A stretch of 64,000 bases of DNA from Vogesella oryzae (GTDB lineage Bacteria > Pseudomonadota > Gammaproteobacteria > Burkholderiales > Chromobacteriaceae). A program made the translations under genes and the position numbers. Where the stretch lies: positions 62,001 through 126,000 of the forward strand of contig NZ_CADEPL010000020.1 of the NCBI RefSeq assembly GCF_902829295.1. The letters run 5' to 3'. The notes under the pieces were generated by a model. That model saw only the letters and a list, made by a program, of their open reading frames with translations. It ran no database searches and was not told where the DNA came from. This document shows, in pieces, positions 1 to 64,000 of this stretch (positions are counted from its first letter, which is position 1; every line of letters starts with the position of its first letter).

Positions 1-543
1 GCATGTCAGGCTGCAGTTGCCAAGATCCAAGCCGAAATCGGCCCGGTGGACGTACTGGTGAACAATGCCGGCATTACCCGTGATGCAACTTTCCGTAAAT
101 TGAGCAAAACCGACTGGGATGCGGTAATTGGCACCAATCTCGATTCCTTGTTCAATTTGTGCAAGCCGGTGGTAGATGGCATGACCGAGCGCGGTTTTGG
201 TCGAATTATCAACATTTCGTCCATCAACGGCCAGAAAGGCCAGTTCGGCCAAACCAACTATTCCGCTGCCAAAGCGGGCATGCACGGCTTCACCATGGCG
301 TTGGCGCAAGAAGTAGCCCGCAAGGGCGTGACGGTTAATACCGTAAGCCCGGGTTATATTGGCACCGACATGGTGATGGCGGTGCCGGAAGATGTGCGCA
401 ACAAGATTATTGCTAACATCCCGGTCGGTCGCTTGGGCAAGCCGGAGGAAATTGCCGGCCTAGTCACCTACCTGTCCTCCGATGTGGCCGGTTTTATTAC
501 CGGTGCTGACTTTGCCATCAACGGCGGTCAGCACATGATGTAA
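1..543 (+). CDS. phaB: Acetoacetyl-CoA reductase (3' part, start outside window)
   Basis: NADPH-dependent reduction of acetoacetyl-CoA to (R)-3-hydroxybutyryl-CoA for polyhydroxybutyrate synthesis in the cytoplasm. The reading frame is open from base 1, so the first quarter or so (Rossmann glycine motif) lies upstream. Visible are the SDR NNAG motif (VLVNNAGITRD), the catalytic serine in NISSIN, the YSAAK Tyr-Lys pair 13 residues later, the PGYIGTDM loop, and the C-terminal GADFAINGGQHM typical of PhaB rather than FabG. A strong terminator follows directly. Being an ordinary FabG paralogue is the alternative, less likely because of the C-terminus and the NSLF/CKPVVDGM region. Confidence 0.9.
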   Translation, partial: ACQAAVAKIQAEIGPVDVLVNNAGITRDATFRKLSKTDWDAVIGTNLDSLFNLCKPVVDGMTERGFGRIINISSINGQKGQFGQTNYSAAKAGMHGFTMALAQEVARKGVTVNTVSPGYIGTDMVMAVPEDVRNKIIANIPVGRLGKPEEIAGLVTYLSSDVAGFITGADFAINGGQHMM

Positions 544-564
544 TGCTGCCATGCAGGATGGCGC

Positions 565-596
565 AAAAAAGCCGGGGCGATCGCTCCGGCTTTTTT
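565..596 (+). terminator. Rho-independent terminator after phaB
   Basis: AAAAAAGCCGG pairs with CCGGCTTTTTT around a GCGATCGC core and ends in a T run. It sits 20 bases past the phaB stop. It would lie inside the next gene if that gene's longest upstream reading frame were used, which argues for the later start at 638. Confidence 0.9.
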
Positions 597-637
597 GTTA
601 TCCTCTCGCCCCACTCCTCTTCAGCAAAGGATTTTGC

Positions 638-1123
638 ATGGCCGAGAACCTTATCATTGATGGAGGTAGCAAGCTGGAGCGCTACCAAACCCTGTTACCG
701 CAAGCTCAGGCACTGATCGACAGCGAAGACGATCTGATTGCAGCCATGGCCAATACCTGCGCGGCAATCCATCACACCTTTGGCTGGTTGTGGACCGGTT
801 TTTACCTGGTAAAGGGCGAGCAACTGGTGCTGGGTCCGTTTCAAGGGCCAATCGCCTGCACTCGCATCCGCAGTGGCAAGGGTGTATGTGGCGGCGCATG
901 GGCACAGGCGAAAACCCTGGTTGTACCGGATGTCGAGGCATTCCCCGGTCACATTGCCTGCTCGTCACTTTCCCGCTCGGAAATCGTGGTACCGGTATTT
1001 GATTCACTTGGCGTGGTGCGCGCCGTACTGGATGTGGATTCGATTGAACTGGCCAGCTTCGACGACACCGATCGCCACTACCTGGAACAGATTTGCGCCC
1101 GGTTAGGCCGTCTGTTCCAGTAA
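638..1123 (+). CDS. msrC: Free methionine-(R)-sulfoxide reductase (GAF domain)
   Basis: Reduces free L-methionine-(R)-sulfoxide, using thioredoxin-recycled cysteines, in the cytoplasm. The 161-residue protein is one GAF domain. Cysteines fall at 74, 84 and 108 with the 10 and 24 spacing of the E. coli enzyme (84/94/118), inside GKGVCG and the family signature around FPGHIACSS.SRSEIVVPV. ATG 638 is preceded by AAAGGA; a longer frame from 551 would run through the phaB terminator. The 3' end overlaps the end of the convergent kfrA-like gene by 21 bases. Confidence 0.92.
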   Translation: MAENLIIDGGSKLERYQTLLPQAQALIDSEDDLIAAMANTCAAIHHTFGWLWTGFYLVKGEQLVLGPFQGPIACTRIRSGKGVCGGAWAQAKTLVVPDVEAFPGHIACSSLSRSEIVVPVFDSLGVVRAVLDVDSIELASFDDTDRHYLEQICARLGRLFQ

Positions 1124-2167
1124 TATGGCAAACCGCTGTTGCAGGATGTCGGCATAATCCTCCGGCGTCATTGCCTGTAGTAGCTCCCGCTCCTGCTGTA
1201 GCCACCGTTGCAGCAGTGGGAGCTGGCGATCGCGCTCTTGCAGTTGCGTTGTGCGACTGGCCAACTCGCTGGTTAGTGCCAGCAACCTGGTCTGCAGCTC
1301 CTCTCCTTGCTTGCGGCCAACCTGTAGTTCTTCTGCCATCGCCTGCAGTCGCTGCTGCGCCATTTCGTATTGTGCTTGCTGCCGCCCTTGTTCGCGCGCC
1401 GCATCAGCCTGTTGTTCGCGCAGTGTCTGCCGCACTTCATCACGCTCACGCTCCAGCTGCTGCAATTGAGCCTGCCACTGCGCGGCCTGCTGCTTGAAGC
1501 TGCTGCGCTCGCTTTCTACTTGTTGGTACAACTGAATCCGCATGCCTTCAAAGCGCTCGTAGGCCAGTGTTTCGCGCCGTGCAGCCTCCTGCGCCGCCTG
1601 CTGCAAGCGCTCATCGTGGCGTTGCTCCAGGGCAACCACCCGATTGTCGGCATCTTTCTGTGCCAGCAATAGCTGCTGGCGCGCCTCGTCCAGCGAGCTG
1701 GTTAAGCCACTCAAACTCTCCTCAAGCACCTGTCTGCGCCTCGCTTCTTCGGCGTACTGCTGCTGGAGCTGTTGGTATTGCTGCTTCAGCAGCTCGTGTT
1801 CCTGCGCCAGTGCGGCCAATTGCGCGCTACGTGCATCGTATTGCCGATGCTGCTCGGCCAGCTCGCCCACCAGTCGCTCGACCTCGGCCTTGCACTCTTC
1901 ACGCAGGCTCTCAAGATGCGATTCAGCTTGGTCGCATGCGCGTTGCCATAACTGGTCAACAGCCTCGGCCAAGCCTGTCGGCCAGTCCGGCCGCCTCACA
2001 TTGCTGGCCATGCGCGCCAGAAACTCCTGCCGCCACTGTTTCAAGGTGTTGTTGATGGTGGTATTGGAGCCTGTGCCTAGTCGCGCCCGCACCTCTACCA
2101 CGGTTGGCCACTCCCCTTCGGCAATCAATTCGAATGCGACTTGCCTTATGCGCGCATAGATATCCAT
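1103..2167 (-). CDS. KfrA-type DNA-binding coiled-coil protein
   Basis: The 354-residue protein has an N-terminal helix-turn-helix (about residues 1-55, starting MDIYARIRQVAFELIAEG, with GTGSNTTINNTLKQWR as the recognition part) that matches the KfrA N-terminal family known from plasmid-encoded DNA-binding proteins. It is followed from about residue 85 to 330 by an almost uninterrupted Gln/Glu/Arg/Ala-rich coiled coil. KfrA proteins autorepress and act in plasmid partition. ATG 2167 has a perfect AGGAGG at the right spacing. The gene is divergent from a tyrosine recombinase and shares its 129-bp control region. A role as architectural or accessory partner of that recombinase is inference. Confidence 0.8.
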   Translation of the reverse strand: MDIYARIRQVAFELIAEGEWPTVVEVRARLGTGSNTTINNTLKQWRQEFLARMASNVRRPDWPTGLAEAVDQLWQRACDQAESHLESLREECKAEVERLVGELAEQHRQYDARSAQLAALAQEHELLKQQYQQLQQQYAEEARRRQVLEESLSGLTSSLDEARQQLLLAQKDADNRVVALEQRHDERLQQAAQEAARRETLAYERFEGMRIQLYQQVESERSSFKQQAAQWQAQLQQLERERDEVRQTLREQQADAAREQGRQQAQYEMAQQRLQAMAEELQVGRKQGEELQTRLLALTSELASRTTQLQERDRQLPLLQRWLQQERELLQAMTPEDYADILQQRFAILLEQTA

Positions 2168-2222
2168 GTATTCCTCCTGTTGCACGCATTTTAGCAGCCA
2201 CAACTGAAAATAAATATTACGT

Positions 2223-2251
2223 ATTACATTAATTAATACATGACTTGCCAA
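2223..2251 (-). promoter_or_regulatory. Predicted promoter of the kfrA-like gene
   Basis: On the minus strand TTGGCA (2251-2246) is followed after exactly 17 bases by TGTAAT (2228-2223), a good sigma-70 match in an AT-rich stretch. It overlaps the -35 of the opposing recombinase promoter. Confidence 0.5.
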
Positions 2252-2273
2252 ATATTTTTCCGATAACTATTCT
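2245..2273 (+). promoter_or_regulatory. Predicted promoter of the tyrosine recombinase
   Basis: TTGCCA (2245-2250), 17-base spacer, TATTCT (2268-2273). The -10 lies in the spacer and right arm of the 2258-2281 inverted repeat, so a protein bound to the repeat would block it. Confidence 0.5.
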
Positions 2274-2281
2274 TATCGGAA
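2258..2281. repeat. dif-like inverted repeat (recombinase core site or operator)
   Basis: TTCCGATAA, six-base spacer CTATTC, TTATCGGAA: perfect 9-bp arms. The ATAA-N6-TTAT inner halves and six-base spacer match the layout of chromosomal dif sites (XerC arm, 6-bp spacer, XerD arm). It lies 15 bases before the recombinase start and between two divergent genes. Either a recombination site of the adjacent enzyme or an operator for the KfrA-like protein would explain it. Confidence 0.6.
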
Positions 2282-2296
2282 GTTATTGATCAAAAG

Positions 2297-3394
2297 TTGC
2301 CACCATTGCTCACACCCTACGCCCCGCAGAACGCCCTTATCCATGCAAGTAGCGATGAAGATGCTGCACTTACCTGGCTCTCAGAGTTCAGCACCCGACC
2401 AGCCACGCTGCGCAGTTATCGCAAAGAAGTCGAGCGCTTTCTGATGTGGCTGCACAACCGGAATCAACACCTTGATGACGTCAAACGCCAGGATGTACTT
2501 GATTACCAGCGCTTTCTTGCCAACCCCTACCCTGCAGAGCGCTGGATCGGCCCAGCCGTCGGGCGAAGCAAGCCGGAATGGAAACCTTTTACCGGCCCGC
2601 TCTCTGCCAGCAGCATCCACCACAGCATCACGATTCTTGGCAGCTTTTATGGCTACCTGAACCAGGCCGGCGTACTTGGCGGTAATCCGTTCCGGCTTTT
2701 ACGCAAACCTTCTCGCCAGAAGATTGAAGAGGTCGAGCGGTACTTTGATGAAGCTGGCTGGCAGGCCATTCTGCAGGCGCTGCGACAATTGCCGGCCAAC
2801 AGCGAGGGGGAGCTTGCCCAGCGCGAGCGATCACGATGGGTTATCAGCCTGCTGTACTTCAGTGGTGCACGCCGCAGCGAGGCCTGCAATGCCGTAATGG
2901 GCGATTTTTTCGAGTCACGCCAGCGCTGGTGGTGGCGCGTAGAGGGCAAGACCGGCATAGCCGATATTCCGGTAAACGACGCCTTGCTTGCGGCATTGCG
3001 CCGCTACCGCCTGCACCTTGGGCTAACGCCACTCCCCGAGCACCGAGAAAGCACACCGCTGATTTGCGCCATTTCCAAACCCGGCAGTGTGCTGCGACCC
3101 ATTGGCGACAAAGCGCTATACCTGATTACCCGCGAAATCTTCCAGCGTGCAGCGGACAATTGCAGCGATGCCGCCTGCCGCGAGAAGCTGCGACAAGCCA
3201 GTACCCACTGGCTGCGCCATACCGCTGCCAGCCATCAACTACAAGCAGGCATCGACTTGCTGCAAGTAAGCCAGAACCTGCGCCACCGCAGCATCCAGAC
3301 CACTCGGCGCTATCTGCACAGCGAGCAGGACGAGCGTCATGACGCCCTCCAAAAGCTTGGCCAGCTAGATGCTGGCGATACGACAGCGAGCTAA
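2297..3394 (+). CDS. Tyrosine recombinase / integrase
   Basis: A 365-residue site-specific recombinase. N-terminal SAM-like core-binding region (about residues 20-140) and C-terminal catalytic domain. Numbering from the TTG at 2297, all catalytic residues are present: R192 (SGARRSEAC), K218, H304 and R307 (HWLRHTAAS), H330 (LRHRS), Y339 (RRYLH). The start is uncertain. The frame is open from 2267 with no ATG before residue 50, and TTG 2297 is the most upstream standard start. No phage genes, att duplication or tRNA are next to it, so a prophage integrase is not supported. It is a Xer-like or stand-alone chromosomal recombinase by context. Confidence 0.85.
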   Translation: MPPLLTPYAPQNALIHASSDEDAALTWLSEFSTRPATLRSYRKEVERFLMWLHNRNQHLDDVKRQDVLDYQRFLANPYPAERWIGPAVGRSKPEWKPFTGPLSASSIHHSITILGSFYGYLNQAGVLGGNPFRLLRKPSRQKIEEVERYFDEAGWQAILQALRQLPANSEGELAQRERSRWVISLLYFSGARRSEACNAVMGDFFESRQRWWWRVEGKTGIADIPVNDALLAALRRYRLHLGLTPLPEHRESTPLICAISKPGSVLRPIGDKALYLITREIFQRAADNCSDAACREKLRQASTHWLRHTAASHQLQAGIDLLQVSQNLRHRSIQTTRRYLHSEQDERHDALQKLGQLDAGDTTAS

Positions 3395-3465
3395 AAACTT
3401 TCCCCAATGCAGCAACTGAGATTGAGCGGGCGTAAGCCAGACTCGTTTCTTACCGCCAAAAAGAG

Positions 3466-3504
3466 AAAACGCCCTTGCAGAATCCATCCGGCAAGGGCGT
3501 TTTT
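3466..3504. terminator. Bidirectional terminator between recombinase and mcp
   Basis: AAAACGCCCTTGC (3466-3478) pairs perfectly with GCAAGGGCGTTTT (3491-3503), loop 12 bases, T run on one side and A run on the other. It serves both convergent genes. Confidence 0.9.
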
Positions 3505-3539
3505 CTGTGGCAGGGACTAAGCCAGCAATGCAACCGAGG

Positions 3540-5576
3540 TCAGGTGCGGAACACGTTTACCTCATCACGCAGCGCATTGGCCAAGCCAGTCATGTGTTGT
3601 GCAGTTTCCGCAGACCGATTGGCCGCATCATTGCTGACGCTGGCGAGAGTTGCCACTTGTTCTACCTGGGTCACGATCTGCTGCACACTGGCACGCTGCT
3701 CTCCCAGCCGCTGATGAATCTGGCTCACCACCGCCATGGTTTCGCGCGACGCATCCAGAATGCTATCGATGGCCTGTCGCGCCTCGCCGGTAATGGCAGC
3801 ACCGTTGGCCGCCAGCGTCACCGACTGACGCATGGCGTCTACCGCCGAGCCGGTGGCCGACTGCATCGAGCCAATCATGCCGGAAATCTCGCCAGTTGCC
3901 GATGAGGTGCGCTCGGCAAGCTTGCGTACCTCATCGGCAACCACGGCAAAACCACGCCCGAACTCACCGGCACGTGCCGCTTCGATTGCAGCGTTGAGTG
4001 CCAGCAGATTGGTCTGCTCGGCAATGTCGTGAATCACGCCGATGATGGTGGAAATCTGCGAAGCACTTTCTTCAAGGCTATGCAGGCTGCCTGCGGCCGC
4101 ATCCAGCGTGCCGGAGATGCGATTCACCTCCTCCACCGCCGCCACCAGGCTGCGACTCCCCTGTGTTGCCGCATCGCTGGAGGCGCTGGCAGCGCGACTG
4201 GCATCGCTGGCCACCTGCTCGATCTGATGCACACTACCGCCCAGCTCCTGGCTGTAGCCATGCATCAGCGCGGCACTTTCCCGCTGTTCGCCGGATGAGT
4301 TGGCCGCAGCGGCCGCCTTGTCGGCCAGTTCGCGCGCGGCCAACTCCAGTTCGGACGCATGTTCACTGGTACGGTTCAGCGCATGCCGGAAGTTCTCCAG
4401 CAGGCTATTGATAGCCGCCGCTACCTCACCCACTTCGTCCTGGCGCGCCACTTCGATGCGACGGGTCAGATCGTGGCTGTCGCGCACTTCTCCGACCGAG
4501 CGCACCAGCATGCGCACCGGACGGCCGACCAGCCTGCCAGTCAGCACCCACAGCGCCAGCGACATCAGCACCAGCAGCAGAACGCAGCCGACAATCAAGC
4601 CTTGCAACAGCAGACGGTTATCACGCTGCAGCTCGCTGGCCAGTTCATCGCTGATAATCAGCCAACCCCAGGTATCCAGCCGTTGCCAGCTGAGCATATG
4701 CGCCACCGGCTTACCGTTATCGCCAGGCAGCTGCACGGTAAGGCTGCCACTCTTGCTGTCCAGCAGCGGTTTCAGATAAGGCTGGCCATTGATGTCCAGA
4801 TCCTTGTCCACGCTGCGTCCCGGCAGTTTGTGATGCAGCACGAAACGGCCGTAATCACGGTCCGCCTTGTTTACATCCACAATATTGATGTGGCCGGATT
4901 CGCCGATATGCACCTTGGTCAGGCGCGCCAGCAAACCACCCACCCCTTCGCTGGCGCCAATCGCCACCGATGTTGCCCCGACCACCTTGCCTGATTCGTC
5001 CTTCACCGGAGTGAAGCTGACCACATATTCCTTGTCTGACAGAATCATCTTGCCCTGATAAGGCATGCCCTTCATCAAGCGCTCGTACGCGATGCTGCTG
5101 CGGTCAAGTTTGCTACCCACCGCACGCTTGCCATCGGCCGTGAGCAACGAGGTAGAGATACGGACAAAATCGCCGCCGGTGAGTACCAGCACCGATGCGA
5201 CGTTGCCACTGCGAATGGCGAACTCACCGGCCAGATCATGGTTGTTATTCAGCACCATATCGCCGGCCTTCAGCACCGGCACGGCACCGGCCCCCTCGAC
5301 TGGCATGGTCTGCCCCGGCACCAGTTCAATGGAACCCGGGAAGCTGGCGACATACATGCGCTCGAATTGCGCAGCAGAAATCTTTAGCGCATCGTCGAAG
5401 CCTTCGATCATGTTGACCGACTGGCTGATCAACTGCTGCTGCACTGCCTGGGTACGAGACTGCAGCAGCTTTTGCGAAAAGTAATAGGCCGGCAGCATGA
5501 ACGCCGCCACCAATAACACCATCAGGACGACCTGGGCTAAAACCAGTCGCGTGCCGATACGCATCGCGTGTTTCAT
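3540..5576 (-). CDS. Methyl-accepting chemotaxis protein with Cache sensor
   Basis: A 678-residue inner-membrane chemoreceptor. TM1 is at about residues 10-32, followed by a long periplasmic Cache-type sensor (Cache3/Cache2-like, containing GDFVRISTS and [16 protein letters not shown]). TM2 is at about 315-338, then HAMP, and a cytoplasmic signalling domain with the conserved hairpin tip [19 protein letters not shown]. The C-terminus (VNVFRT) lacks a CheR/CheB-tethering pentapeptide. Start 5576 was chosen because GGAG stands 7 bases before it; the frame stays open further upstream to 5675. The ligand cannot be told from sequence. A FliA-type -10 octamer lies 100 bp upstream. Confidence 0.92.
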
Positions 5577-5936
5577 TTCTGTCTCCACGTTTTGAGGGCG
5601 CCGCGTCATGGGTCTCATGCGCCGCGTCTGTAATTGGCTGTCGATTCTATAGAACATGCCGCCGGCAATATGCAATTTATCGGCCAGCTTTGATCCAACC
5701 CCAGGTGCTGCCTACTGTATCCATCAGAATATCTATACATTTCAGTCGCTTGCCCGCCATGTGAACATGCCGGCATCTGTCCCCTGTTCGCCACACTGCG
5801 GCCAGCGATGCCTCAATCAGCCGGCGCACCGTGCATGTGTCAGCGCAAATACGGTGCGGCCAACTGTTTGAGCCCGCCCACGGCGGGCATACAATGCGAC
5901 CTTTCGGCACAAGCCGCCTCCCAACGCAGCATTCTT
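5577..5936. promoter_or_regulatory. Control region between mcp and mnmC; possible FliA promoter
   Basis: 360 bp without a gene. On the minus strand it holds GCCGATAA (5684-5677), a perfect match to the sigma-28 (FliA) -10 octamer, which would suit a chemoreceptor gene; no convincing TAAA -35 stands at the right distance. A copy of the GCGGCCAA motif is at about 5846. Nothing else stands out. Confidence 0.35.
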
Positions 5937-6539
5937 ATGTCTTCAGCTATCCAAACCGCCCGCCTGGACTGGAGCAGCGGCGAACCCGTCTCCGGCGACT
6001 ACGGCGACGTGTACTTCTCTCGCGACAGCGGTATCGATGAAACCCGTCATGTATTCATCAACAACAACTTGCTGCCAGAACGATTTGCGGCCCTAGCCGA
6101 GCACGCGGTATTCCGTATCGGCGAAACCGGCTTTGGTACCGGGCTCAACTTTCTGGTGGCGTGGCAGGTATTCCTGCAGTACGCCCCGGCAAGCGCGCGG
6201 CTGGCGTTTGTCAGCACCGAGAAACACCCGCTAAGCGTGGCGGACCTGCAGCAGGCACTGGCCTTGTGGCCTGCCCTGCAGCACGAAGCGGCCCAGCTGT
6301 TGCAGCAGTACGCAGCACTGCCGCCGGGCTGGCATCGCTTCGTACTGGAAGGCGGCCGCATTAGCCTTACCCTGCTGGTCGGCGATGCACTCGACACCCT
6401 GCCGCAGCTGGATGCCTGTATCGATGCCTGGTTTCTCGATGGCTTTGCCCCGTCGCGCAATCCGGACATGTGGCAACCGGCACTGTTTGCCCAGCTGGCA
6501 CGCCTGTCCGCCCCCGGCGCCACGTTGGCCACGTTTACC

Positions 6540-6658
6540 CACCGGAGGTGCGGCCATGAAAATCCTGCTGCGCGCTTTACTGTTGAGCCTGCGCCGCCAG
6601 CGGCAGCAGGCTCAACAGTAAAGCGCGCAGCAGGATTTTCATGGCCGCACCTCCGGTG
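6540..6658. repeat. 53-bp perfect inverted repeat (foldback junction)
   Basis: Bases 6540-6592 are the exact reverse complement of 6606-6658, with a 13-base spacer. The right arm is natural nir-operon sequence (last codons of nirJ plus the ribosome site and signal-peptide start of the next gene). The left arm is its inverted copy fused to the interrupted mnmC. This is the structure left by strand-switching chimeras in amplified DNA, or by a palindrome-forming rearrangement. Confidence 0.95.
6577..6642 (-). pseudogene. Start of the gene after nirJ (signal peptide only), cut by the foldback
   Basis: ATG 6642 overlaps the nirJ stop (ATGA) with GGAGG upstream. The frame gives MKILLRALLLSLLPLAAQA followed by QQ and a stop. 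That is a complete Sec signal peptide with an AQA cleavage site, then the inverted copy begins and imposes the stop. In nir clusters an exported haem-handling protein such as nirN would fit, but the mature part is absent, so the identity is unknown. Confidence 0.6.
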
Positions 6659-7847
6659 AGTTGCTGCGCTGCCACGGCGTCAGCTGCGGCATGGCATAGG
6701 CACCGGCCGCCACACCGATCTCGGCATCGGATAAATAACAGGCCGGGTCGGCGGCCCAGTAATCGCCGGTCAGCTGCCAGGCACGCACGCGGGTATTGCC
6801 GTTGCAGATCGCCAAGTGGCTGCAGGCGGCACAGCGGCCATGCACCGGCCGTGGATGCTGCTTCAGCCCGGCCATCAGCGGGTGGCTGGTATCCGGCCAG
6901 ATGGCGGAAAACGGCCGCTCACGCACATTGCCCAGCGTCACCTGCCACCACATGGTGTCCGGATGCACATTGCCGAGGTTGTCGATATTGGCGACGTTGA
7001 CGCCGCTGGCGTTGCCACCCCACTGCTGCAGGCGCTGGCGCAGCACCTCGACTTCGGCCGGGTAATGCCGTGCCGCCCACTGCAGCAGGTAGACGCCGTC
7101 GGCATCGTTGTTGCCGGTGACGTAGTCGCGCTGCTCGCCGGCCTGCAGCTGCGCGTGGCAGGTATCCAGCAGCAAGTCCATCGCCCAGCGCGTGCGCGCG
7201 TGACGCGCATCGCTGTCGCGGTGCTTGTTGCCGCGGCCGGCGTAGTTGAGGTGCGAGAAATAGAACTTGTCGATGCCTTCGTCCGCCACCAGCTGCAGCA
7301 GCGCCGGCAGATCGTGGGCGTTGTCCTCGGTCATGGTGTAGCGCACGCCGACCTTCATGCCGGCATCGCGCGCCAGACGGATGCCGCGCAGCGCCAGCTC
7401 GAAGCCGCCTTGCAGCCGGCGGAAGCGGTCGTGAGTGGCACCGATGCCGTCGAGGCTGACGCCGACGTAGTCGAAGCCCACCTCGGCGATGCGGCCAACG
7501 TTGGCCGCATCGATCAGCGTGCCGTTGCTAGACAGGCCGACGTAGAAACCCATCGCCTTGGCGCGGCGGCCGATGTCGTAGATGTCCGGTCGCAGCAGCG
7601 GCTCGCCGCCGGACAGGATCAGTACCCGCACGCCGCAGGCGTACAGGTCCTCCAGCACCGCGAAAACCTCATCGCGGGACAGCTCGCCCGGAAAATCCTT
7701 GTCGGCGGAGATGGAATAGCAGTGCTGGCAGGTCAGATTGCAACGGCGGATCAGGGTCCAGATCACCACCGGACCGGACGGCGCACGCGGCGGCGCCAGC
7801 GGCGTCGGATGCAGCAAGGTATGCAGATAGTGGCTCAGGCGCAGCAT
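6639..7847 (-). CDS. nirJ: Haem d1 biosynthesis radical SAM protein NirJ
   Basis: Radical SAM enzyme that removes propionate side chains from 12,18-didecarboxysiroheme on the way to haem d1, the cofactor of NirS. The radical-SAM CxxxCxxC (CNLTCQHC) is near residue 40, followed by SGGEPLLRPD, and a SPASM-type C-terminal cysteine set (CAACSHLAIC, later CYL). 402 residues is usual. ATG 7847 has GGAGG upstream. It is separated from the rest of the nir genes by two unrelated genes and a small membrane gene, and has its own FNR/DNR box at 7904-7917. Confidence 0.92.
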   Translation of the reverse strand: MLRLSHYLHTLLHPTPLAPPRAPSGPVVIWTLIRRCNLTCQHCYSISADKDFPGELSRDEVFAVLEDLYACGVRVLILSGGEPLLRPDIYDIGRRAKAMGFYVGLSSNGTLIDAANVGRIAEVGFDYVGVSLDGIGATHDRFRRLQGGFELALRGIRLARDAGMKVGVRYTMTEDNAHDLPALLQLVADEGIDKFYFSHLNYAGRGNKHRDSDARHARTRWAMDLLLDTCHAQLQAGEQRDYVTGNNDADGVYLLQWAARHYPAEVEVLRQRLQQWGGNASGVNVANIDNLGNVHPDTMWWQVTLGNVRERPFSAIWPDTSHPLMAGLKQHPRPVHGRCAACSHLAICNGNTRVRAWQLTGDYWAADPACYLSDAEIGVAAGAYAMPQLTPWQRSNSPEVRP

Positions 7848-7903
7848 GACAGCCTCCGGCGATGACAATGACGTCATCGTCGGCGCTATGCCGCGCAATC
7901 TCA

Positions 7904-7917
7904 TTGACTGCAGTCAA
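7904..7917. promoter_or_regulatory. FNR/DNR-type box upstream of nirJ
   Basis: TTGACTGCAGTCAA is a perfect palindrome close to the TTGAT-N4-ATCAA consensus of FNR/DNR/ANR regulators. Its centre is about 63 bp before the nirJ ATG, placing a -41.5 class start near 7869, where a second palindrome, ATGACGTCAT (7868-7877), is found. Confidence 0.7.
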
Positions 7918-7949
7918 GCGCATGCATGGCCGTGGCCGGCCACGCCAAT

Positions 7950-8156
7950 TCAATGCAGATGCGGGTGATGCTGGCGCAACCACTGCTGCAACTGGCGGCC
8001 ACCGCGAGCGATGGCGATCACCACCGCCGCGCCGCCCATGGCGGCCAACAGCAGCAGCGGAATCCACGGCTGCGCCATGAACAGCACGATGGCCAGCACC
8101 GCCGTCACCATATAAGCGCCATTGTACCAGCCCTGTTGCCTGCGTCTGGAAGTCAT
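7950..8156 (-). CDS. Small two-helix membrane protein
   Basis: 68 residues: a basic start (MTSRRRQQGWYNGAY), a hydrophobic stretch at about 16-50 that can hold two membrane helices around a QPW turn, and a basic, His-rich tail. AGGAGGGG precedes ATG 8156 at good spacing, which makes it a real gene. No family recognised. It lies upstream of nirJ on the same strand, but the FNR-type box between them suggests separate control. Confidence 0.6.
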   Translation of the reverse strand: MTSRRRQQGWYNGAYMVTAVLAIVLFMAQPWIPLLLLAAMGGAAVVIAIARGGRQLQQWLRQHHPHLH

Positions 8157-8314
8157 GATGCCCCTCCTCGCCCGCCGCGGCAGGCCGCTATCGATGCGCC
8201 CGCTGGCGCTACCTTGATTTTAGTCCCCGCCGCCACCCCGTGCTGCCGGCCGGTTCCCAAGCGCCGGCGACTGGCCTATCATCGCTGCCCCTGTTTCCGA
8301 CTGACACCCTATTC

Positions 8315-9181
8315 ATGCCTTACCTGCTTATCGTTACCGTCCTGTGGGCATTCTCCTTCAGCCTGATCGGCCAGTACCTGGCCGCCCAGGTTGACAGCGA
8401 CTTTGCCGTGTTGCTGCGCGTGCTGATAGCCGCAGCGGTGTTCCTGCCGTTTACCGTGTGGCGCGGCCTGCCGCAGCGGCTGCTGGGCGGCTTCTGGCTG
8501 GCCGGCGCGCTGCAGTTCGGCATCACCTACCTGTGCCTGTACCGCAGTTTTGCCGTGCTGACGGTGCCGGAAGTGCTGCTGTTTACCGTGCTGACGCCGA
8601 TCTACGTGGTGCTGCTGGACGATGCGCTGCAACGCCGCCTCAACCGCTGGGCGCTGCTGGCCGCCGCGGTGGCGGTGGGTGGCGGCATCATCATCCGCTT
8701 CCAGCCGCTGCAAGGCGAATACCTGACCGGCTTCCTGCTGCTGCAGCTAGCCAACCTCACCTTTGCCGCCGGCCAGGTGCTGTGCCGCCGCCTGCTGCAG
8801 CAATACCCGGTGGAACAGCCGCTGTACCGCTACTTCGGCCACTTCTTCCTTGGCGCGCTGCTGCTGGCGCTGCCATCGTTCCTGCTGTTCGGCAATCCGG
8901 AACGCCTGCCGCAGACCACCCTGCAATGGGGGGTACTGGTGTACATGGGGCTGTTTGCCACCGCGCTGGGCATGTACTGGTGGGTGAAAGGCAGCGTGAT
9001 GGTCAACGCCGGCACGCTGGCAATCATGAACGAGCTGCACGTGCCCGCCGGCCTGCTGGTCAACGTGCTGATCTGGAACCGCAATGTCGACCTGCCGCGG
9101 CTGGCACTGGGCGGCGCGGTAATCCTGGCCTCGCTGTGGATCAACCGGCTGGGGCGACGCCGGCAAGCGGTACCGCGCTGA
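8315..9181 (+). CDS. EamA/DMT-family transporter
   Basis: 288 residues with about ten membrane helices in two repeated EamA halves, starting MPYLLIVTVLWAFSFSLIG; a drug/metabolite-transporter exporter of the carboxylate/amino-acid/amine type. The substrate cannot be predicted. ATG 8315 begins exactly where the first helix should, whereas an earlier ATG at 8240 would add a hydrophilic leader. It runs against the nir genes and interrupts them between nirGH and nirJ. Confidence 0.88.
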   Translation: MPYLLIVTVLWAFSFSLIGQYLAAQVDSDFAVLLRVLIAAAVFLPFTVWRGLPQRLLGGFWLAGALQFGITYLCLYRSFAVLTVPEVLLFTVLTPIYVVLLDDALQRRLNRWALLAAAVAVGGGIIIRFQPLQGEYLTGFLLLQLANLTFAAGQVLCRRLLQQYPVEQPLYRYFGHFFLGALLLALPSFLLFGNPERLPQTTLQWGVLVYMGLFATALGMYWWVKGSVMVNAGTLAIMNELHVPAGLLVNVLIWNRNVDLPRLALGGAVILASLWINRLGRRRQAVPR

Positions 9182-9193
9182 GCGCTGGCCATG

Positions 9194-9230
9194 AAAAACG
9201 CCGTGCAGCCCTGGCTGTACGGCGTTTTTT
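9194..9230 (+). terminator. Terminator after the DMT transporter
   Basis: AAAAACGCCGT pairs with ACGGCGTTTTT, with an inner CAGCC/GGCTG stem, followed by a run of T. It can act in both directions. Confidence 0.9.
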
Positions 9231-9233
9231 TTT

Positions 9234-9245
9234 GCGGCCAACCTT
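9234..9245 (-). repeat. Iterated motif copy (AAGGTTGGCCGC)
   Basis: Exact 12-base copy of the window-wide motif, read on the minus strand, in the gap between two convergent genes. Confidence 0.8.
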
Positions 9246-9258
9246 GCGCCGCAGCCGG

Positions 9259-10029
9259 CTACTGATAACGCTTGGCAATGGCGGCAAGCTCGCTGGACTG
9301 GCGCATTTCGGCCAGCCGCCTGTCGATCAGCTCCTTCACCGCCTGCGGCATAAGCTTGCTGTACATCAGATGTAGTTCGATGTTCGGGATGACCGCAGAC
9401 AGGTCGTAGAAGCGGAAGCCAGCCGGCGACAGACCTTGCTGACGCAAGTTGTAGCGCACCCGCAGATTGGTATCGATATAACCGACCCCCCGCCCGGCAC
9501 GCAGCATGCGTAAAGCGCCCTCCTGGCTCAGCGCGCGCTGGTCGATGATGCGGCCATGCGGATGACGACTGCGCAGAAAACCGTCCAGCCCTGGGTAATC
9601 GTAACCATGCATCAGGATCAGCGAGTGGCCAAACAGGTCGTTGACGCGGTGATACTGGAACTCGCTCTGGCGCGGCACCAGCAGCACATGATGCCAGGTG
9701 TAAACCGGCTCCTTCGACAGCTGCCAGCCAGGCTGCAGCCATTGCTTGGCGCCATAGCTCAGCCAGTTGCCCAAACGCCCCTTGCTGCGCATGGCATTCA
9801 AACGCGGCGACGGCGCTACCACCGCCTGCAGCTGGTGCGGGCTATCACGAAAAATCCGGCTGACCACCTCGGTCACCAGCCCACCATACATCGGGTTGCC
9901 CCGCGTCACAATCTGGAACGGTTCCACCTCTTCCAGCACCATGTACTTGACCGTGGCAGCAGTAGCGGTTGCCTGCAAACAGGCAAAACCCAAGGCCAGT
10001 AACACCTTGCTCAATAGTCGTTGCGCCAT
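9259..10029 (-). CDS. Periplasmic amino-acid-type binding protein (SBP_bac_3-like)
   Basis: 256 residues with a clear signal peptide (MAQRLLSKVLLALGFACLQATATA). The rest fits a two-lobed bacterial solute-binding fold: VEPFQIVTRGNPMYGGLVTEV at the start and YSKLMPQAVKELIDRRLAEM near the end. AGGAGGGG precedes ATG 10029. No permease or ATPase is next to it, so it may be an orphan sensor-type binding protein. It splits nirGH from nirJ; its link to denitrification, if any, is unknown. Confidence 0.75.
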   Translation of the reverse strand: MAQRLLSKVLLALGFACLQATATAATVKYMVLEEVEPFQIVTRGNPMYGGLVTEVVSRIFRDSPHQLQAVVAPSPRLNAMRSKGRLGNWLSYGAKQWLQPGWQLSKEPVYTWHHVLLVPRQSEFQYHRVNDLFGHSLILMHGYDYPGLDGFLRSRHPHGRIIDQRALSQEGALRMLRAGRGVGYIDTNLRVRYNLRQQGLSPAGFRFYDLSAVIPNIELHLMYSKLMPQAVKELIDRRLAEMRQSSELAAIAKRYQ

Positions 10030-10127
10030 GTTCCCCTCCTGCCCGCCTGTTCGCTCTTATCGTAGTGCTATATCGACAGTTGCATAGGGTTCCGTAGCAC
10101 TTTTACACGCCACCGGCATGCCGCAGG

Positions 10128-11114
10128 CTACACCCGCAAACCGCTCTTTTTCAGGATGCGGCTGGAGAACAGTACCTCGTGGCGGCGACAGGCGGCGCCC
10201 AGCAGCTGGCGCACGCTGGCCACCTGCGCCAGCACCTCGTCGCGGTTGCTGCCGTGACACATGGCAAACAGGTTATACGGCCACACCGGCTGGCGGCGCA
10301 GGCGGCGGTAGCAGTGGCTGACGAACGGCAGCGCGCCGATCTGGCCGCCCAGCTCATCCACCAGCGCATCGTCGACATCGAACACCGCCATACCGTTGGC
10401 CGCATAGCCGATGGCGTAATGGTTGGGTACCGCGCCGATGCGACGGATGACGCCGCACTGCACCATGGCCGCCAGCCGCGCGCAGACTTGTTCCTCGTCC
10501 AGCCCCAGCGTGATACCCAGCTGCTGCCACGGCTCGGTCACCAGCGGCAGGCCGCCCTGGGTGGCGCGGATCAGCTGCCAGTCGGTGTCGTCCAGCTGCA
10601 CTTCGCCCTCTTCGCCGACCTCCGGCAGGCGCCGCCCCACTGGCGCGCTGCCGCCGACGGCAAACTGCATGCCCACGTAGTACTCGCGCAATTTGGGAAA
10701 GTCGTACACCCGCAGCCCGGTGGCTTCCTCGATGTCCAGCATCGCGTCGTAAATGCGCCCCGGTGTGCTGGTGGCCAGCACGAACCACATATTGAAGTCG
10801 TGCTCGCGGCGGTAGTTGTGCGCCACCGCCGGCAAGGCATTGACCTGCGCCGCCACCGCGTCGTAGCGCGCCTCCGGCACCGCCAGCGCCGCCAGCACGA
10901 AGGCGCCGCCCATGCGTTCGATCTGGTACATCGGCCCGAAACGGGTCAGCACCCGCCGCTCCAGCAGCGATTGCAGCCGCTGGCACAGCAGACCGGCGGA
11001 CAGCCCCAGCTCGGCGCCGGCAGCGGCAAACGGCGACGGCCGCAATGGAAAGCCGCCCTGCAGGCGGTCGATAAGCAGGCTGTCGATGGCATCCAGCGGT
11101 AGCGCGGCGTTCAT
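10128..11114 (-). CDS. nirGH: Fused siroheme decarboxylase NirG-NirH
   Basis: Part of the decarboxylase that turns siroheme into 12,18-didecarboxysiroheme for haem d1. At 328 residues it is twice the size of single NirG or NirH. Each half has an AsnC/Lrp-like winged helix and an RAM-like domain with the family landmark (HNYRREHDFNMWFVLA in the first half, SHCYRRLRRQPVWPYNLFAMCHG in the second). The C-terminus HEVLFSSRILKKSGLRV is typical of NirH. Assigning the first half as NirG rests on gene order. It starts 3 bp after the nirDL stop. Confidence 0.85.
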   Translation of the reverse strand: MNAALPLDAIDSLLIDRLQGGFPLRPSPFAAAGAELGLSAGLLCQRLQSLLERRVLTRFGPMYQIERMGGAFVLAALAVPEARYDAVAAQVNALPAVAHNYRREHDFNMWFVLATSTPGRIYDAMLDIEEATGLRVYDFPKLREYYVGMQFAVGGSAPVGRRLPEVGEEGEVQLDDTDWQLIRATQGGLPLVTEPWQQLGITLGLDEEQVCARLAAMVQCGVIRRIGAVPNHYAIGYAANGMAVFDVDDALVDELGGQIGALPFVSHCYRRLRRQPVWPYNLFAMCHGSNRDEVLAQVASVRQLLGAACRRHEVLFSSRILKKSGLRV

Positions 11115-11117
11115 GGT

Positions 11118-12095
11118 TTACTCCGGGTGATAACGGGCGCCGCGCTGGGTATAGCGGCGGGTGGAGACCAGCACCGCCTGCGGCATGGCGGCCAGGCCGT
11201 GCGCCTGCGACAGCCGCTGCGCCTCGCCGTGTACCGTCGCCGCATCGCGGGCGTGAATCATGCAGAACAGGTTGTACGGCCACGCTTCGCCACGCGGCGG
11301 GCGGGCATAGCACAGCGTTACCGCCGGGTCGGTCGCCAGCCGCGCGCCGATGGCATCGCGCTCTCCGGCCGGCACCTGCCACACGCACATGGCGTTGGCA
11401 CGGAAACCCAGCTCGTGGTGGCGCAGTACGAAGCCGAAGCGGCGGATCACGCCGCCATCCACCCATGCCTGCAGCCGCTGCCGTACTTCGGCTTCCGCCA
11501 GCCCGCTGGCGGCAGCCAGCGGCAGGAATGGGCATGGCAGCAACGCCAGACCATCGCCCAGCGCCGCCACCAGCCGGCGATCGGCCGCGTCCAGCGGCGG
11601 CGCGGCCGGGGTACGGGTTGGCCGCCGGCTCGGGCCGTCGTCACCCAGGGCAAAACCCAGGTCGATGTGGTATTCGCGTTGCAGCGGCAGGTCCAGCGGC
11701 GCCAGCCCGGTGTCGGCGGCAATCTGCGCCAGCGCGGCGTCGATGCCGGCGCGGCTGGCGGCGGTCAGCACGAACCACAGGTTGTAGTGGTGATCGCGCG
11801 CGTAGTTGTGGTTGACCTCCGGCTGGCGGCTGACCTGCGCCGCCACCTCGTCCAGCCGTTCTGGCGGCACTGCCAGCGCCGCCAGCGTGCTGGCGCCGAC
11901 GCTATTGGGGGCAAACACCGCGCCAATGCGGCTGAGCAGTCCGCTGGCGCGCGCCTGCTGCAGCCGCAGCAGCAACGTGGGCTCCGGCAGCCCGCACTCG
12001 GCCGCCAGCAGCGCGAACGGTGCCGACTGCAGCGGAAAATCGCGCTGGTAGCGATCCAGCAGCCGCAGCAGCGGGTCATGCATTTGCAGCTGCAT
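11118..12095 (-). CDS. nirDL: Fused siroheme decarboxylase NirD-NirL
   Basis: Second two-domain siroheme decarboxylase subunit, 325 residues. The tandem AsnC/Lrp-like halves carry NHNYARDHHYNLWFVLTA and LCYARPPRGEAWPYNLFCMIHA. The histidine-rich first landmark and the WPYNLF second landmark are the NirD/NirL type. ATG 12095 sits 1 base past the nirF stop, so translation is coupled. The earlier in-frame ATG at 12176 would overlap nirF by 80 bases. Confidence 0.88.
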   Translation of the reverse strand: MQLQMHDPLLRLLDRYQRDFPLQSAPFALLAAECGLPEPTLLLRLQQARASGLLSRIGAVFAPNSVGASTLAALAVPPERLDEVAAQVSRQPEVNHNYARDHHYNLWFVLTAASRAGIDAALAQIAADTGLAPLDLPLQREYHIDLGFALGDDGPSRRPTRTPAAPPLDAADRRLVAALGDGLALLPCPFLPLAAASGLAEAEVRQRLQAWVDGGVIRRFGFVLRHHELGFRANAMCVWQVPAGERDAIGARLATDPAVTLCYARPPRGEAWPYNLFCMIHARDAATVHGEAQRLSQAHGLAAMPQAVLVSTRRYTQRGARYHPE

Positions 12096-12096
12096 A

Positions 12097-13275
12097 TCAC
12101 ATCCCCATGCGGGCGGCACGCCAGCTGAAGAAGATGCCGGACGGGCTGGTCGCCGGCAGTTCGCCCACGGTGGCAAAGCTCTGGGTATCGATCACCACCA
12201 GCTTGTCGTCGTCGCGGCTGGACAGCCACACCGCATCGCCACGGGCGGTGAACTCCATGTGCAGGATGGCGCGGCCCGGCTGCAGCGTCTTGATCACCTG
12301 CATGCTGGGTACGTCGATCACCTGCACGGTGTCGTTATGCGGAAAGGCGAAATTCACCCACACCCGGCGACCGGAGGGTTCCGCCATCACGAATACCGGC
12401 TGGCCGTACACCGGCACCTGCGCCACCTGCTGCCAGCTGCGGCTGTCAGCCACCAGCACGCTGTTGTGGCCGACTGCCGGCAAAAAGGCGTAGTCGCCGG
12501 CCAGGCTCCAGCCGCGCAGGTGCGGCATCTTGTACACCGGCTGCTTGTCCTGCCCCTGGCCGTAGCCCGGCAGGATGCGGCGCACCCCGGCCTGCGGATG
12601 CCAGTTGTCCAGCAAGGCCAGCCCGTCCTCGCCGTACAGGCCGGCGATGTAGTAGCGGCCGTCGCTGCTGGCCAGACCGTCATACGGCTGGCGGCCAACG
12701 TTTTTGTACTTGGTGACTAGCGGCGCGCGCGGGTTGGCCGCATCCAGCAGCCAGATTTCACCGGCCTCGAACAGGCTGAAGGCGAAGCGGTTGCCCGGCA
12801 GGTCGGCCAGGCCGACCACCTTGGATGGCTGGCCGTGCTCATCCAGCGCCGGAATATCCGCCAGCAGCGCCAGGCTGTCGGCATCGAACAGTTTCACCCC
12901 ACCCGGGGTGTAGTTCTGCGCCGCCACGATGCGGCCATCGGTCGAGATGGCGCCGCCGATGCTGTTGCCGGCCTGCATTACCCGCGCCACCAGTTTGCCG
13001 CTGAGGATGTCGATCTTGGACAGCCCGCCATCGCGGCCGAACACGTACACGTAGCGCGCGTCGCGGCTGTACACCAGCGAAGCATGCGACAGATCGCCCA
13101 GCCCGCTGATGTGCGCCAGGCTGCGGCGCTGGCTGTTGTCCACCACCTGCACGCTGCCGCTGGCGCGCTCGATCACCACCCCCAGATCGCCGCTGCCGCG
13201 CAGCGCCGGCGTGGCGCAGCCGGCCAGCAGCACGGCGGCGGCCACCGCGGCGGCCAAGCTTGTGATTGTTTTCAT
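12097..13275 (-). CDS. nirF: NirF, haem d1 biosynthesis beta-propeller lipoprotein
   Basis: Periplasmic, haem d1-linked dehydrogenase of the last steps of d1 synthesis; related to the d1 domain of NirS but without catalysis of nitrite reduction. 392 residues; the leader MKTITSLAAAVAAAVLLAGC gives a lipoprotein cysteine. The propeller repeats are seen as SRDARYVYVFGRDGGLSKIDI, GYGQGQDKQPVYKMPHLRGWSLAGDYAFLP and similar blades. ATG 13275 overlaps the nirC stop (ATGA); the frame is open upstream but only as a shadow of nirC. Confidence 0.92.
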   Translation of the reverse strand: MKTITSLAAAVAAAVLLAGCATPALRGSGDLGVVIERASGSVQVVDNSQRRSLAHISGLGDLSHASLVYSRDARYVYVFGRDGGLSKIDILSGKLVARVMQAGNSIGGAISTDGRIVAAQNYTPGGVKLFDADSLALLADIPALDEHGQPSKVVGLADLPGNRFAFSLFEAGEIWLLDAANPRAPLVTKYKNVGRQPYDGLASSDGRYYIAGLYGEDGLALLDNWHPQAGVRRILPGYGQGQDKQPVYKMPHLRGWSLAGDYAFLPAVGHNSVLVADSRSWQQVAQVPVYGQPVFVMAEPSGRRVWVNFAFPHNDTVQVIDVPSMQVIKTLQPGRAILHMEFTARGDAVWLSSRDDDKLVVIDTQSFATVGELPATSPSGIFFSWRAARMGM

Positions 13276-13637
13276 GGTGCTTCCCCTTGTTGCAATTGCC
13301 GGATCAGCCAGCGTGCCTCGTCCTCGCTGATGAACGGCCGCCACGGCGGCATCGGCGTGCCCGGGCGGCCATCCAGCAAGGTGGCGACCAGACTGTCCGC
13401 CGGCTTGCCGGCCAGCGCCTGCGCGGTGAGCGGGCTGCCCAGCCCGCCCTGCAGCGTCATGCCGTGGCAAGCGCCGCAGTCCTGGCGCAGCAGGTGACGC
13501 AGCTCGGCGGCGCGTGCCGGAGCAGGCGCCGCCAGCGGTTCGGCGTGGGCGGATTCGTAGAACAGCACACCGCTGCAGATAAGCAGCAGTGCGCACTTGA
13601 GACTCAGCCGCAACAGGCTGACAGCGGGCGGTTTCAT
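13272..13637 (-). CDS. nirC: NirC, periplasmic c-type cytochrome
   Basis: 121 residues, signal anchor at about 10-32 (ending SAHA), and a single haem site C54-GA-C57-H58, with a distal methionine in GTPMPPW. NirC donates electrons in haem d1 assembly or to NirS in other denitrifiers. ATG 13637 is preferred to an upstream one at 13694 because it starts the signal peptide directly. It overlaps nirF by 4 bases. Confidence 0.88.
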   Translation of the reverse strand: MKPPAVSLLRLSLKCALLLICSGVLFYESAHAEPLAAPAPARAAELRHLLRQDCGACHGMTLQGGLGSPLTAQALAGKPADSLVATLLDGRPGTPMPPWRPFISEDEARWLIRQLQQGEAP

Positions 13638-13702
13638 GCGGGACCTTCCGGCAAGGGCTTGCGCCAGCAGGCAGCACCTGCTGGCACAAGCCATCGCGGC
13701 AT

Positions 13703-13714
13703 GCGGCCAACCTT
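13703..13714 (-). repeat. Iterated motif copy between nirM and nirC
   Basis: Exact AAGGTTGGCCGC on the minus strand in the 97-bp nirM-nirC gap, next to a GC-rich CGGCCGGCCG stretch. Confidence 0.8.
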
Positions 13715-13734
13715 GCGGCCGGCCGCAGCACGGT

Positions 13735-14043
13735 TTACTGCGACAGCACCCACTGCACCAGCTGCTTCACTTCGGCATCCGGCACCTGCGGGTTGGGCGA
13801 CATCGGGATCGGGCCGAAGCTGCCGGCACCGCCCTTCTTCACTTTTTCCTCCAGCCTGGCCTGCACGTTCTGGCCCTTGTACTTGGCGGCAATCTCCTTG
13901 AACGCCGGCCCCACCACCTTGTGATCCACGCTATGGCAGGCCAGGCAGTTGTTCTTCTGCGCCAGCGCCAGCGAGGCATTGGCCGTGCCGGCCAGCAACA
14001 GGCCGGCGGCAAGCAGGCCGGCAGTCAGCAAACGGTTGTTCAT
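13735..14043 (-). CDS. nirM: Cytochrome c-551, electron donor to nitrite reductase
   Basis: Periplasmic class I cytochrome c of 102 residues: signal peptide to about residue 23 (GTANA), haem site C33-LA-C36-H37, GPAFKEIAAKY and the axial methionine loop GPIPMSPNPQV. It passes electrons to the haem c of NirS. ATG 14043 has AGGGAG upstream; the longer frame (14061) lacks support. It follows nirS by 47 bp containing a strong hairpin. Confidence 0.93.
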   Translation of the reverse strand: MNNRLLTAGLLAAGLLLAGTANASLALAQKNNCLACHSVDHKVVGPAFKEIAAKYKGQNVQARLEEKVKKGGAGSFGPIPMSPNPQVPDAEVKQLVQWVLSQ

Positions 14044-14062
14044 GAGCGGTACTCCCTGCAAT

Positions 14063-14083
14063 GGCGGCCCGTGGCGGGCCGCC
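14063..14083 (-). other. Hairpin between nirS and nirM
   Basis: GGCGGCCCG (14063-14071) pairs perfectly with CGGGCCGCC (14075-14083) around a 3-base loop. There is no T run, so it is more likely a processing or 3'-stabilising stem that sets nirS above the downstream genes than a full terminator. Confidence 0.55.
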
Positions 14084-14090
14084 CGGTTGA

Positions 14091-15848
<1,758 letters not shown>

Positions 15849-15888
15849 TCAATGCAAGCATCATCCTCCGGTCAGCAGAACAGCAGCA

Positions 15889-15902
15889 TTGATTCGAATC
15901 AA
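15889..15902. promoter_or_regulatory. Perfect FNR/DNR box upstream of nirS
   Basis: TTGATTCGAATCAA matches TTGAT-N4-ATCAA exactly and is fully palindromic. Its centre is about 74 bp before the nirS ATG, allowing a -41.5 class start near 15854. It overlaps the stop codon of the upstream DUF3079 gene. Confidence 0.85.
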
Positions 15903-16111
15903 CGCTTTTCCGACCCGTCGCCAGGGTTTTCTGCCGGCACCTCCAGCCCCCAGTCGCCGTGCCGGTACCAGTCGTCGCCCAGCACTTCGGCCGGATGCTG
16001 GGTGCGGCCGGAGCCGTTGCCGCATTGCAAGGAGCCAGCCGGGCAGTACTTGTCGCAGCCCCAGCACAGCCGCTCCGGATGCGCCGGATGCAGCGGGAAT
16101 TTCTTGGCCAT
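15899..16111 (-). CDS. DUF3079 small cysteine-rich protein
   Basis: 70 residues, MAKKFPLHPAHPERLCWGCDKYC onward, with four to five cysteines (CWGC, KYC, QC) and GDDWYRHGDWG, the hallmark of DUF3079 proteins. Function unknown; the cysteine pattern suggests metal or redox binding. AGGAGG precedes ATG 16111. It lies between norD and nirS, and its final codons are part of the nirS FNR box. Confidence 0.8.
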   Translation of the reverse strand: MAKKFPLHPAHPERLCWGCDKYCPAGSLQCGNGSGRTQHPAEVLGDDWYRHGDWGLEVPAENPGDGSEKR

Positions 16112-16127
16112 CGCGGCCTCCTTTCTG

Positions 16128-16145
16128 GCGGCCAAGGTTGGCCGC
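16128..16145. repeat. Overlapping inverted pair of the iterated motif
   Basis: GCGGCCAAGGTTGGCCGC: two copies of TTGGCCGC head to head, one extended to AAGGTTGGCCGC. It occupies the 38-bp gap between norD and the DUF3079 gene. Confidence 0.8.
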
Positions 16146-16149
16146 AGGC

Positions 16150-17967
16150 TTACGCCGTCAGGCGCGCGTACAGGCTGGTGAGCACCTGCGGCAGCCGCCG
16201 CGCGTCGTGCACCACGCTGTAGCCGTTGCGGCCGAACAGGTGCGGCAGGTACTCGCCGGCCTCGCGGTCCACGGTGACGCAGAACGGGATCAGCCCGGCC
16301 TGCTTCGCTTCCAGTACCGCGCGGCGGGTGTCCTCCACGCCATAACGGCCTTCGTAATGGTCCAGATCGTTGGGCTTGCCGTCAGACACGATCAGCAGCA
16401 GCCGGCGCTGCGCCGGCTGCTCCAGCAGGATGCGGCTGGACTGGCGGATGGCGGCGCCCATGCGGGTGTAGTAGCCGGGACGAATCGCCAGGATGCGGCC
16501 GCGCGCGGCGTCGTCGTAACGCTCGGCAAAATCCTTCAGCAGCAGGTAGCGCACCTCGCTGCGGCGCAGCGAGGAGAAACCGTACAGGCCGAAGCGGTCG
16601 CCGCAGGCGGCCAGCGCCTCGGCAAACAGCAGCAGGCTGTCGCGGATGACGTTGATCACCTGCCCCGCCTCGCCGAGCCAGCTTTCGGTGGACAGCGACA
16701 GGTCGGCCAGCAGCAGGCAGGCCATGCTGCGCCCGCCCGGCGGCCACGCCTGGTACAGCGCCGGCTCGGCCACCGCCACGCCGCTGCGGCGTTCTGCGAG
16801 GAAGCGGATCAAGCGGTCGAGATCGATATCGGGCCCGCTGGCTTCGCCGCTCTTGCGCATGCGCTCCGGCGACAGCGCCTGGAACTGGCGCCGCAGACGC
16901 CGGGCCAGCGGCTGCAGTGCGTCCGGCAGCGGCGCCGGCTGCGCGTCGCGCGGCAGCATCGGTTGCAGCCGGCAGTGATCGGCCACCAGCCGCTGCCGCT
17001 TGTAATCCCACTCCGGCAGCAGCATGCCGCCGCCCAGCGGGGTGTCGTCGTAGGCGGCCGCCGGCAGGTCAAGGTCGAACTTGAGGCGGCTGGACCGGGT
17101 CTTGCCATCGCGCGTCACGGTGAGGCGGTCCATGTCCTCGGCGGCGGCGCCGTCGTCGGCCTCGTCGTCATCCTGGTGGCGGTTCACCTTCACGTAGTCG
17201 TCCCAGGTGAAGATGCTTTCGGCGCGGAACTGCAGCAGCATGCCGTTGCTGCGCTCGTCCGGCGTTTCGCGGCGCGCGCGATAGCGGCGGCGCTGTTTGC
17301 CGTCGCGGCTATCGCCGTGGCCGCTATCCGGCGTCTGGCCGTCATCAAGGTTGGCCGCAACACTGCCCGGCGGCTCGGGGTGCAGCCACAGCAGCACCGG
17401 CTGCGGCGCGCCGGCTGCCTGCGGCAAAGTGATGTCGGCCTCCGGCTGCTGCAGCGCCAGGCGGATGGTGGCCTCGCGTGCGGCGGCGGCAGGCTCGCGC
17501 GGCATGTCGCGCAGCGGCAGCAAGGCGGCCACCAGCCGGGGGGACAGTGCGGCCAGGCCGGGCATCTGCGCCAGGCAAGCCGCGGCGGCCAGGCGATTGC
17601 GCGTCAGCCAGTCGCCGGCCGGCAGCGGCTGCGCCGCCAGCGCCATCAGCCAGAAGTACAAGTCGCGGTTCAGCGCCGCGTCCGGGTACAGGTCGATTTT
17701 TTCCGGCAGGTACAGCGACTGGCCATCGCGCCAGGCCAGCTCCAGCTGGGTGTTGCTGCCGGCGATGCGCTCCAGCAGCCGGCGGCGCGCGCCGTGGGCG
17801 GTGCCGACGGCGGTCTTGATGGTGAGCGCGGCATCGCCGCCCATGGCGCGGAAAAACAGCGGCGCCTGCTGTTCGATGTCGCTCAGGCACACCTGGGCGT
17901 GCGGGTAGCCGCGGTAGGCGGCGCGACGGATGAGTTTGTCCCACCAGCCGCCAACGATGTCTTCCAT
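16150..17967 (-). CDS. norD: NorD, VWA protein for nitric oxide reductase activation
   Basis: 605-residue cytoplasmic protein required with the AAA+ partner NorQ/NirQ for active nitric oxide reductase. C-terminal von Willebrand A domain from about residue 410 with the MIDAS motif DLSLST, later TRMGAAIR and SDGKPND. The middle holds an Asp/Glu/Arg-rich low-complexity linker (about 205-285). The norCB structural genes are not in the window. Confidence 0.93.
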   Translation of the reverse strand: MEDIVGGWWDKLIRRAAYRGYPHAQVCLSDIEQQAPLFFRAMGGDAALTIKTAVGTAHGARRRLLERIAGSNTQLELAWRDGQSLYLPEKIDLYPDAALNRDLYFWLMALAAQPLPAGDWLTRNRLAAAACLAQMPGLAALSPRLVAALLPLRDMPREPAAAAREATIRLALQQPEADITLPQAAGAPQPVLLWLHPEPPGSVAANLDDGQTPDSGHGDSRDGKQRRRYRARRETPDERSNGMLLQFRAESIFTWDDYVKVNRHQDDDEADDGAAAEDMDRLTVTRDGKTRSSRLKFDLDLPAAAYDDTPLGGGMLLPEWDYKRQRLVADHCRLQPMLPRDAQPAPLPDALQPLARRLRRQFQALSPERMRKSGEASGPDIDLDRLIRFLAERRSGVAVAEPALYQAWPPGGRSMACLLLADLSLSTESWLGEAGQVINVIRDSLLLFAEALAACGDRFGLYGFSSLRRSEVRYLLLKDFAERYDDAARGRILAIRPGYYTRMGAAIRQSSRILLEQPAQRRLLLIVSDGKPNDLDHYEGRYGVEDTRRAVLEAKQAGLIPFCVTVDREAGEYLPHLFGRNGYSVVHDARRLPQVLTSLYARLTA

Positions 17968-17982
17968 ATCGGTGCTTTCGTT

Positions 17983-18360
17983 CTAGCGTGGCCGCCACAG
18001 GCCGGGCAGCGGGTAGCGGCAAGGCAGGCCGGCCATCGCCCGCGACAGCGCGTAAGCTCCGGACAGCACCAGCGCGGCGTGAATCAGGGTGAAATACAGG
18101 ATCAGCACGATCCAGGTTGTGCTGTTGCCCAGCCCGCCCAGCAGCGGCACCGCCCCGCCCACCAGCAACAGCAGCGCTCCGCTCCACAACGCGGCGGCAA
18201 ACGCTTGCTGCAGATGCGCGCGCAGCGCGGCGCCTGCCTGCGGCAACCAGCGGCGGCGACACCACCACAGCGCGACAAAGCCGATGCCGGGCGCCAGCAG
18301 CAAATTGGCCAGATACAGCGCATGGGCACAGATGGCGCGCTGGCGGTCGGCGTCGTCCAT
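17983..18360 (-). CDS. Three-helix membrane protein of the nir/nor cluster
   Basis: 125 residues, hydrophilic start MDDADRQRAICAHALYLANL, then three membrane segments (about 15-35, 55-77, 82-105). The layout resembles Tic20/DUF4870-type small membrane proteins, a weak match only. ATG 18360 follows the nirQ stop by one base (TGAcATG), and norD begins 15 bp later, so it is translated with the NirQ-NorD pair. A role in reductase assembly is inference. Confidence 0.65.
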   Translation of the reverse strand: MDDADRQRAICAHALYLANLLLAPGIGFVALWWCRRRWLPQAGAALRAHLQQAFAAALWSGALLLLVGGAVPLLGGLGNSTTWIVLILYFTLIHAALVLSGAYALSRAMAGLPCRYPLPGLWRPR

Positions 18361-18361
18361 G

Positions 18362-19171
18362 TCAGTGGCCAAACTGGGTCGCCACCACCGCCAGCAGCGC
18401 GGCGATGGTTTCCGGCTCGTCCGACAGCGGTTCCACCAGTGCCACACGGCAGGCTGCCAGCGGGCTCATGCCGCTGCGGATCAGCGTAGCGGCATAGACC
18501 AGCAGCCGGGTGCTGACGCCTTCGTCCAGGTCGTAACCGGACAGCCGGCGCAGCTGGCCGGCCAGTGCCACCAGCCGTGTGGCCAATGCCGCATCGGCGC
18601 CGCCCTCCTGCTGCAGCACCGCCATTTCGACCTCCGGCGCCGGAAAGTCGAAACTCAGCGCCACGAAGCGCTGGCGGGTGGACGGCTTCAGCGTCTTGAG
18701 CACATGCTGGTAGCCCGGGTTGTACGACACCACCAGCATGAAGCCCGGCGGTGCGGCCAACTGTTCGCCGGTACGCTCGATCGGCAGGATGCGACGGTCG
18801 TCGGTGAGCGGGTGCAGCACCACGGTGGTGTCCTTGCGCGCCTCTACCACCTCGTCCAGATAGCAGATGCCGCCCTCGCGCCCCGCGCGGGTAAGCGGGC
18901 CGTCGCACCAGCGGGTGTCACCGCCGGCGATCAGGTGGCGGCCGACCAGATCGGCAGCCGACAGGTCGTCATGGCAGGACACGGTGAACAGCGGCAGGCC
19001 GAGGCGCGCCGCCATGTGGGCGACGAAGCGGGTCTTGCCGCAGCCGGTGGGGCCCTTGATCAGCAGCGGCAGCTGGGGCCGCCAGGCGTGCTCGAACACC
19101 GCGCATTCGTCGGCAACCGGCTGGTAGTACGGAACGTTGGCCGCAACGGCGGCGTGAACGGGGGCATTCAT
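18362..19171 (-). CDS. nirQ: NirQ/NorQ MoxR-type AAA+ ATPase
   Basis: 269-residue cytoplasmic AAA+ protein that works with NorD to insert or activate cofactors in nitrite/nitric oxide reductases. Walker A GPTGCGKT near residue 45, Walker B ICYLDEV, sensor VVSYNPGYQ, arginine finger region LKPSTRQRF. AGGAG precedes ATG 19171. It follows the norF-like gene with an 11-bp gap and is followed immediately by the small membrane gene. Confidence 0.93.
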   Translation of the reverse strand: MNAPVHAAVAANVPYYQPVADECAVFEHAWRPQLPLLIKGPTGCGKTRFVAHMAARLGLPLFTVSCHDDLSAADLVGRHLIAGGDTRWCDGPLTRAGREGGICYLDEVVEARKDTTVVLHPLTDDRRILPIERTGEQLAAPPGFMLVVSYNPGYQHVLKTLKPSTRQRFVALSFDFPAPEVEMAVLQQEGGADAALATRLVALAGQLRRLSGYDLDEGVSTRLLVYAATLIRSGMSPLAACRVALVEPLSDEPETIAALLAVVATQFGH

Positions 19172-19181
19172 CAGGAAGCTC

Positions 19182-19442
19182 CTACAGGAAACTGGCCAGC
19201 AGACCGCCGCAGACCAGCAGCAGCCAGCCATGCACCGTGCCGCGCAACCACCACGGTGCGTGGCGCAGGGCCATGAATTGTTCCACTACCGCCACGCCCT
19301 TGAGCCAGGCGCCGCACAGCGCCAGCAGCGCCACGGCATGGCCGGGGGCCGGCCAGTCGGCCAGCCACGCCAGCAGCAGCGTCAGCATGGAAAGCCATAG
19401 CCAGGTCAGCCACAGCCGGTAACGGGAAACAGGAAATGTCAT
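19182..19442 (-). CDS. NorF-like small membrane protein (prokaryotic COX IV-like)
   Basis: 86 residues with three hydrophobic segments. The stretch WLKGVAVVEQFMALRHAPWWLRG matches the conserved block of NorF/cytochrome oxidase subunit IV-like proteins encoded beside nitric oxide reductase genes. No clear ribosome site before ATG 19442. It is the first gene of the nir/nor run. TTGACGGCAGGCAA at 19478-19491, 42 bp upstream, is a poor FNR-box candidate. Confidence 0.75.
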   Translation of the reverse strand: MTFPVSRYRLWLTWLWLSMLTLLLAWLADWPAPGHAVALLALCGAWLKGVAVVEQFMALRHAPWWLRGTVHGWLLLVCGGLLASFL

Positions 19443-19467
19443 GCAGCAAGCATGCCGCAGCCGGCCG

Positions 19468-19479
19468 GCGGCCAACCTT
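19468..19479 (-). repeat. Iterated motif copy upstream of the norF-like gene
   Basis: Exact AAGGTTGGCCGC on the minus strand, in the 94-bp gap between the glutathione transferase terminator and the norF-like start. Confidence 0.8.
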
Positions 19480-19492
19480 GACGGCAGGCAAG

Positions 19493-19516
19493 AAAAAGCC
19501 CGCGCAAGGCGGGCGG
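19493..19516 (-). terminator. Terminator after the glutathione transferase gene
   Basis: On the minus strand GCCCGC, 5-base loop, GCGGGC, then TTTTTC. It separates the GST gene from the nir/nor cluster transcribed in the same direction. Confidence 0.8.
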
Positions 19517-19536
19517 GCTGCTAACAGCGGGCAATC

Positions 19537-20160
19537 TCAGGCAGTTTGCAGCTGGCGCCAGGCCTGCAGCGACGGGCGCAGCCATTGCCGGCGCGCGTAA
19601 TCGGCCAGCTGTGGCGGCAGCGGGTCGCCGTTCTGCAGCAGCCGCTGCAGCATCAGCGCCAGATCGGCATCGGCGATGCACCAGTCGCCGAACAGGTTGT
19701 CGCCGCCGTGCGCCAGCAGCTCGCCGGCCACCGCCGCCAGTTTTTCCGCCGCGCGCCGCCCGCGGCTATCCAGCGGAATCGGACTGGGCCGCAGGAACAC
19801 CACCTCGGTGCTGCGCTGCTCGCGCAGCGGCATCAGGTCGCTGCGCAGCCAGGCCTGCAGCTGCCGCGCCAGCGCCCGCGGTTGCGGCGCCGCCGGATAC
19901 ACCGCAGGCGCCGGGTGGCAGTCTTCCAGGTATTCGCTGATGGCGGAGGACTCCGCCAGCCGGAAATCGCCATCCAGCAGCAACGGCACACGTTGCAGGC
20001 CACACAGCGCGGCATAGTCCGGCAGCAGATTGGCGCCACTGTCCAGATCCACCGTCTGCAGTTCGAACGGCAACCGCTTCTCGGTCAGGGTGACGAAGGC
20101 GGACATGGCGTAGGGACTCAGATACTGGCTATCGACATACAGCTGGTAAGGGCGGGACAT
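19537..20160 (-). CDS. Glutathione S-transferase, YfcF type
   Basis: 207-residue cytosolic glutathione transferase/peroxidase-like protein. Thioredoxin-like N-terminal domain with the SxY start (DSQYLSPYAMSAFVTLTEK), cis-proline RVPLLLDGD and the LAESSAISEYLE glutathione-binding segment; helical C-terminal domain with DWCIADADLALMLQRL. It resembles E. coli YfcF, linked to peroxide defence. AAGGA precedes the ATG. It is monocistronic with its own terminator. Confidence 0.85.
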   Translation of the reverse strand: MSRPYQLYVDSQYLSPYAMSAFVTLTEKRLPFELQTVDLDSGANLLPDYAALCGLQRVPLLLDGDFRLAESSAISEYLEDCHPAPAVYPAAPQPRALARQLQAWLRSDLMPLREQRSTEVVFLRPSPIPLDSRGRRAAEKLAAVAGELLAHGGDNLFGDWCIADADLALMLQRLLQNGDPLPPQLADYARRQWLRPSLQAWRQLQTA

Positions 20161-20385
20161 GGCGTTCCTTTCGGATGACGGTAGCTTAAAAAGACAAGAC
20201 GGCTACTGTACCCTGCCCGTCACCCCGGCGGGGGTTTTAATTTTATGGCATGAATTACTACCAAGAAGCAGCAATATCGGATGAAGCAATATCGAACACA
20301 AGCGATTTTCTACCGCGGCTGCCGGTCATGCTGCTTTAGAGTGCCCGCAGATAACAGAGCATTTTACGTTGACCGCATCACAGCC

Positions 20386-22179
20386 TCAGGCCGGCTCAGG
20401 TTCGCCCTCCTGCTGCAGCCGCCACATCTGCGCATAGCGGCCGTCAGATGCCAGCAACTCGCGATGGCTGCCACGCTCGACAATGCGCCCCTGCTCCATC
20501 ACCAGAATGCAGTCGGCATCGGCAATGGTAGATAGACGGTGCGCAATAATCAGCGTGGTACGGTTGGCCGCAATACTCATCAACTCGGCCTGGATCGCCT
20601 TTTCGGTGTGCGAATCCAGCGCACTGGTTGCCTCGTCAAACACCAGAACCGGCGGATTCTTCAGAATGGTGCGGGCAATTGCTACCCGCTGCTTTTCGCC
20701 ACCGGACAGTTTCAACCCGCGCTCGCCTACCGTGGTGTCGTAGCCATCGGGCAGGCTCATCACAAAATCATGGATATGCGCCGATTTCGCTGCCTCGATC
20801 ACCTCCTCGCGGCTGGCGTCCGGGCGGCCATAAGCGATGTTGTAATAGATGCTGTCGTTAAACAGCACCGTGTCCTGCGGCACGATGCCGATGTGGGCAC
20901 GCAGACTGTCCTGCGTCAGATCGCGACTATCCACACCGTTGAAGCGGATGCTGCCACCGCTTACGTCGTAGAAACGGAACAGCAGGCGCGACAGCGTGGA
21001 CTTGCCGGCGCCGCTGGCGCCGACCACGGCAACGGTATGCCCGGCCGGAATATCGAAGCTGACATCATGCAGAATCTGGCGCTTGGCATCGTAGCCGAAG
21101 CTCACCGCGTCAAAGCGGATATGCACATTGCGGCTATCCAGCGCCTGCGCCTGCGGCCGGTCTGCCACCTCCGCCCCGACATTCAACAGTGTGAACATGC
21201 GCTCCATATCAGCCAGCGAATGTTTGATCTCGCGGTAGACAAAGCCGAGGAAATGCAGCGGCGACCATAACTGGGTAAGGAAGGTCGCCACCAGCACCAC
21301 ATCGCCCACCGTCATCTCGCCACTGACCACGCCGCGCGCGGCCAACCACATCACCAGTGTGACACCGGTAGCAATAATGGCTCCCTGTCCGGCATTCAGC
21401 GCCGATAGCGACACCTGGTTCTTGATGGCGGACTGCTCCCAGGAAGCCAGATTATGATCGTAGCGCTGGTTTTCGTAGCGCTCGTTACCGAAGTACTTCA
21501 CCGTCTCGTAGTTGAGCAGCGCGTCGATGGCCTTGCTGTTGGCCTTGGAATCCAGGTCATTCATGCTGCGGCGGAACACGGTACGCCACTCGGTCACCGC
21601 CAGCGTAAACGCGATATAGAGGGCAATAGTGCCGAAGGTCACCACCGCAAACCAGGCGTTATAGCGGTGCAGCAGAATACCGACCACCAGCGTGATTTCC
21701 ACCAGCGTCGGCAGGATGTTGAACACGGTGAAATTGAGCAAAAAGCCAATGCCCTTGGTGCCGCGTTCGATGTCGCGGCTCATGCCACCAGTCTGGCGCT
21801 CCAGGTGGAAGCGCAGCGACAGCCGGAACAGATGCGCAAACACCTCGCGCGCCACGCTACGCACCGCCCCCTGCACCACGCGGGCAAAAATGGCATCGCG
21901 CATTTCGCCCAGCACACTGGAAAGCAAGCGCGCCAGGCCATAACCCGCCAGCGCCAATACCGGCAGAGCCAACACCACATTCCGGATCGACAGCTGGTCG
22001 ACAATATCCTTCAGGTACAGCGGCGTCATCACGCCCGCCACCTTGGCCGCCACCAGACAGGTCAGCGCCAGCAGCACGCGCCACTTGAAACGCCACAAAT
22101 ATGGCAACAGGGTTTTCAGGGTTTGCAGGTCGTTGCGCTCGGCGGACGCCGGCGTTGCGGAATGGGCGTAATGTCGCAT
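20386..22179 (-). CDS. Atm1-type ABC exporter (fused permease/ATPase)
   Basis: 597-residue half-transporter that dimerises in the inner membrane. Six helices (about residues 30-320) are followed by a nucleotide-binding domain with Walker A GASGAGKST, signature LSGGEKQRVAIARTIL, Walker B VLVFDEATSALD and the switch histidine IIAHRLS. The N-terminus (LLPYLWRFKWRVLLALTCLV) and NFTVFNILPTLVEI are typical of ATM1/HMT-type exporters of glutathione or sulfur/metal conjugates rather than MsbA. No strong ribosome site is seen. 76 bp downstream of apaG. Confidence 0.88.
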   Translation of the reverse strand: MRHYAHSATPASAERNDLQTLKTLLPYLWRFKWRVLLALTCLVAAKVAGVMTPLYLKDIVDQLSIRNVVLALPVLALAGYGLARLLSSVLGEMRDAIFARVVQGAVRSVAREVFAHLFRLSLRFHLERQTGGMSRDIERGTKGIGFLLNFTVFNILPTLVEITLVVGILLHRYNAWFAVVTFGTIALYIAFTLAVTEWRTVFRRSMNDLDSKANSKAIDALLNYETVKYFGNERYENQRYDHNLASWEQSAIKNQVSLSALNAGQGAIIATGVTLVMWLAARGVVSGEMTVGDVVLVATFLTQLWSPLHFLGFVYREIKHSLADMERMFTLLNVGAEVADRPQAQALDSRNVHIRFDAVSFGYDAKRQILHDVSFDIPAGHTVAVVGASGAGKSTLSRLLFRFYDVSGGSIRFNGVDSRDLTQDSLRAHIGIVPQDTVLFNDSIYYNIAYGRPDASREEVIEAAKSAHIHDFVMSLPDGYDTTVGERGLKLSGGEKQRVAIARTILKNPPVLVFDEATSALDSHTEKAIQAELMSIAANRTTLIIAHRLSTIADADCILVMEQGRIVERGSHRELLASDGRYAQMWRLQQEGEPEPA

Positions 22180-22255
22180 CGGTCAGGAACAATCAGGCAA
22201 GGCCGGGCAACCATGCGGCCAACCCGGCAGGAAATCGGAACACAGCAACAGCGGG

Positions 22256-22633
22256 TCAGTGCAGCACGCGCGGGGCGATGAGGTGAAACTCCGGGATGTC
22301 GGCATCGAAGCGTTCGCCGTCGTCGGCCTCCATCTGGTAACTGCCGCGCATGGTGCCGTACGGCGTGCGGATGGTGGCGCCACTGGTATAGGTAAACTCC
22401 TCGCCCGGTGCCAGATGCGGGTGTTCGCCGACCACACCGGCGCCACGGACTTCCTGCACCTTGTCGTTGGCATCGGTAATCAGCCAATGGCGGGTCAGCA
22501 GCTTGGCCGGCACTTCGCCGGTATTGCGGATGGTAATGCGATAGGCAAAGGCATACTGGTCGTCGACAGCATTGGAGTGTTCTTCCAGATAGAAAGCCTG
22601 GGCCTCGACGCTGATGTGATATTTCTGGCTCAC
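22256..22633 (-). CDS. apaG: ApaG protein
   Basis: 125-residue fibronectin-III-like protein, conserved but of unclear role (CorD in Salmonella, linked to divalent cation efflux). YAFAYRITIRNTGEVPAKLLTRHWLITDAN and PYGTMRGSYQMEADDGERFDADIPEF are diagnostic. GAGGAA upstream of ATG 22633. It is divergent from rpe, an arrangement common in betaproteobacteria. Confidence 0.96.
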   Translation of the reverse strand: MSQKYHISVEAQAFYLEEHSNAVDDQYAFAYRITIRNTGEVPAKLLTRHWLITDANDKVQEVRGAGVVGEHPHLAPGEEFTYTSGATIRTPYGTMRGSYQMEADDGERFDADIPEFHLIAPRVLH

Positions 22634-22757
22634 GGTAATTCCTCGTGATGGCGGTGAAGTCCGCTTCGATGAAGTCTGATTCTACGCCACGTCGCGCCGT
22701 CCGGCTGCTATCGCGTACAATAGCCGGCATTTTTCCGACCCCGCCCTTGCACACGCC

Positions 22758-23444
22758 ATGAGCCAGTTCCGTATCGCCCCGTCCATCCTGTCCGCCGACT
22801 TTGCCCGCCTGGGCGAGGAAGTCCGCAACGTCATCGCCGCCGGCGCCGATGTCATCCACTTCGATGTGATGGACAACCACTACGTGCCCAACCTGACCAT
22901 GGGCCCGATGTTCTGCCAGGCTATCCGCCCGCACACCACGGCTCCGATCGACGTGCATCTGATGGTAAAACCGGTGGACGCCCTGGCTGCGGCGTTTGCC
23001 AAGGCGGGCGCCGACATCATCACCTTCCACCCGGAAGCATCCGACCACATCGACCGCACCCTGGGCCTGATCAAGGAAGCCGGCTGCAAGGCCGGTCTGG
23101 TGCTGAACCCGGCCACGCCGCTGTCGTTCCTTGACCACGTCATGGACAAGCTGGACATGGTGCTGCTGATGTCGGTCAACCCGGGTTTTGGCGGCCAGAA
23201 ATTCATCCCGCAGACATTGGACAAGGTGCGCGCGGTACGCCAGCGCATCGACGAATACACCGCCAAACACGGCGGCGAGATCTGGCTGGAAGTCGACGGC
23301 GGCATCAAGGTAGACAATATTGCCGAAGTTGCGGCGGCCGGCGCCGACACCTTCGTGGCCGGCAGCGCCATCTATGGCCAGCCGGACTACAAGGCAGTCA
23401 TCGACGCCATGCGTGCCGAGCTGGCCAAGGTTGGCCGCCAGTGA
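22758..23444 (+). CDS. rpe: Ribulose-phosphate 3-epimerase
   Basis: Interconverts ribulose-5-phosphate and xylulose-5-phosphate in the pentose phosphate pathway. 228-residue TIM barrel with [16 protein letters not shown], the metal-binding [30 protein letters not shown] and the phosphate loop [11 protein letters not shown]. It ends AKVGRQ, where KVGR is encoded by a copy of the iterated motif (23427-23438). The stop overlaps the next gene's GTG start. Confidence 0.97.
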
Positions 23445-24166
23445 AACTGGCCATCGTCACTGGCGCCTCGCGCGGCCTGGGGGCCGCACTGACCGCGCAA
23501 CTGCTGGCAGCGGGCTATCGCGTCGCCGCCATAGCCCGCGACTGCAGCGCCCTGCCCGAGCACCCGCAACTGATCACGCTGAATGCCGATCTGGCCGACA
23601 GCCAGCTGCTGCCACTGCTGATGGAGCGCGCGCTGGCCGCGCTTGGCCACGGTGACAGTTACACCCTGATCAACAACGCCGGCACCGTGCAGCCGATCGC
23701 CAGCGCCGACGCGCTGCCGGATGAAACCACGCTGCAGGCGGTGGCACTGAACCTGTCCGCACCGATGCTGCTGAGCAGCCACTTTCTGGCCTTGACCCCG
23801 GCGGACAGCCCGCGCCGCATCATCAATATCTCGTCCGGCGCAGCGGCCAACCCTTACCCGGGCTGGGCGGTCTATTGCGCCACCAAGGCCGGCGTCGATC
23901 ATTTCACCCGCACCCTGGCAGCCGAGCAGGCGCTGCGCACGACGCCAGCACTGGCCGTGTCGCTGTACCCGGGCGTGGTAGATACCGGCATGCAGGCCGA
24001 GATTCGTGCTGCCGACCCGGCTGCATTCCCGAATCGCCCGCGCTTCGAGGCACTGAAGGCTGACGGCCAGCTCACCACCCCCGCCGCTGCCGCCAGCCGC
24101 ATCATCGACTACCTGCACAGTCCGGCCTTCGGCAGCCAGCCGGTGCTAGACATCCGCCAGCTGTAA
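23441..24166 (+). CDS. Short-chain dehydrogenase/reductase
   Basis: 241-residue [14 protein letters not shown] cofactor loop, NNAG motif ([10 protein letters not shown]), catalytic Ser in NISSGAA, Tyr-Lys in YCATK, and [10 protein letters not shown]. It resembles the benzil-reductase/sepiapterin-reductase-like branch; substrate unknown. It starts with GTG overlapping the rpe stop (GTGA), so it is translationally coupled to rpe. Confidence 0.85.
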
Positions 24167-24194
24167 GCAAACGACAGTTGGCTGCCAACATCCG

Positions 24195-24220
24195 ACATCC
24201 CCGCGACGGCGGGGATGTTG
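24195..24220 (+). terminator. Hairpin after the SDR gene
   Basis: ACATCCCCGC pairs with GCGGGGATGT around a 4-base loop, followed only by TGCTTTCC, so termination may be partial before gph. Confidence 0.65.
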
Positions 24221-24320
24221 CTTTCCGCCGCACGGCAGGAAATTCACCTGTCTGCAGCAGCGAAACGGCACCGCGCCATCGGTTACAATAGCGGCCTTCC
24301 CCCGAATCCGATCCGATGCC

Positions 24321-25016
24321 ATGAATCTGAAGCACATCAAAGCCGTCGCCTTCGACCTGGACGGCACCCTGGTGGACTCCATCGCCGACCTCGCCGCCAG
24401 CGCCAACGCCATGCGCGAAGCGATGGGGCTGCCGCAATTGCCGCAACAGCGGGTCATGTCCTATGTTGGCGACGGCGTAGGCAGCCTGGTCCACCGCACG
24501 CTGACCGACAGCATGGAGCAGCATAGCGACGAGGCCACCTGGACCCAGGGCTTCAACCTGTTCATCCGCCATTATCACCAGCACCTCACCGTGCATACCC
24601 GCATGTACCCCGGCGTCTCCGATGCACTGGGGCTGCTGCGCTCGCTGGAACTGCCGCTGGTGGTGATTACCAACAAGTCACAGTTTCTGGCGGTACCGCT
24701 GCTGCAGCAACTGGGCATCGATACCGCTTTCAGCCTGATTCTGGGCGGTGACAGCCTGCCGGAAAAGAAACCGTCCGCGCTGCCCCTGCTGCATGCCGCC
24801 GCGGTGCTCAACGTCAAACCGCAAGAAATGGTGCTGGTTGGCGACTCCGAAAACGATATGGCTTGCGCACGCAAGGCTGGCGCGTTGGCCGTTGCCGTCA
24901 GCTACGGCTACCGCGATGCCGCCACCCTGGATGCCGACCTGGTACTGGGCAGTCTGGTGGACCTGTTCGCCCTGCTCAAGCAATCGCAGGACCCGCACGT
25001 CCATCGCCGCGACTGA
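24321..25016 (+). CDS. gph: Phosphoglycolate phosphatase
   Basis: HAD-superfamily phosphatase of 231 residues that removes 2-phosphoglycolate formed in DNA repair. Motif I FDLDGTLVDS at residue 11, motif II VVITNKS, motif III lysine in PEKKPS, motif IV VGDSENDMACARKAG. The position between rpe and trpE is the usual one in many proteobacteria. Confidence 0.95.
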   Translation: MNLKHIKAVAFDLDGTLVDSIADLAASANAMREAMGLPQLPQQRVMSYVGDGVGSLVHRTLTDSMEQHSDEATWTQGFNLFIRHYHQHLTVHTRMYPGVSDALGLLRSLELPLVVITNKSQFLAVPLLQQLGIDTAFSLILGGDSLPEKKPSALPLLHAAAVLNVKPQEMVLVGDSENDMACARKAGALAVAVSYGYRDAATLDADLVLGSLVDLFALLKQSQDPHVHRRD

Positions 25017-25037
25017 TTCCCCGCCTTTGGCATGCAG

Positions 25038-25065
25038 CGCGCCGCCTGTACGGCGGCGCGTTTTT
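25038..25065 (+). terminator. Terminator after gph
   Basis: CGCGCCGCC pairs with GGCGGCGCG, loop of 5, followed by TTTTT. It isolates gph from the trp leader. Confidence 0.92.
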
Positions 25066-25116
25066 CCGACACAATAGCCCAGCATATTCTGTCTGAGACT
25101 TCCTGACCGATCCACG

Positions 25117-25161
25117 ATGAAATTCCTGCCCAACCGTGCCAGCTGGCGATGGCAACGCTGA
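25117..25161 (+). CDS. trpL: Probable Trp leader peptide
   Basis: A 14-codon reading frame, MKFLPNRASWRWQR, with two Trp codons one residue apart just before the stop. It lies between the gph terminator and trpE, where an attenuation leader would be. Trp is rare, so two in so short a frame are telling. The stretch GCTGG (25142-25146) over the first Trp codon can pair with CCAGC (25166-25170). No hairpin with a T run is seen before trpE, and the ribosome site is weak, so the mechanism is not settled. Confidence 0.55.
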   Translation: MKFLPNRASWRWQR

Positions 25162-25228
25162 TTGCCCAGCCTCACCCAGCCCGTTCATGGCGCTGCCGCG
25201 CCGACCGTAAAGACACCCGGATTTCATC

Positions 25229-26692
25229 ATGACGCCACAACAATTTGCCGAGCTGGCCGCTGCCGGCTACAACCGCATCCCCGTCACCCTGGAACTGTTT
25301 GCCGACCTGGACACCCCGCTGTCGGTGTACCTGAAGCTGGCCAACCAACCGTATTCCTACCTGCTGGAATCAGTGGTCGGTGGCGAACGCTTCGGCCGCT
25401 ACTCTTTCATCGGCCTGCCGGCTACCACCCGCCTGCGCGTGCAGGGGCCGAGCGTGCAGGTCGAATACGGCGACAAGGTGATCGAACGCCATGAAGGCGA
25501 TCCGCTGGGCTTCATCTCCGGCTTCATGCAGCGCTTCAATACGCCGCCGATCGCCGGTTTGCCACGCTTCACCGGCGGCTTGGTCGGCTACTTCGGCTAC
25601 GACACCGTGCGCTATGTCGAGAAACGGTTGGCCGCGACCAGGAAGCCGGACGTGATCGGCACTCCGGACATCCTGCTGATGCTGTCTGAAGAGCTGGCGG
25701 TGGTCGACAATCTGTCCGGCAAGCTCTACCTGGTGGTCTACGCCGACCCGGCAGTCCCGAATGCGCTGCAAAAAGCCCAGGCGCGCCTCGGCCAGTTGCG
25801 CAACAAGCTGCGCGAGAATGTTTCCATTCCACTATCGCTGCCGTCGCAGGCTACCGAGGCGGTGTCCGAGTACGGTCAGGACGCCTTCAAGCAGGCGGTC
25901 AGCAATGCCAAGAATTACATCCTAGACGGCGACATCATGCAGGTAGTGCTGTCGCAGCGCATGAGCATGCCGTTTAGCGATTCGCCGCTGTCGCTGTACC
26001 GTGCGCTGCGCAGCCTGAATCCGTCGCCGTACATGTTCTACTACCACTTCGACGACTTCCATGTGGTGGGCGCCTCGCCGGAAATCCTGGTGCGCCGCGA
26101 GGACGACACCATCACCGTACGTCCGATTGCCGGCACCCGCCCGCGCGGCAAGAGCCGCGAAGAGGATCAGGTACTGGCCGAGGAACTGCTGGCCGACCCG
26201 AAGGAAATTGCCGAACACGTGATGCTGATGGACCTGGGCCGCAACGACGTTGGCCGCGTCGCCGACACCGGCAGCGTACGCATTACCGACAATATGGCCA
26301 TCGAGCGCTACTCGCATGTGATGCACATTGTGTCCAGCGTGGAAGGCACCGTGAAGCCTGGCGTCTCGAACATCGACATCCTGAAAGCCGCCTTCCCGGC
26401 CGGCACCCTGTCCGGCGCACCCAAGGTACGGGCGATGGAAATCATCGACGAATTCGAGCCGAGCAAACGCGGCGTCTACGGCGGCGCCGTCGGCTATCTG
26501 GGCTTTACCGGCGACATGGACATGGCCATTGCCATCCGTACCGCGGTCATCAAGAACGACACCCTGTACGTGCAGGCCGGTGCCGGCATCGTCGCCGACT
26601 CGGTACCGGAATCGGAATGGCAGGAAACGCAGAACAAGGCCCGCGCCGTAGTGCGCGCCGCCGCACTGGTGCAGCAAGGGCTGGACGCCTGA
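25229..26692 (+). CDS. trpE: Anthranilate synthase component I
   Basis: Converts chorismate and ammonia or glutamine to anthranilate, the first step of tryptophan synthesis. 487 residues. The N-terminal part contains the tryptophan-feedback LLES element (SYLLESV), and the chorismate-binding core has [42 protein letters not shown] and [12 protein letters not shown]. It ends before a very strong terminator, so trpG is not directly downstream in this window. Confidence 0.97.
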
Positions 26693-26709
26693 CGGCGGAC
26701 TCACCTTTG

Positions 26710-26755
26710 CCCCCAAAGCAAATGCCCGCCATCTGGCGGGCATTTGCTTTGGGGG
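26710..26755. terminator. Very strong bidirectional terminator
   Basis: A 21-bp perfect stem (26710-26730 with 26735-26755) around loop ATCT. It lies between the convergent trpE and GGDEF-EAL genes. Confidence 0.85.
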
Positions 26756-26770
26756 ACGGCCAAACAACTC

Positions 26771-29620
26771 TCAGCTGTTGGAAGGCAGCACCTGCTCTTT
26801 ACCGCTACTCGTGCCGGCCTGATGGTTATGCAGCCAGCTTTCCAGTTGCGCCACCGGCATCGGCTTGGCGAACAGGAAACCCTGCACTTCATCGCAATGC
26901 AGCCGGCGCAGCATGTCCAGCTGCGCCTCGGTCTCCACCCCTTCGGCAATGGTGACAAAGCCCAGCGAGCGGGCAAGGCTGACAATTGCGCGCACGATGG
27001 CGATGCCACGCCCCTGCTCCAGATCCTGCACAAAACTGCGGTCGATTTTCAGGCGGTCCACCGGGAAGCGGCGCAGATAGTTAAGCGACGAGTAACCGGT
27101 ACCAAAGTCGTCAATGGCTAGGCGCACCCCTAGTTCATGCAGCCGCTGCATCAGCCCCAGCGCATCTTCCGGATCCTCCAGCACCACAGACTCGGTCAGT
27201 TCCAACTCCAGGCACTCAGCCGGCAGCGCCGCTTCGTGCAGCAGACCGGCTACCTGTTCCACCAGCTGCGGCTGACGGAACTGCAGGGCCGAAAGATTGA
27301 CGGCGACCGAGGGCATATTGATGCCACGATCCCGCCAAGTACACATCTGCGCCACTGCCTCCTTCATCACCCAGGAACCGATCGGCACAATCAGCCCGCT
27401 CTCTTCTGCCAGTGGCACGAACTCGGCCGGCGACACCAGCCCCAGCTCCGGATGCCGCCAGCGCACCAGTGCCTCCACTCCCACCAGTCGTCCCTGCAGA
27501 TCGCATTGCGGCTGATAGAACAATATCAACTCGCCCCGCTCCAGCGCACGGCGCAATTCCGACTCCAGCTTCAGGCGCGACGCCGAACGCTGCTGCATCT
27601 GCAGGGTAAAGAAGCGGAAGGTGCTGCGTCCTTCGGCTTTGGCGCGGTACATGGCCGCATCGGCAGCACGCAACAGATCGTCCAGTGTGCTGCCATCTAC
27701 CGGCGCCATGGCAATACCGATGGACGGCGTAATGACCAGCTCGTAACCGCCAAGGTGATAAGGTGCCGACAGCACCTGAATGATGTTTTCGGCCAGATGG
27801 CCGGCGGCGGACTCGTCGGTTTCCGGCAGCAGGATAATGAACTCGTCCCCTCCCAGCCGCGTCAGCGTGTCCTTTTCCTGCAGCAGCAGTGGCAATCTGC
27901 GGCCAACCTCCACCAGCAACTGGTCACCGATGCTGTGGCCCAGGGTGTCGTTGATGTTCTTGAAGCGATCCAGGTCGATGAACATCAGAGCCAACGGCGT
28001 CTTGTCATGCCGCGACAGTGACAGCGCCTGCTTGGCGTGATCCTGCAACAGCGCGCGGTTAGGCAGACCGGTCAGGCTGTCAAAATAGGCCAGCCGCCGG
28101 ATGTATTGCTCGGCCTCTTTCTGGCTGCTGATATCGCTGAACACGCTGATGTAATGGGAAATCTCGCCATCTTCGCCGTGGACCGCAGAGATCGACTGCC
28201 ACTCCGGAAATATCTCGCCATTCTTGCGCCGGTTCCAGATTTCGCCCTGCCAATACCCGTGCTTGCCGATCTCCTCCCACATGCGGTGATAGAAGCCGGC
28301 ATCATGGCGTCCGGACGACAAGATACTGGGCGTGCGACCAACCAGGTCCTCCGGTTCGTAACCGGTAATACGGCTGAAGGCCTTGTTGACCAGCAGGATG
28401 CTGTGAAAACTGTCGGTCACCAGAATCCCGTTGTGGGCAGCGGCAAACACCTGCCCCCACAACTGCAGCTCGTCTTCGGCATGCTTGCGGGTCGTGATGT
28501 CGTGCGACAGCACGATGCAGCTCTCGCGCCCGTCCAGCGTCTCTTTGCGGGCGGCGGACAATTCGAACCAGCGTGCCTCGCAATTGATATACAGACAGAT
28601 GCGCCGCCCGCGCGACACCCCCTGCTTCATCGCTTCGGTAATAGCCTGACATACCGTGTCTGCCGCATCGAGCGGCATGACCTGGTGTACCAGATTGCCC
28701 AGCAGCTGTTCGCGCTCGGCCACCAGACCATCCTTGGCCGAATTGGACCACACCTGCAGATAGCGACCTTCCGGCGTCAATTCGAACAGCAGGTCCGGAA
28801 TCGCCAGCAACAGCGCCTCTCGCTCCTGTACCAGCTGGGTGGCAGCCTGCTTTTGCGATTCCAGCAGCGCCAGGGAGTCTTGCAGGTGCTGCTGCATAGC
28901 ATTAAAGCCGCGCAGCAGCGCTCGCACCTCCTGCGCGCCGGTCTCCGGCAGCGGCTGCAGCGTGCCATCCTGGGCGTACTGCAGGGTTGCCTGCCGCAGC
29001 ACCTCCAGCGGGCCGACCACATAACGCTGCACCAGCCAGCTCAACAGCGTTATCAGTACCAGCAGCATGACCGCCGGCAAAATGAAAACCTGCAGTACCT
29101 GCCAGCGTACCAGCTGTACTGCGGCGCTCAGGTCGTAACGGATCAACACAATGCCGCGCTGCGGACTGCGCACTACATCGCGCTCCTGCCGCATGTAGGA
29201 AACCCCGACCAGCACGCTGTTGTGCTCACGATCGATCAACGCGCTGCCCAGGCGGCTGTTACGCAACGCTGCCAGCAGTGCGGAATCCAGCCATGGCTGC
29301 GGCTCCAGCTTCTCGCCCAGCTGCTGGCGGTCCAGCGAGTAACGCACAATGTCCTGGGCGTCGATTACCAGCACCTGGCTGATACGCGGATCGGTCGCCA
29401 GCATCGACAGTTCCTGGCTGACGGCATCGTTGTAATGCGAACCGTCGCCCAGCAGATGCTGGCTCAGGCGGAACACATTCTGCAGCCCGTCACGGCGCGC
29501 ATCTGCAAACTCGGCGTCGGTCCGGCCGTGAACCCCGAGCCAATAGGCCCCGCCCAGAGTAAACAGCACCATGGCGACCACTACCAGCACCAGCTGGTTT
29601 TTGAGCGACCGGACGCGCAT
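26771..29620 (-). CDS. Membrane PAS-GGDEF-EAL c-di-GMP enzyme
   Basis: 949 residues. TM1 (about 8-28), periplasmic sensor domain, TM2 (about 170-195), HAMP, two PAS domains (about 265-510, the second ending in SDISSQKEAEQ), GGDEF and EAL. The cyclase motif is intact (RLGGDEFI), and so are EAL residues (VEALVRWRHP, NLSALQF, LELELTES, DDFGTGYSSL, EVQGFLFAKP). Both activities are therefore possible. ATG 29620 overlaps the stop of the upstream binding-protein gene (TGATG), so the two are co-translated and the lipoprotein is a likely sensory partner (inference). Confidence 0.92.
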   Translation of the reverse strand: MRVRSLKNQLVLVVVAMVLFTLGGAYWLGVHGRTDAEFADARRDGLQNVFRLSQHLLGDGSHYNDAVSQELSMLATDPRISQVLVIDAQDIVRYSLDRQQLGEKLEPQPWLDSALLAALRNSRLGSALIDREHNSVLVGVSYMRQERDVVRSPQRGIVLIRYDLSAAVQLVRWQVLQVFILPAVMLLVLITLLSWLVQRYVVGPLEVLRQATLQYAQDGTLQPLPETGAQEVRALLRGFNAMQQHLQDSLALLESQKQAATQLVQEREALLLAIPDLLFELTPEGRYLQVWSNSAKDGLVAEREQLLGNLVHQVMPLDAADTVCQAITEAMKQGVSRGRRICLYINCEARWFELSAARKETLDGRESCIVLSHDITTRKHAEDELQLWGQVFAAAHNGILVTDSFHSILLVNKAFSRITGYEPEDLVGRTPSILSSGRHDAGFYHRMWEEIGKHGYWQGEIWNRRKNGEIFPEWQSISAVHGEDGEISHYISVFSDISSQKEAEQYIRRLAYFDSLTGLPNRALLQDHAKQALSLSRHDKTPLALMFIDLDRFKNINDTLGHSIGDQLLVEVGRRLPLLLQEKDTLTRLGGDEFIILLPETDESAAGHLAENIIQVLSAPYHLGGYELVITPSIGIAMAPVDGSTLDDLLRAADAAMYRAKAEGRSTFRFFTLQMQQRSASRLKLESELRRALERGELILFYQPQCDLQGRLVGVEALVRWRHPELGLVSPAEFVPLAEESGLIVPIGSWVMKEAVAQMCTWRDRGINMPSVAVNLSALQFRQPQLVEQVAGLLHEAALPAECLELELTESVVLEDPEDALGLMQRLHELGVRLAIDDFGTGYSSLNYLRRFPVDRLKIDRSFVQDLEQGRGIAIVRAIVSLARSLGFVTIAEGVETEAQLDMLRRLHCDEVQGFLFAKPMPVAQLESWLHNHQAGTSSGKEQVLPSNS

Positions 29621-30606
29621 CAACGATTCCCCCGCAAGACTTCCGGCAGTAGCAGATCATCCAGCGACAGCGGCGTACGCAGCAATCCGGCAGACTGCAT
29701 CACTGCCATCAGCGCGTTGGCCGATTGCAGCAAGCGGGGAGACTGGCCATCGAACCAGCTCAGATTCTCCTGCCGGTCAGGAAAATTCATCCCCCAGAAA
29801 TAAGAGGCGACATCCTTGCCACGCTCGCCCAGTAGCATGGCAAGTCCGGCCAGTGTCTGCCGGTCCTGCTGGCCGAAATCGGTCAGCACCCGGAAATGCC
29901 CATCCAACAGCCGCCGCAAGTTATCCATCTGGACCGGCGCCACATCGCTGCGCACCGCCAGCACATCCACGATGCGGCCAGGAATCGCCACACTGGAGAA
30001 CAGCAAGTGGGCACCCGCGGCCAGCAGCCGCTTGGCAAACGGCTCCATGGTGACCAGCGCATCGACCTTGCCGCTGCGGAATGCCTGTTCGTGCTGATCC
30101 AGCAACAGCGGCACGATGGTGACATCCGATGGCAACAGGTGGGCCTTGCCCAATACCGCATCCAGCATGACGGCGCCAACCGCACTCTGCTCCACCCCGA
30201 TGCGCTTGCCAGCCAACTGCCCAAGCTCGGTGATCGAATCCTGCGCCAGCAGCACATCGGCACCGGCCGAGACATCCAGCACCGCCACAACCTGTAACGA
30301 CACCCCTTCGGCACGCAGCGCCAGCACTTCATCCAGCGTCAGGCAGCCCGCCTCCAGCTCGCCACTGGCCAGCCCCTGCATCACCAGGGTGGATGACGGG
30401 AAGCGGATGACCCGAATCTGCCCGTCGCGATAAAGCCCGGACTCTGCCGCCCATTCGATCAGCAGATAACCGGGCCAGCCGTTGCTTCCGACCCGCAACA
30501 GCGGCAAAGGTCGACTGCAGCCGGCCAGTCCGGCGGCCAACATGGTGGCGGCCATGACACGCAGGCAATCGCGGCGGGCAAACAGGCAAGGGGCGAGAGT
30601 GGGCAT
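29620..30606 (-). CDS. Substrate-binding lipoprotein (NMT1/SsuA-like)
   Basis: 328 residues from ATG 30606. The leader has a twin-arginine-like RRDCLRV and a lipobox LAAGLAGC, so it is probably a lipoprotein facing the periplasm. The fold is of the nitrate/sulfonate/thiamine-precursor binding family (GSNGWPGYLLIEWAAESGLY, GKRIGVEQSAVGAVML, ALVTMEPFAKRLL). No ABC permease or ATPase follows; its only partner is the overlapping GGDEF-EAL gene, which suggests ligand sensing rather than uptake. Confidence 0.85.
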   Translation of the reverse strand: MPTLAPCLFARRDCLRVMAATMLAAGLAGCSRPLPLLRVGSNGWPGYLLIEWAAESGLYRDGQIRVIRFPSSTLVMQGLASGELEAGCLTLDEVLALRAEGVSLQVVAVLDVSAGADVLLAQDSITELGQLAGKRIGVEQSAVGAVMLDAVLGKAHLLPSDVTIVPLLLDQHEQAFRSGKVDALVTMEPFAKRLLAAGAHLLFSSVAIPGRIVDVLAVRSDVAPVQMDNLRRLLDGHFRVLTDFGQQDRQTLAGLAMLLGERGKDVASYFWGMNFPDRQENLSWFDGQSPRLLQSANALMAVMQSAGLLRTPLSLDDLLLPEVLRGNR

Positions 30607-30787
30607 CCGTTTTAGCGAGTGAGAATTCAACAATGGATACTGGGCAGTATCCAACAAATTTATTAGCAAAGCTAAATATCAGCGCCAGCGGTGATGACCG
30701 TTGCCGCGGCATGCCGCGCAGACAACCCGGCACAGCTCATCCCCCTGCAACGCTAACGGCCATTGCTGGCATGGCGGCCGTCGGGGG

Positions 30788-31906
30788 CTAGTCCAACCGG
30801 CCCAGCAACCAGCGACGCAGCGTGTCGTCGGCTTGCAGCAGCGCCTCTCCGGCCAGGGTGGCAATGCCCTGCCCCTTGGCACGGCTGTATTCGCTGACGG
30901 TCGGCGGATACAGGCTGACCAGCATGGCCTGGGCATCCAGCCCTCCCAGCCGCGCCGCACTATCCAGCTTGAACAGGTTGTCCAGCCCGATGCCATGCTG
31001 CCCGAGGCTGGCAGGCGCGGTGGTCTTGCACTCCACCAGGAACAGCTGGTTATTGCACAGGATGGCCACGTCGTACTCGTTCTCCACCCCGCGGTGGCTA
31101 ACCTTCACCCCGACTGCGGCATCGCTCACCGGCAGATGCGGCGCCATGCGTGCCACCAGTGACAGCAGCCAGATTTCCAGCCAGCCACCAGACAGGAACA
31201 GCCGTGCCGGCGCATCGTTGCAACGCAGATGGCCGATATTGTCGAACATCACCATGCCGCTTTGCTGCAACCAGTGGCGCAGAAAATGCTCGCTGCGCGG
31301 TAACAACCGCCGGCTGAACTGGCGGGCATCCAGCTCGTTGCACAAGCGGTTAAGCAGCGTCAATTCGTGCGGATGCGTGGCAGCCCGGGCGGCAAGACCG
31401 GCGGCCAACGTTTCCAGCCGCAGATCGCGTTGCCACAGCCGGTAGCGCGTGCCGCGCAGGCGGCAGCCATACAACGCAAAGTAATCTTCCAGCGCCAGGC
31501 CATCGGCGATATCGCTGCCGCTGCGTAGCGGCTGTTGCTCGCCACCGGACAACCAGATCAGCCGGTCTCGCCGGTGATCCAGCGCCATGACCGGCAGCTG
31601 CCGTTGCCGCGCCAGTTCAAACGCCAGCGCAGCCTGTACCGGCGAGGCGGCGCTCAGGTTCAGGCACAGCGGACCATGCAACAGTTCGGACAGGCGCTGC
31701 CGCAGTGCCAATGGCTGGTTGTCCGGCGGCACGGTCACCACCTCCACCGGCAGCTGCTGGCTGCGGCACACGCCGGCAATGTCGTATGCCAGCCCCAGCT
31801 CGGTCTCCTGGCACAGCAAACTGACGCGTGTTACGGCAAAGCGCCGGTCCAGCGCCGGCGTAATGATGTCGGTGACCACACGGTCGACAAAAGCAAACAG
31901 GTGCAC
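30788..31906 (-). CDS. DUF1887 protein: CARF-like domain plus PD-(D/E)XK nuclease
   Basis: 372 residues from a GTG start (31906) with GGAG eight bases upstream. The architecture matches DUF1887, the family of Card1/Can2-type effectors: N-terminal Rossmann CARF-like part (about 1-125) and C-terminal nuclease with E244 (GGWLEIW), D279 (NEYDV) and E292-C-K294 (VECKTT). The nucleotide-binding signature usual in CARF proteins is replaced by NLSAASPVQAA, so ligand binding may differ. No CRISPR array or cas gene is within the window. It is divergent from cobQ. The frame open upstream of the start is only the antisense of cobQ. Confidence 0.8.
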   Translation of the reverse strand: MHLFAFVDRVVTDIITPALDRRFAVTRVSLLCQETELGLAYDIAGVCRSQQLPVEVVTVPPDNQPLALRQRLSELLHGPLCLNLSAASPVQAALAFELARQRQLPVMALDHRRDRLIWLSGGEQQPLRSGSDIADGLALEDYFALYGCRLRGTRYRLWQRDLRLETLAAGLAARAATHPHELTLLNRLCNELDARQFSRRLLPRSEHFLRHWLQQSGMVMFDNIGHLRCNDAPARLFLSGGWLEIWLLSLVARMAPHLPVSDAAVGVKVSHRGVENEYDVAILCNNQLFLVECKTTAPASLGQHGIGLDNLFKLDSAARLGGLDAQAMLVSLYPPTVSEYSRAKGQGIATLAGEALLQADDTLRRWLLGRLD

Positions 31907-32014
31907 AGCGTCTTCTCCATAGTTGGCCGCATTGTAAATGCACGCTGCAGTGCCTGCTGCCCCGTCAGACAGCCATGCTGCTAGAATCGCGCTCCCCCCA
32001 CACTGGATTTCCCG

Positions 32015-33487
32015 ATGCCCGCCTCCACTCCCGCCCGTTGGCCGTGGCCGACGCTGATGGTGCAAGGCTGCACTTCCGATGCCGGCAAAAGCACCGTGGT
32101 GGCCGCCTTGTGCCGGCTGCTGGCCCGCCGCGGACTGCGCGTGGCACCGTTCAAGCCGCAGAACATGGCGCTGAACAGTGCGGTAACCAGCGATGGCGGC
32201 GAGATCGGCCGGGCGCAGGCATTGCAGGCACTGGCAGCCGGCGTCGCGCCGCACAGCGACATGAACCCGGTGCTGCTCAAACCCAGCTCGGATACCGGTG
32301 CGCAAGTCATCATCCAGGGCCGGGTGCGCAGCGACATGAATGCCCGCGACTATCACCACTACAAGAGCACGGCGATGCAGGCGGTGCAGGAGTCCTACCG
32401 GCGCCTGCAGCACGGCTACGACGCGGTGATGGTGGAAGGCGCCGGCAGTCCGGCGGAAATCAACCTGCGCGATCGCGACATTGCCAATATGGGCTTTGCC
32501 GAGGCGGTGGACTGTCCGGTCATTCTGGTGGCGGACATTGATCGTGGCGGCGTGTTCGCCCATTTGACCGGCACGCTGGACTGCCTGTCCGCCAGCGAGC
32601 GGCAACGCATTGTCGGCTTCGTGATCAACCGGTTTCGCGGCGACATCAGCCTGCTGCAAGGCGGACTGGACTGGCTGGAAGCCAAGACCGGCAAGCCGGT
32701 GCTGGCGGTGCTGCCCTATCTGCACGGCCTGCAACTGGATGCCGAAGACAGCATCCAGCAACAGCAACAACGCGGCAGTTTCGACATCGTGGTACCGGTG
32801 CTGCCGCGCATCAGCAACCATACCGATTTCGATGCCCTGCGCGCCCATCCGCAAGTAAACCTGCATTTTGTCGGGCCGGATGCACCCAGGCCGCCGGCGG
32901 ATCTGGTCATCTTGCCGGGCAGCAAAAGCACCCGTGCCGACCTGGCATTCCTGCAGCAGCAAGGTTGGCCGCAATACCTGCATCGCCATCTCCGTTATGG
33001 CGGCAAGCTGCTGGGCATCTGCGGCGGCTACCAGATGCTGGGGCGCCGGATTGACGACCCGCTGGGCGTGGAAGGCAGCGCCGGCAGCAGCGCCGGACTT
33101 GGCCTGCTGGACATCGACACCACCCTGGCCGCCAGCAAGACGCTACGCCAGCGGCACGGGCAATGCGCCTTTGCCAGCGCCGCGGTCAGCGGCTACGAAA
33201 TCCGCATGGGAGTCAGCCAGGGGCCGGATTGTGCACGGCCGGCATTCTTGCTTGACGAAGGCAGCGATGGCGCCTGCAGCGACGATGGCCAGATCATGGG
33301 CAGCTATCTGCATGGTCTGTTCGACCATCCGCAAGCCGGCGCGGCGCTATTGCGCTGGGCCGGGCTGGACAATGCCCGGAGCGTAGACCTGGCGGCCTTG
33401 CGTGAAGCCAGCATCGAACGACTGGCCGATGCCTGCGAACCGCTTTACCAGCGACTGGTCACCCTGCGACCAAGCTTGTCAGCCTAA
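32015..33487 (+). CDS. cobQ: Cobyric acid synthase
   Basis: Amidates four side chains of adenosylcobyrinic a,c-diamide using glutamine and ATP, late in cobalamin synthesis. 490 residues: N-terminal dethiobiotin-synthetase-like ATPase ([12 protein letters not shown]-loop, [25 protein letters not shown]) and C-terminal class I glutamine amidotransferase with nucleophile Cys in [12 protein letters not shown] and the partner His in [10 protein letters not shown]. It is the only cobalamin gene in the window. Confidence 0.97.
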
Positions 33488-33500
33488 CAATACCGCCTGC

Positions 33501-33521
33501 GCATTTTGTCCGACAAAATGC
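33501..33521. repeat. 21-bp palindrome after cobQ
   Basis: GCATTTTGTC-C-GACAAAATGC: perfect 10-bp arms around a single base, 14 bases past the cobQ stop at the edge of a 269-bp AT-rich gap. There is no T run; it could be an operator or a hairpin at the mRNA end. The rest of the gap up to 33756 is AT-rich with no feature recognised. Confidence 0.5.
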
Positions 33522-33756
33522 ACAGCGTTGTAAAAACAACAAAAACTTATTAAAACCTGGCCTGACAATGCCCGTTGTATATCAAACAATAGAAACAGCA
33601 GCTTGCAAACAATATCAATGGCATATTTGTGTAAATAAAAATAGCTCAAATGCAAAACATGTAATCAAATCAAATATCCGGAATACTCCGCTTGTCGCCC
33701 GTAAACAGCCTGCCTAGACTGGCTCACTGATTTTGCCTATCGCCCAGATTGTCGCC

Positions 33757-34560
33757 ATGCCGCTTGCCCGAACGCTTGCCACTACCGCCCTGTTGCTGAC
33801 CGCCAGCCTGCCCTGGAGCATGGCCGTTGCCGGCGGTACGCCTTGCACGCAGCTGATCGCATCCGGCAACCCGGAATACCCGCCGTACCTGTGGGTAGAC
33901 GCCGACGACGGCAAGCATCTGGAAGGCGCCGCCGCCGACCTGATGCAGTTGCTGTCACGCGAGATCGGCATCCCGATTACCGTGAACTACGTCGGCCCGT
34001 GGGCACGGGTACAGAAATCGGTGCAGGATGGCAGGGTCGATCTGATTGCCGGCGCGTTCTATACCCAGCCGCGTCGCCAGTACATGAGCTACATCCAGAC
34101 GCCGATGACCATGACCCGCACCGCGATCTGGATGCGCGACAGCAAACCGGTCAATTACAGCCGCTGGCTGGACTTGGTCGGCTATCGCGGCGTCACCGTG
34201 GTGAACAACAGTTTTGGCGAGGAATTCGACCGCTTTGCCGAACACAGCCTCAACATCGAAACCGTCGGTAGCGTGGAAAACGCCTTGCGCATGCTCAGCC
34301 TGGGACGTGCCGACTACCTGATCTACGAAGACGAACCGGCGAATGCCTATGCCCGCCGTCTGGGCATGCGAAATCTGAAGAGCGCCAGCGGCACCATCAC
34401 CCGCGAGCCGCTGTACCTGACGCTTGGCCACCAGTCCTCCTGCTACAGTGATCAGCTCTACCAGCGACTCAACAAGGCACTGAAAAAATTGGTCGACTCT
34501 AAAGTCATGGATCAGCTGCTGGAAAAAAACCTGCAGCGCTGGCAGGAACAAGGCCGCTAG
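33757..34560 (+). CDS. Periplasmic amino-acid-type binding protein (SBP_bac_3)
   Basis: 267 residues with a signal peptide (MPLARTLATTALLLTASLPWSMAVAGG). The family is extracellular solute-binding type 3: PEYPPYLWVDADDGKHLEGAAADLMQLL at the start, then DLIAGAFYTQPRRQYMSYIQTP and the hinge segment FGEEFDRFAEH. A frame from TTG 33733 is possible, but ATG 33757 begins the signal peptide. No transporter partner is adjacent; it may be an orphan. Confidence 0.8.
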   Translation: MPLARTLATTALLLTASLPWSMAVAGGTPCTQLIASGNPEYPPYLWVDADDGKHLEGAAADLMQLLSREIGIPITVNYVGPWARVQKSVQDGRVDLIAGAFYTQPRRQYMSYIQTPMTMTRTAIWMRDSKPVNYSRWLDLVGYRGVTVVNNSFGEEFDRFAEHSLNIETVGSVENALRMLSLGRADYLIYEDEPANAYARRLGMRNLKSASGTITREPLYLTLGHQSSCYSDQLYQRLNKALKKLVDSKVMDQLLEKNLQRWQEQGR

Positions 34561-34579
34561 CGGCCGGCGGCCAACATAG

Positions 34580-34611
34580 AAAAAGCCCAACGCATACGTT
34601 GGGCTTTTTTT
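34580..34611. terminator. Bidirectional terminator between binding protein and nagZ
   Basis: AAAAAGCCCAACG and CGTTGGGCTTTTT pair around CATA; T run on both strands. A copy of the GCGGCCAAC motif lies immediately before it at about 34568. Confidence 0.93.
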
Positions 34612-34624
34612 CGCGTAGAGAGCC

Positions 34625-35710
34625 TCAGTAAGCCTCGCCGACAATCGGTCCTTGCAGTGTCTCGCGCGGCAGTCCCAGCTGCAGCACCGCCTGCTGCGCG
34701 GCGCGGAACGCCTCGCTGGCCAACAATGCCTGCCAGTCGGCCACCTCGCCCTGCCCGGCCATGCGTTGCAGCCGTGCGGCCAACTTGGGCTGTGCCGGCG
34801 GCGTCAGTCGCGCCAGCAGTTCGTCCGCCAGATCCGGACGGTTGCACACCAGTGCCATGTCACAGCCGGCCGCAAAGGCAAATTCGGCGCGCGCCACGAT
34901 GTCGCCGACACCGGCGGCGCCTTCCATGGTCAGGTCGTCGGAGAAGATGGCACCATCAAAACCCAGCTCAGCGCGCAGAATGTCCTGCAACCAGACGCGG
35001 GAGAAACCGGCCGGCTGCGGGTCTACCGCCGGATACACCACGTGCGCCGGCATTACCGATGCCATTCCTGCCGCCGCCAGCGCCGCAAACGGCTTGAGGT
35101 CGTCCTGTCGCAGCGCATCCAGGCTGCGCTCATCCACCGGAATCACGTGATGGCTGTCGCCCTCGACAAAGCCGTGCCCGGGGAAGTGCTTGCCGCAGCT
35201 GCCCATGCCGCCACGGGTCAGCCCACGCTGCAAGGCCACCGCCAGTGCCGACACCACCGCCGGGTCGCGATGGAAGCTGCGGTTGCCGATTACCGCGCAC
35301 TGTCCCCAGTCCAGATCCAGTACCGGGGTAAACGACAGGTCGATACCGCAGGCGCGCAACTCTGCGGCCAACACATAGCCGACGTTCTCGGTTGAGGCGC
35401 AGGCCGCAGCCTCGCCGTCGCTATCCCACAACTGGCCCAGTAACTGCATCGGCGGCAGGCGGGTGAAGCCATCGATAAAGCGTTGCACGCGGCCACCTTC
35501 GTGATCGACGGCAATCAGCAGTGCCGGGCTGCGCAGCGCACGGATTTCGGCAGTCAGCGCCTTGAGTTGCTCGATATTCTGGAAGTTGCGACGGAACAGG
35601 ATCACGCCGCCCACCAGCGGGTGGCATAGCCGCTGGCGCTCTTCATCCGTCAGGCGGAATCCGGCTACATCCGCCATTACCGGGCCGCGGGGCAGTTGCA
35701 TAGTCGTCAT
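34625..35710 (-). CDS. nagZ: Beta-N-acetylhexosaminidase (peptidoglycan recycling)
   Basis: Cytosolic glycoside hydrolase family 3 enzyme removing GlcNAc from anhydromuropeptides. 361 residues. GPVMADVAG start, DHEGGRVQRF, KHFPGHGFVEGDSHH (catalytic His loop) and FSDDLTMEGA with the nucleophile Asp. Two start ATGs, 35710 and 35701; the first is 8 bp past the acpS stop. It is the last gene of the lepA operon and ends at a strong terminator. Confidence 0.95.
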   Translation of the reverse strand: MTTMQLPRGPVMADVAGFRLTDEERQRLCHPLVGGVILFRRNFQNIEQLKALTAEIRALRSPALLIAVDHEGGRVQRFIDGFTRLPPMQLLGQLWDSDGEAAACASTENVGYVLAAELRACGIDLSFTPVLDLDWGQCAVIGNRSFHRDPAVVSALAVALQRGLTRGGMGSCGKHFPGHGFVEGDSHHVIPVDERSLDALRQDDLKPFAALAAAGMASVMPAHVVYPAVDPQPAGFSRVWLQDILRAELGFDGAIFSDDLTMEGAAGVGDIVARAEFAFAAGCDMALVCNRPDLADELLARLTPPAQPKLAARLQRMAGQGEVADWQALLASEAFRAAQQAVLQLGLPRETLQGPIVGEAY

Positions 35711-35717
35711 GTCTTGC

Positions 35718-36113
35718 TCACAGGTTGGCCGCACCGGCGGTTTCGCAGACCACGAACGCCAGCGCGTGTTGTTGTTCGTCGGAAATCGACAGATGCACAT
35801 TGCTGATGCCACGGCTGGCAAGAAACGCTTTCAGCGCATCGTCAAAGGCAAACATCGGCTTGCCCAGGGCATCGTGTGTGATGGCGATAGCCGTCAGTAG
35901 CACCGGCTCGCGGATGCCGGTGCCCAGCGCCTTGCCCAGCGCTTCCTTGGCGGCAAAACGCTTGGCGAGAAAGCGCGCCGGCTGCGCCGCGGCGGCCAAC
36001 TCCTCGCGCTCCGGGGCCGCCAGCAGGCGGCGGCCGATGTCCAGTCCCCAGCGTGCCAGCAAGCCTTCGAAGCGTTCGATCCGTGAGATGTCGGTGCCGA
36101 TGCCGTAAATCAT
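35718..36113 (-). CDS. acpS: Holo-[acyl-carrier-protein] synthase
   Basis: Transfers 4'-phosphopantetheine from CoA to apo-ACP. 131 residues: [14 protein letters not shown] with the magnesium-binding Asp, [17 protein letters not shown] core, and [15 protein letters not shown]. It lies 3 bp after pdxJ, the standard pdxJ-acpS pair. Its last codons (AANL) are made of a motif copy. Confidence 0.96.
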
Positions 36114-36116
36114 CGT

Positions 36117-36851
36117 TTACAGACCCTGGCGGCCTTCGATCATCAAGGCCTTCATCTCGCGTACCGCATTGGCGAAACCGACCATCAGCGCATGGCTCAC
36201 CAGCGCGTGACCGATGTTCAGCTCGGCGATTTCCGCAATGGCGGCAATCGGCTTTACGTTGTGGTAGTTCAGGCCGTGACCGGCATTCACCACCATCCCC
36301 AGATGGGCAGCAAACACCGCAGCTTCGCGGATGCGTGCCAGCTCGGCAGCCTGCTCCTCGTGCTTGAAGTCGGCGTGGGCATAGGCCCCGGTGTGCAGTT
36401 CGATCACGCGGGCGCCGGCATCCCAGGCCGCCTGGATCTGCTCGATATCCGGATCGATGAAGATCGACACCCGCGTGCCGGCATCCGTCAGCTGGCGGGT
36501 GAATTCGCGCACCTGATCGAAGTAACGGATTACATCCAGGCCGCCTTCGGTGGTGACTTCTTCGCGCTTTTCCGGCACCAGGCAGACGTCTTCCGGCTTC
36601 ACCCGCAGCGCATTGGCCAGCATCTCGTCGGTCAGCGCCATTTCCAGGTTCATGCGCGTCTTGATGGTGGCGCGCATCGCGTCCACGTCGTGATCCTGGA
36701 TGTGGCGGCGGTCTTCGCGCAGATGCAGGGTAATCAGGTCGGCGCCGCTGGATTCGGCCACCAGTGCCGCTTCGATCGGACTGGGGAAACGGGTGCCGCG
36801 CGCCTGACGCAGGGTGGCGACGTGGTCGATGTTGACACCGAGCAGAATCAT
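36117..36851 (-). CDS. pdxJ: Pyridoxine 5'-phosphate synthase
   Basis: Condenses 3-hydroxy-1-aminoacetone phosphate with deoxyxylulose phosphate to make pyridoxine 5'-phosphate. 244-residue TIM barrel: [51 protein letters not shown], and [19 protein letters not shown] precedes ATG 36851. Between recO and acpS as usual. Confidence 0.97.
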
Positions 36852-36878
36852 GATGGGTCTCTCTCCGGCTGTCGCTGG

Positions 36879-37610
36879 CTACTCGGCCAGCGCATATAGG
36901 GTTGTTAGTAGTTCGCGGGTGGCCAGCGGCTGCTGCCCCAGCAATTCGTCCAGCAGCACGCGGGTCAGCAGACGGGCATCGCGACGGGTCTGTACCTGGC
37001 TCAGGTCACCGGCTGCCAGTGCCAGCAGGCTGGCGCCCGGCAGCACGCAGCCATGCGCCGATGGCCGCTCGATGGGCGCCACCCGTTGCGGCAGCTCGCC
37101 AAAGCGGCACAGGTAATATCCTTCTGGCACGACATCCTGCCCGCCGGCATCGGCGGCCAACATCGGGGCGTAACCCAGCAGCGAGAGCAGATCCAGCTCG
37201 AAGCGGCGCAGCACGTTGCCAAACTGCACATCGCCGGCCAGGGTACGCACGACCCGGTCGTACAGTTTGAACAGCTCCGGCGCCGGATCGTCACGCGGCG
37301 CCAGCCGCAGCAGCAATTCGTTCAGATAGAAGCCGCACACCAGCCGTTCGCCGGCAAACTGTGGCACGCCGCCACGCCAGTCGGCGACATGCAGGGTGCG
37401 CAATTCGCCCTTGCCGAACCACGATAGTTGCAAGGGCTGGAACGGCAGCAACAGCCCACGCAAATCGGAGCGCGGCCGGCGCGCGCCGCGCGCCACCAGG
37501 GTGAAGCGGCCGTGGTCCCGCGTCAGCACTTCCACCAGCAGACTGGTTTCCTTGTACGGCTGGGTGTGCAGAACGTAGGACGGCTGGCGGTCAACCTTGC
37601 CCGGCTGCAT
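36879..37610 (-). CDS. recO: DNA repair protein RecO
   Basis: Loads RecA through RecFOR and anneals single strands. 243 residues from ATG 37610: OB-fold N-terminus (SYVLHTQPYKETSLLVEVLTRDHGRF, ARGARRP) and helical C-terminal half with AGLYLNE-like GFYLNELLLRL, FELDLLSLLGYAP. There is no zinc-finger cysteine cluster. The start overlaps the end of the ABM gene by 20 bases. Confidence 0.93.
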   Translation of the reverse strand: MQPGKVDRQPSYVLHTQPYKETSLLVEVLTRDHGRFTLVARGARRPRSDLRGLLLPFQPLQLSWFGKGELRTLHVADWRGGVPQFAGERLVCGFYLNELLLRLAPRDDPAPELFKLYDRVVRTLAGDVQFGNVLRRFELDLLSLLGYAPMLAADAGGQDVVPEGYYLCRFGELPQRVAPIERPSAHGCVLPGASLLALAAGDLSQVQTRRDARLLTRVLLDELLGQQPLATRELLTTLYALAE

Positions 37611-37944
37611 CGCCCTGCTCCGGCCGCTGCCAGACCTTGGCCCGTTCCACTTTGGCAACCCGCAACGCCAGCTCGGCATACCAGCGGACAAAGCCCTGCT
37701 GCTGCGCCAGGCGGTGCTCGGCATCCGCCTTCCAGGCGGCAATCGCGTCTTCACTGGACCAGTAGGACACGGTGATGCCGAAGCCGTCGCCATCACGGGC
37801 ACTTTCGGCACCGAGGAAGCCCGGCTGCTCGCCAGCCAGCTGCACCATGCGCTCGGCCATGTCGCTGTAACCATCATCGCCGGCGGTACGTTGACTGCTG
37901 AAGATCACCGCCCAGTACGGCGGTTCGGGAGTGTTCGCAAACAT
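37591..37944 (-). CDS. Antibiotic-biosynthesis-monooxygenase-like (ABM) protein
   Basis: 117-residue ferredoxin-like alpha/beta barrel protein: WAVIFSSQRTAGDDGYSDMAERMVQLAGEQPGFLGAES and ITVSYWSSEDAIAAWKADAEHRLAQ are typical of ABM/YqjZ-like proteins of unknown substrate. The only Shine-Dalgarno-like element before ATG 37944 is the AAGG of an iterated motif copy (37945-37956). It sits between era and recO and overlaps recO. Confidence 0.85.
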   Translation of the reverse strand: MFANTPEPPYWAVIFSSQRTAGDDGYSDMAERMVQLAGEQPGFLGAESARDGDGFGITVSYWSSEDAIAAWKADAEHRLAQQQGFVRWYAELALRVAKVERAKVWQRPEQGDAAGQG

Positions 37945-37956
37945 GCGGCCAACCTT
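37945..37956 (-). repeat. Iterated motif copy serving as ribosome site
   Basis: AAGGTTGGCCGC directly abuts the ATG of the ABM gene, so its AAGG lies 8 bases upstream of the start. Confidence 0.7.
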
Positions 37957-37969
37957 GCTGAGGCGTGGG

Positions 37970-38860
37970 TCAGTTGATGCCGAAATCGCGCAGGAAGCGA
38001 ACGTCGTCTGCCCAGCCGGATTTCACCTTCACCCACACTTCCAGGAACACCTTGCAGTCGAACAGCTGTTCCATGTCAATGCGTGCCTCGGTAGAGATTT
38101 TCTTCAGCTTCTCGCCTCCGCGACCGATAACGATCGGCTTCTGCCCTTCCTTGTCCACCAGCACCGCGACATAAATGCGGAACATGTGGCCGTCCACTTC
38201 GAACGACTCCACTTCCACGTTCATCTCGTACGGCAGCTCTTCGCCCAGATAGCGGAACAGTTTCTCGCGCACGATTTCGGCAGCCAGGAAACGCTGGGTC
38301 TTGTCGGTGACCATGTCTTCCGGATACAGCGGCACCGATTCCGGCAGGTGCGGACGTACCTTGTCCAGCAACTCGCCCAGACGTTGGCCGTGCTTGGCGC
38401 TGACTACTTCGACTTCGGCAAACGGGAACTCGGCCCGGGCCTCTTCGATGAAGGCCGACAGCGCCAGCTTGTCCTTGGCCTTGTCCAGCTTGTTCAGCAC
38501 CAGAATCACCGGTGTCTTCTTGGGCAACAGTGCGATGACTTCGCGGTCGGCCGCCGACAGGCGCATGGCTTCCAGCACGAACAGCACGCAATCGACGTTG
38601 GCCAGCGAATCTTTCACGCTATTGTTCAGCGTCTCGTTCAGCGCGCCCTTGTGGTAGGTCTGAAAACCCGGGGTGTCCACAAAAATGAACTGCGCGTTCG
38701 GCTCGGTGTAGATGCCGTTGACGCGGTGGCGCGTGGTTTGCGCCTTCTTGGAGGTGATGCTGATCTTCTGGCCGATGAGATGGTTCATCAGCGTGGATTT
38801 GCCGACGTTGGGACGACCAACGATGGCGACAAAGCCGCAGCGGTACGGGGTGTCACTCAT
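37970..38860 (-). CDS. era: GTPase Era
   Basis: Essential GTPase for 16S rRNA processing and 30S assembly. 296 residues: G1 GRPNVGKST, G2 region TTRHRV, G3 DTPGF, G4 NKLD, G5 SAKHG, then a C-terminal KH domain with the RNA-binding IVIGRGGEKLKKI. ATG overlaps the rnc stop (ATGA). Confidence 0.98.
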   Translation of the reverse strand: MSDTPYRCGFVAIVGRPNVGKSTLMNHLIGQKISITSKKAQTTRHRVNGIYTEPNAQFIFVDTPGFQTYHKGALNETLNNSVKDSLANVDCVLFVLEAMRLSAADREVIALLPKKTPVILVLNKLDKAKDKLALSAFIEEARAEFPFAEVEVVSAKHGQRLGELLDKVRPHLPESVPLYPEDMVTDKTQRFLAAEIVREKLFRYLGEELPYEMNVEVESFEVDGHMFRIYVAVLVDKEGQKPIVIGRGGEKLKKISTEARIDMEQLFDCKVFLEVWVKVKSGWADDVRFLRDFGIN

Positions 38861-39570
38861 GATGTTTTTTTCTTGCCAGCGGCAAAATGTTGTTCCAGCA
38901 ACAGCAGCGCAGCTTCCGCGGCCTGTTGCTCGGCACCGCGACGGCTGCTGCCCTCACCGGTTGTAATGATCGCCAGCTCGCCCAGGTCACACTGCACGCG
39001 GAACGACTGCTCATGTGCTTCGCCGTTCTGCGCCAGGATGGTGTAACGCGGCAGCGCCAGACGGCGTGCCTGCAATGCCTCCTGCAGGCGGGTCTTGGCA
39101 TCCTTGGCATGACGGGGCGGGTCAATGGCACTGATACGGCCCTGATACAAGCGCCGTACTACCTGTTCCGCGGCCTGGAAATCGCGATCGAAGCTGATGG
39201 CGGCAAAGGTTGCCTCGACGGCATCAGCCAGGATGGACGGCCGGTTAAAGCCGCCGCTTTTCAGTTCGCCCTCGCCCAGATACAGGTAATCGCCAAGTTT
39301 CAGCTCCTGGGCGATTTCGGCCAGAGTGTTCTGGTTAACCAGGTTGGCGCGCAAGCGCGACAGCTCGCCTTCGCTCAGTTTCGGAAACTGGTCGAACAAC
39401 ATCCGCGCCACGGTGTAATTGAGGATGCTGTCGCCGATGAATTCGAAGCGTTCGTTGTTGGGCGTACCAAAACTGCGATGGGTCAGCGCCTGCTTCAGTA
39501 AATCCGGCTTCTCAAAAAAATAATCCAGCGCCGTACCAAGGCGCCGGAATCGATTGTCTTGTTGGTTCAC
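38857..39570 (-). CDS. rnc: Ribonuclease III
   Basis: Double-strand-specific endoribonuclease. 237 residues: catalytic signature NERFEFIGDSILNYTVA, second acidic cluster ILADAVEATFAAI, and a C-terminal dsRNA-binding domain (DAKTRLQEALQARRLALPRYTI, GEGSSRRGAEQQAAEAALLLL). It overlaps era by four bases. Confidence 0.98.
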   Translation of the reverse strand: MNQQDNRFRRLGTALDYFFEKPDLLKQALTHRSFGTPNNERFEFIGDSILNYTVARMLFDQFPKLSEGELSRLRANLVNQNTLAEIAQELKLGDYLYLGEGELKSGGFNRPSILADAVEATFAAISFDRDFQAAEQVVRRLYQGRISAIDPPRHAKDAKTRLQEALQARRLALPRYTILAQNGEAHEQSFRVQCDLGELAIITTGEGSSRRGAEQQAAEAALLLLEQHFAAGKKKTS

Positions 39571-39573
39571 GAT

Positions 39574-39951
39574 TTATTTTGCTTGATCCTGCAGCACGGG
39601 AATGCTGCCGGCCTGATATTCGAAATGGAACACCAGTTTGATGTCCTTCATGATCGGAACTTCGGTGTTGTAGCTAATGCCGACACCCAGTTTGCCACCG
39701 GAGCTGATCACTAGCAGGTCTTCTTTCTTTACGGAGTTAAAGTCCTGCACAATGTCATTGTTCTCGAAGCTGCGGCGTACCTCGTGATCGGTCTGTTCCT
39801 GATCCACCGCGATTTCATTAATCGTGCGCTTGATGGCGTTGTACTCGGTGTACACCGGCACCACTTTCAGCACCAGAAACACCACCACAGCCGCCAGCAT
39901 GGCAAAAGCCAATACCACCAGGAACGAAAAACCACCCTGCGAACGCTTCAT
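39574..39951 (-). CDS. DUF4845 membrane-anchored protein
   Basis: 125 residues, one N-terminal helix (MKRSQGGFSFLVVLAFAMLAAVVVFLVLKVVP, pilin-like start) and a small periplasmic domain. The lepB-DUF4845-rnc-era order is conserved in beta- and gammaproteobacteria. Function unknown. Confidence 0.9.
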   Translation of the reverse strand: MKRSQGGFSFLVVLAFAMLAAVVVFLVLKVVPVYTEYNAIKRTINEIAVDQEQTDHEVRRSFENNDIVQDFNSVKKEDLLVISSGGKLGVGISYNTEVPIMKDIKLVFHFEYQAGSIPVLQDQAK

Positions 39952-39971
39952 CTCCAGCCCTTTCAGATTGC

Positions 39972-40934
39972 TCAGTGGATGCGGGTGCCGATACGCGAGA
40001 AATCACCGAAGTTCATCCAGATCAGGAAGGCTTTACCCACCAGCAGGCGATCCTCGACAAAACCCCAGTAACGGCTGTCTTCGCTGTTATCGCGATTGTC
40101 ACCCATCATGAAATACTGTCCCTGCGGTACTTTGCAAGTAAAACCGTCTTCGCGGTACTCGCAATTTTCACGACCGGCAAACAGGCGGACACCGTTAGGA
40201 ATGTAAACCGGCGTTTCTGGCATCACCAGAGTATGGAAAGTCTTGCCGTTGATGGTTTCCTGGAACTGCTGCGTACGCACCAGCATCAGGCCTTTTTCCA
40301 GATATTCCAGATCGCCAGCCGAAACATGCTCTACCGGCTTGCCGTTAATGGTCAGCTGCTTGTTGCGATAGTCCACTACATCGCCCGGTGTGCCGATAAC
40401 GCGCTTGATGAAATTGATCTTTTCATCTTCGGGGTAGTTGAACACCACCACATCGCCACGCTCTACCTTGCCCACCGGCACCACCACCTGGTTTGTCACC
40501 GGTAGTCGCAAACCGTAGTCGAACTTGTTCACCAGGATGAAATCTCCGACAACAAGGCCCGGCCGCATGGAGCTGGACGGAATCTGGAACGGTTCGGCCA
40601 CGAATGAGCGCAGCAGGAAGACCACGGCAATGATGGGAAAGAACCCGCGCGGGAAGTCGATATAGTGCGGCGCGCGTTCGCCCGGCGGACGTTTTTTTGC
40701 CAGCAGCCACTTGTCCAGCGCCCAGATGATGCCGGTCACCAGTACGATGATCAGCATTACCGAGCCAAAGCTCATATAGCCGGACAGCAAGCCGAAGGCG
40801 CCACCCAGCAGCGCCAGATAACCCCACTCTACCGAGGAGGATGGCGAACCATCCTCATTTTTGGCCGAAAACAGGATCAGCAGCAGGCCGACCACGGCCA
40901 GCACTACCCATACCCACACCAGGTTCGTCCCCAT
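39972..40934 (-). CDS. lepB: Signal peptidase I
   Basis: Cleaves Sec and Tat signal peptides at the outer face of the inner membrane. 320 residues with N-terminal membrane helices, catalytic Ser in IPSSSMRPGLVVGD, catalytic Lys in FIKRVIGTPGD, and the conserved MMGDNRDNSEDSRYWG. The ATG overlaps the lepA stop by one base (TAATG). Confidence 0.97.
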   Translation of the reverse strand: MGTNLVWVWVVLAVVGLLLILFSAKNEDGSPSSSVEWGYLALLGGAFGLLSGYMSFGSVMLIIVLVTGIIWALDKWLLAKKRPPGERAPHYIDFPRGFFPIIAVVFLLRSFVAEPFQIPSSSMRPGLVVGDFILVNKFDYGLRLPVTNQVVVPVGKVERGDVVVFNYPEDEKINFIKRVIGTPGDVVDYRNKQLTINGKPVEHVSAGDLEYLEKGLMLVRTQQFQETINGKTFHTLVMPETPVYIPNGVRLFAGRENCEYREDGFTCKVPQGQYFMMGDNRDNSEDSRYWGFVEDRLLVGKAFLIWMNFGDFSRIGTRIH

Positions 40935-42727
40935 TACTTGTCCCCAACTTGCAGAATGGCCAGGAAGGCCTCCTGCGGGATTTCAACGTTACCTACCTGC
41001 TTCATGCGCTTCTTACCGGCCTTCTGCTTTTCCAGCAGTTTCTTCTTACGGGTAATGTCACCACCGTAACACTTGGCCAGTACGTTTTTACGTAGTGCTT
41101 TGACTGTTTCGCGGGCGATGATATGACCGCCGATGGCGGCCTGCACCGCGATGTCGAACATCTGACGCGGAATCAGCTCGCGCATCTTGGACACCAATTC
41201 GCGACCACGATACACGCTGCTGGCACGGTGCACGATCAGGCTCAGAGCATCCACTTTTTCGCCGTTAACCAGCACATCCAGCTTCACCAGATCGGCGGAC
41301 TGGAACTCCTTGAACTCGTAGTCCAGCGAGGCATAGCCGCGACTGGTGGACTTGAGCTTGTCAAAGAAGTCCATCACCACTTCGTTCATCGGCAGGTCGT
41401 ACTTCAGCATCACCTGACGCCCCATGTACTGCATATTTCGCTGCACGCCACGCTTGTTGTTACACAGCGTCATCACCGAGCCCACGTAGTCTTGCGGCAC
41501 CAGAATGGTGGCAGTGATAATCGGTTCGCGCAGTTCGTCGTACTTGCCAGCTTCCGGCATGCGCGACGGGTTGGACACTACCTCGACGACACCGTCCTTC
41601 ATCACCACTTCGTAGTTCACCGTCGGCGCGGTGGTGATCAGGTCCATGTCGAATTCGCGCTCCAGGCGCTCCTGCACAATCTCCAGATGCAGCAGGCCGA
41701 GGAAGCCACAACGGAAACCGAAGCCCAGCGCCTGCGACACTTCCGGCTCGAACTTCAGCGAGGCATCGTTCAGCTGCAGCTTTTCCAGTGCATCGCGCAG
41801 GGCTTCGTAATCGTGACTTTCCACCGGATACAGACCGGCAAATACCTGCGACTGGACTTCCTTGAAACCAGGTAGTGCCTCGCTGGCCGGTTTGGCGGCC
41901 AGGGTGATGGTATCGCCCACCTTGGCAGACTTCAGTTCTTTGATACCGGCGATAACAAAGCCCACTTCACCCGCGCTCAGCACTTCACGCTGTACCGATT
42001 TCGGGGTGAATACGCCCACCTGCTCGCACAGATGCTCGGCCTGGGTCGCCATGAACTTGATCTTGTCCTTGGGCTTGAGCTGGCCATCGATTACGCGCAC
42101 CAGCATCACCACGCCGACGTAGTTGTCGAACCAGGAGTCGATGATCAGCGCCTTCAGCGGTGCATCCGGATTGCCTTCCGGCGGCGGAATCTTGGTAACC
42201 ACGGTTTCCAGGATGTCCTCGATACCGATACCGGACTTGGCCGAGGCTCGCACGGCATCGATAGCCTCGATACCGATGATGTCCTCGATCTCCTGGCTGA
42301 CACGTTCCGGATCGGCGGCCGGCAGGTCGATCTTGTTCAGCACCGGTACCACCTCGACACCTAGCTCGATGGCGGTGTAGCAGTTGGCCACGGTTTGCGC
42401 TTCAACACCTTGGGAGGCATCGACAACCAGCAGCGCGCCTTCACAGGCGGACAGCGAGCGCGATACTTCGTAGGAAAAGTCGACGTGACCCGGGGTATCG
42501 ATCAGGTTCAGGTTGTAGACCTGACCATCGCGCGCCTTGTATTGCAGCGCGGCAGTTTGTGCCTTGATGGTGATACCGCGCTCTTTCTCGATATCCATCG
42601 AGTCGAGTACCTGGGCACTCATTTCACGCAGTTCCAGACCGCCACAAAACTGGATGAAGCGGTCGGCCAATGTCGATTTGCCGTGGTCAATATGGGCAAT
42701 AATCGAGAAATTACGGATATGTTTCAT
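40934..42727 (-). CDS. lepA: Elongation factor 4 (LepA)
   Basis: Ribosome-associated GTPase affecting translation under stress and 30S biogenesis. 597 residues: [14 protein letters not shown]-loop, [10 protein letters not shown] switch [26 protein letters not shown]-like domains and the unique LepA C-terminal domain ([22 protein letters not shown]). ATG 42727 begins [14 protein letters not shown]; the further upstream frame is within the terminator region. First gene of its operon. Confidence 0.98.
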
Positions 42728-42735
42728 CTGAATCC

Positions 42736-42768
42736 AGCAAAAATTAAGGGCACACAAAGTGCCCTTTT
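42736..42768 (-). terminator. Terminator between the sigma-E operon and lepA
   Basis: AAGGGCAC pairs with GTGCCCTT around a 5-base loop; on the minus strand it is followed by AATTTTTG. It lies 19 bp upstream of the lepA ATG and would limit read-through from the rpoE operon. Confidence 0.75.
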
Positions 42769-42784
42769 AACACTGGCGCGGATT

Positions 42785-43048
42785 TTAGCTGATTTCGCTG
42801 CCCTGTGCAGCCGGGCGTTGCTCCAGATGTGCGGCCAACCTTGCTTCATCCAGATGCCAGTGGCAAATTTCCAGCTCGCCATCCATCAGTACCGGCACCA
42901 GTTCGTTGAAACGCTCTTCCAGCACCGGGTCGGCATCGACATCCACCACATCAATGGCAAAGCCGTAGTGCTGCTGCCACGGCCGCAGCTGCGCCAGCAT
43001 GTCGTGGCACAGGCTGCAGTACTCGCGAAAATACAGTGTCAATTGCAT
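42785..43048 (-). CDS. Glutaredoxin-like DUF836 protein
   Basis: 87-residue thioredoxin-fold protein with a CSLC active-site-like pair (YFREYCSLCHDM) and the cis-proline segment LVPVLMDGE. Typical of the glutaredoxin family (DUF836) proteins found after degP-like genes. It overlaps the degP stop region by one base. Contains a motif copy at 42831-42842. Confidence 0.9.
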   Translation of the reverse strand: MQLTLYFREYCSLCHDMLAQLRPWQQHYGFAIDVVDVDADPVLEERFNELVPVLMDGELEICHWHLDEARLAAHLEQRPAAQGSEIS

Positions 43049-44472
43049 CAGGGCTTTACCTTCTCCGGCTTCACGGCAACAAACAGCGAATCCCCCTGCC
43101 GCAGCACCTGCAACGCCAGGCTGCCACCAGCAGGCACCGCATTGATTGCCTGCTGTAGCTGGCGAATGCTGGTCAGCTCTTCACCTGAAACACCGACGAT
43201 AACATCCCCCGCCTGCAAGCCGGCATCCGCCGCCGGACCCTGCACCCCCCGCACCAGCAGGCCAAATTTCACACCCAGCTTCTGCAGCTGTGCGGCAGCC
43301 AGTGGCTGCACCGTCAAGCCGGTCTGATTGGTCATCGACGCCTCGGCCGAAGGCCCCTGATTTCCGTGATAGGCACGATCAGCGGTACGCGGATCCTCAC
43401 TCTGCAACTCCGAGGTCACCACACTCGTGCGCAGCGACTTGCGGTTACGCCAGACTTCCAGCTCCACCTTGCTGCCCGGGCGGATGCCGCTAAGCAGCCG
43501 CGGCAAGTCATCACCGCTGTCCAGCGGCTTGCCATTCATCGACAACACCACATCACCAGACTTGAGCCCGGCCTTATCTGCCGGACCGCCTTTTTCGACA
43601 CTACTGATCAGTACACCCTTGGCATCAGCCAGACCGAACGATGCAGCCAACTCCTTGCTCATCGGCTGAATCGCCACGCCGATACGACTGCGGCTGACCT
43701 TGCCCTCCCGCTTCAACTCGTCGGCAACCGTCATGGCCACATCGATGGGAATCGAGAAAGAGATACCCATGAAACCACCGGAACGGCTGTAAATCTGCGA
43801 GTTGATCCCGACTACCTCGCCCTTCAGATTGAACAGCGGGCCGCCCGAGTTACCCGGATTCACTGCCGCATCGGTCTGGATGAACGGCACGTAGCTCTCG
43901 TCCGGCAGGTGACGCCCTTTGGCGGAAACGATACCGGCGGTAACACTGTTCTCGAAACCGAACGGCGAGCCGATAGCCAGCACCCACTCGCCGACTTTCA
44001 GCGCCTCCGACTTGCCGACTTTGACAAAGGGCAGCCCCTTGGCATCGATTTTCAGCAACGCCACATCGGTACGCGCATCGGAGCCCACCACCTTGGCCTT
44101 GAACTCCCGGCGGTCCCCCAGGGTAACGATCATCTCGTCAGCGTCGGCAATCACATGCGCATTGGTCAGCACATAACCGTCCGCCGACAGGATGAAGCCC
44201 GACCCCATGCCACCCGTGCGGTACTCTCGCAGCTGCGGCGGGGCAAACTGGCGGAAAAACTCGGAGAACGGATCGTTTTCCATGCCCTGCGGCAGCTCGC
44301 GCACCATCTGCCGTACCGTACCGACCGTACGGATATTCACCACCGCCTTACCCTGGTCCTCGACCAGCTGGGTGAAGTCCGGCAGCACCGTTACCGGTGC
44401 GGCGTGAATCACAGGACTGGCAATCAAGCCGGCCATCAGCATAGAGGCGGCAATCAGCTTCTTGAGCGGCAT
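43048..44472 (-). CDS. degP: Periplasmic serine protease DegP/MucD
   Basis: HtrA-family protease/chaperone of the envelope stress response. 474 residues: signal peptide to about 24; catalytic triad His in LTNAHVI, Asp in DARTDVALLKI, Ser in NPGNSGGPLFN; two PDZ domains (about 260-350 and 385-470). It lies in the sigma-E operon after rseC and overlaps it by 19 bases, the mucD position of Pseudomonas-type operons. Confidence 0.96.
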   Translation of the reverse strand: MPLKKLIAASMLMAGLIASPVIHAAPVTVLPDFTQLVEDQGKAVVNIRTVGTVRQMVRELPQGMENDPFSEFFRQFAPPQLREYRTGGMGSGFILSADGYVLTNAHVIADADEMIVTLGDRREFKAKVVGSDARTDVALLKIDAKGLPFVKVGKSEALKVGEWVLAIGSPFGFENSVTAGIVSAKGRHLPDESYVPFIQTDAAVNPGNSGGPLFNLKGEVVGINSQIYSRSGGFMGISFSIPIDVAMTVADELKREGKVSRSRIGVAIQPMSKELAASFGLADAKGVLISSVEKGGPADKAGLKSGDVVLSMNGKPLDSGDDLPRLLSGIRPGSKVELEVWRNRKSLRTSVVTSELQSEDPRTADRAYHGNQGPSAEASMTNQTGLTVQPLAAAQLQKLGVKFGLLVRGVQGPAADAGLQAGDVIVGVSGEELTSIRQLQQAINAVPAGGSLALQVLRQGDSLFVAVKPEKVKP

Positions 44473-44927
44473 GTTCTGACAAACTCCACGGAAAGTTGAG
44501 AAGAAGAGGCACGACTGGCGATATGCGGCTGAAATCGCACATCGCCGGCAAGGCGACGGCTGTAGCCACGCACCAGCAACAAGGAAAACAGCAAGGCAAA
44601 CAACCCGCCGGCCACTGCGGCCAACTCGCCGGCAGCGGAGGCCAGCATGGCTCCCAGCAACAAGGCAGATACCGGCACGGCATACAGCAAGCCGGCACTA
44701 CGCAGCATGCCGGATTCCGGCACCGCGATTTTGACCTGTTCGCCTGCATTCACCCCCAGCGGATCCAGCACCCGGAACTGCGGCTGGCGCAGGCTGAACA
44801 TCCGTGCCAGCTGCAACGAGCGACAGCCGGAAACCGGATCACATTGCCCGCAGGGAGAATGCGGGCGGGGCTCCACCCAGGCAAAACCGGGCTCCACCCG
44901 CAATACCCGCGCTTCGGTTTCGATCAT
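44454..44927 (-). CDS. rseC: RseC/MucC membrane protein
   Basis: 157 residues, cytoplasmic N-terminus with a cysteine cluster (SPCGQCDPVSGC) and two membrane helices near 80-125; positive modulator of sigma-E or SoxR-reducing system component. Typical GVNAGEQVKIAVPE segment. Within the rpoE operon, one base from mucB. Confidence 0.9.
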   Translation of the reverse strand: MIETEARVLRVEPGFAWVEPRPHSPCGQCDPVSGCRSLQLARMFSLRQPQFRVLDPLGVNAGEQVKIAVPESGMLRSAGLLYAVPVSALLLGAMLASAAGELAAVAGGLFALLFSLLLVRGYSRRLAGDVRFQPHIASRASSSQLSVEFVRTCRSRS

Positions 44928-44928
44928 A

Positions 44929-45870
44929 TTACTTCGGGACGAGACGAATATTTTTCAGGACGGACTGCAGACCCGCTTCCGGCATATCCCCCACCACCGT
45001 CAGCAATTGCTCACCAGCCCGGCGGGATGCCACCCCAATACCGTTGGGCGCGATAACCACCGGATGTGCAGGCACTTCGGCATCCGAGGTTTCGACAAAC
45101 AGCGACAGCTTGGCAAAACCGTCCGAGTATACATAGTGCTGCACCGCCTGCTCGTGGCCCGGCAGCGGCCGGCTCATGTAGCGAAGCAGCCGGAAACCAG
45201 CGGGGATACCCTTCACTTCCAGCGGCGGTTGCGCACTTTTCACCACTGCCGCCGTCCCCAGCGACAGTGACTGCTTGTAACGCGGCCGCAGCTTCGATCT
45301 GTCATGCTCCGGTCCGAGGGTCAACTCGGTAAAAGCAAACTGCTCGATCACCTCGCCGCGCACGCCACCGGTTACCACCTTCAGCGGCAATGCCGTGACC
45401 GGGTCGATACACAAACGCTGGCTGTAACGGGAATTGACCTCGCGCGGCTTGAGCAGCAACCACTGGCAGTCGCGCTCGGCCACGCGATCCATACCGCCAC
45501 GGCTCAGGTTGTACGCCACCGCGAGATCCGCTGGCGCATCCGGCAACACGGCCGGGAACATTTTTACCGCACCCAGCTTGGCCGCGCTCAGCGAGCGGGC
45601 ATCCGGCGCATAGCAGGTAAGCTCGCTACCCTGGCGCACGATTTCGCGCGGCAACCCGTCCAGCGACTCGCGCCGTTCGCGCAGCAAGCCATCTTCACTG
45701 CTGCGGTAAATACGGAAGGTTTCCAGCTCGCCGCCCAACGGGTGGGAATAGATGGCACTGAAAGGAAAAGACTGGCCAGCAACCGCCGCTCGACGCAACA
45801 ACGACCAGTCATCTTCGGCATGGGCAACCAGCGGCAGAGAAATCAGGACACAGACGGCCAGCCGACGCAT
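44929..45870 (-). CDS. mucB: Sigma-E regulatory protein MucB/RseB
   Basis: Periplasmic sensor of mislocalised lipoproteins/LPS that shields the anti-sigma factor from proteolysis. 313 residues, signal peptide MRRLAVCVLISLPLVAHA, LolA-like N-domain (FSAIYSHPLGGELETFRIYR) and C-domain. ATG 45870 overlaps the mucA stop (TGATG); the longer frame uses TTG three bases earlier. Confidence 0.94.
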   Translation of the reverse strand: MRRLAVCVLISLPLVAHAEDDWSLLRRAAVAGQSFPFSAIYSHPLGGELETFRIYRSSEDGLLRERRESLDGLPREIVRQGSELTCYAPDARSLSAAKLGAVKMFPAVLPDAPADLAVAYNLSRGGMDRVAERDCQWLLLKPREVNSRYSQRLCIDPVTALPLKVVTGGVRGEVIEQFAFTELTLGPEHDRSKLRPRYKQSLSLGTAAVVKSAQPPLEVKGIPAGFRLLRYMSRPLPGHEQAVQHYVYSDGFAKLSLFVETSDAEVPAHPVVIAPNGIGVASRRAGEQLLTVVGDMPEAGLQSVLKNIRLVPK

Positions 45871-46358
45871 CAACGCACCCCCTGGGCAACTGGCTGGCTG
45901 AGGCCAACTCGCGTCAAACCGTCACCGACGGCACCATCCTGATGCGCATCCAGATACAACTGGCTACCATCCGCCACTTGCTGCAACTGGGCAGACGGCG
46001 CCGGCACCACCTGGGCAACCAGACCGGCATCTGCCGGCTGGCTCTGCCAGCTGTACCAACCCACCACGCCCGCCAGCGCCACCGAAGCCGCCACCGCAAA
46101 GCGGGCCGCCGGACGGCTGACCCGACGCTGCAACGAACGCGGCGCCAGCACGGTCGGCTCGGTTGCCAGCGTGCTGCTTACCTCGCTGCGCACATCCACC
46201 GACAGCAGCGAGGCACCGCGCAGGGCATCACCAATCAGGTGAAACTCCTGCCACGCCGACTGCAACTCGGCATCGCCGGCCAGGCGCTTGATGAGCGGCT
46301 CGGCATCCTTGTCGGCCAGTTCACCATCCATCAGGGCGGAAAGGTTTTCTTTCATCAT
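45870..46358 (-). CDS. mucA: Anti-sigma-E factor MucA/RseA
   Basis: 162-residue single-span anti-sigma factor. Cytoplasmic RseA-type N-domain (ENLSALMDGELADKDAEPLIKRL, WQEFHLIGDALRG), one membrane helix at about 90-110 (AVAASVALAGVVGWYS), and a periplasmic tail bound by MucB. Two adjacent ATGs (46358, 46355) follow GAGAAG; either may be used. Confidence 0.93.
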   Translation of the reverse strand: MMKENLSALMDGELADKDAEPLIKRLAGDAELQSAWQEFHLIGDALRGASLLSVDVRSEVSSTLATEPTVLAPRSLQRRVSRPAARFAVAASVALAGVVGWYSWQSQPADAGLVAQVVPAPSAQLQQVADGSQLYLDAHQDGAVGDGLTRVGLSQPVAQGVR

Positions 46359-46362
46359 CTTC

Positions 46363-46971
46363 TCACCATCTCTTGTTTTTGGCCGTGTCCAGCAACGGAC
46401 GCAACTCTGTCGCAATCGCCTCGCGGGCACGGAAAATCCGTGACCGCACGGTGCCGATCGGACAATTCATTGCCTCAGCAATTTCCTCGTAACTGAGGCC
46501 CTCCATTTCCCGGAGGGAGATCGCCGTACGCAATTCTTCCGGCAGACGCGCTACCGCCGCATTGACCGCGGCCAATATCTGCTGGTTCATCATTTCCGCC
46601 TCGGGCGTGTGGTAGTCCGGCACCTGCGAGGCCATATCCAGCGTATCGCCGTCCTCGTCCTCATACTCCGCACTTACCACTGGCCGCCGCCCGGCCGAGG
46701 TCAGAAAATTCTTGGCTGTATTGATGCCAATCCGGTACAGCCAGGTATAAAACGCGCTCTCGCCACGAAACGACGGCAAGGCGCGGTATGCCTTTACAAA
46801 AGCTTCCTGCGTCACGTCTTCAATGTCGGCACTATCGCGGATAAACCGCGACAACAGCCGTGACAGACGGCGCTGATACTTGCTGACCAGCAAGTCGAAC
46901 GCACGTTTTTCGCCGCGCTGGGCACGCTCCACCAGTTGCTGATCGAGTTCTCGATCGCTCATCGTTGTCAT
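46363..46971 (-). CDS. rpoE: Extracytoplasmic sigma factor RpoE/AlgU
   Basis: 202-residue group 4 sigma factor controlling envelope stress. Region 2 (LVSKYQRRLSRLLSRFIRD, DVTQEAFVKAYRALPSFRGESAFYTWLYRI) and region 4 (LPEELRTAISLREMEGLSYEEIAEAMNCPIGTVRSRIFRARE). It heads rpoE-mucA-mucB-rseC-degP. A sigma-E-like promoter lies about 65-95 bp upstream. Confidence 0.97.
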   Translation of the reverse strand: MTTMSDRELDQQLVERAQRGEKRAFDLLVSKYQRRLSRLLSRFIRDSADIEDVTQEAFVKAYRALPSFRGESAFYTWLYRIGINTAKNFLTSAGRRPVVSAEYEDEDGDTLDMASQVPDYHTPEAEMMNQQILAAVNAAVARLPEELRTAISLREMEGLSYEEIAEAMNCPIGTVRSRIFRAREAIATELRPLLDTAKNKRW

Positions 46972-47034
46972 TCACTCCCTGATTCGCCCTGCTGTTTTTA
47001 GTTTGTCGCCGGTTGAGCCGGCACAGGGCACAAC

Positions 47035-47064
47035 TTATGACCGGAGGCCCTCCGCATTAGTTCA
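47035..47064 (-). promoter_or_regulatory. Putative sigma-E autoregulatory promoter of rpoE
   Basis: On the minus strand TGAACTA, 16 bases, GTCATAA, close to the GAACTT-N16-GTCTGA type -35/-10 elements used by RpoE. It sits upstream of rpoE at a fitting distance (about 65-90 bp from the ATG). Confidence 0.45.
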
Positions 47065-47233
47065 CACTGAATTACGACAACACCCCGAGCTGCACATTGA
47101 ACCACGGCAGCCAGTTGGCAAGCCAGCCTGTGACTGCAGGTGACAGCCCCTGGGACAAAAAGTCTGTTTTCAAAAAACCAAGCACTTGCTAGAATTTATG
47201 CAAATCACCCCAGAACAAGGACAGGAGCCCCCG

Positions 47234-48112
47234 ATGACGACACCCGGCCAACGTTTCCGCGACGCAGTCGCCCAAGAAAAACCCCTGCAGGTCGTTGGCG
47301 CGGTAAACGCCTATGCCGCACGCCTGGCCGAGCATAGCGGCTTCAAGGCGTTGTACCTGTCCGGCGGCGGCGTGGCGGCCTGCTCTTGCGGCATTCCCGA
47401 CCTGGGCATCACCACGCTGGAAGACGTACTGATCGACGTGCGCCGCATCACCGACGTGACCGACTTGCCGCTGCTGGTGGATATCGACACCGGCTGGGGC
47501 GGCGCCTTCAACATTGCCCGTGCGGTACGCAGCCTGGAAAAAGCCGGCGCCGCCGCCGTGCACATCGAAGACCAGGTACAGCAAAAACGCTGCGGCCATC
47601 GCCCCAACAAGGCCATCGTCAGCCAGGACGAAATGGTCGACCGCATCAAGGCCGCCACCGACGCCCGCAAGCACGGCATGGTGATCATGGCCCGTACCGA
47701 TGCGCTGGCGGTGGAAGGTCTGGACGCCGCCATCGAACGCGCCGTGGCCTGCGTGGAAGCCGGCGCCGACATGATCTTCCCCGAGGCCATCACCGATCTC
47801 GCGATGTACCGGCAGTTTGCCGAGGCGGTAAAAGTGCCGGTACTCGCCAACATCACCGAATTCGGCGCCACCCCGCTGTACACCACCAGGGAGCTGGGCG
47901 AGCACGGCGTCAGCATGGTGCTGTATCCGCTGTCGGCATTCCGCGCCATGAGCAAGGCTGCGCTGGAGGTTTACGGCGCCATCCGCCAGGACGGCACCCA
48001 GCAGAACGTGGTCGGCAAGATGCAGACCCGCATGGAGCTGTACGACCACCTGGGCTACCACGACTACGAGCAGAAACTGGACGCCCTGTTTGCCGAAGGC
48101 AAGAACAAGTAA
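47234..48112 (+). CDS. prpB: 2-methylisocitrate lyase
   Basis: Splits 2-methylisocitrate into pyruvate and succinate, last step of the methylcitrate cycle. 292 residues of the isocitrate-lyase/PEP-mutase family: [42 protein letters not shown] with the catalytic Cys, and [13 protein letters not shown] precedes ATG 47234. First gene of prpB-prpC-acnD-prpF; no prpR regulator is in the window. Confidence 0.97.
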
Positions 48113-48120
48113 GCGTTACC

Positions 48121-48169
48121 GGGGTTGGCCGCAACAAGCCACAACCATACACAGAGCGCGGCCAACCCC
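48121..48169. repeat. Inverted motif pair between prpB and prpC
   Basis: GGGGTTGGCCGC (48121-48132) and GCGGCCAACCCC (48158-48169) are perfect reverse complements, 25 bases apart, in the 134-bp prpB-prpC gap. Confidence 0.8.
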
Positions 48170-48246
48170 ACCCCCATCGCAGTTATTGCGGCAGCGCCGC
48201 ACCGTCATCGCCAGGCCGCCCGGCGGCCGCACAAAGGAGAAACAGC

Positions 48247-49395
48247 ATGAGTGAAGTGGTTCTGACCGGCAAACCGAAGAAATCCGTTGCCCTGTCCGGC
48301 GTTGCCGCCGGCAACACTGCACTGTGCACCGTTGGCCGCACCGGCAACGACCTGCACTACCGCGGCTACGACATCCTGGACCTGGCGGCGCACTGCGAAT
48401 TCGAAGAAGTCGCCTACCTGCTGGTACACGGCAAGCTGCCGAACAAGGCCGAGCTGGCCGGCTACAAGAAGAAACTGAAAAGCCTGCGCGGCCTGCCGGC
48501 GTCGGTAAAAGCGGTGCTGGAAGCGCTGCCGGCCGCCGCCCATCCGATGGACGTGATGCGTAGCGGCGTGTCCGCGCTGGGCTGCGCGCTGCCGGAAAAA
48601 GACGACCACAACGCCGCTGGTGCCCGCGACATCGCCGACCGGCTGATGGCCAGCCTCGGCTCGATGCTGCTGTACTGGTACCACTTCAGCCACAACGGCA
48701 AGCGCATCCACGTCGAAACCGATGACGACTCCATCGGCGGCCACTTCCTGCACCTGCTGCATGGCGAGAAGCCGTCCGAGCAATGGGTACGCGCGATGCA
48801 CACCTCGCTGAACCTGTATGCCGAGCACGAATTCAACGCCTCCACCTTTACCGCCCGCGTCATCGCCGGCACCGGCTCCGACCTGTACAGCGCCATCACC
48901 GGCGCCATCGGCGCGCTGCGCGGCCCGAAACACGGCGGCGCCAACGAAGTAGCGTTCGAAGTGCAGAAACGCTACGAAAACCCGGACGAAGCCGAGGCCG
49001 ACATCAAGGCCCGCGTGGAACGCAAGGAGGTGGTGATCGGCTTCGGCCACCCGGTGTACACCATCAGCGACCCGCGCAATAAAGTGATCAAGGAAGTGGC
49101 GCGCGAACTGTCGCTGGCCGCCGGCGACACCAAGATGTTCGACATCGCCGAACGGCTGGAAACCGTGATGTGGGACATCAAGAAGATGTTCCCGAACCTG
49201 GACTGGTTCAGCGCGGTGAGCTACCACATGATGGGCGTGCCCACCGCGATGTTCACCCCGCTGTTTGTGATCGCCCGCACCAGCGGCTGGAGCGCGCATG
49301 TGATGGAGCAGCGTGTCGATGGCAAGATCATCCGCCCGTCGGCCAACTACACCGGCCCGGAAGACCTGCCTTTCGTGCCGCTGTCGCAACGCTAA
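48247..49395 (+). CDS. prpC: 2-methylcitrate synthase
   Basis: Condenses propionyl-CoA with oxaloacetate. 382 residues, citrate-synthase fold: [24 protein letters not shown], catalytic His in [26 protein letters not shown] with second His, and the Asp-containing [20 protein letters not shown] precedes ATG 48247; a frame open far upstream is a shadow of prpB. Confidence 0.97.
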
Positions 49396-49454
49396 GCCGT
49401 CAGGCCGCGTCACCTGCCGGTGGTGCGGCCCCACAACAATAACCAGCATCCGGC

Positions 49455-49482
49455 ACCTTGCGGCCAACGTTGGCCGCAAGGT
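49455..49482. repeat. 28-bp perfect palindrome of the iterated motif between prpC and acnD
   Basis: Two head-to-head AACCTTGCGGCC-type copies make a perfect palindrome centred on AACGTT (49466-49471). No T run follows. Confidence 0.85.
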
Positions 49483-49512
49483 AATCGCCACCCTCACCCT
49501 TGTGCCCATGCC

Positions 49513-52113
49513 ATGAACAGCCAATACCGCAAGCCACTGCCCGGCACCGCCCTCGACTACTTCGATGCCCGTGCCGCCGTTGAAGCCCTCCAGCCCGGCG
49601 CCTGGGCCGGCCTGCCCTATACCGCCCGCGTACACGCCGAGAACATCGTCCGCCGTGCCGACCCGGCCATCATCAACGACTGCCTGCTGCAGCTGATCGA
49701 GCGCAAGCGCGAGCGCGACTTCCCGTGGTTCCCGGCCCGCGTGGTTTGCCACGACATCCTCGGCCAGACCGCGCTGGTGGATCTGGCCGGCCTGCGTGAC
49801 GCCATTGCCGACCAGGGCGGCGACCCGGCCAAGGTGAACCCGGTGGTGCCCGTGCAGCTGATCGTCGACCACTCGCTGGCCGTGGAATGCGGTGGTTTCG
49901 ACCCGGAGGCGTTCCAGAAAAACCGAGACATCGAAGATCGGCGCAACGAAGACCGCTTCCACTTCATCGAGTGGACCAAGACCGCGTTCGACAACGTGGA
50001 CGTGATTCCGGCCGGCAACGGCATCATGCACCAGATCAACCTGGAGAAGATGTCGCCGGTCATCCACGCCGACAACGGCGTGGCCTACCCGGATACCTGC
50101 GTCGGCACCGACAGTCATACCCCGCACGTGGATGCGCTCGGCGTGATCGCGGTGGGCGTGGGCGGCCTGGAAGCCGAAAACGTGATGCTGGGCCGCGCCT
50201 CGTGGATGCGGCTGCCGGATATCGTCGGTGTGGAGCTGAGCGGCCGCCGCCAGCCCGGCATCACCGCCACTGACGTGGTGCTGGCGCTCACCGAATTCCT
50301 GCGTCAGCAAAAAGTGGTCGGCGCCTATCTGGAATTCTATGGTGCCGGTGCTGCCAGCCTCACCATCGGCGACCGTGCCACCATCTCCAATATGGCTCCG
50401 GAATACGGCGCCACCGCCGCCATGTTCGCCATCGACGGCCAGACGCTGGACTATCTGCGCCTGACCGGCCGCAGCGACGAACAGGTAAAGCTGGTGGAAA
50501 GCTACGCCAGGGAAGCCGGCCTGTGGGCCGACAGCCTGCGCGAGGTGCAGTACGAGCGCGTACTGCGCTTCGACCTGTCGAGCGTGGTGCGCAACATGGC
50601 CGGCCCGTCCAACCCGCACAAACGCCTGCCGACCTCGGCGCTGGCCGAGCGCGGCATTGCGGCCAACCTGGAAGCGGCGCGCGCCGAAGAAGCGCAGGGC
50701 CTGATGCCGGATGGTGCGGTAATCATCGCCGCCATCACCAGCTGCACCAACACCAGCAACCCGCGCAATGTGATCGCCGCTGGCCTGCTGGCCCGCAACG
50801 CCCGCAAGCTCGGCCTGGTACGCAAGCCGTGGGTGAAGACCTCGCTGGCCCCTGGCTCCAAGGTGGTGAAACTGTATCTGGAAGAAGCCGGCCTGCTGGA
50901 CGACCTGGAAGCACTGGGCTTCGGCATCGTCGCCTATGCTTGTACCTCCTGTAACGGCATGTCCGGTGCGCTGGAACCGCACATCCAGCAGGAGATCATT
51001 GACCGCGACTTGTACGCCACCGCCGTACTGTCCGGCAACCGCAACTTCGACGGCCGTATCCACCCGTACGCCAAGCAGGCCTTCCTGGCCTCGCCGCCAC
51101 TGGTGGTGGCCTACGCCATCGCCGGTACCGTACGTTTCGACATCGAGCAGGATGTGCTGACCGTGGTGGATGGCAAGGCAATCCGCCTCAAGGACATCTG
51201 GCCGAGTGACGAGGAAATCGACGCCATCGTGGCACGCGCGGTGAAGCCGGAGCAGTTCAACCAGATCTACATCCCGATGTTCGAGAAGCGCGCCACCGAG
51301 AAGGCCGCCTCGCCGCTGTACGACTGGCGCCCGATGAGCACTTATATTCGCCGCCCGCCGTACTGGGAAGGCGCGCTGGCCGGTGAGCGCACCTTGCGCG
51401 GCATGCGCCCGCTGGCACTGCTGCCGGACAACATCACCACCGACCATTTGTCGCCGTCCAACGCCATCCTGATGAACTCGGCAGCCGGCGAGTACCTGCA
51501 CAAGATGGGCTTGCCGGAGGAGGACTTCAACTCCTACGCCACCCACCGCGGCGACCACCTCACCGCGCAGCGCGCCACCTTCGCCAACCCGCAGCTGGTA
51601 AACGAAATGGCCGTGGTGGATGGTGAAGTGAAGAAAGGCTCGCTGGCGCGTGTGGAACCGGAAGGCAAGGTGATGCGCATGTGGGAAGCCATCGAAACCT
51701 ATATGAACCGCAAGCAGCCGCTGATCATCGTGGCCGGCGCCGACTACGGCCAGGGCAGCTCGCGTGACTGGGCCGCCAAAGGCGTGCGTCTGGCCGGGGT
51801 GGAAGCCATCGTCGCCGAAGGCTTCGAGCGCATTCACCGCACCAACCTGATCGGCATGGGCGTGCTGCCGCTGGAGTTCAAGCCGGGTACCACCCGCAAG
51901 ACGCTGCAGCTGGACGGCACCGAAACCTATGATGTGCAGGGCCAGCTGACCCCGCGCGCCGAGCTGACGCTGGTGATCCACCGCAAGAACGGCGAGACCT
52001 TGCAAGTGCCGGTAACCTGCCGTCTGGATTCGGACGAAGAGGTGTCGGTGTACGAAGCCGGTGGCGTGCTGCAACGCTTTGCCAAGGACTTCCTGCAAGG
52101 CGCCACCGCCTGA
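49513..52113 (+). CDS. acnD: 2-methylcitrate dehydratase, Fe/S-dependent
   Basis: Aconitase-family enzyme converting 2-methylcitrate to 2-methyl-trans-aconitate, which needs PrpF to be isomerised. 866 residues: DHSLAVECGG, CVGTDSHTPHVDALGV, cluster cysteines in TSCTNTSNP and CTSCNGMSG, and swivel domain YGQGSSRDWAAKG. It replaces the cluster-free PrpD. ATG 49513 was chosen since the 31 codons before it lie partly in the palindrome; no clear ribosome site. Confidence 0.96.
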   Translation: MNSQYRKPLPGTALDYFDARAAVEALQPGAWAGLPYTARVHAENIVRRADPAIINDCLLQLIERKRERDFPWFPARVVCHDILGQTALVDLAGLRDAIADQGGDPAKVNPVVPVQLIVDHSLAVECGGFDPEAFQKNRDIEDRRNEDRFHFIEWTKTAFDNVDVIPAGNGIMHQINLEKMSPVIHADNGVAYPDTCVGTDSHTPHVDALGVIAVGVGGLEAENVMLGRASWMRLPDIVGVELSGRRQPGITATDVVLALTEFLRQQKVVGAYLEFYGAGAASLTIGDRATISNMAPEYGATAAMFAIDGQTLDYLRLTGRSDEQVKLVESYAREAGLWADSLREVQYERVLRFDLSSVVRNMAGPSNPHKRLPTSALAERGIAANLEAARAEEAQGLMPDGAVIIAAITSCTNTSNPRNVIAAGLLARNARKLGLVRKPWVKTSLAPGSKVVKLYLEEAGLLDDLEALGFGIVAYACTSCNGMSGALEPHIQQEIIDRDLYATAVLSGNRNFDGRIHPYAKQAFLASPPLVVAYAIAGTVRFDIEQDVLTVVDGKAIRLKDIWPSDEEIDAIVARAVKPEQFNQIYIPMFEKRATEKAASPLYDWRPMSTYIRRPPYWEGALAGERTLRGMRPLALLPDNITTDHLSPSNAILMNSAAGEYLHKMGLPEEDFNSYATHRGDHLTAQRATFANPQLVNEMAVVDGEVKKGSLARVEPEGKVMRMWEAIETYMNRKQPLIIVAGADYGQGSSRDWAAKGVRLAGVEAIVAEGFERIHRTNLIGMGVLPLEFKPGTTRKTLQLDGTETYDVQGQLTPRAELTLVIHRKNGETLQVPVTCRLDSDEEVSVYEAGGVLQRFAKDFLQGATA

Positions 52114-52121
52114 TGCCACGC

Positions 52122-52149
52122 TGCGGCCAACCTTGCGAGGTTGGCCGCA
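52122..52149. repeat. Hairpin of two inverted motif copies between acnD and prpF
   Basis: TGCGGCCAACCT pairs with AGGTTGGCCGCA around TGCG: a perfect 12-bp stem with tetraloop, 9 bases past the acnD stop. Confidence 0.88.
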
Positions 52150-52187
52150 AGCAGTTTGCCGCCCGACATTTTTATCCAGGAGCGCCC

Positions 52188-53375
52188 ATGGCTCACCCTT
52201 CCCAGATTCGCATCCCCGCCACCTACATCCGCGGCGGCACCAGCAAGGGAGTGTTCTTCCGCCTGCAGGACTTGCCGGAACGCTGCCAGCAGCCCGGCCC
52301 GGCACGCGATGCGCTGTTCATGCGCGTGATCGGCAGCCCCGACCCCTACTCCGCCCACATCGACGGCATGGGTGGCGCCACTTCCAGCACCAGCAAGTGC
52401 GTGATCCTGTCCCAAAGCAGCCAGCCCGATCACGACGTGGACTACCTGTACGGCCAGGTCGCCATCGACAAGGCCTTTGTCGACTGGAGCGGCAACTGCG
52501 GCAACCTGAGCACCGCCGCCGGCGCTTTTGCCATCCACGCCGGATTGATCGACCCGGCGCGCGTGCCGGACAACGGCGTGTGTGTGGTGCGCATCTGGCA
52601 AGCCAATATCCAGAAAACCATCATCGCCCATGTGCCGGTGACTAACGGCCAGGTACAGGAAACCGGTGATTTCGAGCTGGATGGCGTCACCTTTCCGGCG
52701 GCCGAGATCGTGCTGGAGTTCATGGATCCGTCTGACGACGGCGACGAAGGCGGCAGCATGTTCCCCACCGGCAAGCTGGTGGACGATCTGGAAGTACCCG
52801 GCGTCGGCACCTTCAAGGCCACCATGATCAGTGCCGGCATTCCCACCATCTTCGTCAATGCCGCCGACATCGGTTACAGCGGCACCGAGCTGCGTGAGGC
52901 CATCAACACTGACCCGGCGGCGCTGGCAAGATTCGAAGCCATCCGCGTCGCCGGCGCGCTGCGCATGGGGCTGATCAAGACGCCGGCAGAAGCCGCTACC
53001 CGCCAGCACACGCCGAAAATCGCCTTCGTCGCGCCGCCGGCCGACTACACCGCCGCCAGCGGCAAGCAGATCAAGGCCGGCGACATCGATGTACTGGTGC
53101 GGGCGCTGTCGATGGGTAAGCTGCACCACGCCATGATGGGCACCGCCGCGGTAGCCATCGCCACCGCCGCCGCCGTGCCCGGCACGCTGGTGAACCTGGC
53201 GGCCGGTGGCGGCGAACGCAACACGGTGCGTTTCGGCCATCCGTCCGGCACCCTGCGCGTGGGTGCCGAGGCCAAACTGGTCGACGGCCAGTGGCTGGTC
53301 ACCAAAGCCATCATGAGCCGCAGCGCGCGCATCCTGATGGAGGGCTGGGTGCGGGTGCCGTCTGACGCGTTCTAA
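52188..53375 (+). CDS. prpF: 2-methylaconitate cis-trans isomerase
   Basis: Isomerises 2-methyl-trans-aconitate to the cis form so that aconitase can hydrate it. 395 residues, diaminopimelate-epimerase-like fold: ATYIRGGTSKGVFF, GMGGATSSTSKCVIL, WSGNCGNLSTAAGAFA and KLHHAMMGTAAVAIA. AGGAG precedes ATG 52188. It completes the acnD-prpF pair. Confidence 0.96.
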   Translation: MAHPSQIRIPATYIRGGTSKGVFFRLQDLPERCQQPGPARDALFMRVIGSPDPYSAHIDGMGGATSSTSKCVILSQSSQPDHDVDYLYGQVAIDKAFVDWSGNCGNLSTAAGAFAIHAGLIDPARVPDNGVCVVRIWQANIQKTIIAHVPVTNGQVQETGDFELDGVTFPAAEIVLEFMDPSDDGDEGGSMFPTGKLVDDLEVPGVGTFKATMISAGIPTIFVNAADIGYSGTELREAINTDPAALARFEAIRVAGALRMGLIKTPAEAATRQHTPKIAFVAPPADYTAASGKQIKAGDIDVLVRALSMGKLHHAMMGTAAVAIATAAAVPGTLVNLAAGGGERNTVRFGHPSGTLRVGAEAKLVDGQWLVTKAIMSRSARILMEGWVRVPSDAF

Positions 53376-53400
53376 ACCGGCAGCGCCTCCACGCCAACAT

Positions 53401-53430
53401 TGCGGCCAACCTGCTGACAGGTTGGCCGCA
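53401..53430. repeat. Hairpin of two inverted motif copies after prpF
   Basis: TGCGGCCAACCTG pairs with CAGGTTGGCCGCA around CTGA: perfect 13-bp stem and tetraloop, 25 bases past the prpF stop, where an operon terminator is expected. Followed by TCGTATTTG, a weak T-rich stretch. Confidence 0.88.
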
Positions 53431-53536
53431 TCGTATTTGTAGTTACGCTACGGCGCTTGTGACAACGCGGATACATGGTCGACAAATCCACGCATGATCC
53501 AGCGGCGACAATGGGGCATTCCATCCGAGCCTGCCC

Positions 53537-54028
53537 ATGTCCCGATTCTCCTGCTGGCACTGCTTGCTGTTGTGCCTGTTATCCGCCGCACCAGCCCTCG
53601 CCCGCGCCGAGGGTTTGCTGACCAGCTTCTACTGCGTAGTGCAGGCGGTAGAGTCCGGCAACGCTTTCAGCTGTGTGCGCTATCGCCAGCTGCCGGACAG
53701 CGAAGAGGTCGAGCAAAGCCGCGTGCGCGTCAGCCTGCTGGCGTTCCAGCCGCCGCCGGACAACCACCCGCTGGCGGCCGCAAGCTATACCCAGCTGGAC
53801 AACATCCTGTTGTATCAGCAGGTGCGGGTGGATGTGTTCGGGGTAGACAAGGTTGGCCGCGACCTGGCCCGCGTGCGGCTATACAAGGCGGATATCACGG
53901 CAGCGTTGCTAAGCCGCGGGCTGGGCAGTGTCGACCGCTCGCAATACGGCGCCTATTACTACGTACCGTTCGAGCGTGAGGCACGTAACGAGGGACTAGG
54001 CATCTGGGCGCAATCTGACCCGCTGTGA
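53537..54028 (+). CDS. Exported staphylococcal-nuclease-like (SNase-fold) protein
   Basis: 163 residues with a signal peptide (MSRFSCWHCLLLCLLSAAPALARA). The rest follows the SNase OB-fold pattern: VVQAVESGNAFSC strand, RVRVSLLAFQPP, VDVFGVDKVGRDLARVRLYKADITAALLSRGLGSV. Compared with active nucleases the GDT calcium site and the Asp-x-Pro-Glu part of the catalytic loop are not conserved, so it may be non-catalytic. No good ribosome site before ATG 53537. Confidence 0.65.
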   Translation: MSRFSCWHCLLLCLLSAAPALARAEGLLTSFYCVVQAVESGNAFSCVRYRQLPDSEEVEQSRVRVSLLAFQPPPDNHPLAAASYTQLDNILLYQQVRVDVFGVDKVGRDLARVRLYKADITAALLSRGLGSVDRSQYGAYYYVPFEREARNEGLGIWAQSDPL

Positions 54029-54053
54029 TGCCGGTCGGCAGTGGACAGGCGGC

Positions 54054-55283
54054 TCAGCTTTCCACGCGGTTGCGGCCCTGCATCTTGGCCTGATACAGCA
54101 GGGTATCGGCCCGCTTCAGCCACGCGTCCAGCTCTTCGTCCGGCTGCCAGATGGCGACACCGAGGCTGGCCGTCAACTGCAGGCGGCGGCCATCCTCCAG
54201 CAGCATGGAAGTGGCAACCGCCTCGCGCAGCCGCTCGGCCACAAGGCGGGCGTTGTCGCCGCCGGTATCCGGCAGCACCACCACGAACTCTTCGCCACCG
54301 AAACGCACCACCCAGTCGATATCGTTGCGTAGCTGGCTGCGCAGGCGCGTGGCCACCTCGCGCAGCACCTCGTCACCGACCAGGTGGCCGTATTCGTCGT
54401 TGATCTGCTTGAAGTGATCGATATCGCAGAACACCAGCGCCAGCGGTTGGCCGCTTCGCTGCGCCCGCGCGGTTTCCTGCGGCAGGCGCTCGTCCAGAAA
54501 CGCACGGTTGTAACAACCGGTCAGGGTGTCATGGGTCAGCAGGTCGCGAATATCGGCCAGCGCGCTTTCCAGCTGCCGCGTGCGCTCCGCCACCTGCTGG
54601 TCAAGCGACTCGATATGTTCGGTCAGCGCATTCTGCAGGGTGCCAAAACCGGCGGCGACCAGATCGATCTCGTCATGCATATCGCGTTTGCCGCGCTGCA
54701 GCCGCAGCGGCGAGGTCAGCGTGTGCGGGCCGAGGCGGCCGGCAAAATCGGCCATCGCGTGCATGGGCTTTTCCAGGTCGCGCCGCAGCACGTACACCAC
54801 CAGCGCACAGAGCAACACCGTCAGCAGGAAATAGCCCAGCAACATGCCGGCCAGGGCTAACGCCACCTGCCGGTAGATGTAGTTGTCCTTGAGCACGATC
54901 AGCAGCTCGCCCAGCGCCTTGCCGCCACCGGCCGGCGGCGGAATGACAAAGCGCGAGACCTGGTTGTGGTACAGCAGCGAGGCATCGCCGGCCTCGAACA
55001 TCTGCCCGGTCACCACATTGACGCGCACAAAGCCGACGCCTGGTCGGGCGGCGATCACCGCCAGCTGCTGCCGCACGGTGGCCGGCTCGATGTCCCACAG
55101 CGCCACCGACAGCATCGGCATATTGCTGCTGGCAACGTACTGGATATTGCCCAGCAGCTGTTGCCGCACCGAGTGGTACGTCCACACCCCCTGCACGGCA
55201 CTGAACAGCAGGGTACAGCAAGTCGCCAGCAGGGCCAGACGGCGGATCAGCGCATAGGCAAGCGAGCGGAAGTTTTGCGGCAA
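54054..55283 (-). CDS. Membrane diguanylate cyclase
   Basis: 409 residues: TM1 (about 12-34), periplasmic sensor (about 35-135), TM2 (about 140-165), HAMP-like linker and coiled coil (QQVAERTRQLESALADIRD), then a GGDEF domain with intact FGGEEFVVV and the substrate segment CDIDHFKQINDEYGH. There is no EAL domain. It starts 12 bp after the binding-protein gene 55296-56390, so the two form an operon. Confidence 0.92.
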   Translation of the reverse strand: MPQNFRSLAYALIRRLALLATCCTLLFSAVQGVWTYHSVRQQLLGNIQYVASSNMPMLSVALWDIEPATVRQQLAVIAARPGVGFVRVNVVTGQMFEAGDASLLYHNQVSRFVIPPPAGGGKALGELLIVLKDNYIYRQVALALAGMLLGYFLLTVLLCALVVYVLRRDLEKPMHAMADFAGRLGPHTLTSPLRLQRGKRDMHDEIDLVAAGFGTLQNALTEHIESLDQQVAERTRQLESALADIRDLLTHDTLTGCYNRAFLDERLPQETARAQRSGQPLALVFCDIDHFKQINDEYGHLVGDEVLREVATRLRSQLRNDIDWVVRFGGEEFVVVLPDTGGDNARLVAERLREAVATSMLLEDGRRLQLTASLGVAIWQPDEELDAWLKRADTLLYQAKMQGRNRVES

Positions 55284-55295
55284 AGTGCGACTTTC

Positions 55296-56390
55296 TTACT
55301 TGAGCAGTTGCTGGAAGCCGAAATCGTAGCGCTTCAGACGCGGATTGAATGCCTTGCTGTAGTGACGGAAGTCGACGCGCGAGAAATCCATATCTCCGTA
55401 ATAGCGCAGATAGCGCTCGGCGCTGGCGGCATCGAACAGCGTGAACATGGTGCGATCCAGCTCCAGCCCTTCCGTGGCGAAGTCGATGCCGCGGTTGTAG
55501 TCGTACAGCATCACCAGCGCCCAGGCGCCGGCAATGAAATGGCCGCCGGACAGCGCAGCCAGGCTGCCGTCACGCAGTGCCTGCATCGCTTCGGTCGAGG
55601 TATTGATGCCGCTGAAGAAGGCATCCTTGCCCGGCTGGCCGCCCCGCTTACGCCAGCTGTCCATGGCGCCAAAGGTCATCAGGTCGTTGCCGGCCCACAC
55701 CATGCGCGCCTGCGGATAACGCAGGTATAGCCAATCGCTCTGCTCCGCGCCGCGCGCGCGGTTCCAGGCGGCGTAGACCTCCTGCACCAGCTCCACGTCA
55801 CCGGCTTCGGCCACGGCCTTGCGCATGCCCTCGTCCCGGGCGATCGAGGCAGGGGTGGAACGGTCGCCACCAATGGCGATCAGCTGCAGCTTGCCGCCCA
55901 CCCGCGGCAGCTTCGCCTTGCGCGCACGCTGGATCAGCGCCTTGGCCGACTGGTAGCCGGCATCTTCCGCGCGCGGCTCCAGCGACCCCAGCCACAGGTG
56001 GAACTGGGTGCGCGGCGCGCCCATCGGCTCCGGCCCCTTGTCGTCGCCACGGCCGCTAAAGGCCAGGAAGGTGCGGATACCGGCGGAATCCAGCAACCGC
56101 AGGATTTCCGGTCCGGTGCCGTAGTCGTTGGACAGGATCACATAGTCCGGGCGCTTGTCCCTGGGGCGGGCCACGATCTCGCGGGCGAATTCCACGGCGC
56201 GGGGATGAACCCGCTCGGCGTACAGCACTTCCAGCTGCACGCCCAGATCGTCGGCCGCGGCCTGCATCGCGCGCGTGGCGGTCAGCCAATAGATCTCGTC
56301 ATGCTTGCCCGGGTTGATGAAAGTCACCGACATGGCCTGGGCCAGGCCGCAATACAGCAAACAGCAGAACACGAGTAGCGTCCGTCGCAC
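55296..56390 (-). CDS. Periplasmic sugar-type binding protein
   Basis: 364 residues with a signal peptide (VRRTLLVFCCLLYCGLAQA). Type I periplasmic binding fold: VTFINPGKHDEIYWLTATRAMQAAADDLGVQLEVLYAE, DYVILSNDYGTG, GGKLQLIAIGGDRSTPASIARDEGMRKAVAEAG. Starts are non-ATG: GTG 56390 and TTG 56393 both stand at good distance from GGAGG (56403-56399). With no permease or ATPase nearby and a diguanylate cyclase directly downstream, it probably feeds a c-di-GMP signal (inference). Confidence 0.82.
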   Translation of the reverse strand: MRRTLLVFCCLLYCGLAQAMSVTFINPGKHDEIYWLTATRAMQAAADDLGVQLEVLYAERVHPRAVEFAREIVARPRDKRPDYVILSNDYGTGPEILRLLDSAGIRTFLAFSGRGDDKGPEPMGAPRTQFHLWLGSLEPRAEDAGYQSAKALIQRARKAKLPRVGGKLQLIAIGGDRSTPASIARDEGMRKAVAEAGDVELVQEVYAAWNRARGAEQSDWLYLRYPQARMVWAGNDLMTFGAMDSWRKRGGQPGKDAFFSGINTSTEAMQALRDGSLAALSGGHFIAGAWALVMLYDYNRGIDFATEGLELDRTMFTLFDAASAERYLRYYGDMDFSRVDFRHYSKAFNPRLKRYDFGFQQLLK

Positions 56391-56603
56391 CAAGACATCC
56401 TCCGGTTTGTTTTCTGAAAGAACGATACGGAACGGCGTCCGCACGGCCTGCAATTATTTAATGCAGTAATTTTAAACAAAAACAGCAATAAACTCTAAAC
56501 AAACCGTAAACATGCGTCGCCCACGCACAACAGCCAAAAACACAATCACAGCAATGCCTTAACCCTGCGGTCGCATACGAAACCGCTAGTTGCAGCCGGC
56601 CGG

Positions 56604-57515
56604 CTAGATCGCCGCCAGCCGTTGCTGCAGCAGCGCCGCCTCCTGCTGCAGCAGTGCGACAAAAGTGCCGCTCAGCGGTGTCGATGGCCGGAACTGCGGC
56701 AACACCACGCTAACCGCAAACGGCACCGATACGGCAAAGCGGCGCAGCTGCATCCCCTGTCCGGCCATGGCCAGCGCGGTAAGCGGGTTGACGATGGCGA
56801 CCCCCAGCCCCTGCTGCACCAGTGCGCACACCGACACCGCGCTGTGCGTCTCCCACACCAGCTGCCGCGCCACGCCGGCGGCGGCGAACACCGCATCCAG
56901 CTGCAGCCGGTAGGCATCCTGCGGCGACAGGCTGACAAACGGCTGCCCGGCAAAATCCTGCGGCGCCAGCACCGCCTTGGCCAGCAGTGGGTGACCCTCC
57001 GGCAATACGCACACTTCGTCGGCGCTGAGCAGCGGCTGCAGGCTGGTGCCCGGCGGCGGCTCCGCCGATTCGGTCAGACCGATGTCGAAGCGCTGCGCCG
57101 ACAGCCACTCCTCCAGCAGCGGCGACTCCTGCGGCGTGATTGCCACCCGCACATTGCCCGCCTGTTGTTGCAGGCGCCGGCACACCGCCGGCAGCAAGGC
57201 ATGGGCAAACGCCGGCAGGCAGGCGACGGCCAGCTGGCCGCCATCCGGCCGCGCCAGGTTGGCCGCAGTTTCTACAATACGTTCCAGACCGATATAGGAA
57301 CGCTGCACCTCGTCGAACAGTGCCAGTGCCGGCGCCGTCGGCTGCAGCCGGCCCTTGATGCGGTCGAACAACACAAAGCCCAGCATTTGCTCCAGCCGCG
57401 CCAGCTCGCGGCTGACGGTGGGCTGCGAGGTGTGCAGCAAGGCGGCGGCGGCGGTGACGCTGCCGCTGGTCATCACCGCGCGGAACACTTCGATGTGTCG
57501 GTGTGAAATGCTCAT
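56604..57515 (-). CDS. lysR: LysR, activator of lysA
   Basis: LysR-type regulator closely resembling E. coli LysR across its length: HIEVFRAVMTSGSVTAAAALLHTSQPTVSRELARLE helix-turn-helix, QESPLLEEWLSAQRFDIGLTES, SADEVCVLPEGHPLL, ETHSAVSVCALVQQGLGVAIVNPLTAL. It is divergent from lysA, as in E. coli. Two ATGs (57521, 57515) and a GTG between them are possible starts. The 108-bp gap holds TTGATT (57539-57544) and AATCAA (57568-57573), a candidate LysR half-site pair. Confidence 0.9.
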   Translation of the reverse strand: MSISHRHIEVFRAVMTSGSVTAAAALLHTSQPTVSRELARLEQMLGFVLFDRIKGRLQPTAPALALFDEVQRSYIGLERIVETAANLARPDGGQLAVACLPAFAHALLPAVCRRLQQQAGNVRVAITPQESPLLEEWLSAQRFDIGLTESAEPPPGTSLQPLLSADEVCVLPEGHPLLAKAVLAPQDFAGQPFVSLSPQDAYRLQLDAVFAAAGVARQLVWETHSAVSVCALVQQGLGVAIVNPLTALAMAGQGMQLRRFAVSVPFAVSVVLPQFRPSTPLSGTFVALLQQEAALLQQRLAAI

Positions 57516-57623
57516 CACCATTCCATATCAAAAATGAATTGATTGGCAAAATATTAGCATTTTACTGAATCAACCACCGGCGGCATGATGCAAGGCAGCC
57601 ACTTCCAGATCAGGAAAAATTCC

Positions 57624-58862
57624 ATGCAGACTCCCGACACCGCCCGCCTCGCCGCGCTGGCACAGCAATACGGCACCCCGCTGTGGACTTACGACGCCGC
57701 GGTGATCCGCGAGCGTATCGCCGCACTGCGCCAGTTCGACACCATCCGCTTCGCGCAAAAAGCCTGCAGCAACGTGCACATCCTGCAGCTGATGCGCGAA
57801 CAGGGCGTGAAAGTGGACGCGGTATCGCGTGGCGAAATCCTGCGTGCGCTGGCCGCCGGCTTCGATGCTGCCGGCGAGCCGTCCGGCATCGTGTTCACCG
57901 CCGACCTGATCGACCGCCCGACGCTGGCGCTGGTGGTCGAGCACAGCATTCCGGTCAACGCCGGTTCCATCGACATGCTGCAGCAGCTGGGCGAAGCCTC
58001 CCCCGGCCATCGCGTGTGGCTGCGCATCAACCCGGGTTTCGGCCATGGCCACAGCAACAAGACCAATACCGGTGGCGAGCACAGCAAGCACGGCATCTGG
58101 CATAGCGACCTGCCGGCAGCGCTGGCGGTGATCCGCCAGTACGGCCTGCAGCTGATCGGCCTGCACATGCACATCGGCTCCGGCGTCGACTACAGCCACC
58201 TGCAGGAAGTGTGCGGCGCCATGGTCAACCTGGTACGGCTGGTGAAGAACGCCGGCCACGACCTGCACGCCATCTCCGCCGGCGGCGGGCTGTCGATTCC
58301 GTATCGCGACGGCGACGCCACCGTGGATACCGGCCATTATTTCGGGCTGTGGGATGCCGCGCGCCAGGAAGCCGCCGCGCTGATCGGCCATCCGCTGGCA
58401 CTGGAGATCGAGCCCGGCCGCTACCTGGTGGCCGAGTCCGGCAACCTGCTGGCCGAGGTCCGCGCCACCAAGGACGTTGGCCGCAACCATTTCGTGCTGG
58501 TGGATGCCGGCTTCAACGAGCTGATGCGTCCGTCGATGTACGGCAGCTACCACCACATCAGCGTGGTACCGCATGACGGCGTGCAACAGGCCGAAAAAGA
58601 CTGCGTGGTGGCCGGCCCGCTGTGCGAATCCGGTGACGTGTTCACCCAGGGCGACGGTGGCGTGGTGGTGCCGCGTCGCATGCCGGCGGCCAACATCGGC
58701 GACCTGCTGGTATTCCACGATACCGGTGCCTACGGCGCCTCGATGTCCAGCAACTACAACACCCGCCCGCTGATCGCCGAAGTGCTGGTGGATGGCGACA
58801 GCGACCGCCTGATCCGCCGCCGCCAGACGGTGGAAGAACTGCTGGCGCTGGAGCTGCAATAA
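57624..58862 (+). CDS. lysA: Diaminopimelate decarboxylase
   Basis: PLP enzyme making lysine from meso-diaminopimelate. 412 residues, alanine-racemase-like barrel: RFAQKACSNVHIL with the PLP lysine, GLHMHIGSGVDYSHL, ISAGGGLSIPYR, EIEPGRYLVAESG, VAGPLCESGDVF with the active-site Cys. ATG 57624 follows AGGA. It is of the E. coli LysA branch, matching its divergent lysR. Confidence 0.96.
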   Translation: MQTPDTARLAALAQQYGTPLWTYDAAVIRERIAALRQFDTIRFAQKACSNVHILQLMREQGVKVDAVSRGEILRALAAGFDAAGEPSGIVFTADLIDRPTLALVVEHSIPVNAGSIDMLQQLGEASPGHRVWLRINPGFGHGHSNKTNTGGEHSKHGIWHSDLPAALAVIRQYGLQLIGLHMHIGSGVDYSHLQEVCGAMVNLVRLVKNAGHDLHAISAGGGLSIPYRDGDATVDTGHYFGLWDAARQEAAALIGHPLALEIEPGRYLVAESGNLLAEVRATKDVGRNHFVLVDAGFNELMRPSMYGSYHHISVVPHDGVQQAEKDCVVAGPLCESGDVFTQGDGGVVVPRRMPAANIGDLLVFHDTGAYGASMSSNYNTRPLIAEVLVDGDSDRLIRRRQTVEELLALELQ

Positions 58863-58880
58863 GCCCGTTGCGCCCCAGGA

Positions 58881-58912
58881 CAAGGCCACGCCAGCGCGTG
58901 GCCTTGTTGTTA
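58881..58912 (+). terminator. Terminator after lysA
   Basis: ACAAGGCCACGC pairs with GCGTGGCCTTGT around CAGC (12-bp stem), followed by TGTTATC. Confidence 0.8.
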
Positions 58913-58944
58913 TCTGCGGCAGATCAACTCCGCGTTTTAGCCGG

Positions 58945-58973
58945 CTTGAGAAGCGGCGACAGGGGCACTATAT
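58945..58973 (+). promoter_or_regulatory. Possible heat-shock (sigma-32) promoter of hsp20
   Basis: CTTGAG, 15 bases, CACTATAT, similar to the CTTGAA/CCCATNT elements of sigma-32 promoters; ends 54 bp before the hsp20 ATG. Confidence 0.4.
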
Positions 58974-59027
58974 CAAGGGCAAGCGGCGCAGCCGCCGTGT
59001 CAACCCTCTGATATGCAAGGAGAAGTC

Positions 59028-59456
59028 ATGAACATCCTGCCCTCCCGCAATGGCCTGTTCGACGAACTGTTCCGCGATTTCGCCAGCCCGGGGTTCTTCA
59101 TCAAGCCGCTGCACGGTGACACCCTGCCCTCGCAGATCAAGCTGGACGTCAACGAATCCGACAACGGCTACACCGTGCTGGCCGAAGTGCCGGGCGTCGA
59201 CAAGGAAGACATCCATGTCGAGATCGACGGCGCCCAGGTCACCATCAAGGCCGAGGTGAAACAGTTCGACAGCCAGCACAAGGACGAGCGCAACCTGCGC
59301 AGCGAGCGCTACTACGGCATGGTGTCGCGCAGCTTCCAGCTGCCGGCCGACATCGACCGCGAGCAGGCCAGCGCCAAGTACGAAAACGGCGTACTGACGC
59401 TCAGTCTGCCCAAACGTCGCGGCAGTACCGGCGGCGCCCGGCTGAAAGTGGACTAG
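59028..59456 (+). CDS. Small heat-shock protein Hsp20
   Basis: 142-residue alpha-crystallin-type holdase chaperone. The crystallin core runs from about residue 40 (IKLDVNESDNGYTVLAEVPGVDKEDIHVEIDGAQVTI) to the ENGVLTLSLPK signature, with a C-terminal extension. AAGGAG precedes ATG 59028. Its end overlaps the convergent LysR gene by four bases. Confidence 0.95.
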   Translation: MNILPSRNGLFDELFRDFASPGFFIKPLHGDTLPSQIKLDVNESDNGYTVLAEVPGVDKEDIHVEIDGAQVTIKAEVKQFDSQHKDERNLRSERYYGMVSRSFQLPADIDREQASAKYENGVLTLSLPKRRGSTGGARLKVD

Positions 59457-60376
59457 GTCGCAGCAACCGCCACCGCCTGCAGCTGCGGACGGATCACCGC
59501 GTCCAGCCAGTTCATGAACAGCTGCACCCGTCGCGGCTGGTGGCGGCGGTTGGCATACAGCAGGCTCACCGGCATCGGTGCCGCCTGCCATTGCGGCAGC
59601 ACCTCCTGCAACTGCCCGGCAGCCAACTGTGCCGTCACCGCCATGCGCGGCAACTGGATGATGCCGATGCCGGCAAGGCAAGCCGCCAGGTAGGCATCGG
59701 CGCTGTTCACCACCAGCTGGCCGGCTACCGCGACATGACGGCGCTGGCCGTCGGCATCCAGATACTCGAAACCGTCCGGCTTGTTGCCCAGCTGCGCCAC
59801 GTAGTGCACCAGCCGGTGGCCGGCCAGATCGTCCGGCGTCTGCGGCGTGCCGTGCGCCGCCAGATAGTCCGGACTGGCGCAATTCACCAGCGGCAGCAGC
59901 CCCAGCGGCCGGCAGACCAGACTGGCATCGCCGATCTCGCCTACCCGCACCACGCAATCGAAACCCTCGCGCACCAGGTCGACACGGCGGTCGGTGCCCG
60001 ACAACTCCAGCTGCAGCCCCGGATGGGCCGCCAGGAAAGCCGGCAGCTGCGGCAGCACCATATTGCGGGCGATGCCACTGGACATGTCCACCCGCAGCCG
60101 GCCACTGACCGCCGCCTGTTGCTGCTGGAACAACGCCCCCAGCTCGTCGAAATCCGCCAGCAGGTCGCGGCTGCGCTCCAGAAACAGCTGGCCGTCCTGG
60201 CTCAGCTGCACCCGCCGCGTGGTCCGGTGCAGCAGCCGGGTACCCAGCCGGTTTTCCAGCTGCCGCACCGCGTCCGACACGGTGGCGCGCGGCAGGCCCA
60301 GCGTTTCGCTGGCACGCACAAAGCTGCCCAGCTCTGCCACCCGCAGGAAAATGCGCATCGCGTCCAGTTGCTCCAT
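59453..60376 (-). CDS. LysR-family transcriptional regulator
   Basis: 307 residues: N-terminal winged helix (MEQLDAMRIFLRVAELGSFVRASETLGLPRATVSDAVRQLENRLG) and type 2 periplasmic-binding effector domain, of the large AaeR/DmlR-like group. It is divergent from the SDR gene at 60505, which it may control. A palindrome ATTATCCGGATAAT (60387-60400) sits just before its start. Confidence 0.9.
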   Translation of the reverse strand: MEQLDAMRIFLRVAELGSFVRASETLGLPRATVSDAVRQLENRLGTRLLHRTTRRVQLSQDGQLFLERSRDLLADFDELGALFQQQQAAVSGRLRVDMSSGIARNMVLPQLPAFLAAHPGLQLELSGTDRRVDLVREGFDCVVRVGEIGDASLVCRPLGLLPLVNCASPDYLAAHGTPQTPDDLAGHRLVHYVAQLGNKPDGFEYLDADGQRRHVAVAGQLVVNSADAYLAACLAGIGIIQLPRMAVTAQLAAGQLQEVLPQWQAAPMPVSLLYANRRHQPRRVQLFMNWLDAVIRPQLQAVAVAAT

Positions 60377-60386
60377 TGCCCGTCCA

Positions 60387-60400
60387 ATTATCCGGATAAT
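60387..60400. promoter_or_regulatory. Palindromic candidate operator between lysR-type gene and SDR
   Basis: ATTATCCGGATAAT, a perfect 14-bp palindrome 11 bases before the LysR-type ATG and 105 bp before the SDR gene; in a position for autoregulation. Confidence 0.45.
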
Positions 60401-60504
60401 CCGTACAGTCTAACCGTAATCAGCCGGTTTATTGCGCCACCAACCGGCAATAGACTGCAGCGCATGACGGCAGCCGCCGCCCGCCCACCTGCAAGGAACC
60501 CATC

Positions 60505-61260
60505 ATGCGCAAGATCGCCATCATCACCGGAGCCAGCCGTGGCCTGGGCCGTAACACCGCCCTGAAGCTGGCCGCCCGCCACACCGATATCATCCTTACC
60601 TACCACAGCAACCGTGCCGCCGCCGACGAGGTGGTGGCCGCTATCGCAGCGCTGGGCGGCAAGGCCGTCGCGCTGCAACTGGACGTGGGACAGCTCGCCA
60701 GCCACGCCGGCTTTGCCGACGCGGTACGCAGCGCGCTGCGCACACACTGGCAGCGTGACAGCTTCGACTTTCTGGTCAACAACGCCGGCATGGGTGTGCA
60801 TGCCGCCTTTGCCGACACCAGCGAAGCGCAGTTCGACCTGCTGCTGAATACCCACTTCAAGGGCATGTTTTTCCTCACCCAGCGCCTGCTGCCGCTGCTG
60901 GCCGACGGCGGCCGTATCGTGAATCTGTCCAGCGGGCTGGCCCGCTTCGCGCTGCCCGGCTATGCCGCCTACGCGGCGATGAAGGGCGCGGTGGAGGTGC
61001 TGACCCGCTACCTGGCCAAAGAGCTGGGCCCGCGCGGCATCGCCGTCAACACCATCGCCCCAGGCGCCATTGCCACCGATTTTGGCGGTGGCTCGGTACG
61101 CGACAATCCGGAGCTGAACCGCTTCGTTGCCAGCCAGACGGCACTGGGCCGCGTCGGCGAGGCGGACGACATCGGCGGCGCCATTGCGGCGCTACTGTCC
61201 GACGACAGCCGCTGGGTCAACGCGCAGCGCATCGAGGTGTCCGGCGGCATGATGCTGTAA
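60505..61260 (+). CDS. Short-chain dehydrogenase/reductase
   Basis: 251-residue classical [22 protein letters not shown] cofactor loop, NNAGMGVH, catalytic Ser in NLSSGLARF, YAAMK Tyr-Lys, and IAPGAIATDFGGGSVRDN. Typical of LysR-adjacent SDRs with unknown substrate. AAGGA precedes the ATG. The next gene is an MFS pump after a motif hairpin. Confidence 0.88.
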   Translation: MRKIAIITGASRGLGRNTALKLAARHTDIILTYHSNRAAADEVVAAIAALGGKAVALQLDVGQLASHAGFADAVRSALRTHWQRDSFDFLVNNAGMGVHAAFADTSEAQFDLLLNTHFKGMFFLTQRLLPLLADGGRIVNLSSGLARFALPGYAAYAAMKGAVEVLTRYLAKELGPRGIAVNTIAPGAIATDFGGGSVRDNPELNRFVASQTALGRVGEADDIGGAIAALLSDDSRWVNAQRIEVSGGMML

Positions 61261-61267
61261 CGCTACA

Positions 61268-61295
61268 AGGTTGGCCGCGGGCCTGCGGCCAACCT
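61268..61295. repeat. Hairpin of two inverted motif copies after the SDR gene
   Basis: AGGTTGGCCGC pairs with GCGGCCAACCT around a 6-base loop, 7 bases past the stop. Here the GGCCGC ends face the loop, the opposite polarity to the prp hairpins. Confidence 0.85.
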
Positions 61296-61386
61296 GACCC
61301 GTCGGACAGGAAACCATTACCTTGCGTGACCATCAACAGGCTAACTATCTGGTAAATTATCGCCCTGCCTGTCGCCTGTACCCGCT

Positions 61387-62787
61387 ATGCCATTCCGTCT
61401 GTCTCGCAGCATGCTCACGCCGCTGATCATTGCTACCGCCCTGTTCATGGAAAACATGGACGCCACCGTGATTGCCACCTCGCTGCCGGCGATTGCCGGC
61501 GCCCTTGGCGTCGACCCGATTGCGCTCAAGCTGGCACTGACTTCCTACCTGGTCAGCCTGGCGGTGTTCATTCCGCTGAGCGGCTGGATGGCCGACCGCT
61601 TTGGCGCCCGCCGCATTTTCCGTGCCGCCATCGTGGTGTTCAGCGCCGGCTCGCTGCTGTGCGCCTTCAGCAGCAGCCTGGTCGGCTTCGTGCTGGCGCG
61701 TTTCATCCAGGGTATCGGCGGCGCGATGATGGTGCCGGTAGGCAAGCTGGTGATCCTGCGCACCACCGAGAAAAGCCAGCTGGTGCGGGCGATGAGCTAT
61801 CTGACCATTCCGGCATTGCTGGGGCCGGTGGTCGGTCCGCCGCTGGGCGGCTTCATCAGCACCTATTTCCACTGGCGCTGGATTTTCCTGATCAATCTGC
61901 CGATCGGCCTGCTGGGGCTGGTGCTGGCCGGCCGCTACATTGCCAACCTGCGCGATGACCAGGTGCCGCCGCTGGATGTCCGCGGCTTTGTGCTGGTCGG
62001 GCTGGGCTTGTCGCTGGCGATGCTGGGCCTGGCCAGCGAGGGCAAGCACATGTTGTCGGCCGGCTTGTCCACCCTGCTGACGCTGCTGGGGGCGGTGCTG
62101 CTGGTGCTGTATCCGTGGCATGTGCGCCGCCGCCAGCATCCGCTGCTGGATCTGTCGCTGCTGCGCTTGCCCACGTTTCACGTCAGCCTGATCGGCGGCT
62201 TCCTGTTCCGTGTCGCCATGGGCTCCACCCCGTTCCTGCTGCCGCTGATGCTGCAACTGGGCTTTGGCCTGACGCCATTCCAGTCCGGCCTGCTGACCTG
62301 TTCCACCGCGCTGGGCGCCATGTTCATGAAAACCATCGTCAGCCGCATCCTGCAGCGCTTCGGTTTCCGCCAGGTGCTGATGGTCAACAGCATGCTGTGC
62401 GGTCTGTCGTTTGCCGGCTACGGCCTGTTCGATGCCCACAGCCCGCACTGGCTGATGCTGGCGACCTTCCTGCTGGGCGGCTGCCTGCGCTCGCTGCAAT
62501 TCACCAGCCTCAATGCCATCGCCTTTGCCGACATCAGCCCGGCCGGCATGAGCCATGCCTCCACCCTGTCCAGCGTGGTGATGCAGCTGGCCGCCGGCGT
62601 GGGGGTCACGTTGGCCGCATTCGTGCTGCAGGGGGTCGCCAGCTGGCAGGGCCACGCCACGCTGCAGGCCAGCGATTTCTCGTGGGCCTTCGTGGCCATG
62701 GGCGGGCTGGCCATGCTGTCGACACTGCAGTTCCGCCGCCTGCCGGCCCAGGCCGGCGCCCAGCTGGCCGGCGCGCAGTCGGCATAA
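61387..62787 (+). CDS. MFS drug exporter, DHA2 (EmrB/QacA) type
   Basis: 466 residues, about 14 membrane helices. The DHA2 landmarks are visible: ATALFMENMDATVIATSLPAIA, the loop GWMADRFGARRIF, and the motif C region IPALLGPVVGPPLGGFISTYFHWRWIFLINLPIG. Proton-driven efflux of drugs or organic ions, substrate unknown. It stands alone after the SDR gene and converges on the Lrp gene. Confidence 0.9.
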   Translation: MPFRLSRSMLTPLIIATALFMENMDATVIATSLPAIAGALGVDPIALKLALTSYLVSLAVFIPLSGWMADRFGARRIFRAAIVVFSAGSLLCAFSSSLVGFVLARFIQGIGGAMMVPVGKLVILRTTEKSQLVRAMSYLTIPALLGPVVGPPLGGFISTYFHWRWIFLINLPIGLLGLVLAGRYIANLRDDQVPPLDVRGFVLVGLGLSLAMLGLASEGKHMLSAGLSTLLTLLGAVLLVLYPWHVRRRQHPLLDLSLLRLPTFHVSLIGGFLFRVAMGSTPFLLPLMLQLGFGLTPFQSGLLTCSTALGAMFMKTIVSRILQRFGFRQVLMVNSMLCGLSFAGYGLFDAHSPHWLMLATFLLGGCLRSLQFTSLNAIAFADISPAGMSHASTLSSVVMQLAAGVGVTLAAFVLQGVASWQGHATLQASDFSWAFVAMGGLAMLSTLQFRRLPAQAGAQLAGAQSA

Positions 62788-62794
62788 TTGTCGG

Positions 62795-63280
62795 CTAGCT
62801 GCCCAGCGGCAGCCGGCTGCCGGCCTTGATCTCGCGCAGCGCCAGGCTGGAGTGAATCGCCGCCACGCCCGGCATCTGCCGCAGCACGTTCTCGACGAAC
62901 TGGCTGTAATCGTCCAGCGAGCGCGCCACCACCTGCAGCAGGTAATCGGCATTGCCGGTGATCTTGTGGCAGCCCAGCACCCGCGCCTCGGCCTGCATCG
63001 CCGCCTCGAAACGGTTGGGCAACTCGCCGCCATGCACGCCGAAGCTCACCTGCACGAAGGCCAGCACATCGTAGCCCAGCTTGCGGCGATCCAGATTGGC
63101 CTGGTAGCCGGTGATATAGCCTTCTTCCTCCAGCCGTTTCAGCCGCCGCCAGCATGGCGTCACGCTCAATGACAGCTGCTCCGCCAGCGCGGTATTGGAC
63201 AGCGCACCATCCTGTTGCAGCAGGCGCAGGATAGTCAGATCGGTATCATCCAGCGCCCGGTTTAGGTTTTTTTCGCTCAT
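62795..63280 (-). CDS. Lrp/AsnC-family regulator
   Basis: 161 residues: AsnC-type winged helix (LDDTDLTILRLLQQDGALSNTALAEQLSLSVTPCWRRLKRLEEEGYI) and RAM ligand-binding domain (VLGCHKITGNADYLLQVVARSLDDYSQFVENVL). The frame is open far upstream, but ATG 63280 is preceded by AGG from an iterated motif copy at about 63282-63292. It is divergent from the amidohydrolase gene. Confidence 0.93.
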   Translation of the reverse strand: MSEKNLNRALDDTDLTILRLLQQDGALSNTALAEQLSLSVTPCWRRLKRLEEEGYITGYQANLDRRKLGYDVLAFVQVSFGVHGGELPNRFEAAMQAEARVLGCHKITGNADYLLQVVARSLDDYSQFVENVLRQMPGVAAIHSSLALREIKAGSRLPLGS

Positions 63281-63397
63281 TGCGGCCAACCTGTGAAAAT
63301 ATTTTCTCAATGCTAGCCAGCGATGGCGGCAAATGGCAAAGCAATTTCCGCCGCCGGCGCCGATACTGGGCCATCCTCCTGCCCAGGCCTTACCACC

Positions 63398-64000
63398 ATG
63401 CTTACCTACTACAGCGACACCCACCGCCTGCACCACGGTTCCGAACTCAAGGACGGCGTGCTGATGCCCTGCTTCGAGATGCCCAGCCGCGCCGATACCG
63501 TGCTCAACCGCGTGCTGCAGCAGCAACTGGGCGAGGTTATCGCCCCGCAGAACTTCAGCATCGACCACTATGCCGGAGTGCACAGCCTGCGCTACCTCAC
63601 CTTCTTGCAGAATGCGTGGCAGGAATGGCGCGACAGCGGCCGCGACCACGATGCGCTGCCGCTGGTGTGGCCGGTGCGCGATCTGCGCAGCGATCTGGAG
63701 CCGGAATTCATCGACGGCAAGCTGGGCTTCTACGCCATGAATGCCGGCGTGGCGATCACCGCCGGCACCTGGCAGGCGATCAAGACCAGCGCCGACCTGG
63801 CACTGAGCGGCATGGAGGCCATCCGCCACGGCGGCCAGCACGCCGCCTTCGCGCTGTGCCGCCCGCCCGGCCATCATGCCGCGCGCGAATACATGGGCGG
63901 TTACTGCTACCTGAACAATGCCGCCATCGCCGCCCAGTACGCGCGCGACAACGGCGCCCGCCGCGTGGCGGTGCTGGATGTGGACTACCACCACGGCAAC
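63398..64000 (+). CDS. Acetylpolyamine amidohydrolase / HDAC-family (5' part)
   Basis: Zinc-dependent deacetylase, cut by the window end after 201 codons. MLTYYSDTHRLHHGSEL start, RPPGHHA charge-relay histidines, GGYCYLNNAAIAA and the zinc-binding start VLDVDYHHGN match the acetylpolyamine amidohydrolase branch of the histone deacetylase superfamily. The substrate may be acetylated polyamines. It is divergent from an Lrp-type regulator, a likely controller. Confidence 0.9.
   Translation, partial: MLTYYSDTHRLHHGSELKDGVLMPCFEMPSRADTVLNRVLQQQLGEVIAPQNFSIDHYAGVHSLRYLTFLQNAWQEWRDSGRDHDALPLVWPVRDLRSDLEPEFIDGKLGFYAMNAGVAITAGTWQAIKTSADLALSGMEAIRHGGQHAAFALCRPPGHHAAREYMGGYCYLNNAAIAAQYARDNGARRVAVLDVDYHHGN

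Follow-up and report, generated by a model that had tools for sequence, protein, structure and literature searches.

The window, a 64,000-nucleotide stretch of the Vogesella oryzae genome, contains a tyrosine recombinase gene, a dif-like palindrome and a divergent kfrA-type gene next to each other, which raises the question of what such a set does on a bacterial chromosome. We favor the explanation that the unit constitutes a chromosomal single-recombinase resolution module (probability roughly 0.7). The coordinates of its parts are compiled in Table 1.

Table 1. Positions of the recombinase/kfrA locus elements in the window
Feature	Position	Strand	Basis or remark
KfrA_N coiled-coil DNA-binding protein, 354 aa	1103..2167	-	PF11740, E 2.7e-29; divergent from recombinase
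Shine-Dalgarno AGGAGG of kfrA-type gene	2173..2178	-	direct sequence reading
Accessory box ATTACGTATTACATTA	2216..2231	.	proposed KfrA-type protein site; core 42 bp away, start to start
Recombinase promoter-like element TTGCCA-17-TATTCT	2245..2273	+	-10 overlaps core spacer
Core palindrome TTCCGATAA-CTATTC-TTATCGGAA	2258..2281	.	proposed recombinase crossover site
Tyrosine recombinase, 365 aa	2297..3394	+	ORF, residues, family searches
Recombinase catalytic residues			R192 K218 H304 R307 H330 Y339

An initial annotation had described a complete tyrosine recombinase with six named catalytic residues, and the reading frame and residue positions matched this description exactly. The residues were invariant in all 55 aligned recombinases, six XerC/XerD proteins among them, and intact in all 18 aligned orthologues from Chromobacteriaceae. 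Orthologues in the family had identities of 52 to 71%. Translation starts at the TTG at 2297 or at a TTG at 2306, which is in line with the starts of homologues aligned by eye and may be the true start. Profile searches placed the protein far below the cut-offs for XerC (85.3 bits; cut-off, 335), XerD (80.5 bits; cut-off, 330) and XerS (50 bits; cut-off, 267). In the tree, the window clade (support 97/94) and the XerL clade (100/98) were both separated from XerCD (97/92), and the window clade fell outside the XerL clade.

The perfect 9-6-9 dyad upstream of the recombinase gene had likewise been recognized as an inverted repeat with 9-bp arms and a 6-bp spacer. By itself, a palindrome is weak evidence, because the window holds ten perfect 9-6-9 palindromes (0 to 1 in ten shuffles); this one is significant because it is conserved. 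The initial annotation had suggested a search for further copies of the repeat, and the sole match in the genome, with up to three mismatches allowed, was the core itself. A literature search for the arm sequences yielded no recombination paper by title among the matches listed. The KfrA-like coiled-coil protein encoded divergently, starting with an ATG at 2167, was confirmed by its KfrA_N match; its coiled coil was judged by reading and by weak SMC-type matches. The recombinase -10 lies within the repeat, as annotated: a -35 element (TTGCCA, 2245 to 2250) is followed after 17 bp by TATTCT (2268 to 2273), which crosses the palindrome spacer. The annotated overlap of two promoters was borne out only by half, because the scan returned a single site for the recombinase (0.7 in shuffles) and none for kfrA. 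The TTGCCA element was present in all eight Vogesella loci and in none of the 28 other family loci. TATAC-like spacers are found in the majority of loci that have no -35 and whose recombinase lies elsewhere, so we rejected the idea that the core spacer is kept only as the recombinase -10.

Conservation within Chromobacteriaceae ties these elements together. Of 61 family genomes, 35 encoded an intact recombinase orthologue (E<1e-100), and each of these carried the palindrome upstream of kfrA, compared to 2 of the 26 without an intact gene (G004 and G020; Fisher p 5e-15, ancestry ignored). This co-occurrence and the conservation of gene pair and site agree with the earlier proposal that recombinase, site and KfrA-type protein form one module. 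Recombinase and palindrome were absent jointly in several genera, though they are often unlinked where present; the distance between them reached 574 kb in G022 and 330 kb in G025, and the palindrome was kept even in genomes whose recombinase has moved away. The spacing between box and core was 41 to 42 bp in all 36 measured family loci, with a variable distance of 50 to 145 bp from kfrA to the box in the same loci. The box is a full palindrome in some loci only. Its consensus was derived from the family loci and then searched there, so that its presence, in distinction to the spacing, is partly given by construction. None of 45 core sites outside Chromobacteriaceae had a box scoring as in the family, where scores range from 19.5 to 28.8; AT-rich shuffles of the outside loci reached 20.1 by chance, which is inside this range. 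Across loci, the core follows the recombinase and the box follows KfrA. The core is most likely the crossover site of the recombinase and the box most likely the site of the KfrA-type protein.

Two other roles of the palindrome were weighed against these data. It could be only the operator of a KfrA-type repressor controlling kfrA and, in loci where it adjoins, the recombinase gene, with the recombinase site located elsewhere. KfrA proteins autoregulate, and the position of the core would suit an operator: it stays beside kfrA in 37 of 37 family loci, not always beside the recombinase; the distance to the kfrA start is 90 to 185 bp in 36 of these loci and roughly 88 bp in the remaining one, and the core overlaps the recombinase promoter in the eight Vogesella loci. 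The box, however, is the better operator candidate, as it follows KfrA; evidence from other lineages is considered below. Alternatively, the recombinase could be an integrase and the palindrome the attachment site at which a mobile element inserts or is excised. Several genomes do have genes that separate the core from the recombinase (e.g., L210 to L217), and the LME-1 element of Legionella is described as using a dif mimic (PMC9765430, available text). However, each matching family genome holds a single palindrome match, apart from a second, degenerate copy without kfrA in G005, and therefore no cargo segment is bounded by a pair of cores. We give this explanation very little credence.

The initial annotation had pointed to a dif-type system of the chromosome. 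A profile search of the same genome revealed an XerC-like (334.8 bits) and an XerD-like (276.5 bits) protein, and a canonical dif was located at C20:3703, 61 kb from the palindrome. Because the locus shares its contig with dif and xerC, it is chromosomal and not plasmid-borne. It lies in the half of the chromosome that contains the replication terminus. In a closed relative (G059), the GC-skew maximum was 17 kb from dif, as opposed to 252 kb from the palindrome, and a skew drop across the core was observed in 16 of 34 Chromobacteriaceae loci. We therefore rejected the palindrome as the dif of this genome. Canonical xerC/xerD and dif elsewhere, combined with a nonconserved repeat, had been named as evidence against a module; the former are present, whereas the repeat is conserved. 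The locus resembles XerCD/dif in its ATAA-N6-TTAT inner core, catalytic residues and position in the terminus half of the chromosome, and it differs in its single recombinase, which is remote from XerC by profile score and belongs to a separate clade. Since XerCD and dif are present, a second dimer-resolution system would be redundant.

The pairing of a recombinase with a KfrA partner had been thought to be new. It is not, because the TnpT-rst-TnpS layout of Tn4651-type transposons, also found on plasmids, is the same: in the text available to us, TnpS is a tyrosine recombinase encoded divergently from TnpT, with core and accessory palindromes in between (PMC7157771, PMC4619425), and TnpT is described as binding the accessory palindrome of rst (PMC4619425). 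TnpT of pWW0 is itself a KfrA_N protein (E 2.6e-26). Both systems thus combine a recombinase with a divergent KfrA_N coiled-coil helper and an intergenic core and box; the window module differs in that it is chromosomal and has no adjacent transposase, and that the recombinase is unlinked from the site in several genomes. TnpS gave no significant blastp match to the window recombinase and formed a long branch in the tree. The vertically kept chromosomal version of the layout is a new variant. The closest relatives outside the family were plasmid and transposon recombinases (41 to 44% identity for seven of the ten best rows, 43 to 44% for the top five). Seven plasmid loci from Burkholderiales and Rhodanobacter (e.g., pENH91) were inspected; five had a divergent KfrA_N gene and six an ATAA-N6-TWAT core, but they differed in arm sequences and plasmid location, and some adjoin transposon genes. 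At E<=1e-5, the window KfrA-type protein matched only 11 of 72,556 plasmid records.

Such relatives, one of which lies beside a Tn3-family transposase, could indicate a decayed Tn4651-type transposon or an integrated plasmid, in which the module outlived the transposase and has no current role. The intact orthologues in 35 of 61 genomes, the complete catalytic residues of the 18 aligned, and the conservation of site, box and spacing across genera speak against decay. The window locus is flanked by genes for a GAF-domain protein and a chemotaxis receptor (MCP), and no tnpA or other transposon parts were found in its immediate flanks. We consider decay highly improbable.

A genome-wide palindrome scan, which is no census, returned at least 109 stretches. 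Exact matches also turned up in Firmicutes, archaea, Verrucomicrobia and other scattered taxa; many of these sit within ORFs or long symmetric hairpins and can be due to chance. Our conclusions draw solely on lineages in which the spacer is conserved and a recombinase is present. The core occurs without a second motif in Marinomonas, Oceanospirillaceae and Thalassomonas, most of whose core-bearing genomes had no detectable XerCD and canonical dif, and all those searched encoded an XerL-type recombinase. Among the matches listed, an XerL-type recombinase (E<1e-140) was present in 42 of 51 core-bearing genomes outside Chromobacteriaceae. The catalytic tyrosine of a Rickettsiella member is at position 387, like Y387 of XerL. 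In four such genomes (359 to 400 kb each, parts of contigs), the distance from the core to the cumulative GC-skew maximum was 6.2, 2.7, 0.1 and 47 kb, and the skew dropped across the core in 27 of 31 loci. The palindrome probably serves as dif in the XerL clade. At one locus (L062), a KfrA_N gene ends 59 bp from the core, with no box. A Burkholderiales MAG (L141) combines a box-like motif with a KfrA-like coiled-coil protein; the protein had no Pfam match, and we excluded it as a case.

These lineages also bear on the operator explanation. No KfrA_N was detected in 11 of 16 core-bearing genomes searched outside the family, including the sole Marinomonas searched, yet the core is kept, usually once. 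Of the 11 Marinomonas loci with gene calls on both sides, 7 have the core between convergent genes, and it is close to the skew maximum in the two Marinomonas genomes measured. An exclusive operator role is therefore unlikely. Because the palindrome accompanies XerL-type recombinases in genomes without detected KfrA_N, and because gene and site co-occur within the family, a single recombinase is the most likely owner of the site. The initial annotation had reached this comparison through XerS/difSL and XerH/difH, in which a single recombinase has its site near the gene (PMC9765430, available text); the window unit shares this trait, although its recombinase is remote from the XerS profile. The fitting parallel, which had not been named, is XerL/dif, with perfect dyad arms, one recombinase, a site often unlinked from the gene and membership in the same larger tree group (PMC9765430). 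In contrast, the window recombinase is not a member of the XerL clade and occurs in a genome that also has XerCD/dif; it is paired with a KfrA-type helper and sits off the skew switch. According to the available text, XerL/dif has been published for Legionellales only, and Nicholson et al. (2022) queried only the database of that order (PMC9765430).

What the computations show of the resolution module is its anatomy, the co-occurrence of gene and site, the fixed distance between box and core, the core/box separation and the terminus-half position; that the two proteins bind DNA, that a crossover takes place and in which direction, and on what substrate in the cell, is inferred. The recombinase would bind both 9-bp arms and exchange strands in the 6-bp spacer between two site copies carried by one dimer or cointegrate. 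At a fixed distance from there, the KfrA-type protein would bind the box, as TnpT is described as doing at rst, and either assemble or bias the synapse or repress transcription, with core and box acting jointly in cis. Autoregulation would be possible in Vogesella, where the core covers the recombinase promoter. In Chromobacteriaceae, the module probably came from a plasmid or transposon, was domesticated and is kept alongside XerCD/dif as a backup or special-purpose resolvase. Counted against this model are the operator-like persistence of the core with kfrA, its position off the skew switch in Chromobacteriaceae, the redundancy with XerCD/dif, the site without an intact recombinase in G004 and G020, the KfrA_N gene without a box at L062 and the lack of a BLAST match to TnpS.

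A wider reading, which we advance tentatively and at somewhat less than even odds, is that a third Xer lineage, apart from XerCD and XerS/XerH, extends across beta- and gammaproteobacteria. It would have replaced XerCD, with the palindrome as dif, in Marinomonas, Oceanospirillaceae, Thalassomonas, Aestuariibacter and Legionellales, and its sister branch in Chromobacteriaceae would act, with the help of KfrA, as a second resolution system located in the terminus half of chromosomes that also have XerCD/dif. If so, transposon or plasmid resolvase and chromosome dimer resolvase would be variants of one machine.

Carnoy and Roten (2009) raised the question of how chromosome dimers are resolved without dif/Xer in Legionellales, Colwellia psychrerythraea and Saccharophagus (PMC2731167, available text), and Nicholson et al. 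(2022) supplied the answer for Legionellales with XerL/dif (PMC9765430). In Marinomonas, Oceanospirillaceae and Thalassomonas, the window palindrome points to a system of this kind and supplies, genome by genome, a candidate gene together with a predicted sequence for dif. A cousin of the window kit seems to have replaced the usual XerCD machinery in several marine bacterial groups. The window version links the XerL-type system to transposon resolvases, and KfrA_N proteins gain a candidate chromosomal role as accessory factors of a recombination site.

All three elements described in the initial annotation, a complete recombinase, a perfect repeat upstream of it and a divergent KfrA-like gene, were found in the window, where the genes next to the unit encode a protein with a GAF domain and a methyl-accepting chemotaxis receptor. 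The catalytic residues of the recombinase were unchanged in all 55 aligned recombinases, including XerC and XerD. Perfect 9-6-9 palindromes are not rare in the window (ten, presumably including terminators, versus 0 or 1 per shuffle in ten dinucleotide shuffles), and the significance of this palindrome, the core, therefore rests on its conservation. The search for further copies came up empty: the core was the single match in its own genome with up to three mismatches allowed.

Features of the recombinase unit (window positions)
Feature	Position	Strand	Remarks
KfrA_N coiled-coil protein (kfrA), 354 aa	1103-2167	-	KfrA_N domain match; divergent from recombinase
Box (accessory motif)	2216-2231		between core and kfrA; proposed site of the KfrA-type protein
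Core palindrome TTCCGATAA-CTATTC-TTATCGGAA	2258-2281		perfect; upstream of recombinase
Tyrosine recombinase	2297-3394	+	complete; six catalytic residues all present

Conservation of gene pair and site was borne out in the Chromobacteriaceae. An intact recombinase orthologue (E < 1e-100) was present in 35 of 61 genomes, including G060, where the stop in the match falls beyond the gene's own end, and all 35 carried a kfrA-linked palindrome. Palindrome matches (up to two mismatches) occurred in 39 of the 61 genomes and lay upstream of kfrA in 37; G021 (perfect match, no kfrA, on a contig equal in length to a viral one) and G048 (two mismatches, surrounding genes left out of the reading) were counted as negative. 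A palindrome without an intact recombinase was seen in G004 (48% paralogue only) and G020 (gene split in two), and 24 genomes lacked both recombinase and kfrA-linked palindrome. The association gave a Fisher p of 5e-15 (shared ancestry ignored); taking G021 and G048 as positive gives 35/0 versus 4/22. Joint absence affected parts of several genera (G049, G051-G054; G011, G014-G016, G023, G024; G030, G031), and the recombinase may be distant from the palindrome (574 kb in G022, 330 kb in G025).

The possibility that the core is a by-product of the recombinase promoter was ruled out: the -35 hexamer TTGCCA was confined to 8 Vogesella loci and TATAC-like core spacers were kept at most loci, so a promoter fails to explain the core. 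The box (consensus ATTACGTATTACATTA, 0 to 3 mismatches) lay between palindrome and kfrA at every family locus measured. Its start was 41 to 42 bp from the palindrome start in 36/36 family loci (sd 0.43; G005 locus left out), and its distance to the kfrA start was 50 to 145 bp. Box scores within 110 bp of 45 non-family core sites, most of them in gammaproteobacteria, were no higher than 10.8 versus a family minimum of 19.5, on a scale where AT-rich shuffles reach up to 20.1 by chance. One of these sites, L062, had no box, though a KfrA_N gene ends 59 bp from its core. The core thus tracks the recombinase and the box tracks the family's KfrA-type gene.

The nearest non-family relatives of the window recombinase were plasmid-borne (1527 of 72,556 plasmid records at E ≤ 1e-15), with identity reaching 47% over short stretches and 44% across most of the protein. 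Among 40 matches spread over the 1527, the Klebsiella entries were mostly Tn4401 'TnpR', and the one match among phage records was a Klebsiella record. Inspection of seven plasmid regions found an ATAA-N6-TWAT core in six and a KfrA_N protein in divergent orientation in five. On pWW0 (Tn4651), the helper that we take to be TnpT has a KfrA_N domain (E 2.6e-26) and is divergent from the presumed TnpS gene, and the layout fits. One description of TnpS and TnpT states that TnpT lacks apparent homology to other proteins (PMC7157771); rst is described elsewhere as consisting of a core that TnpS recognises and an accessory palindrome to which TnpT binds (PMC4619425). This layout is the same as that of the window unit, which, however, has no tnpA alongside. 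Open-licence literature listings on TnpT with KfrA contained no prior report of the extensions described here. The most economical reading is that the window unit is a resolution module, in which the core would serve the recombinase and the box a KfrA-type helper; the fixed spacing would fit a joint complex of the two proteins.

Two further loci were noted. A Burkholderiales MAG locus (L141:3081-5654) is a very diverged copy of this layout, with a coiled-coil protein without Pfam match, a box-like motif, palindrome arms of at least 21 bp and a recombinase just 26% identical. The window's own genome has a second KfrA_N protein gene (L007, G000:C16:34309-34644; 51 bits).

An exact scan of genome contigs found the palindrome in at least 109 stretches. 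The spacer was ATGTTA/TAACAT at 17/17 Marinomonas sites, and TTGTTA (12) or TTGATA (5) at 17 Oceanospirillaceae-type loci. The palindrome was single-copy in 17 of 20 genomes (up to two mismatches), with two or three copies in G065, G072 and G077. KfrA_N was present in 9 of 20 core-bearing genomes, four of them Chromobacteriaceae (5/16 outside the family), and had no match in the one Marinomonas genome searched. Of 51 core-bearing genomes, 46 had a homologue (E ≤ 1e-15) of a 413-aa recombinase that lies beside one non-family core (none in G078, G107, G109, G110 and G111); 42 were at E < 1e-140, and the other four, at 1e-30 to 1e-37, were Chromobacteriaceae.

In a maximum-likelihood tree of 56 recombinases, XerCD (97/92) stood apart from a group with an XerL-type clade (100/98), to which a Rickettsiella protein belongs, as well as the window clade (97/94), nested among plasmid recombinases and paralogues near dif; TnpS, L141, L382, L373 and L390a sit on long branches and are placed unsurely. 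XerL likeness was judged via the Rickettsiella protein. The Rickettsiella protein has a tyrosine at 387, and two Legionella plasmid homologues are 51 to 55% identical to it. Tyrosine 387 of XerL is shown to be catalytic in PMC9765430; a search of that text found no parts of the palindrome arms. The two relevant open-licence full texts found on XerL both concerned Legionella. No earlier report of the present extensions appeared in open-licence listings for Marinomonas dif/XerC/XerD, or among the matches listed (best 15 of 28, open-licence) for Colwellia, Saccharophagus and Oceanospirillales dimers.

An XerC model (E ≤ 1e-30), which detects 11 of 14 control genomes, had no match in 32 of 42 core-bearing genomes. 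G066 and G072 had XerC-level and XerD-level matches plus canonical dif; XerC-model matches also occurred in G089 (a MAG labelled Sphingopyxis; 281 and 233 bits), G065 (206 and 202 bits, same contig) and G062, G077, G086, G095, G099 and G102 (118 to 222 bits), the window's own genome giving 335 and 277 bits for reference. Of the 14 Chromobacteriaceae tested, 11 carried the dif pattern with one mismatch at most; G056 needs two mismatches, and G037 and G045 had none. Exact matches occurred in G066 and G072, and among the other 41 genomes G106 and G091 had one-mismatch matches, all further matches having two mismatches and being unlike in sequence. Two-mismatch matches (with those of G066 and G072) numbered 47 versus 24 for a reversed control. 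A stricter 24-base pattern (up to three mismatches) matched in 4 of 22 genomes: G066, G072, G073 and G071 (three mismatches). Recognisable XerCD and canonical dif are thus absent from most XerL-type core-bearing genomes.

Distances from the palindrome to the peak of cumulative GC skew, computed over 359 to 400 kb around the site in four non-family genomes, were 0.1 kb (M. fungiae), 2.7 kb (Thalassomonas), 6.2 kb (M. ostreistagni) and 47 kb (Bacterioplanes sanyensis). The strand switch of the E. coli KOPS octamer there was free of exceptions in M. ostreistagni and Thalassomonas; M. fungiae and B. sanyensis had two exceptions apiece. Of 31 XerL-only loci flanked by 1 kb or more on each side, 27 showed a skew drop at the palindrome (Marinomonas 12/12, Oceanospirillaceae-type 11/14, others 4/5; sign p 3e-5). 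Because of this position and the missing recognisable XerCD, the palindrome is probably dif in XerL-clade genomes, and this clade demonstrates that it can be retained without KfrA.

Several arrangements were observed besides. A second recombinase of this protein family, 35 to 48% identical to the window or 413-aa recombinase, lies 0.8 to 9.2 kb from canonical dif in G003, G005, G034, G002, G066 and G072 (L380, L381, L384, L385, L382 and L383, respectively; the G072 copy has stop codons). G065, an Oleiphilaceae MAG, has two XerL-type genes 20 kb apart (L388, C1:56782-58122; L389, C1:76858-78198), each adjoining its own palindrome with differing spacers; the segment between them is a candidate element using the XerL-type system. 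In Oleispira (L387, L206), xerL adjoins a kfrA-type gene paired with a recombinase (KfrA_N E 4e-8 and 3.5e-10), and at L387 a palindrome is also less than 3 kb off, making both kinds of system neighbors. Rickettsiella massiliensis (Legionellales; L054, L081) has two palindromes with unlike spacers on two contigs. Palindrome pairs 156 to 200 bp apart occurred in Lachnospiraceae and one Prevotellaceae MAG (L045, L060, L144, L040, L076, L085, L135), the Lachnospiraceae spacers being inverted relative to each other, like invertible segments. At an Oscillibacter locus (L122), two inverted copies enclose 3.6 kb that include one or more recombinase-like genes, and in viral contigs L163 and L165 the palindrome lies in or beside what reads as a tyrosine-integrase-like gene, a possible attachment site.

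For the Chromobacteriaceae, proximity to the terminus was confirmed in part. The kfrA-linked palindrome was 9 to 312 kb from dif in all 12 family genomes with a dif match (14 tested; 61 kb in the window genome), and skew dropped at 16 of 34 loci. In the Vogesella relative G059, the skew maximum was 17 kb from canonical dif and 252 kb from the palindrome. The family palindrome thus lies in the terminus half, away from the dimer-resolution point, and for the module in this family we infer a backup or plasmid/cointegrate role.
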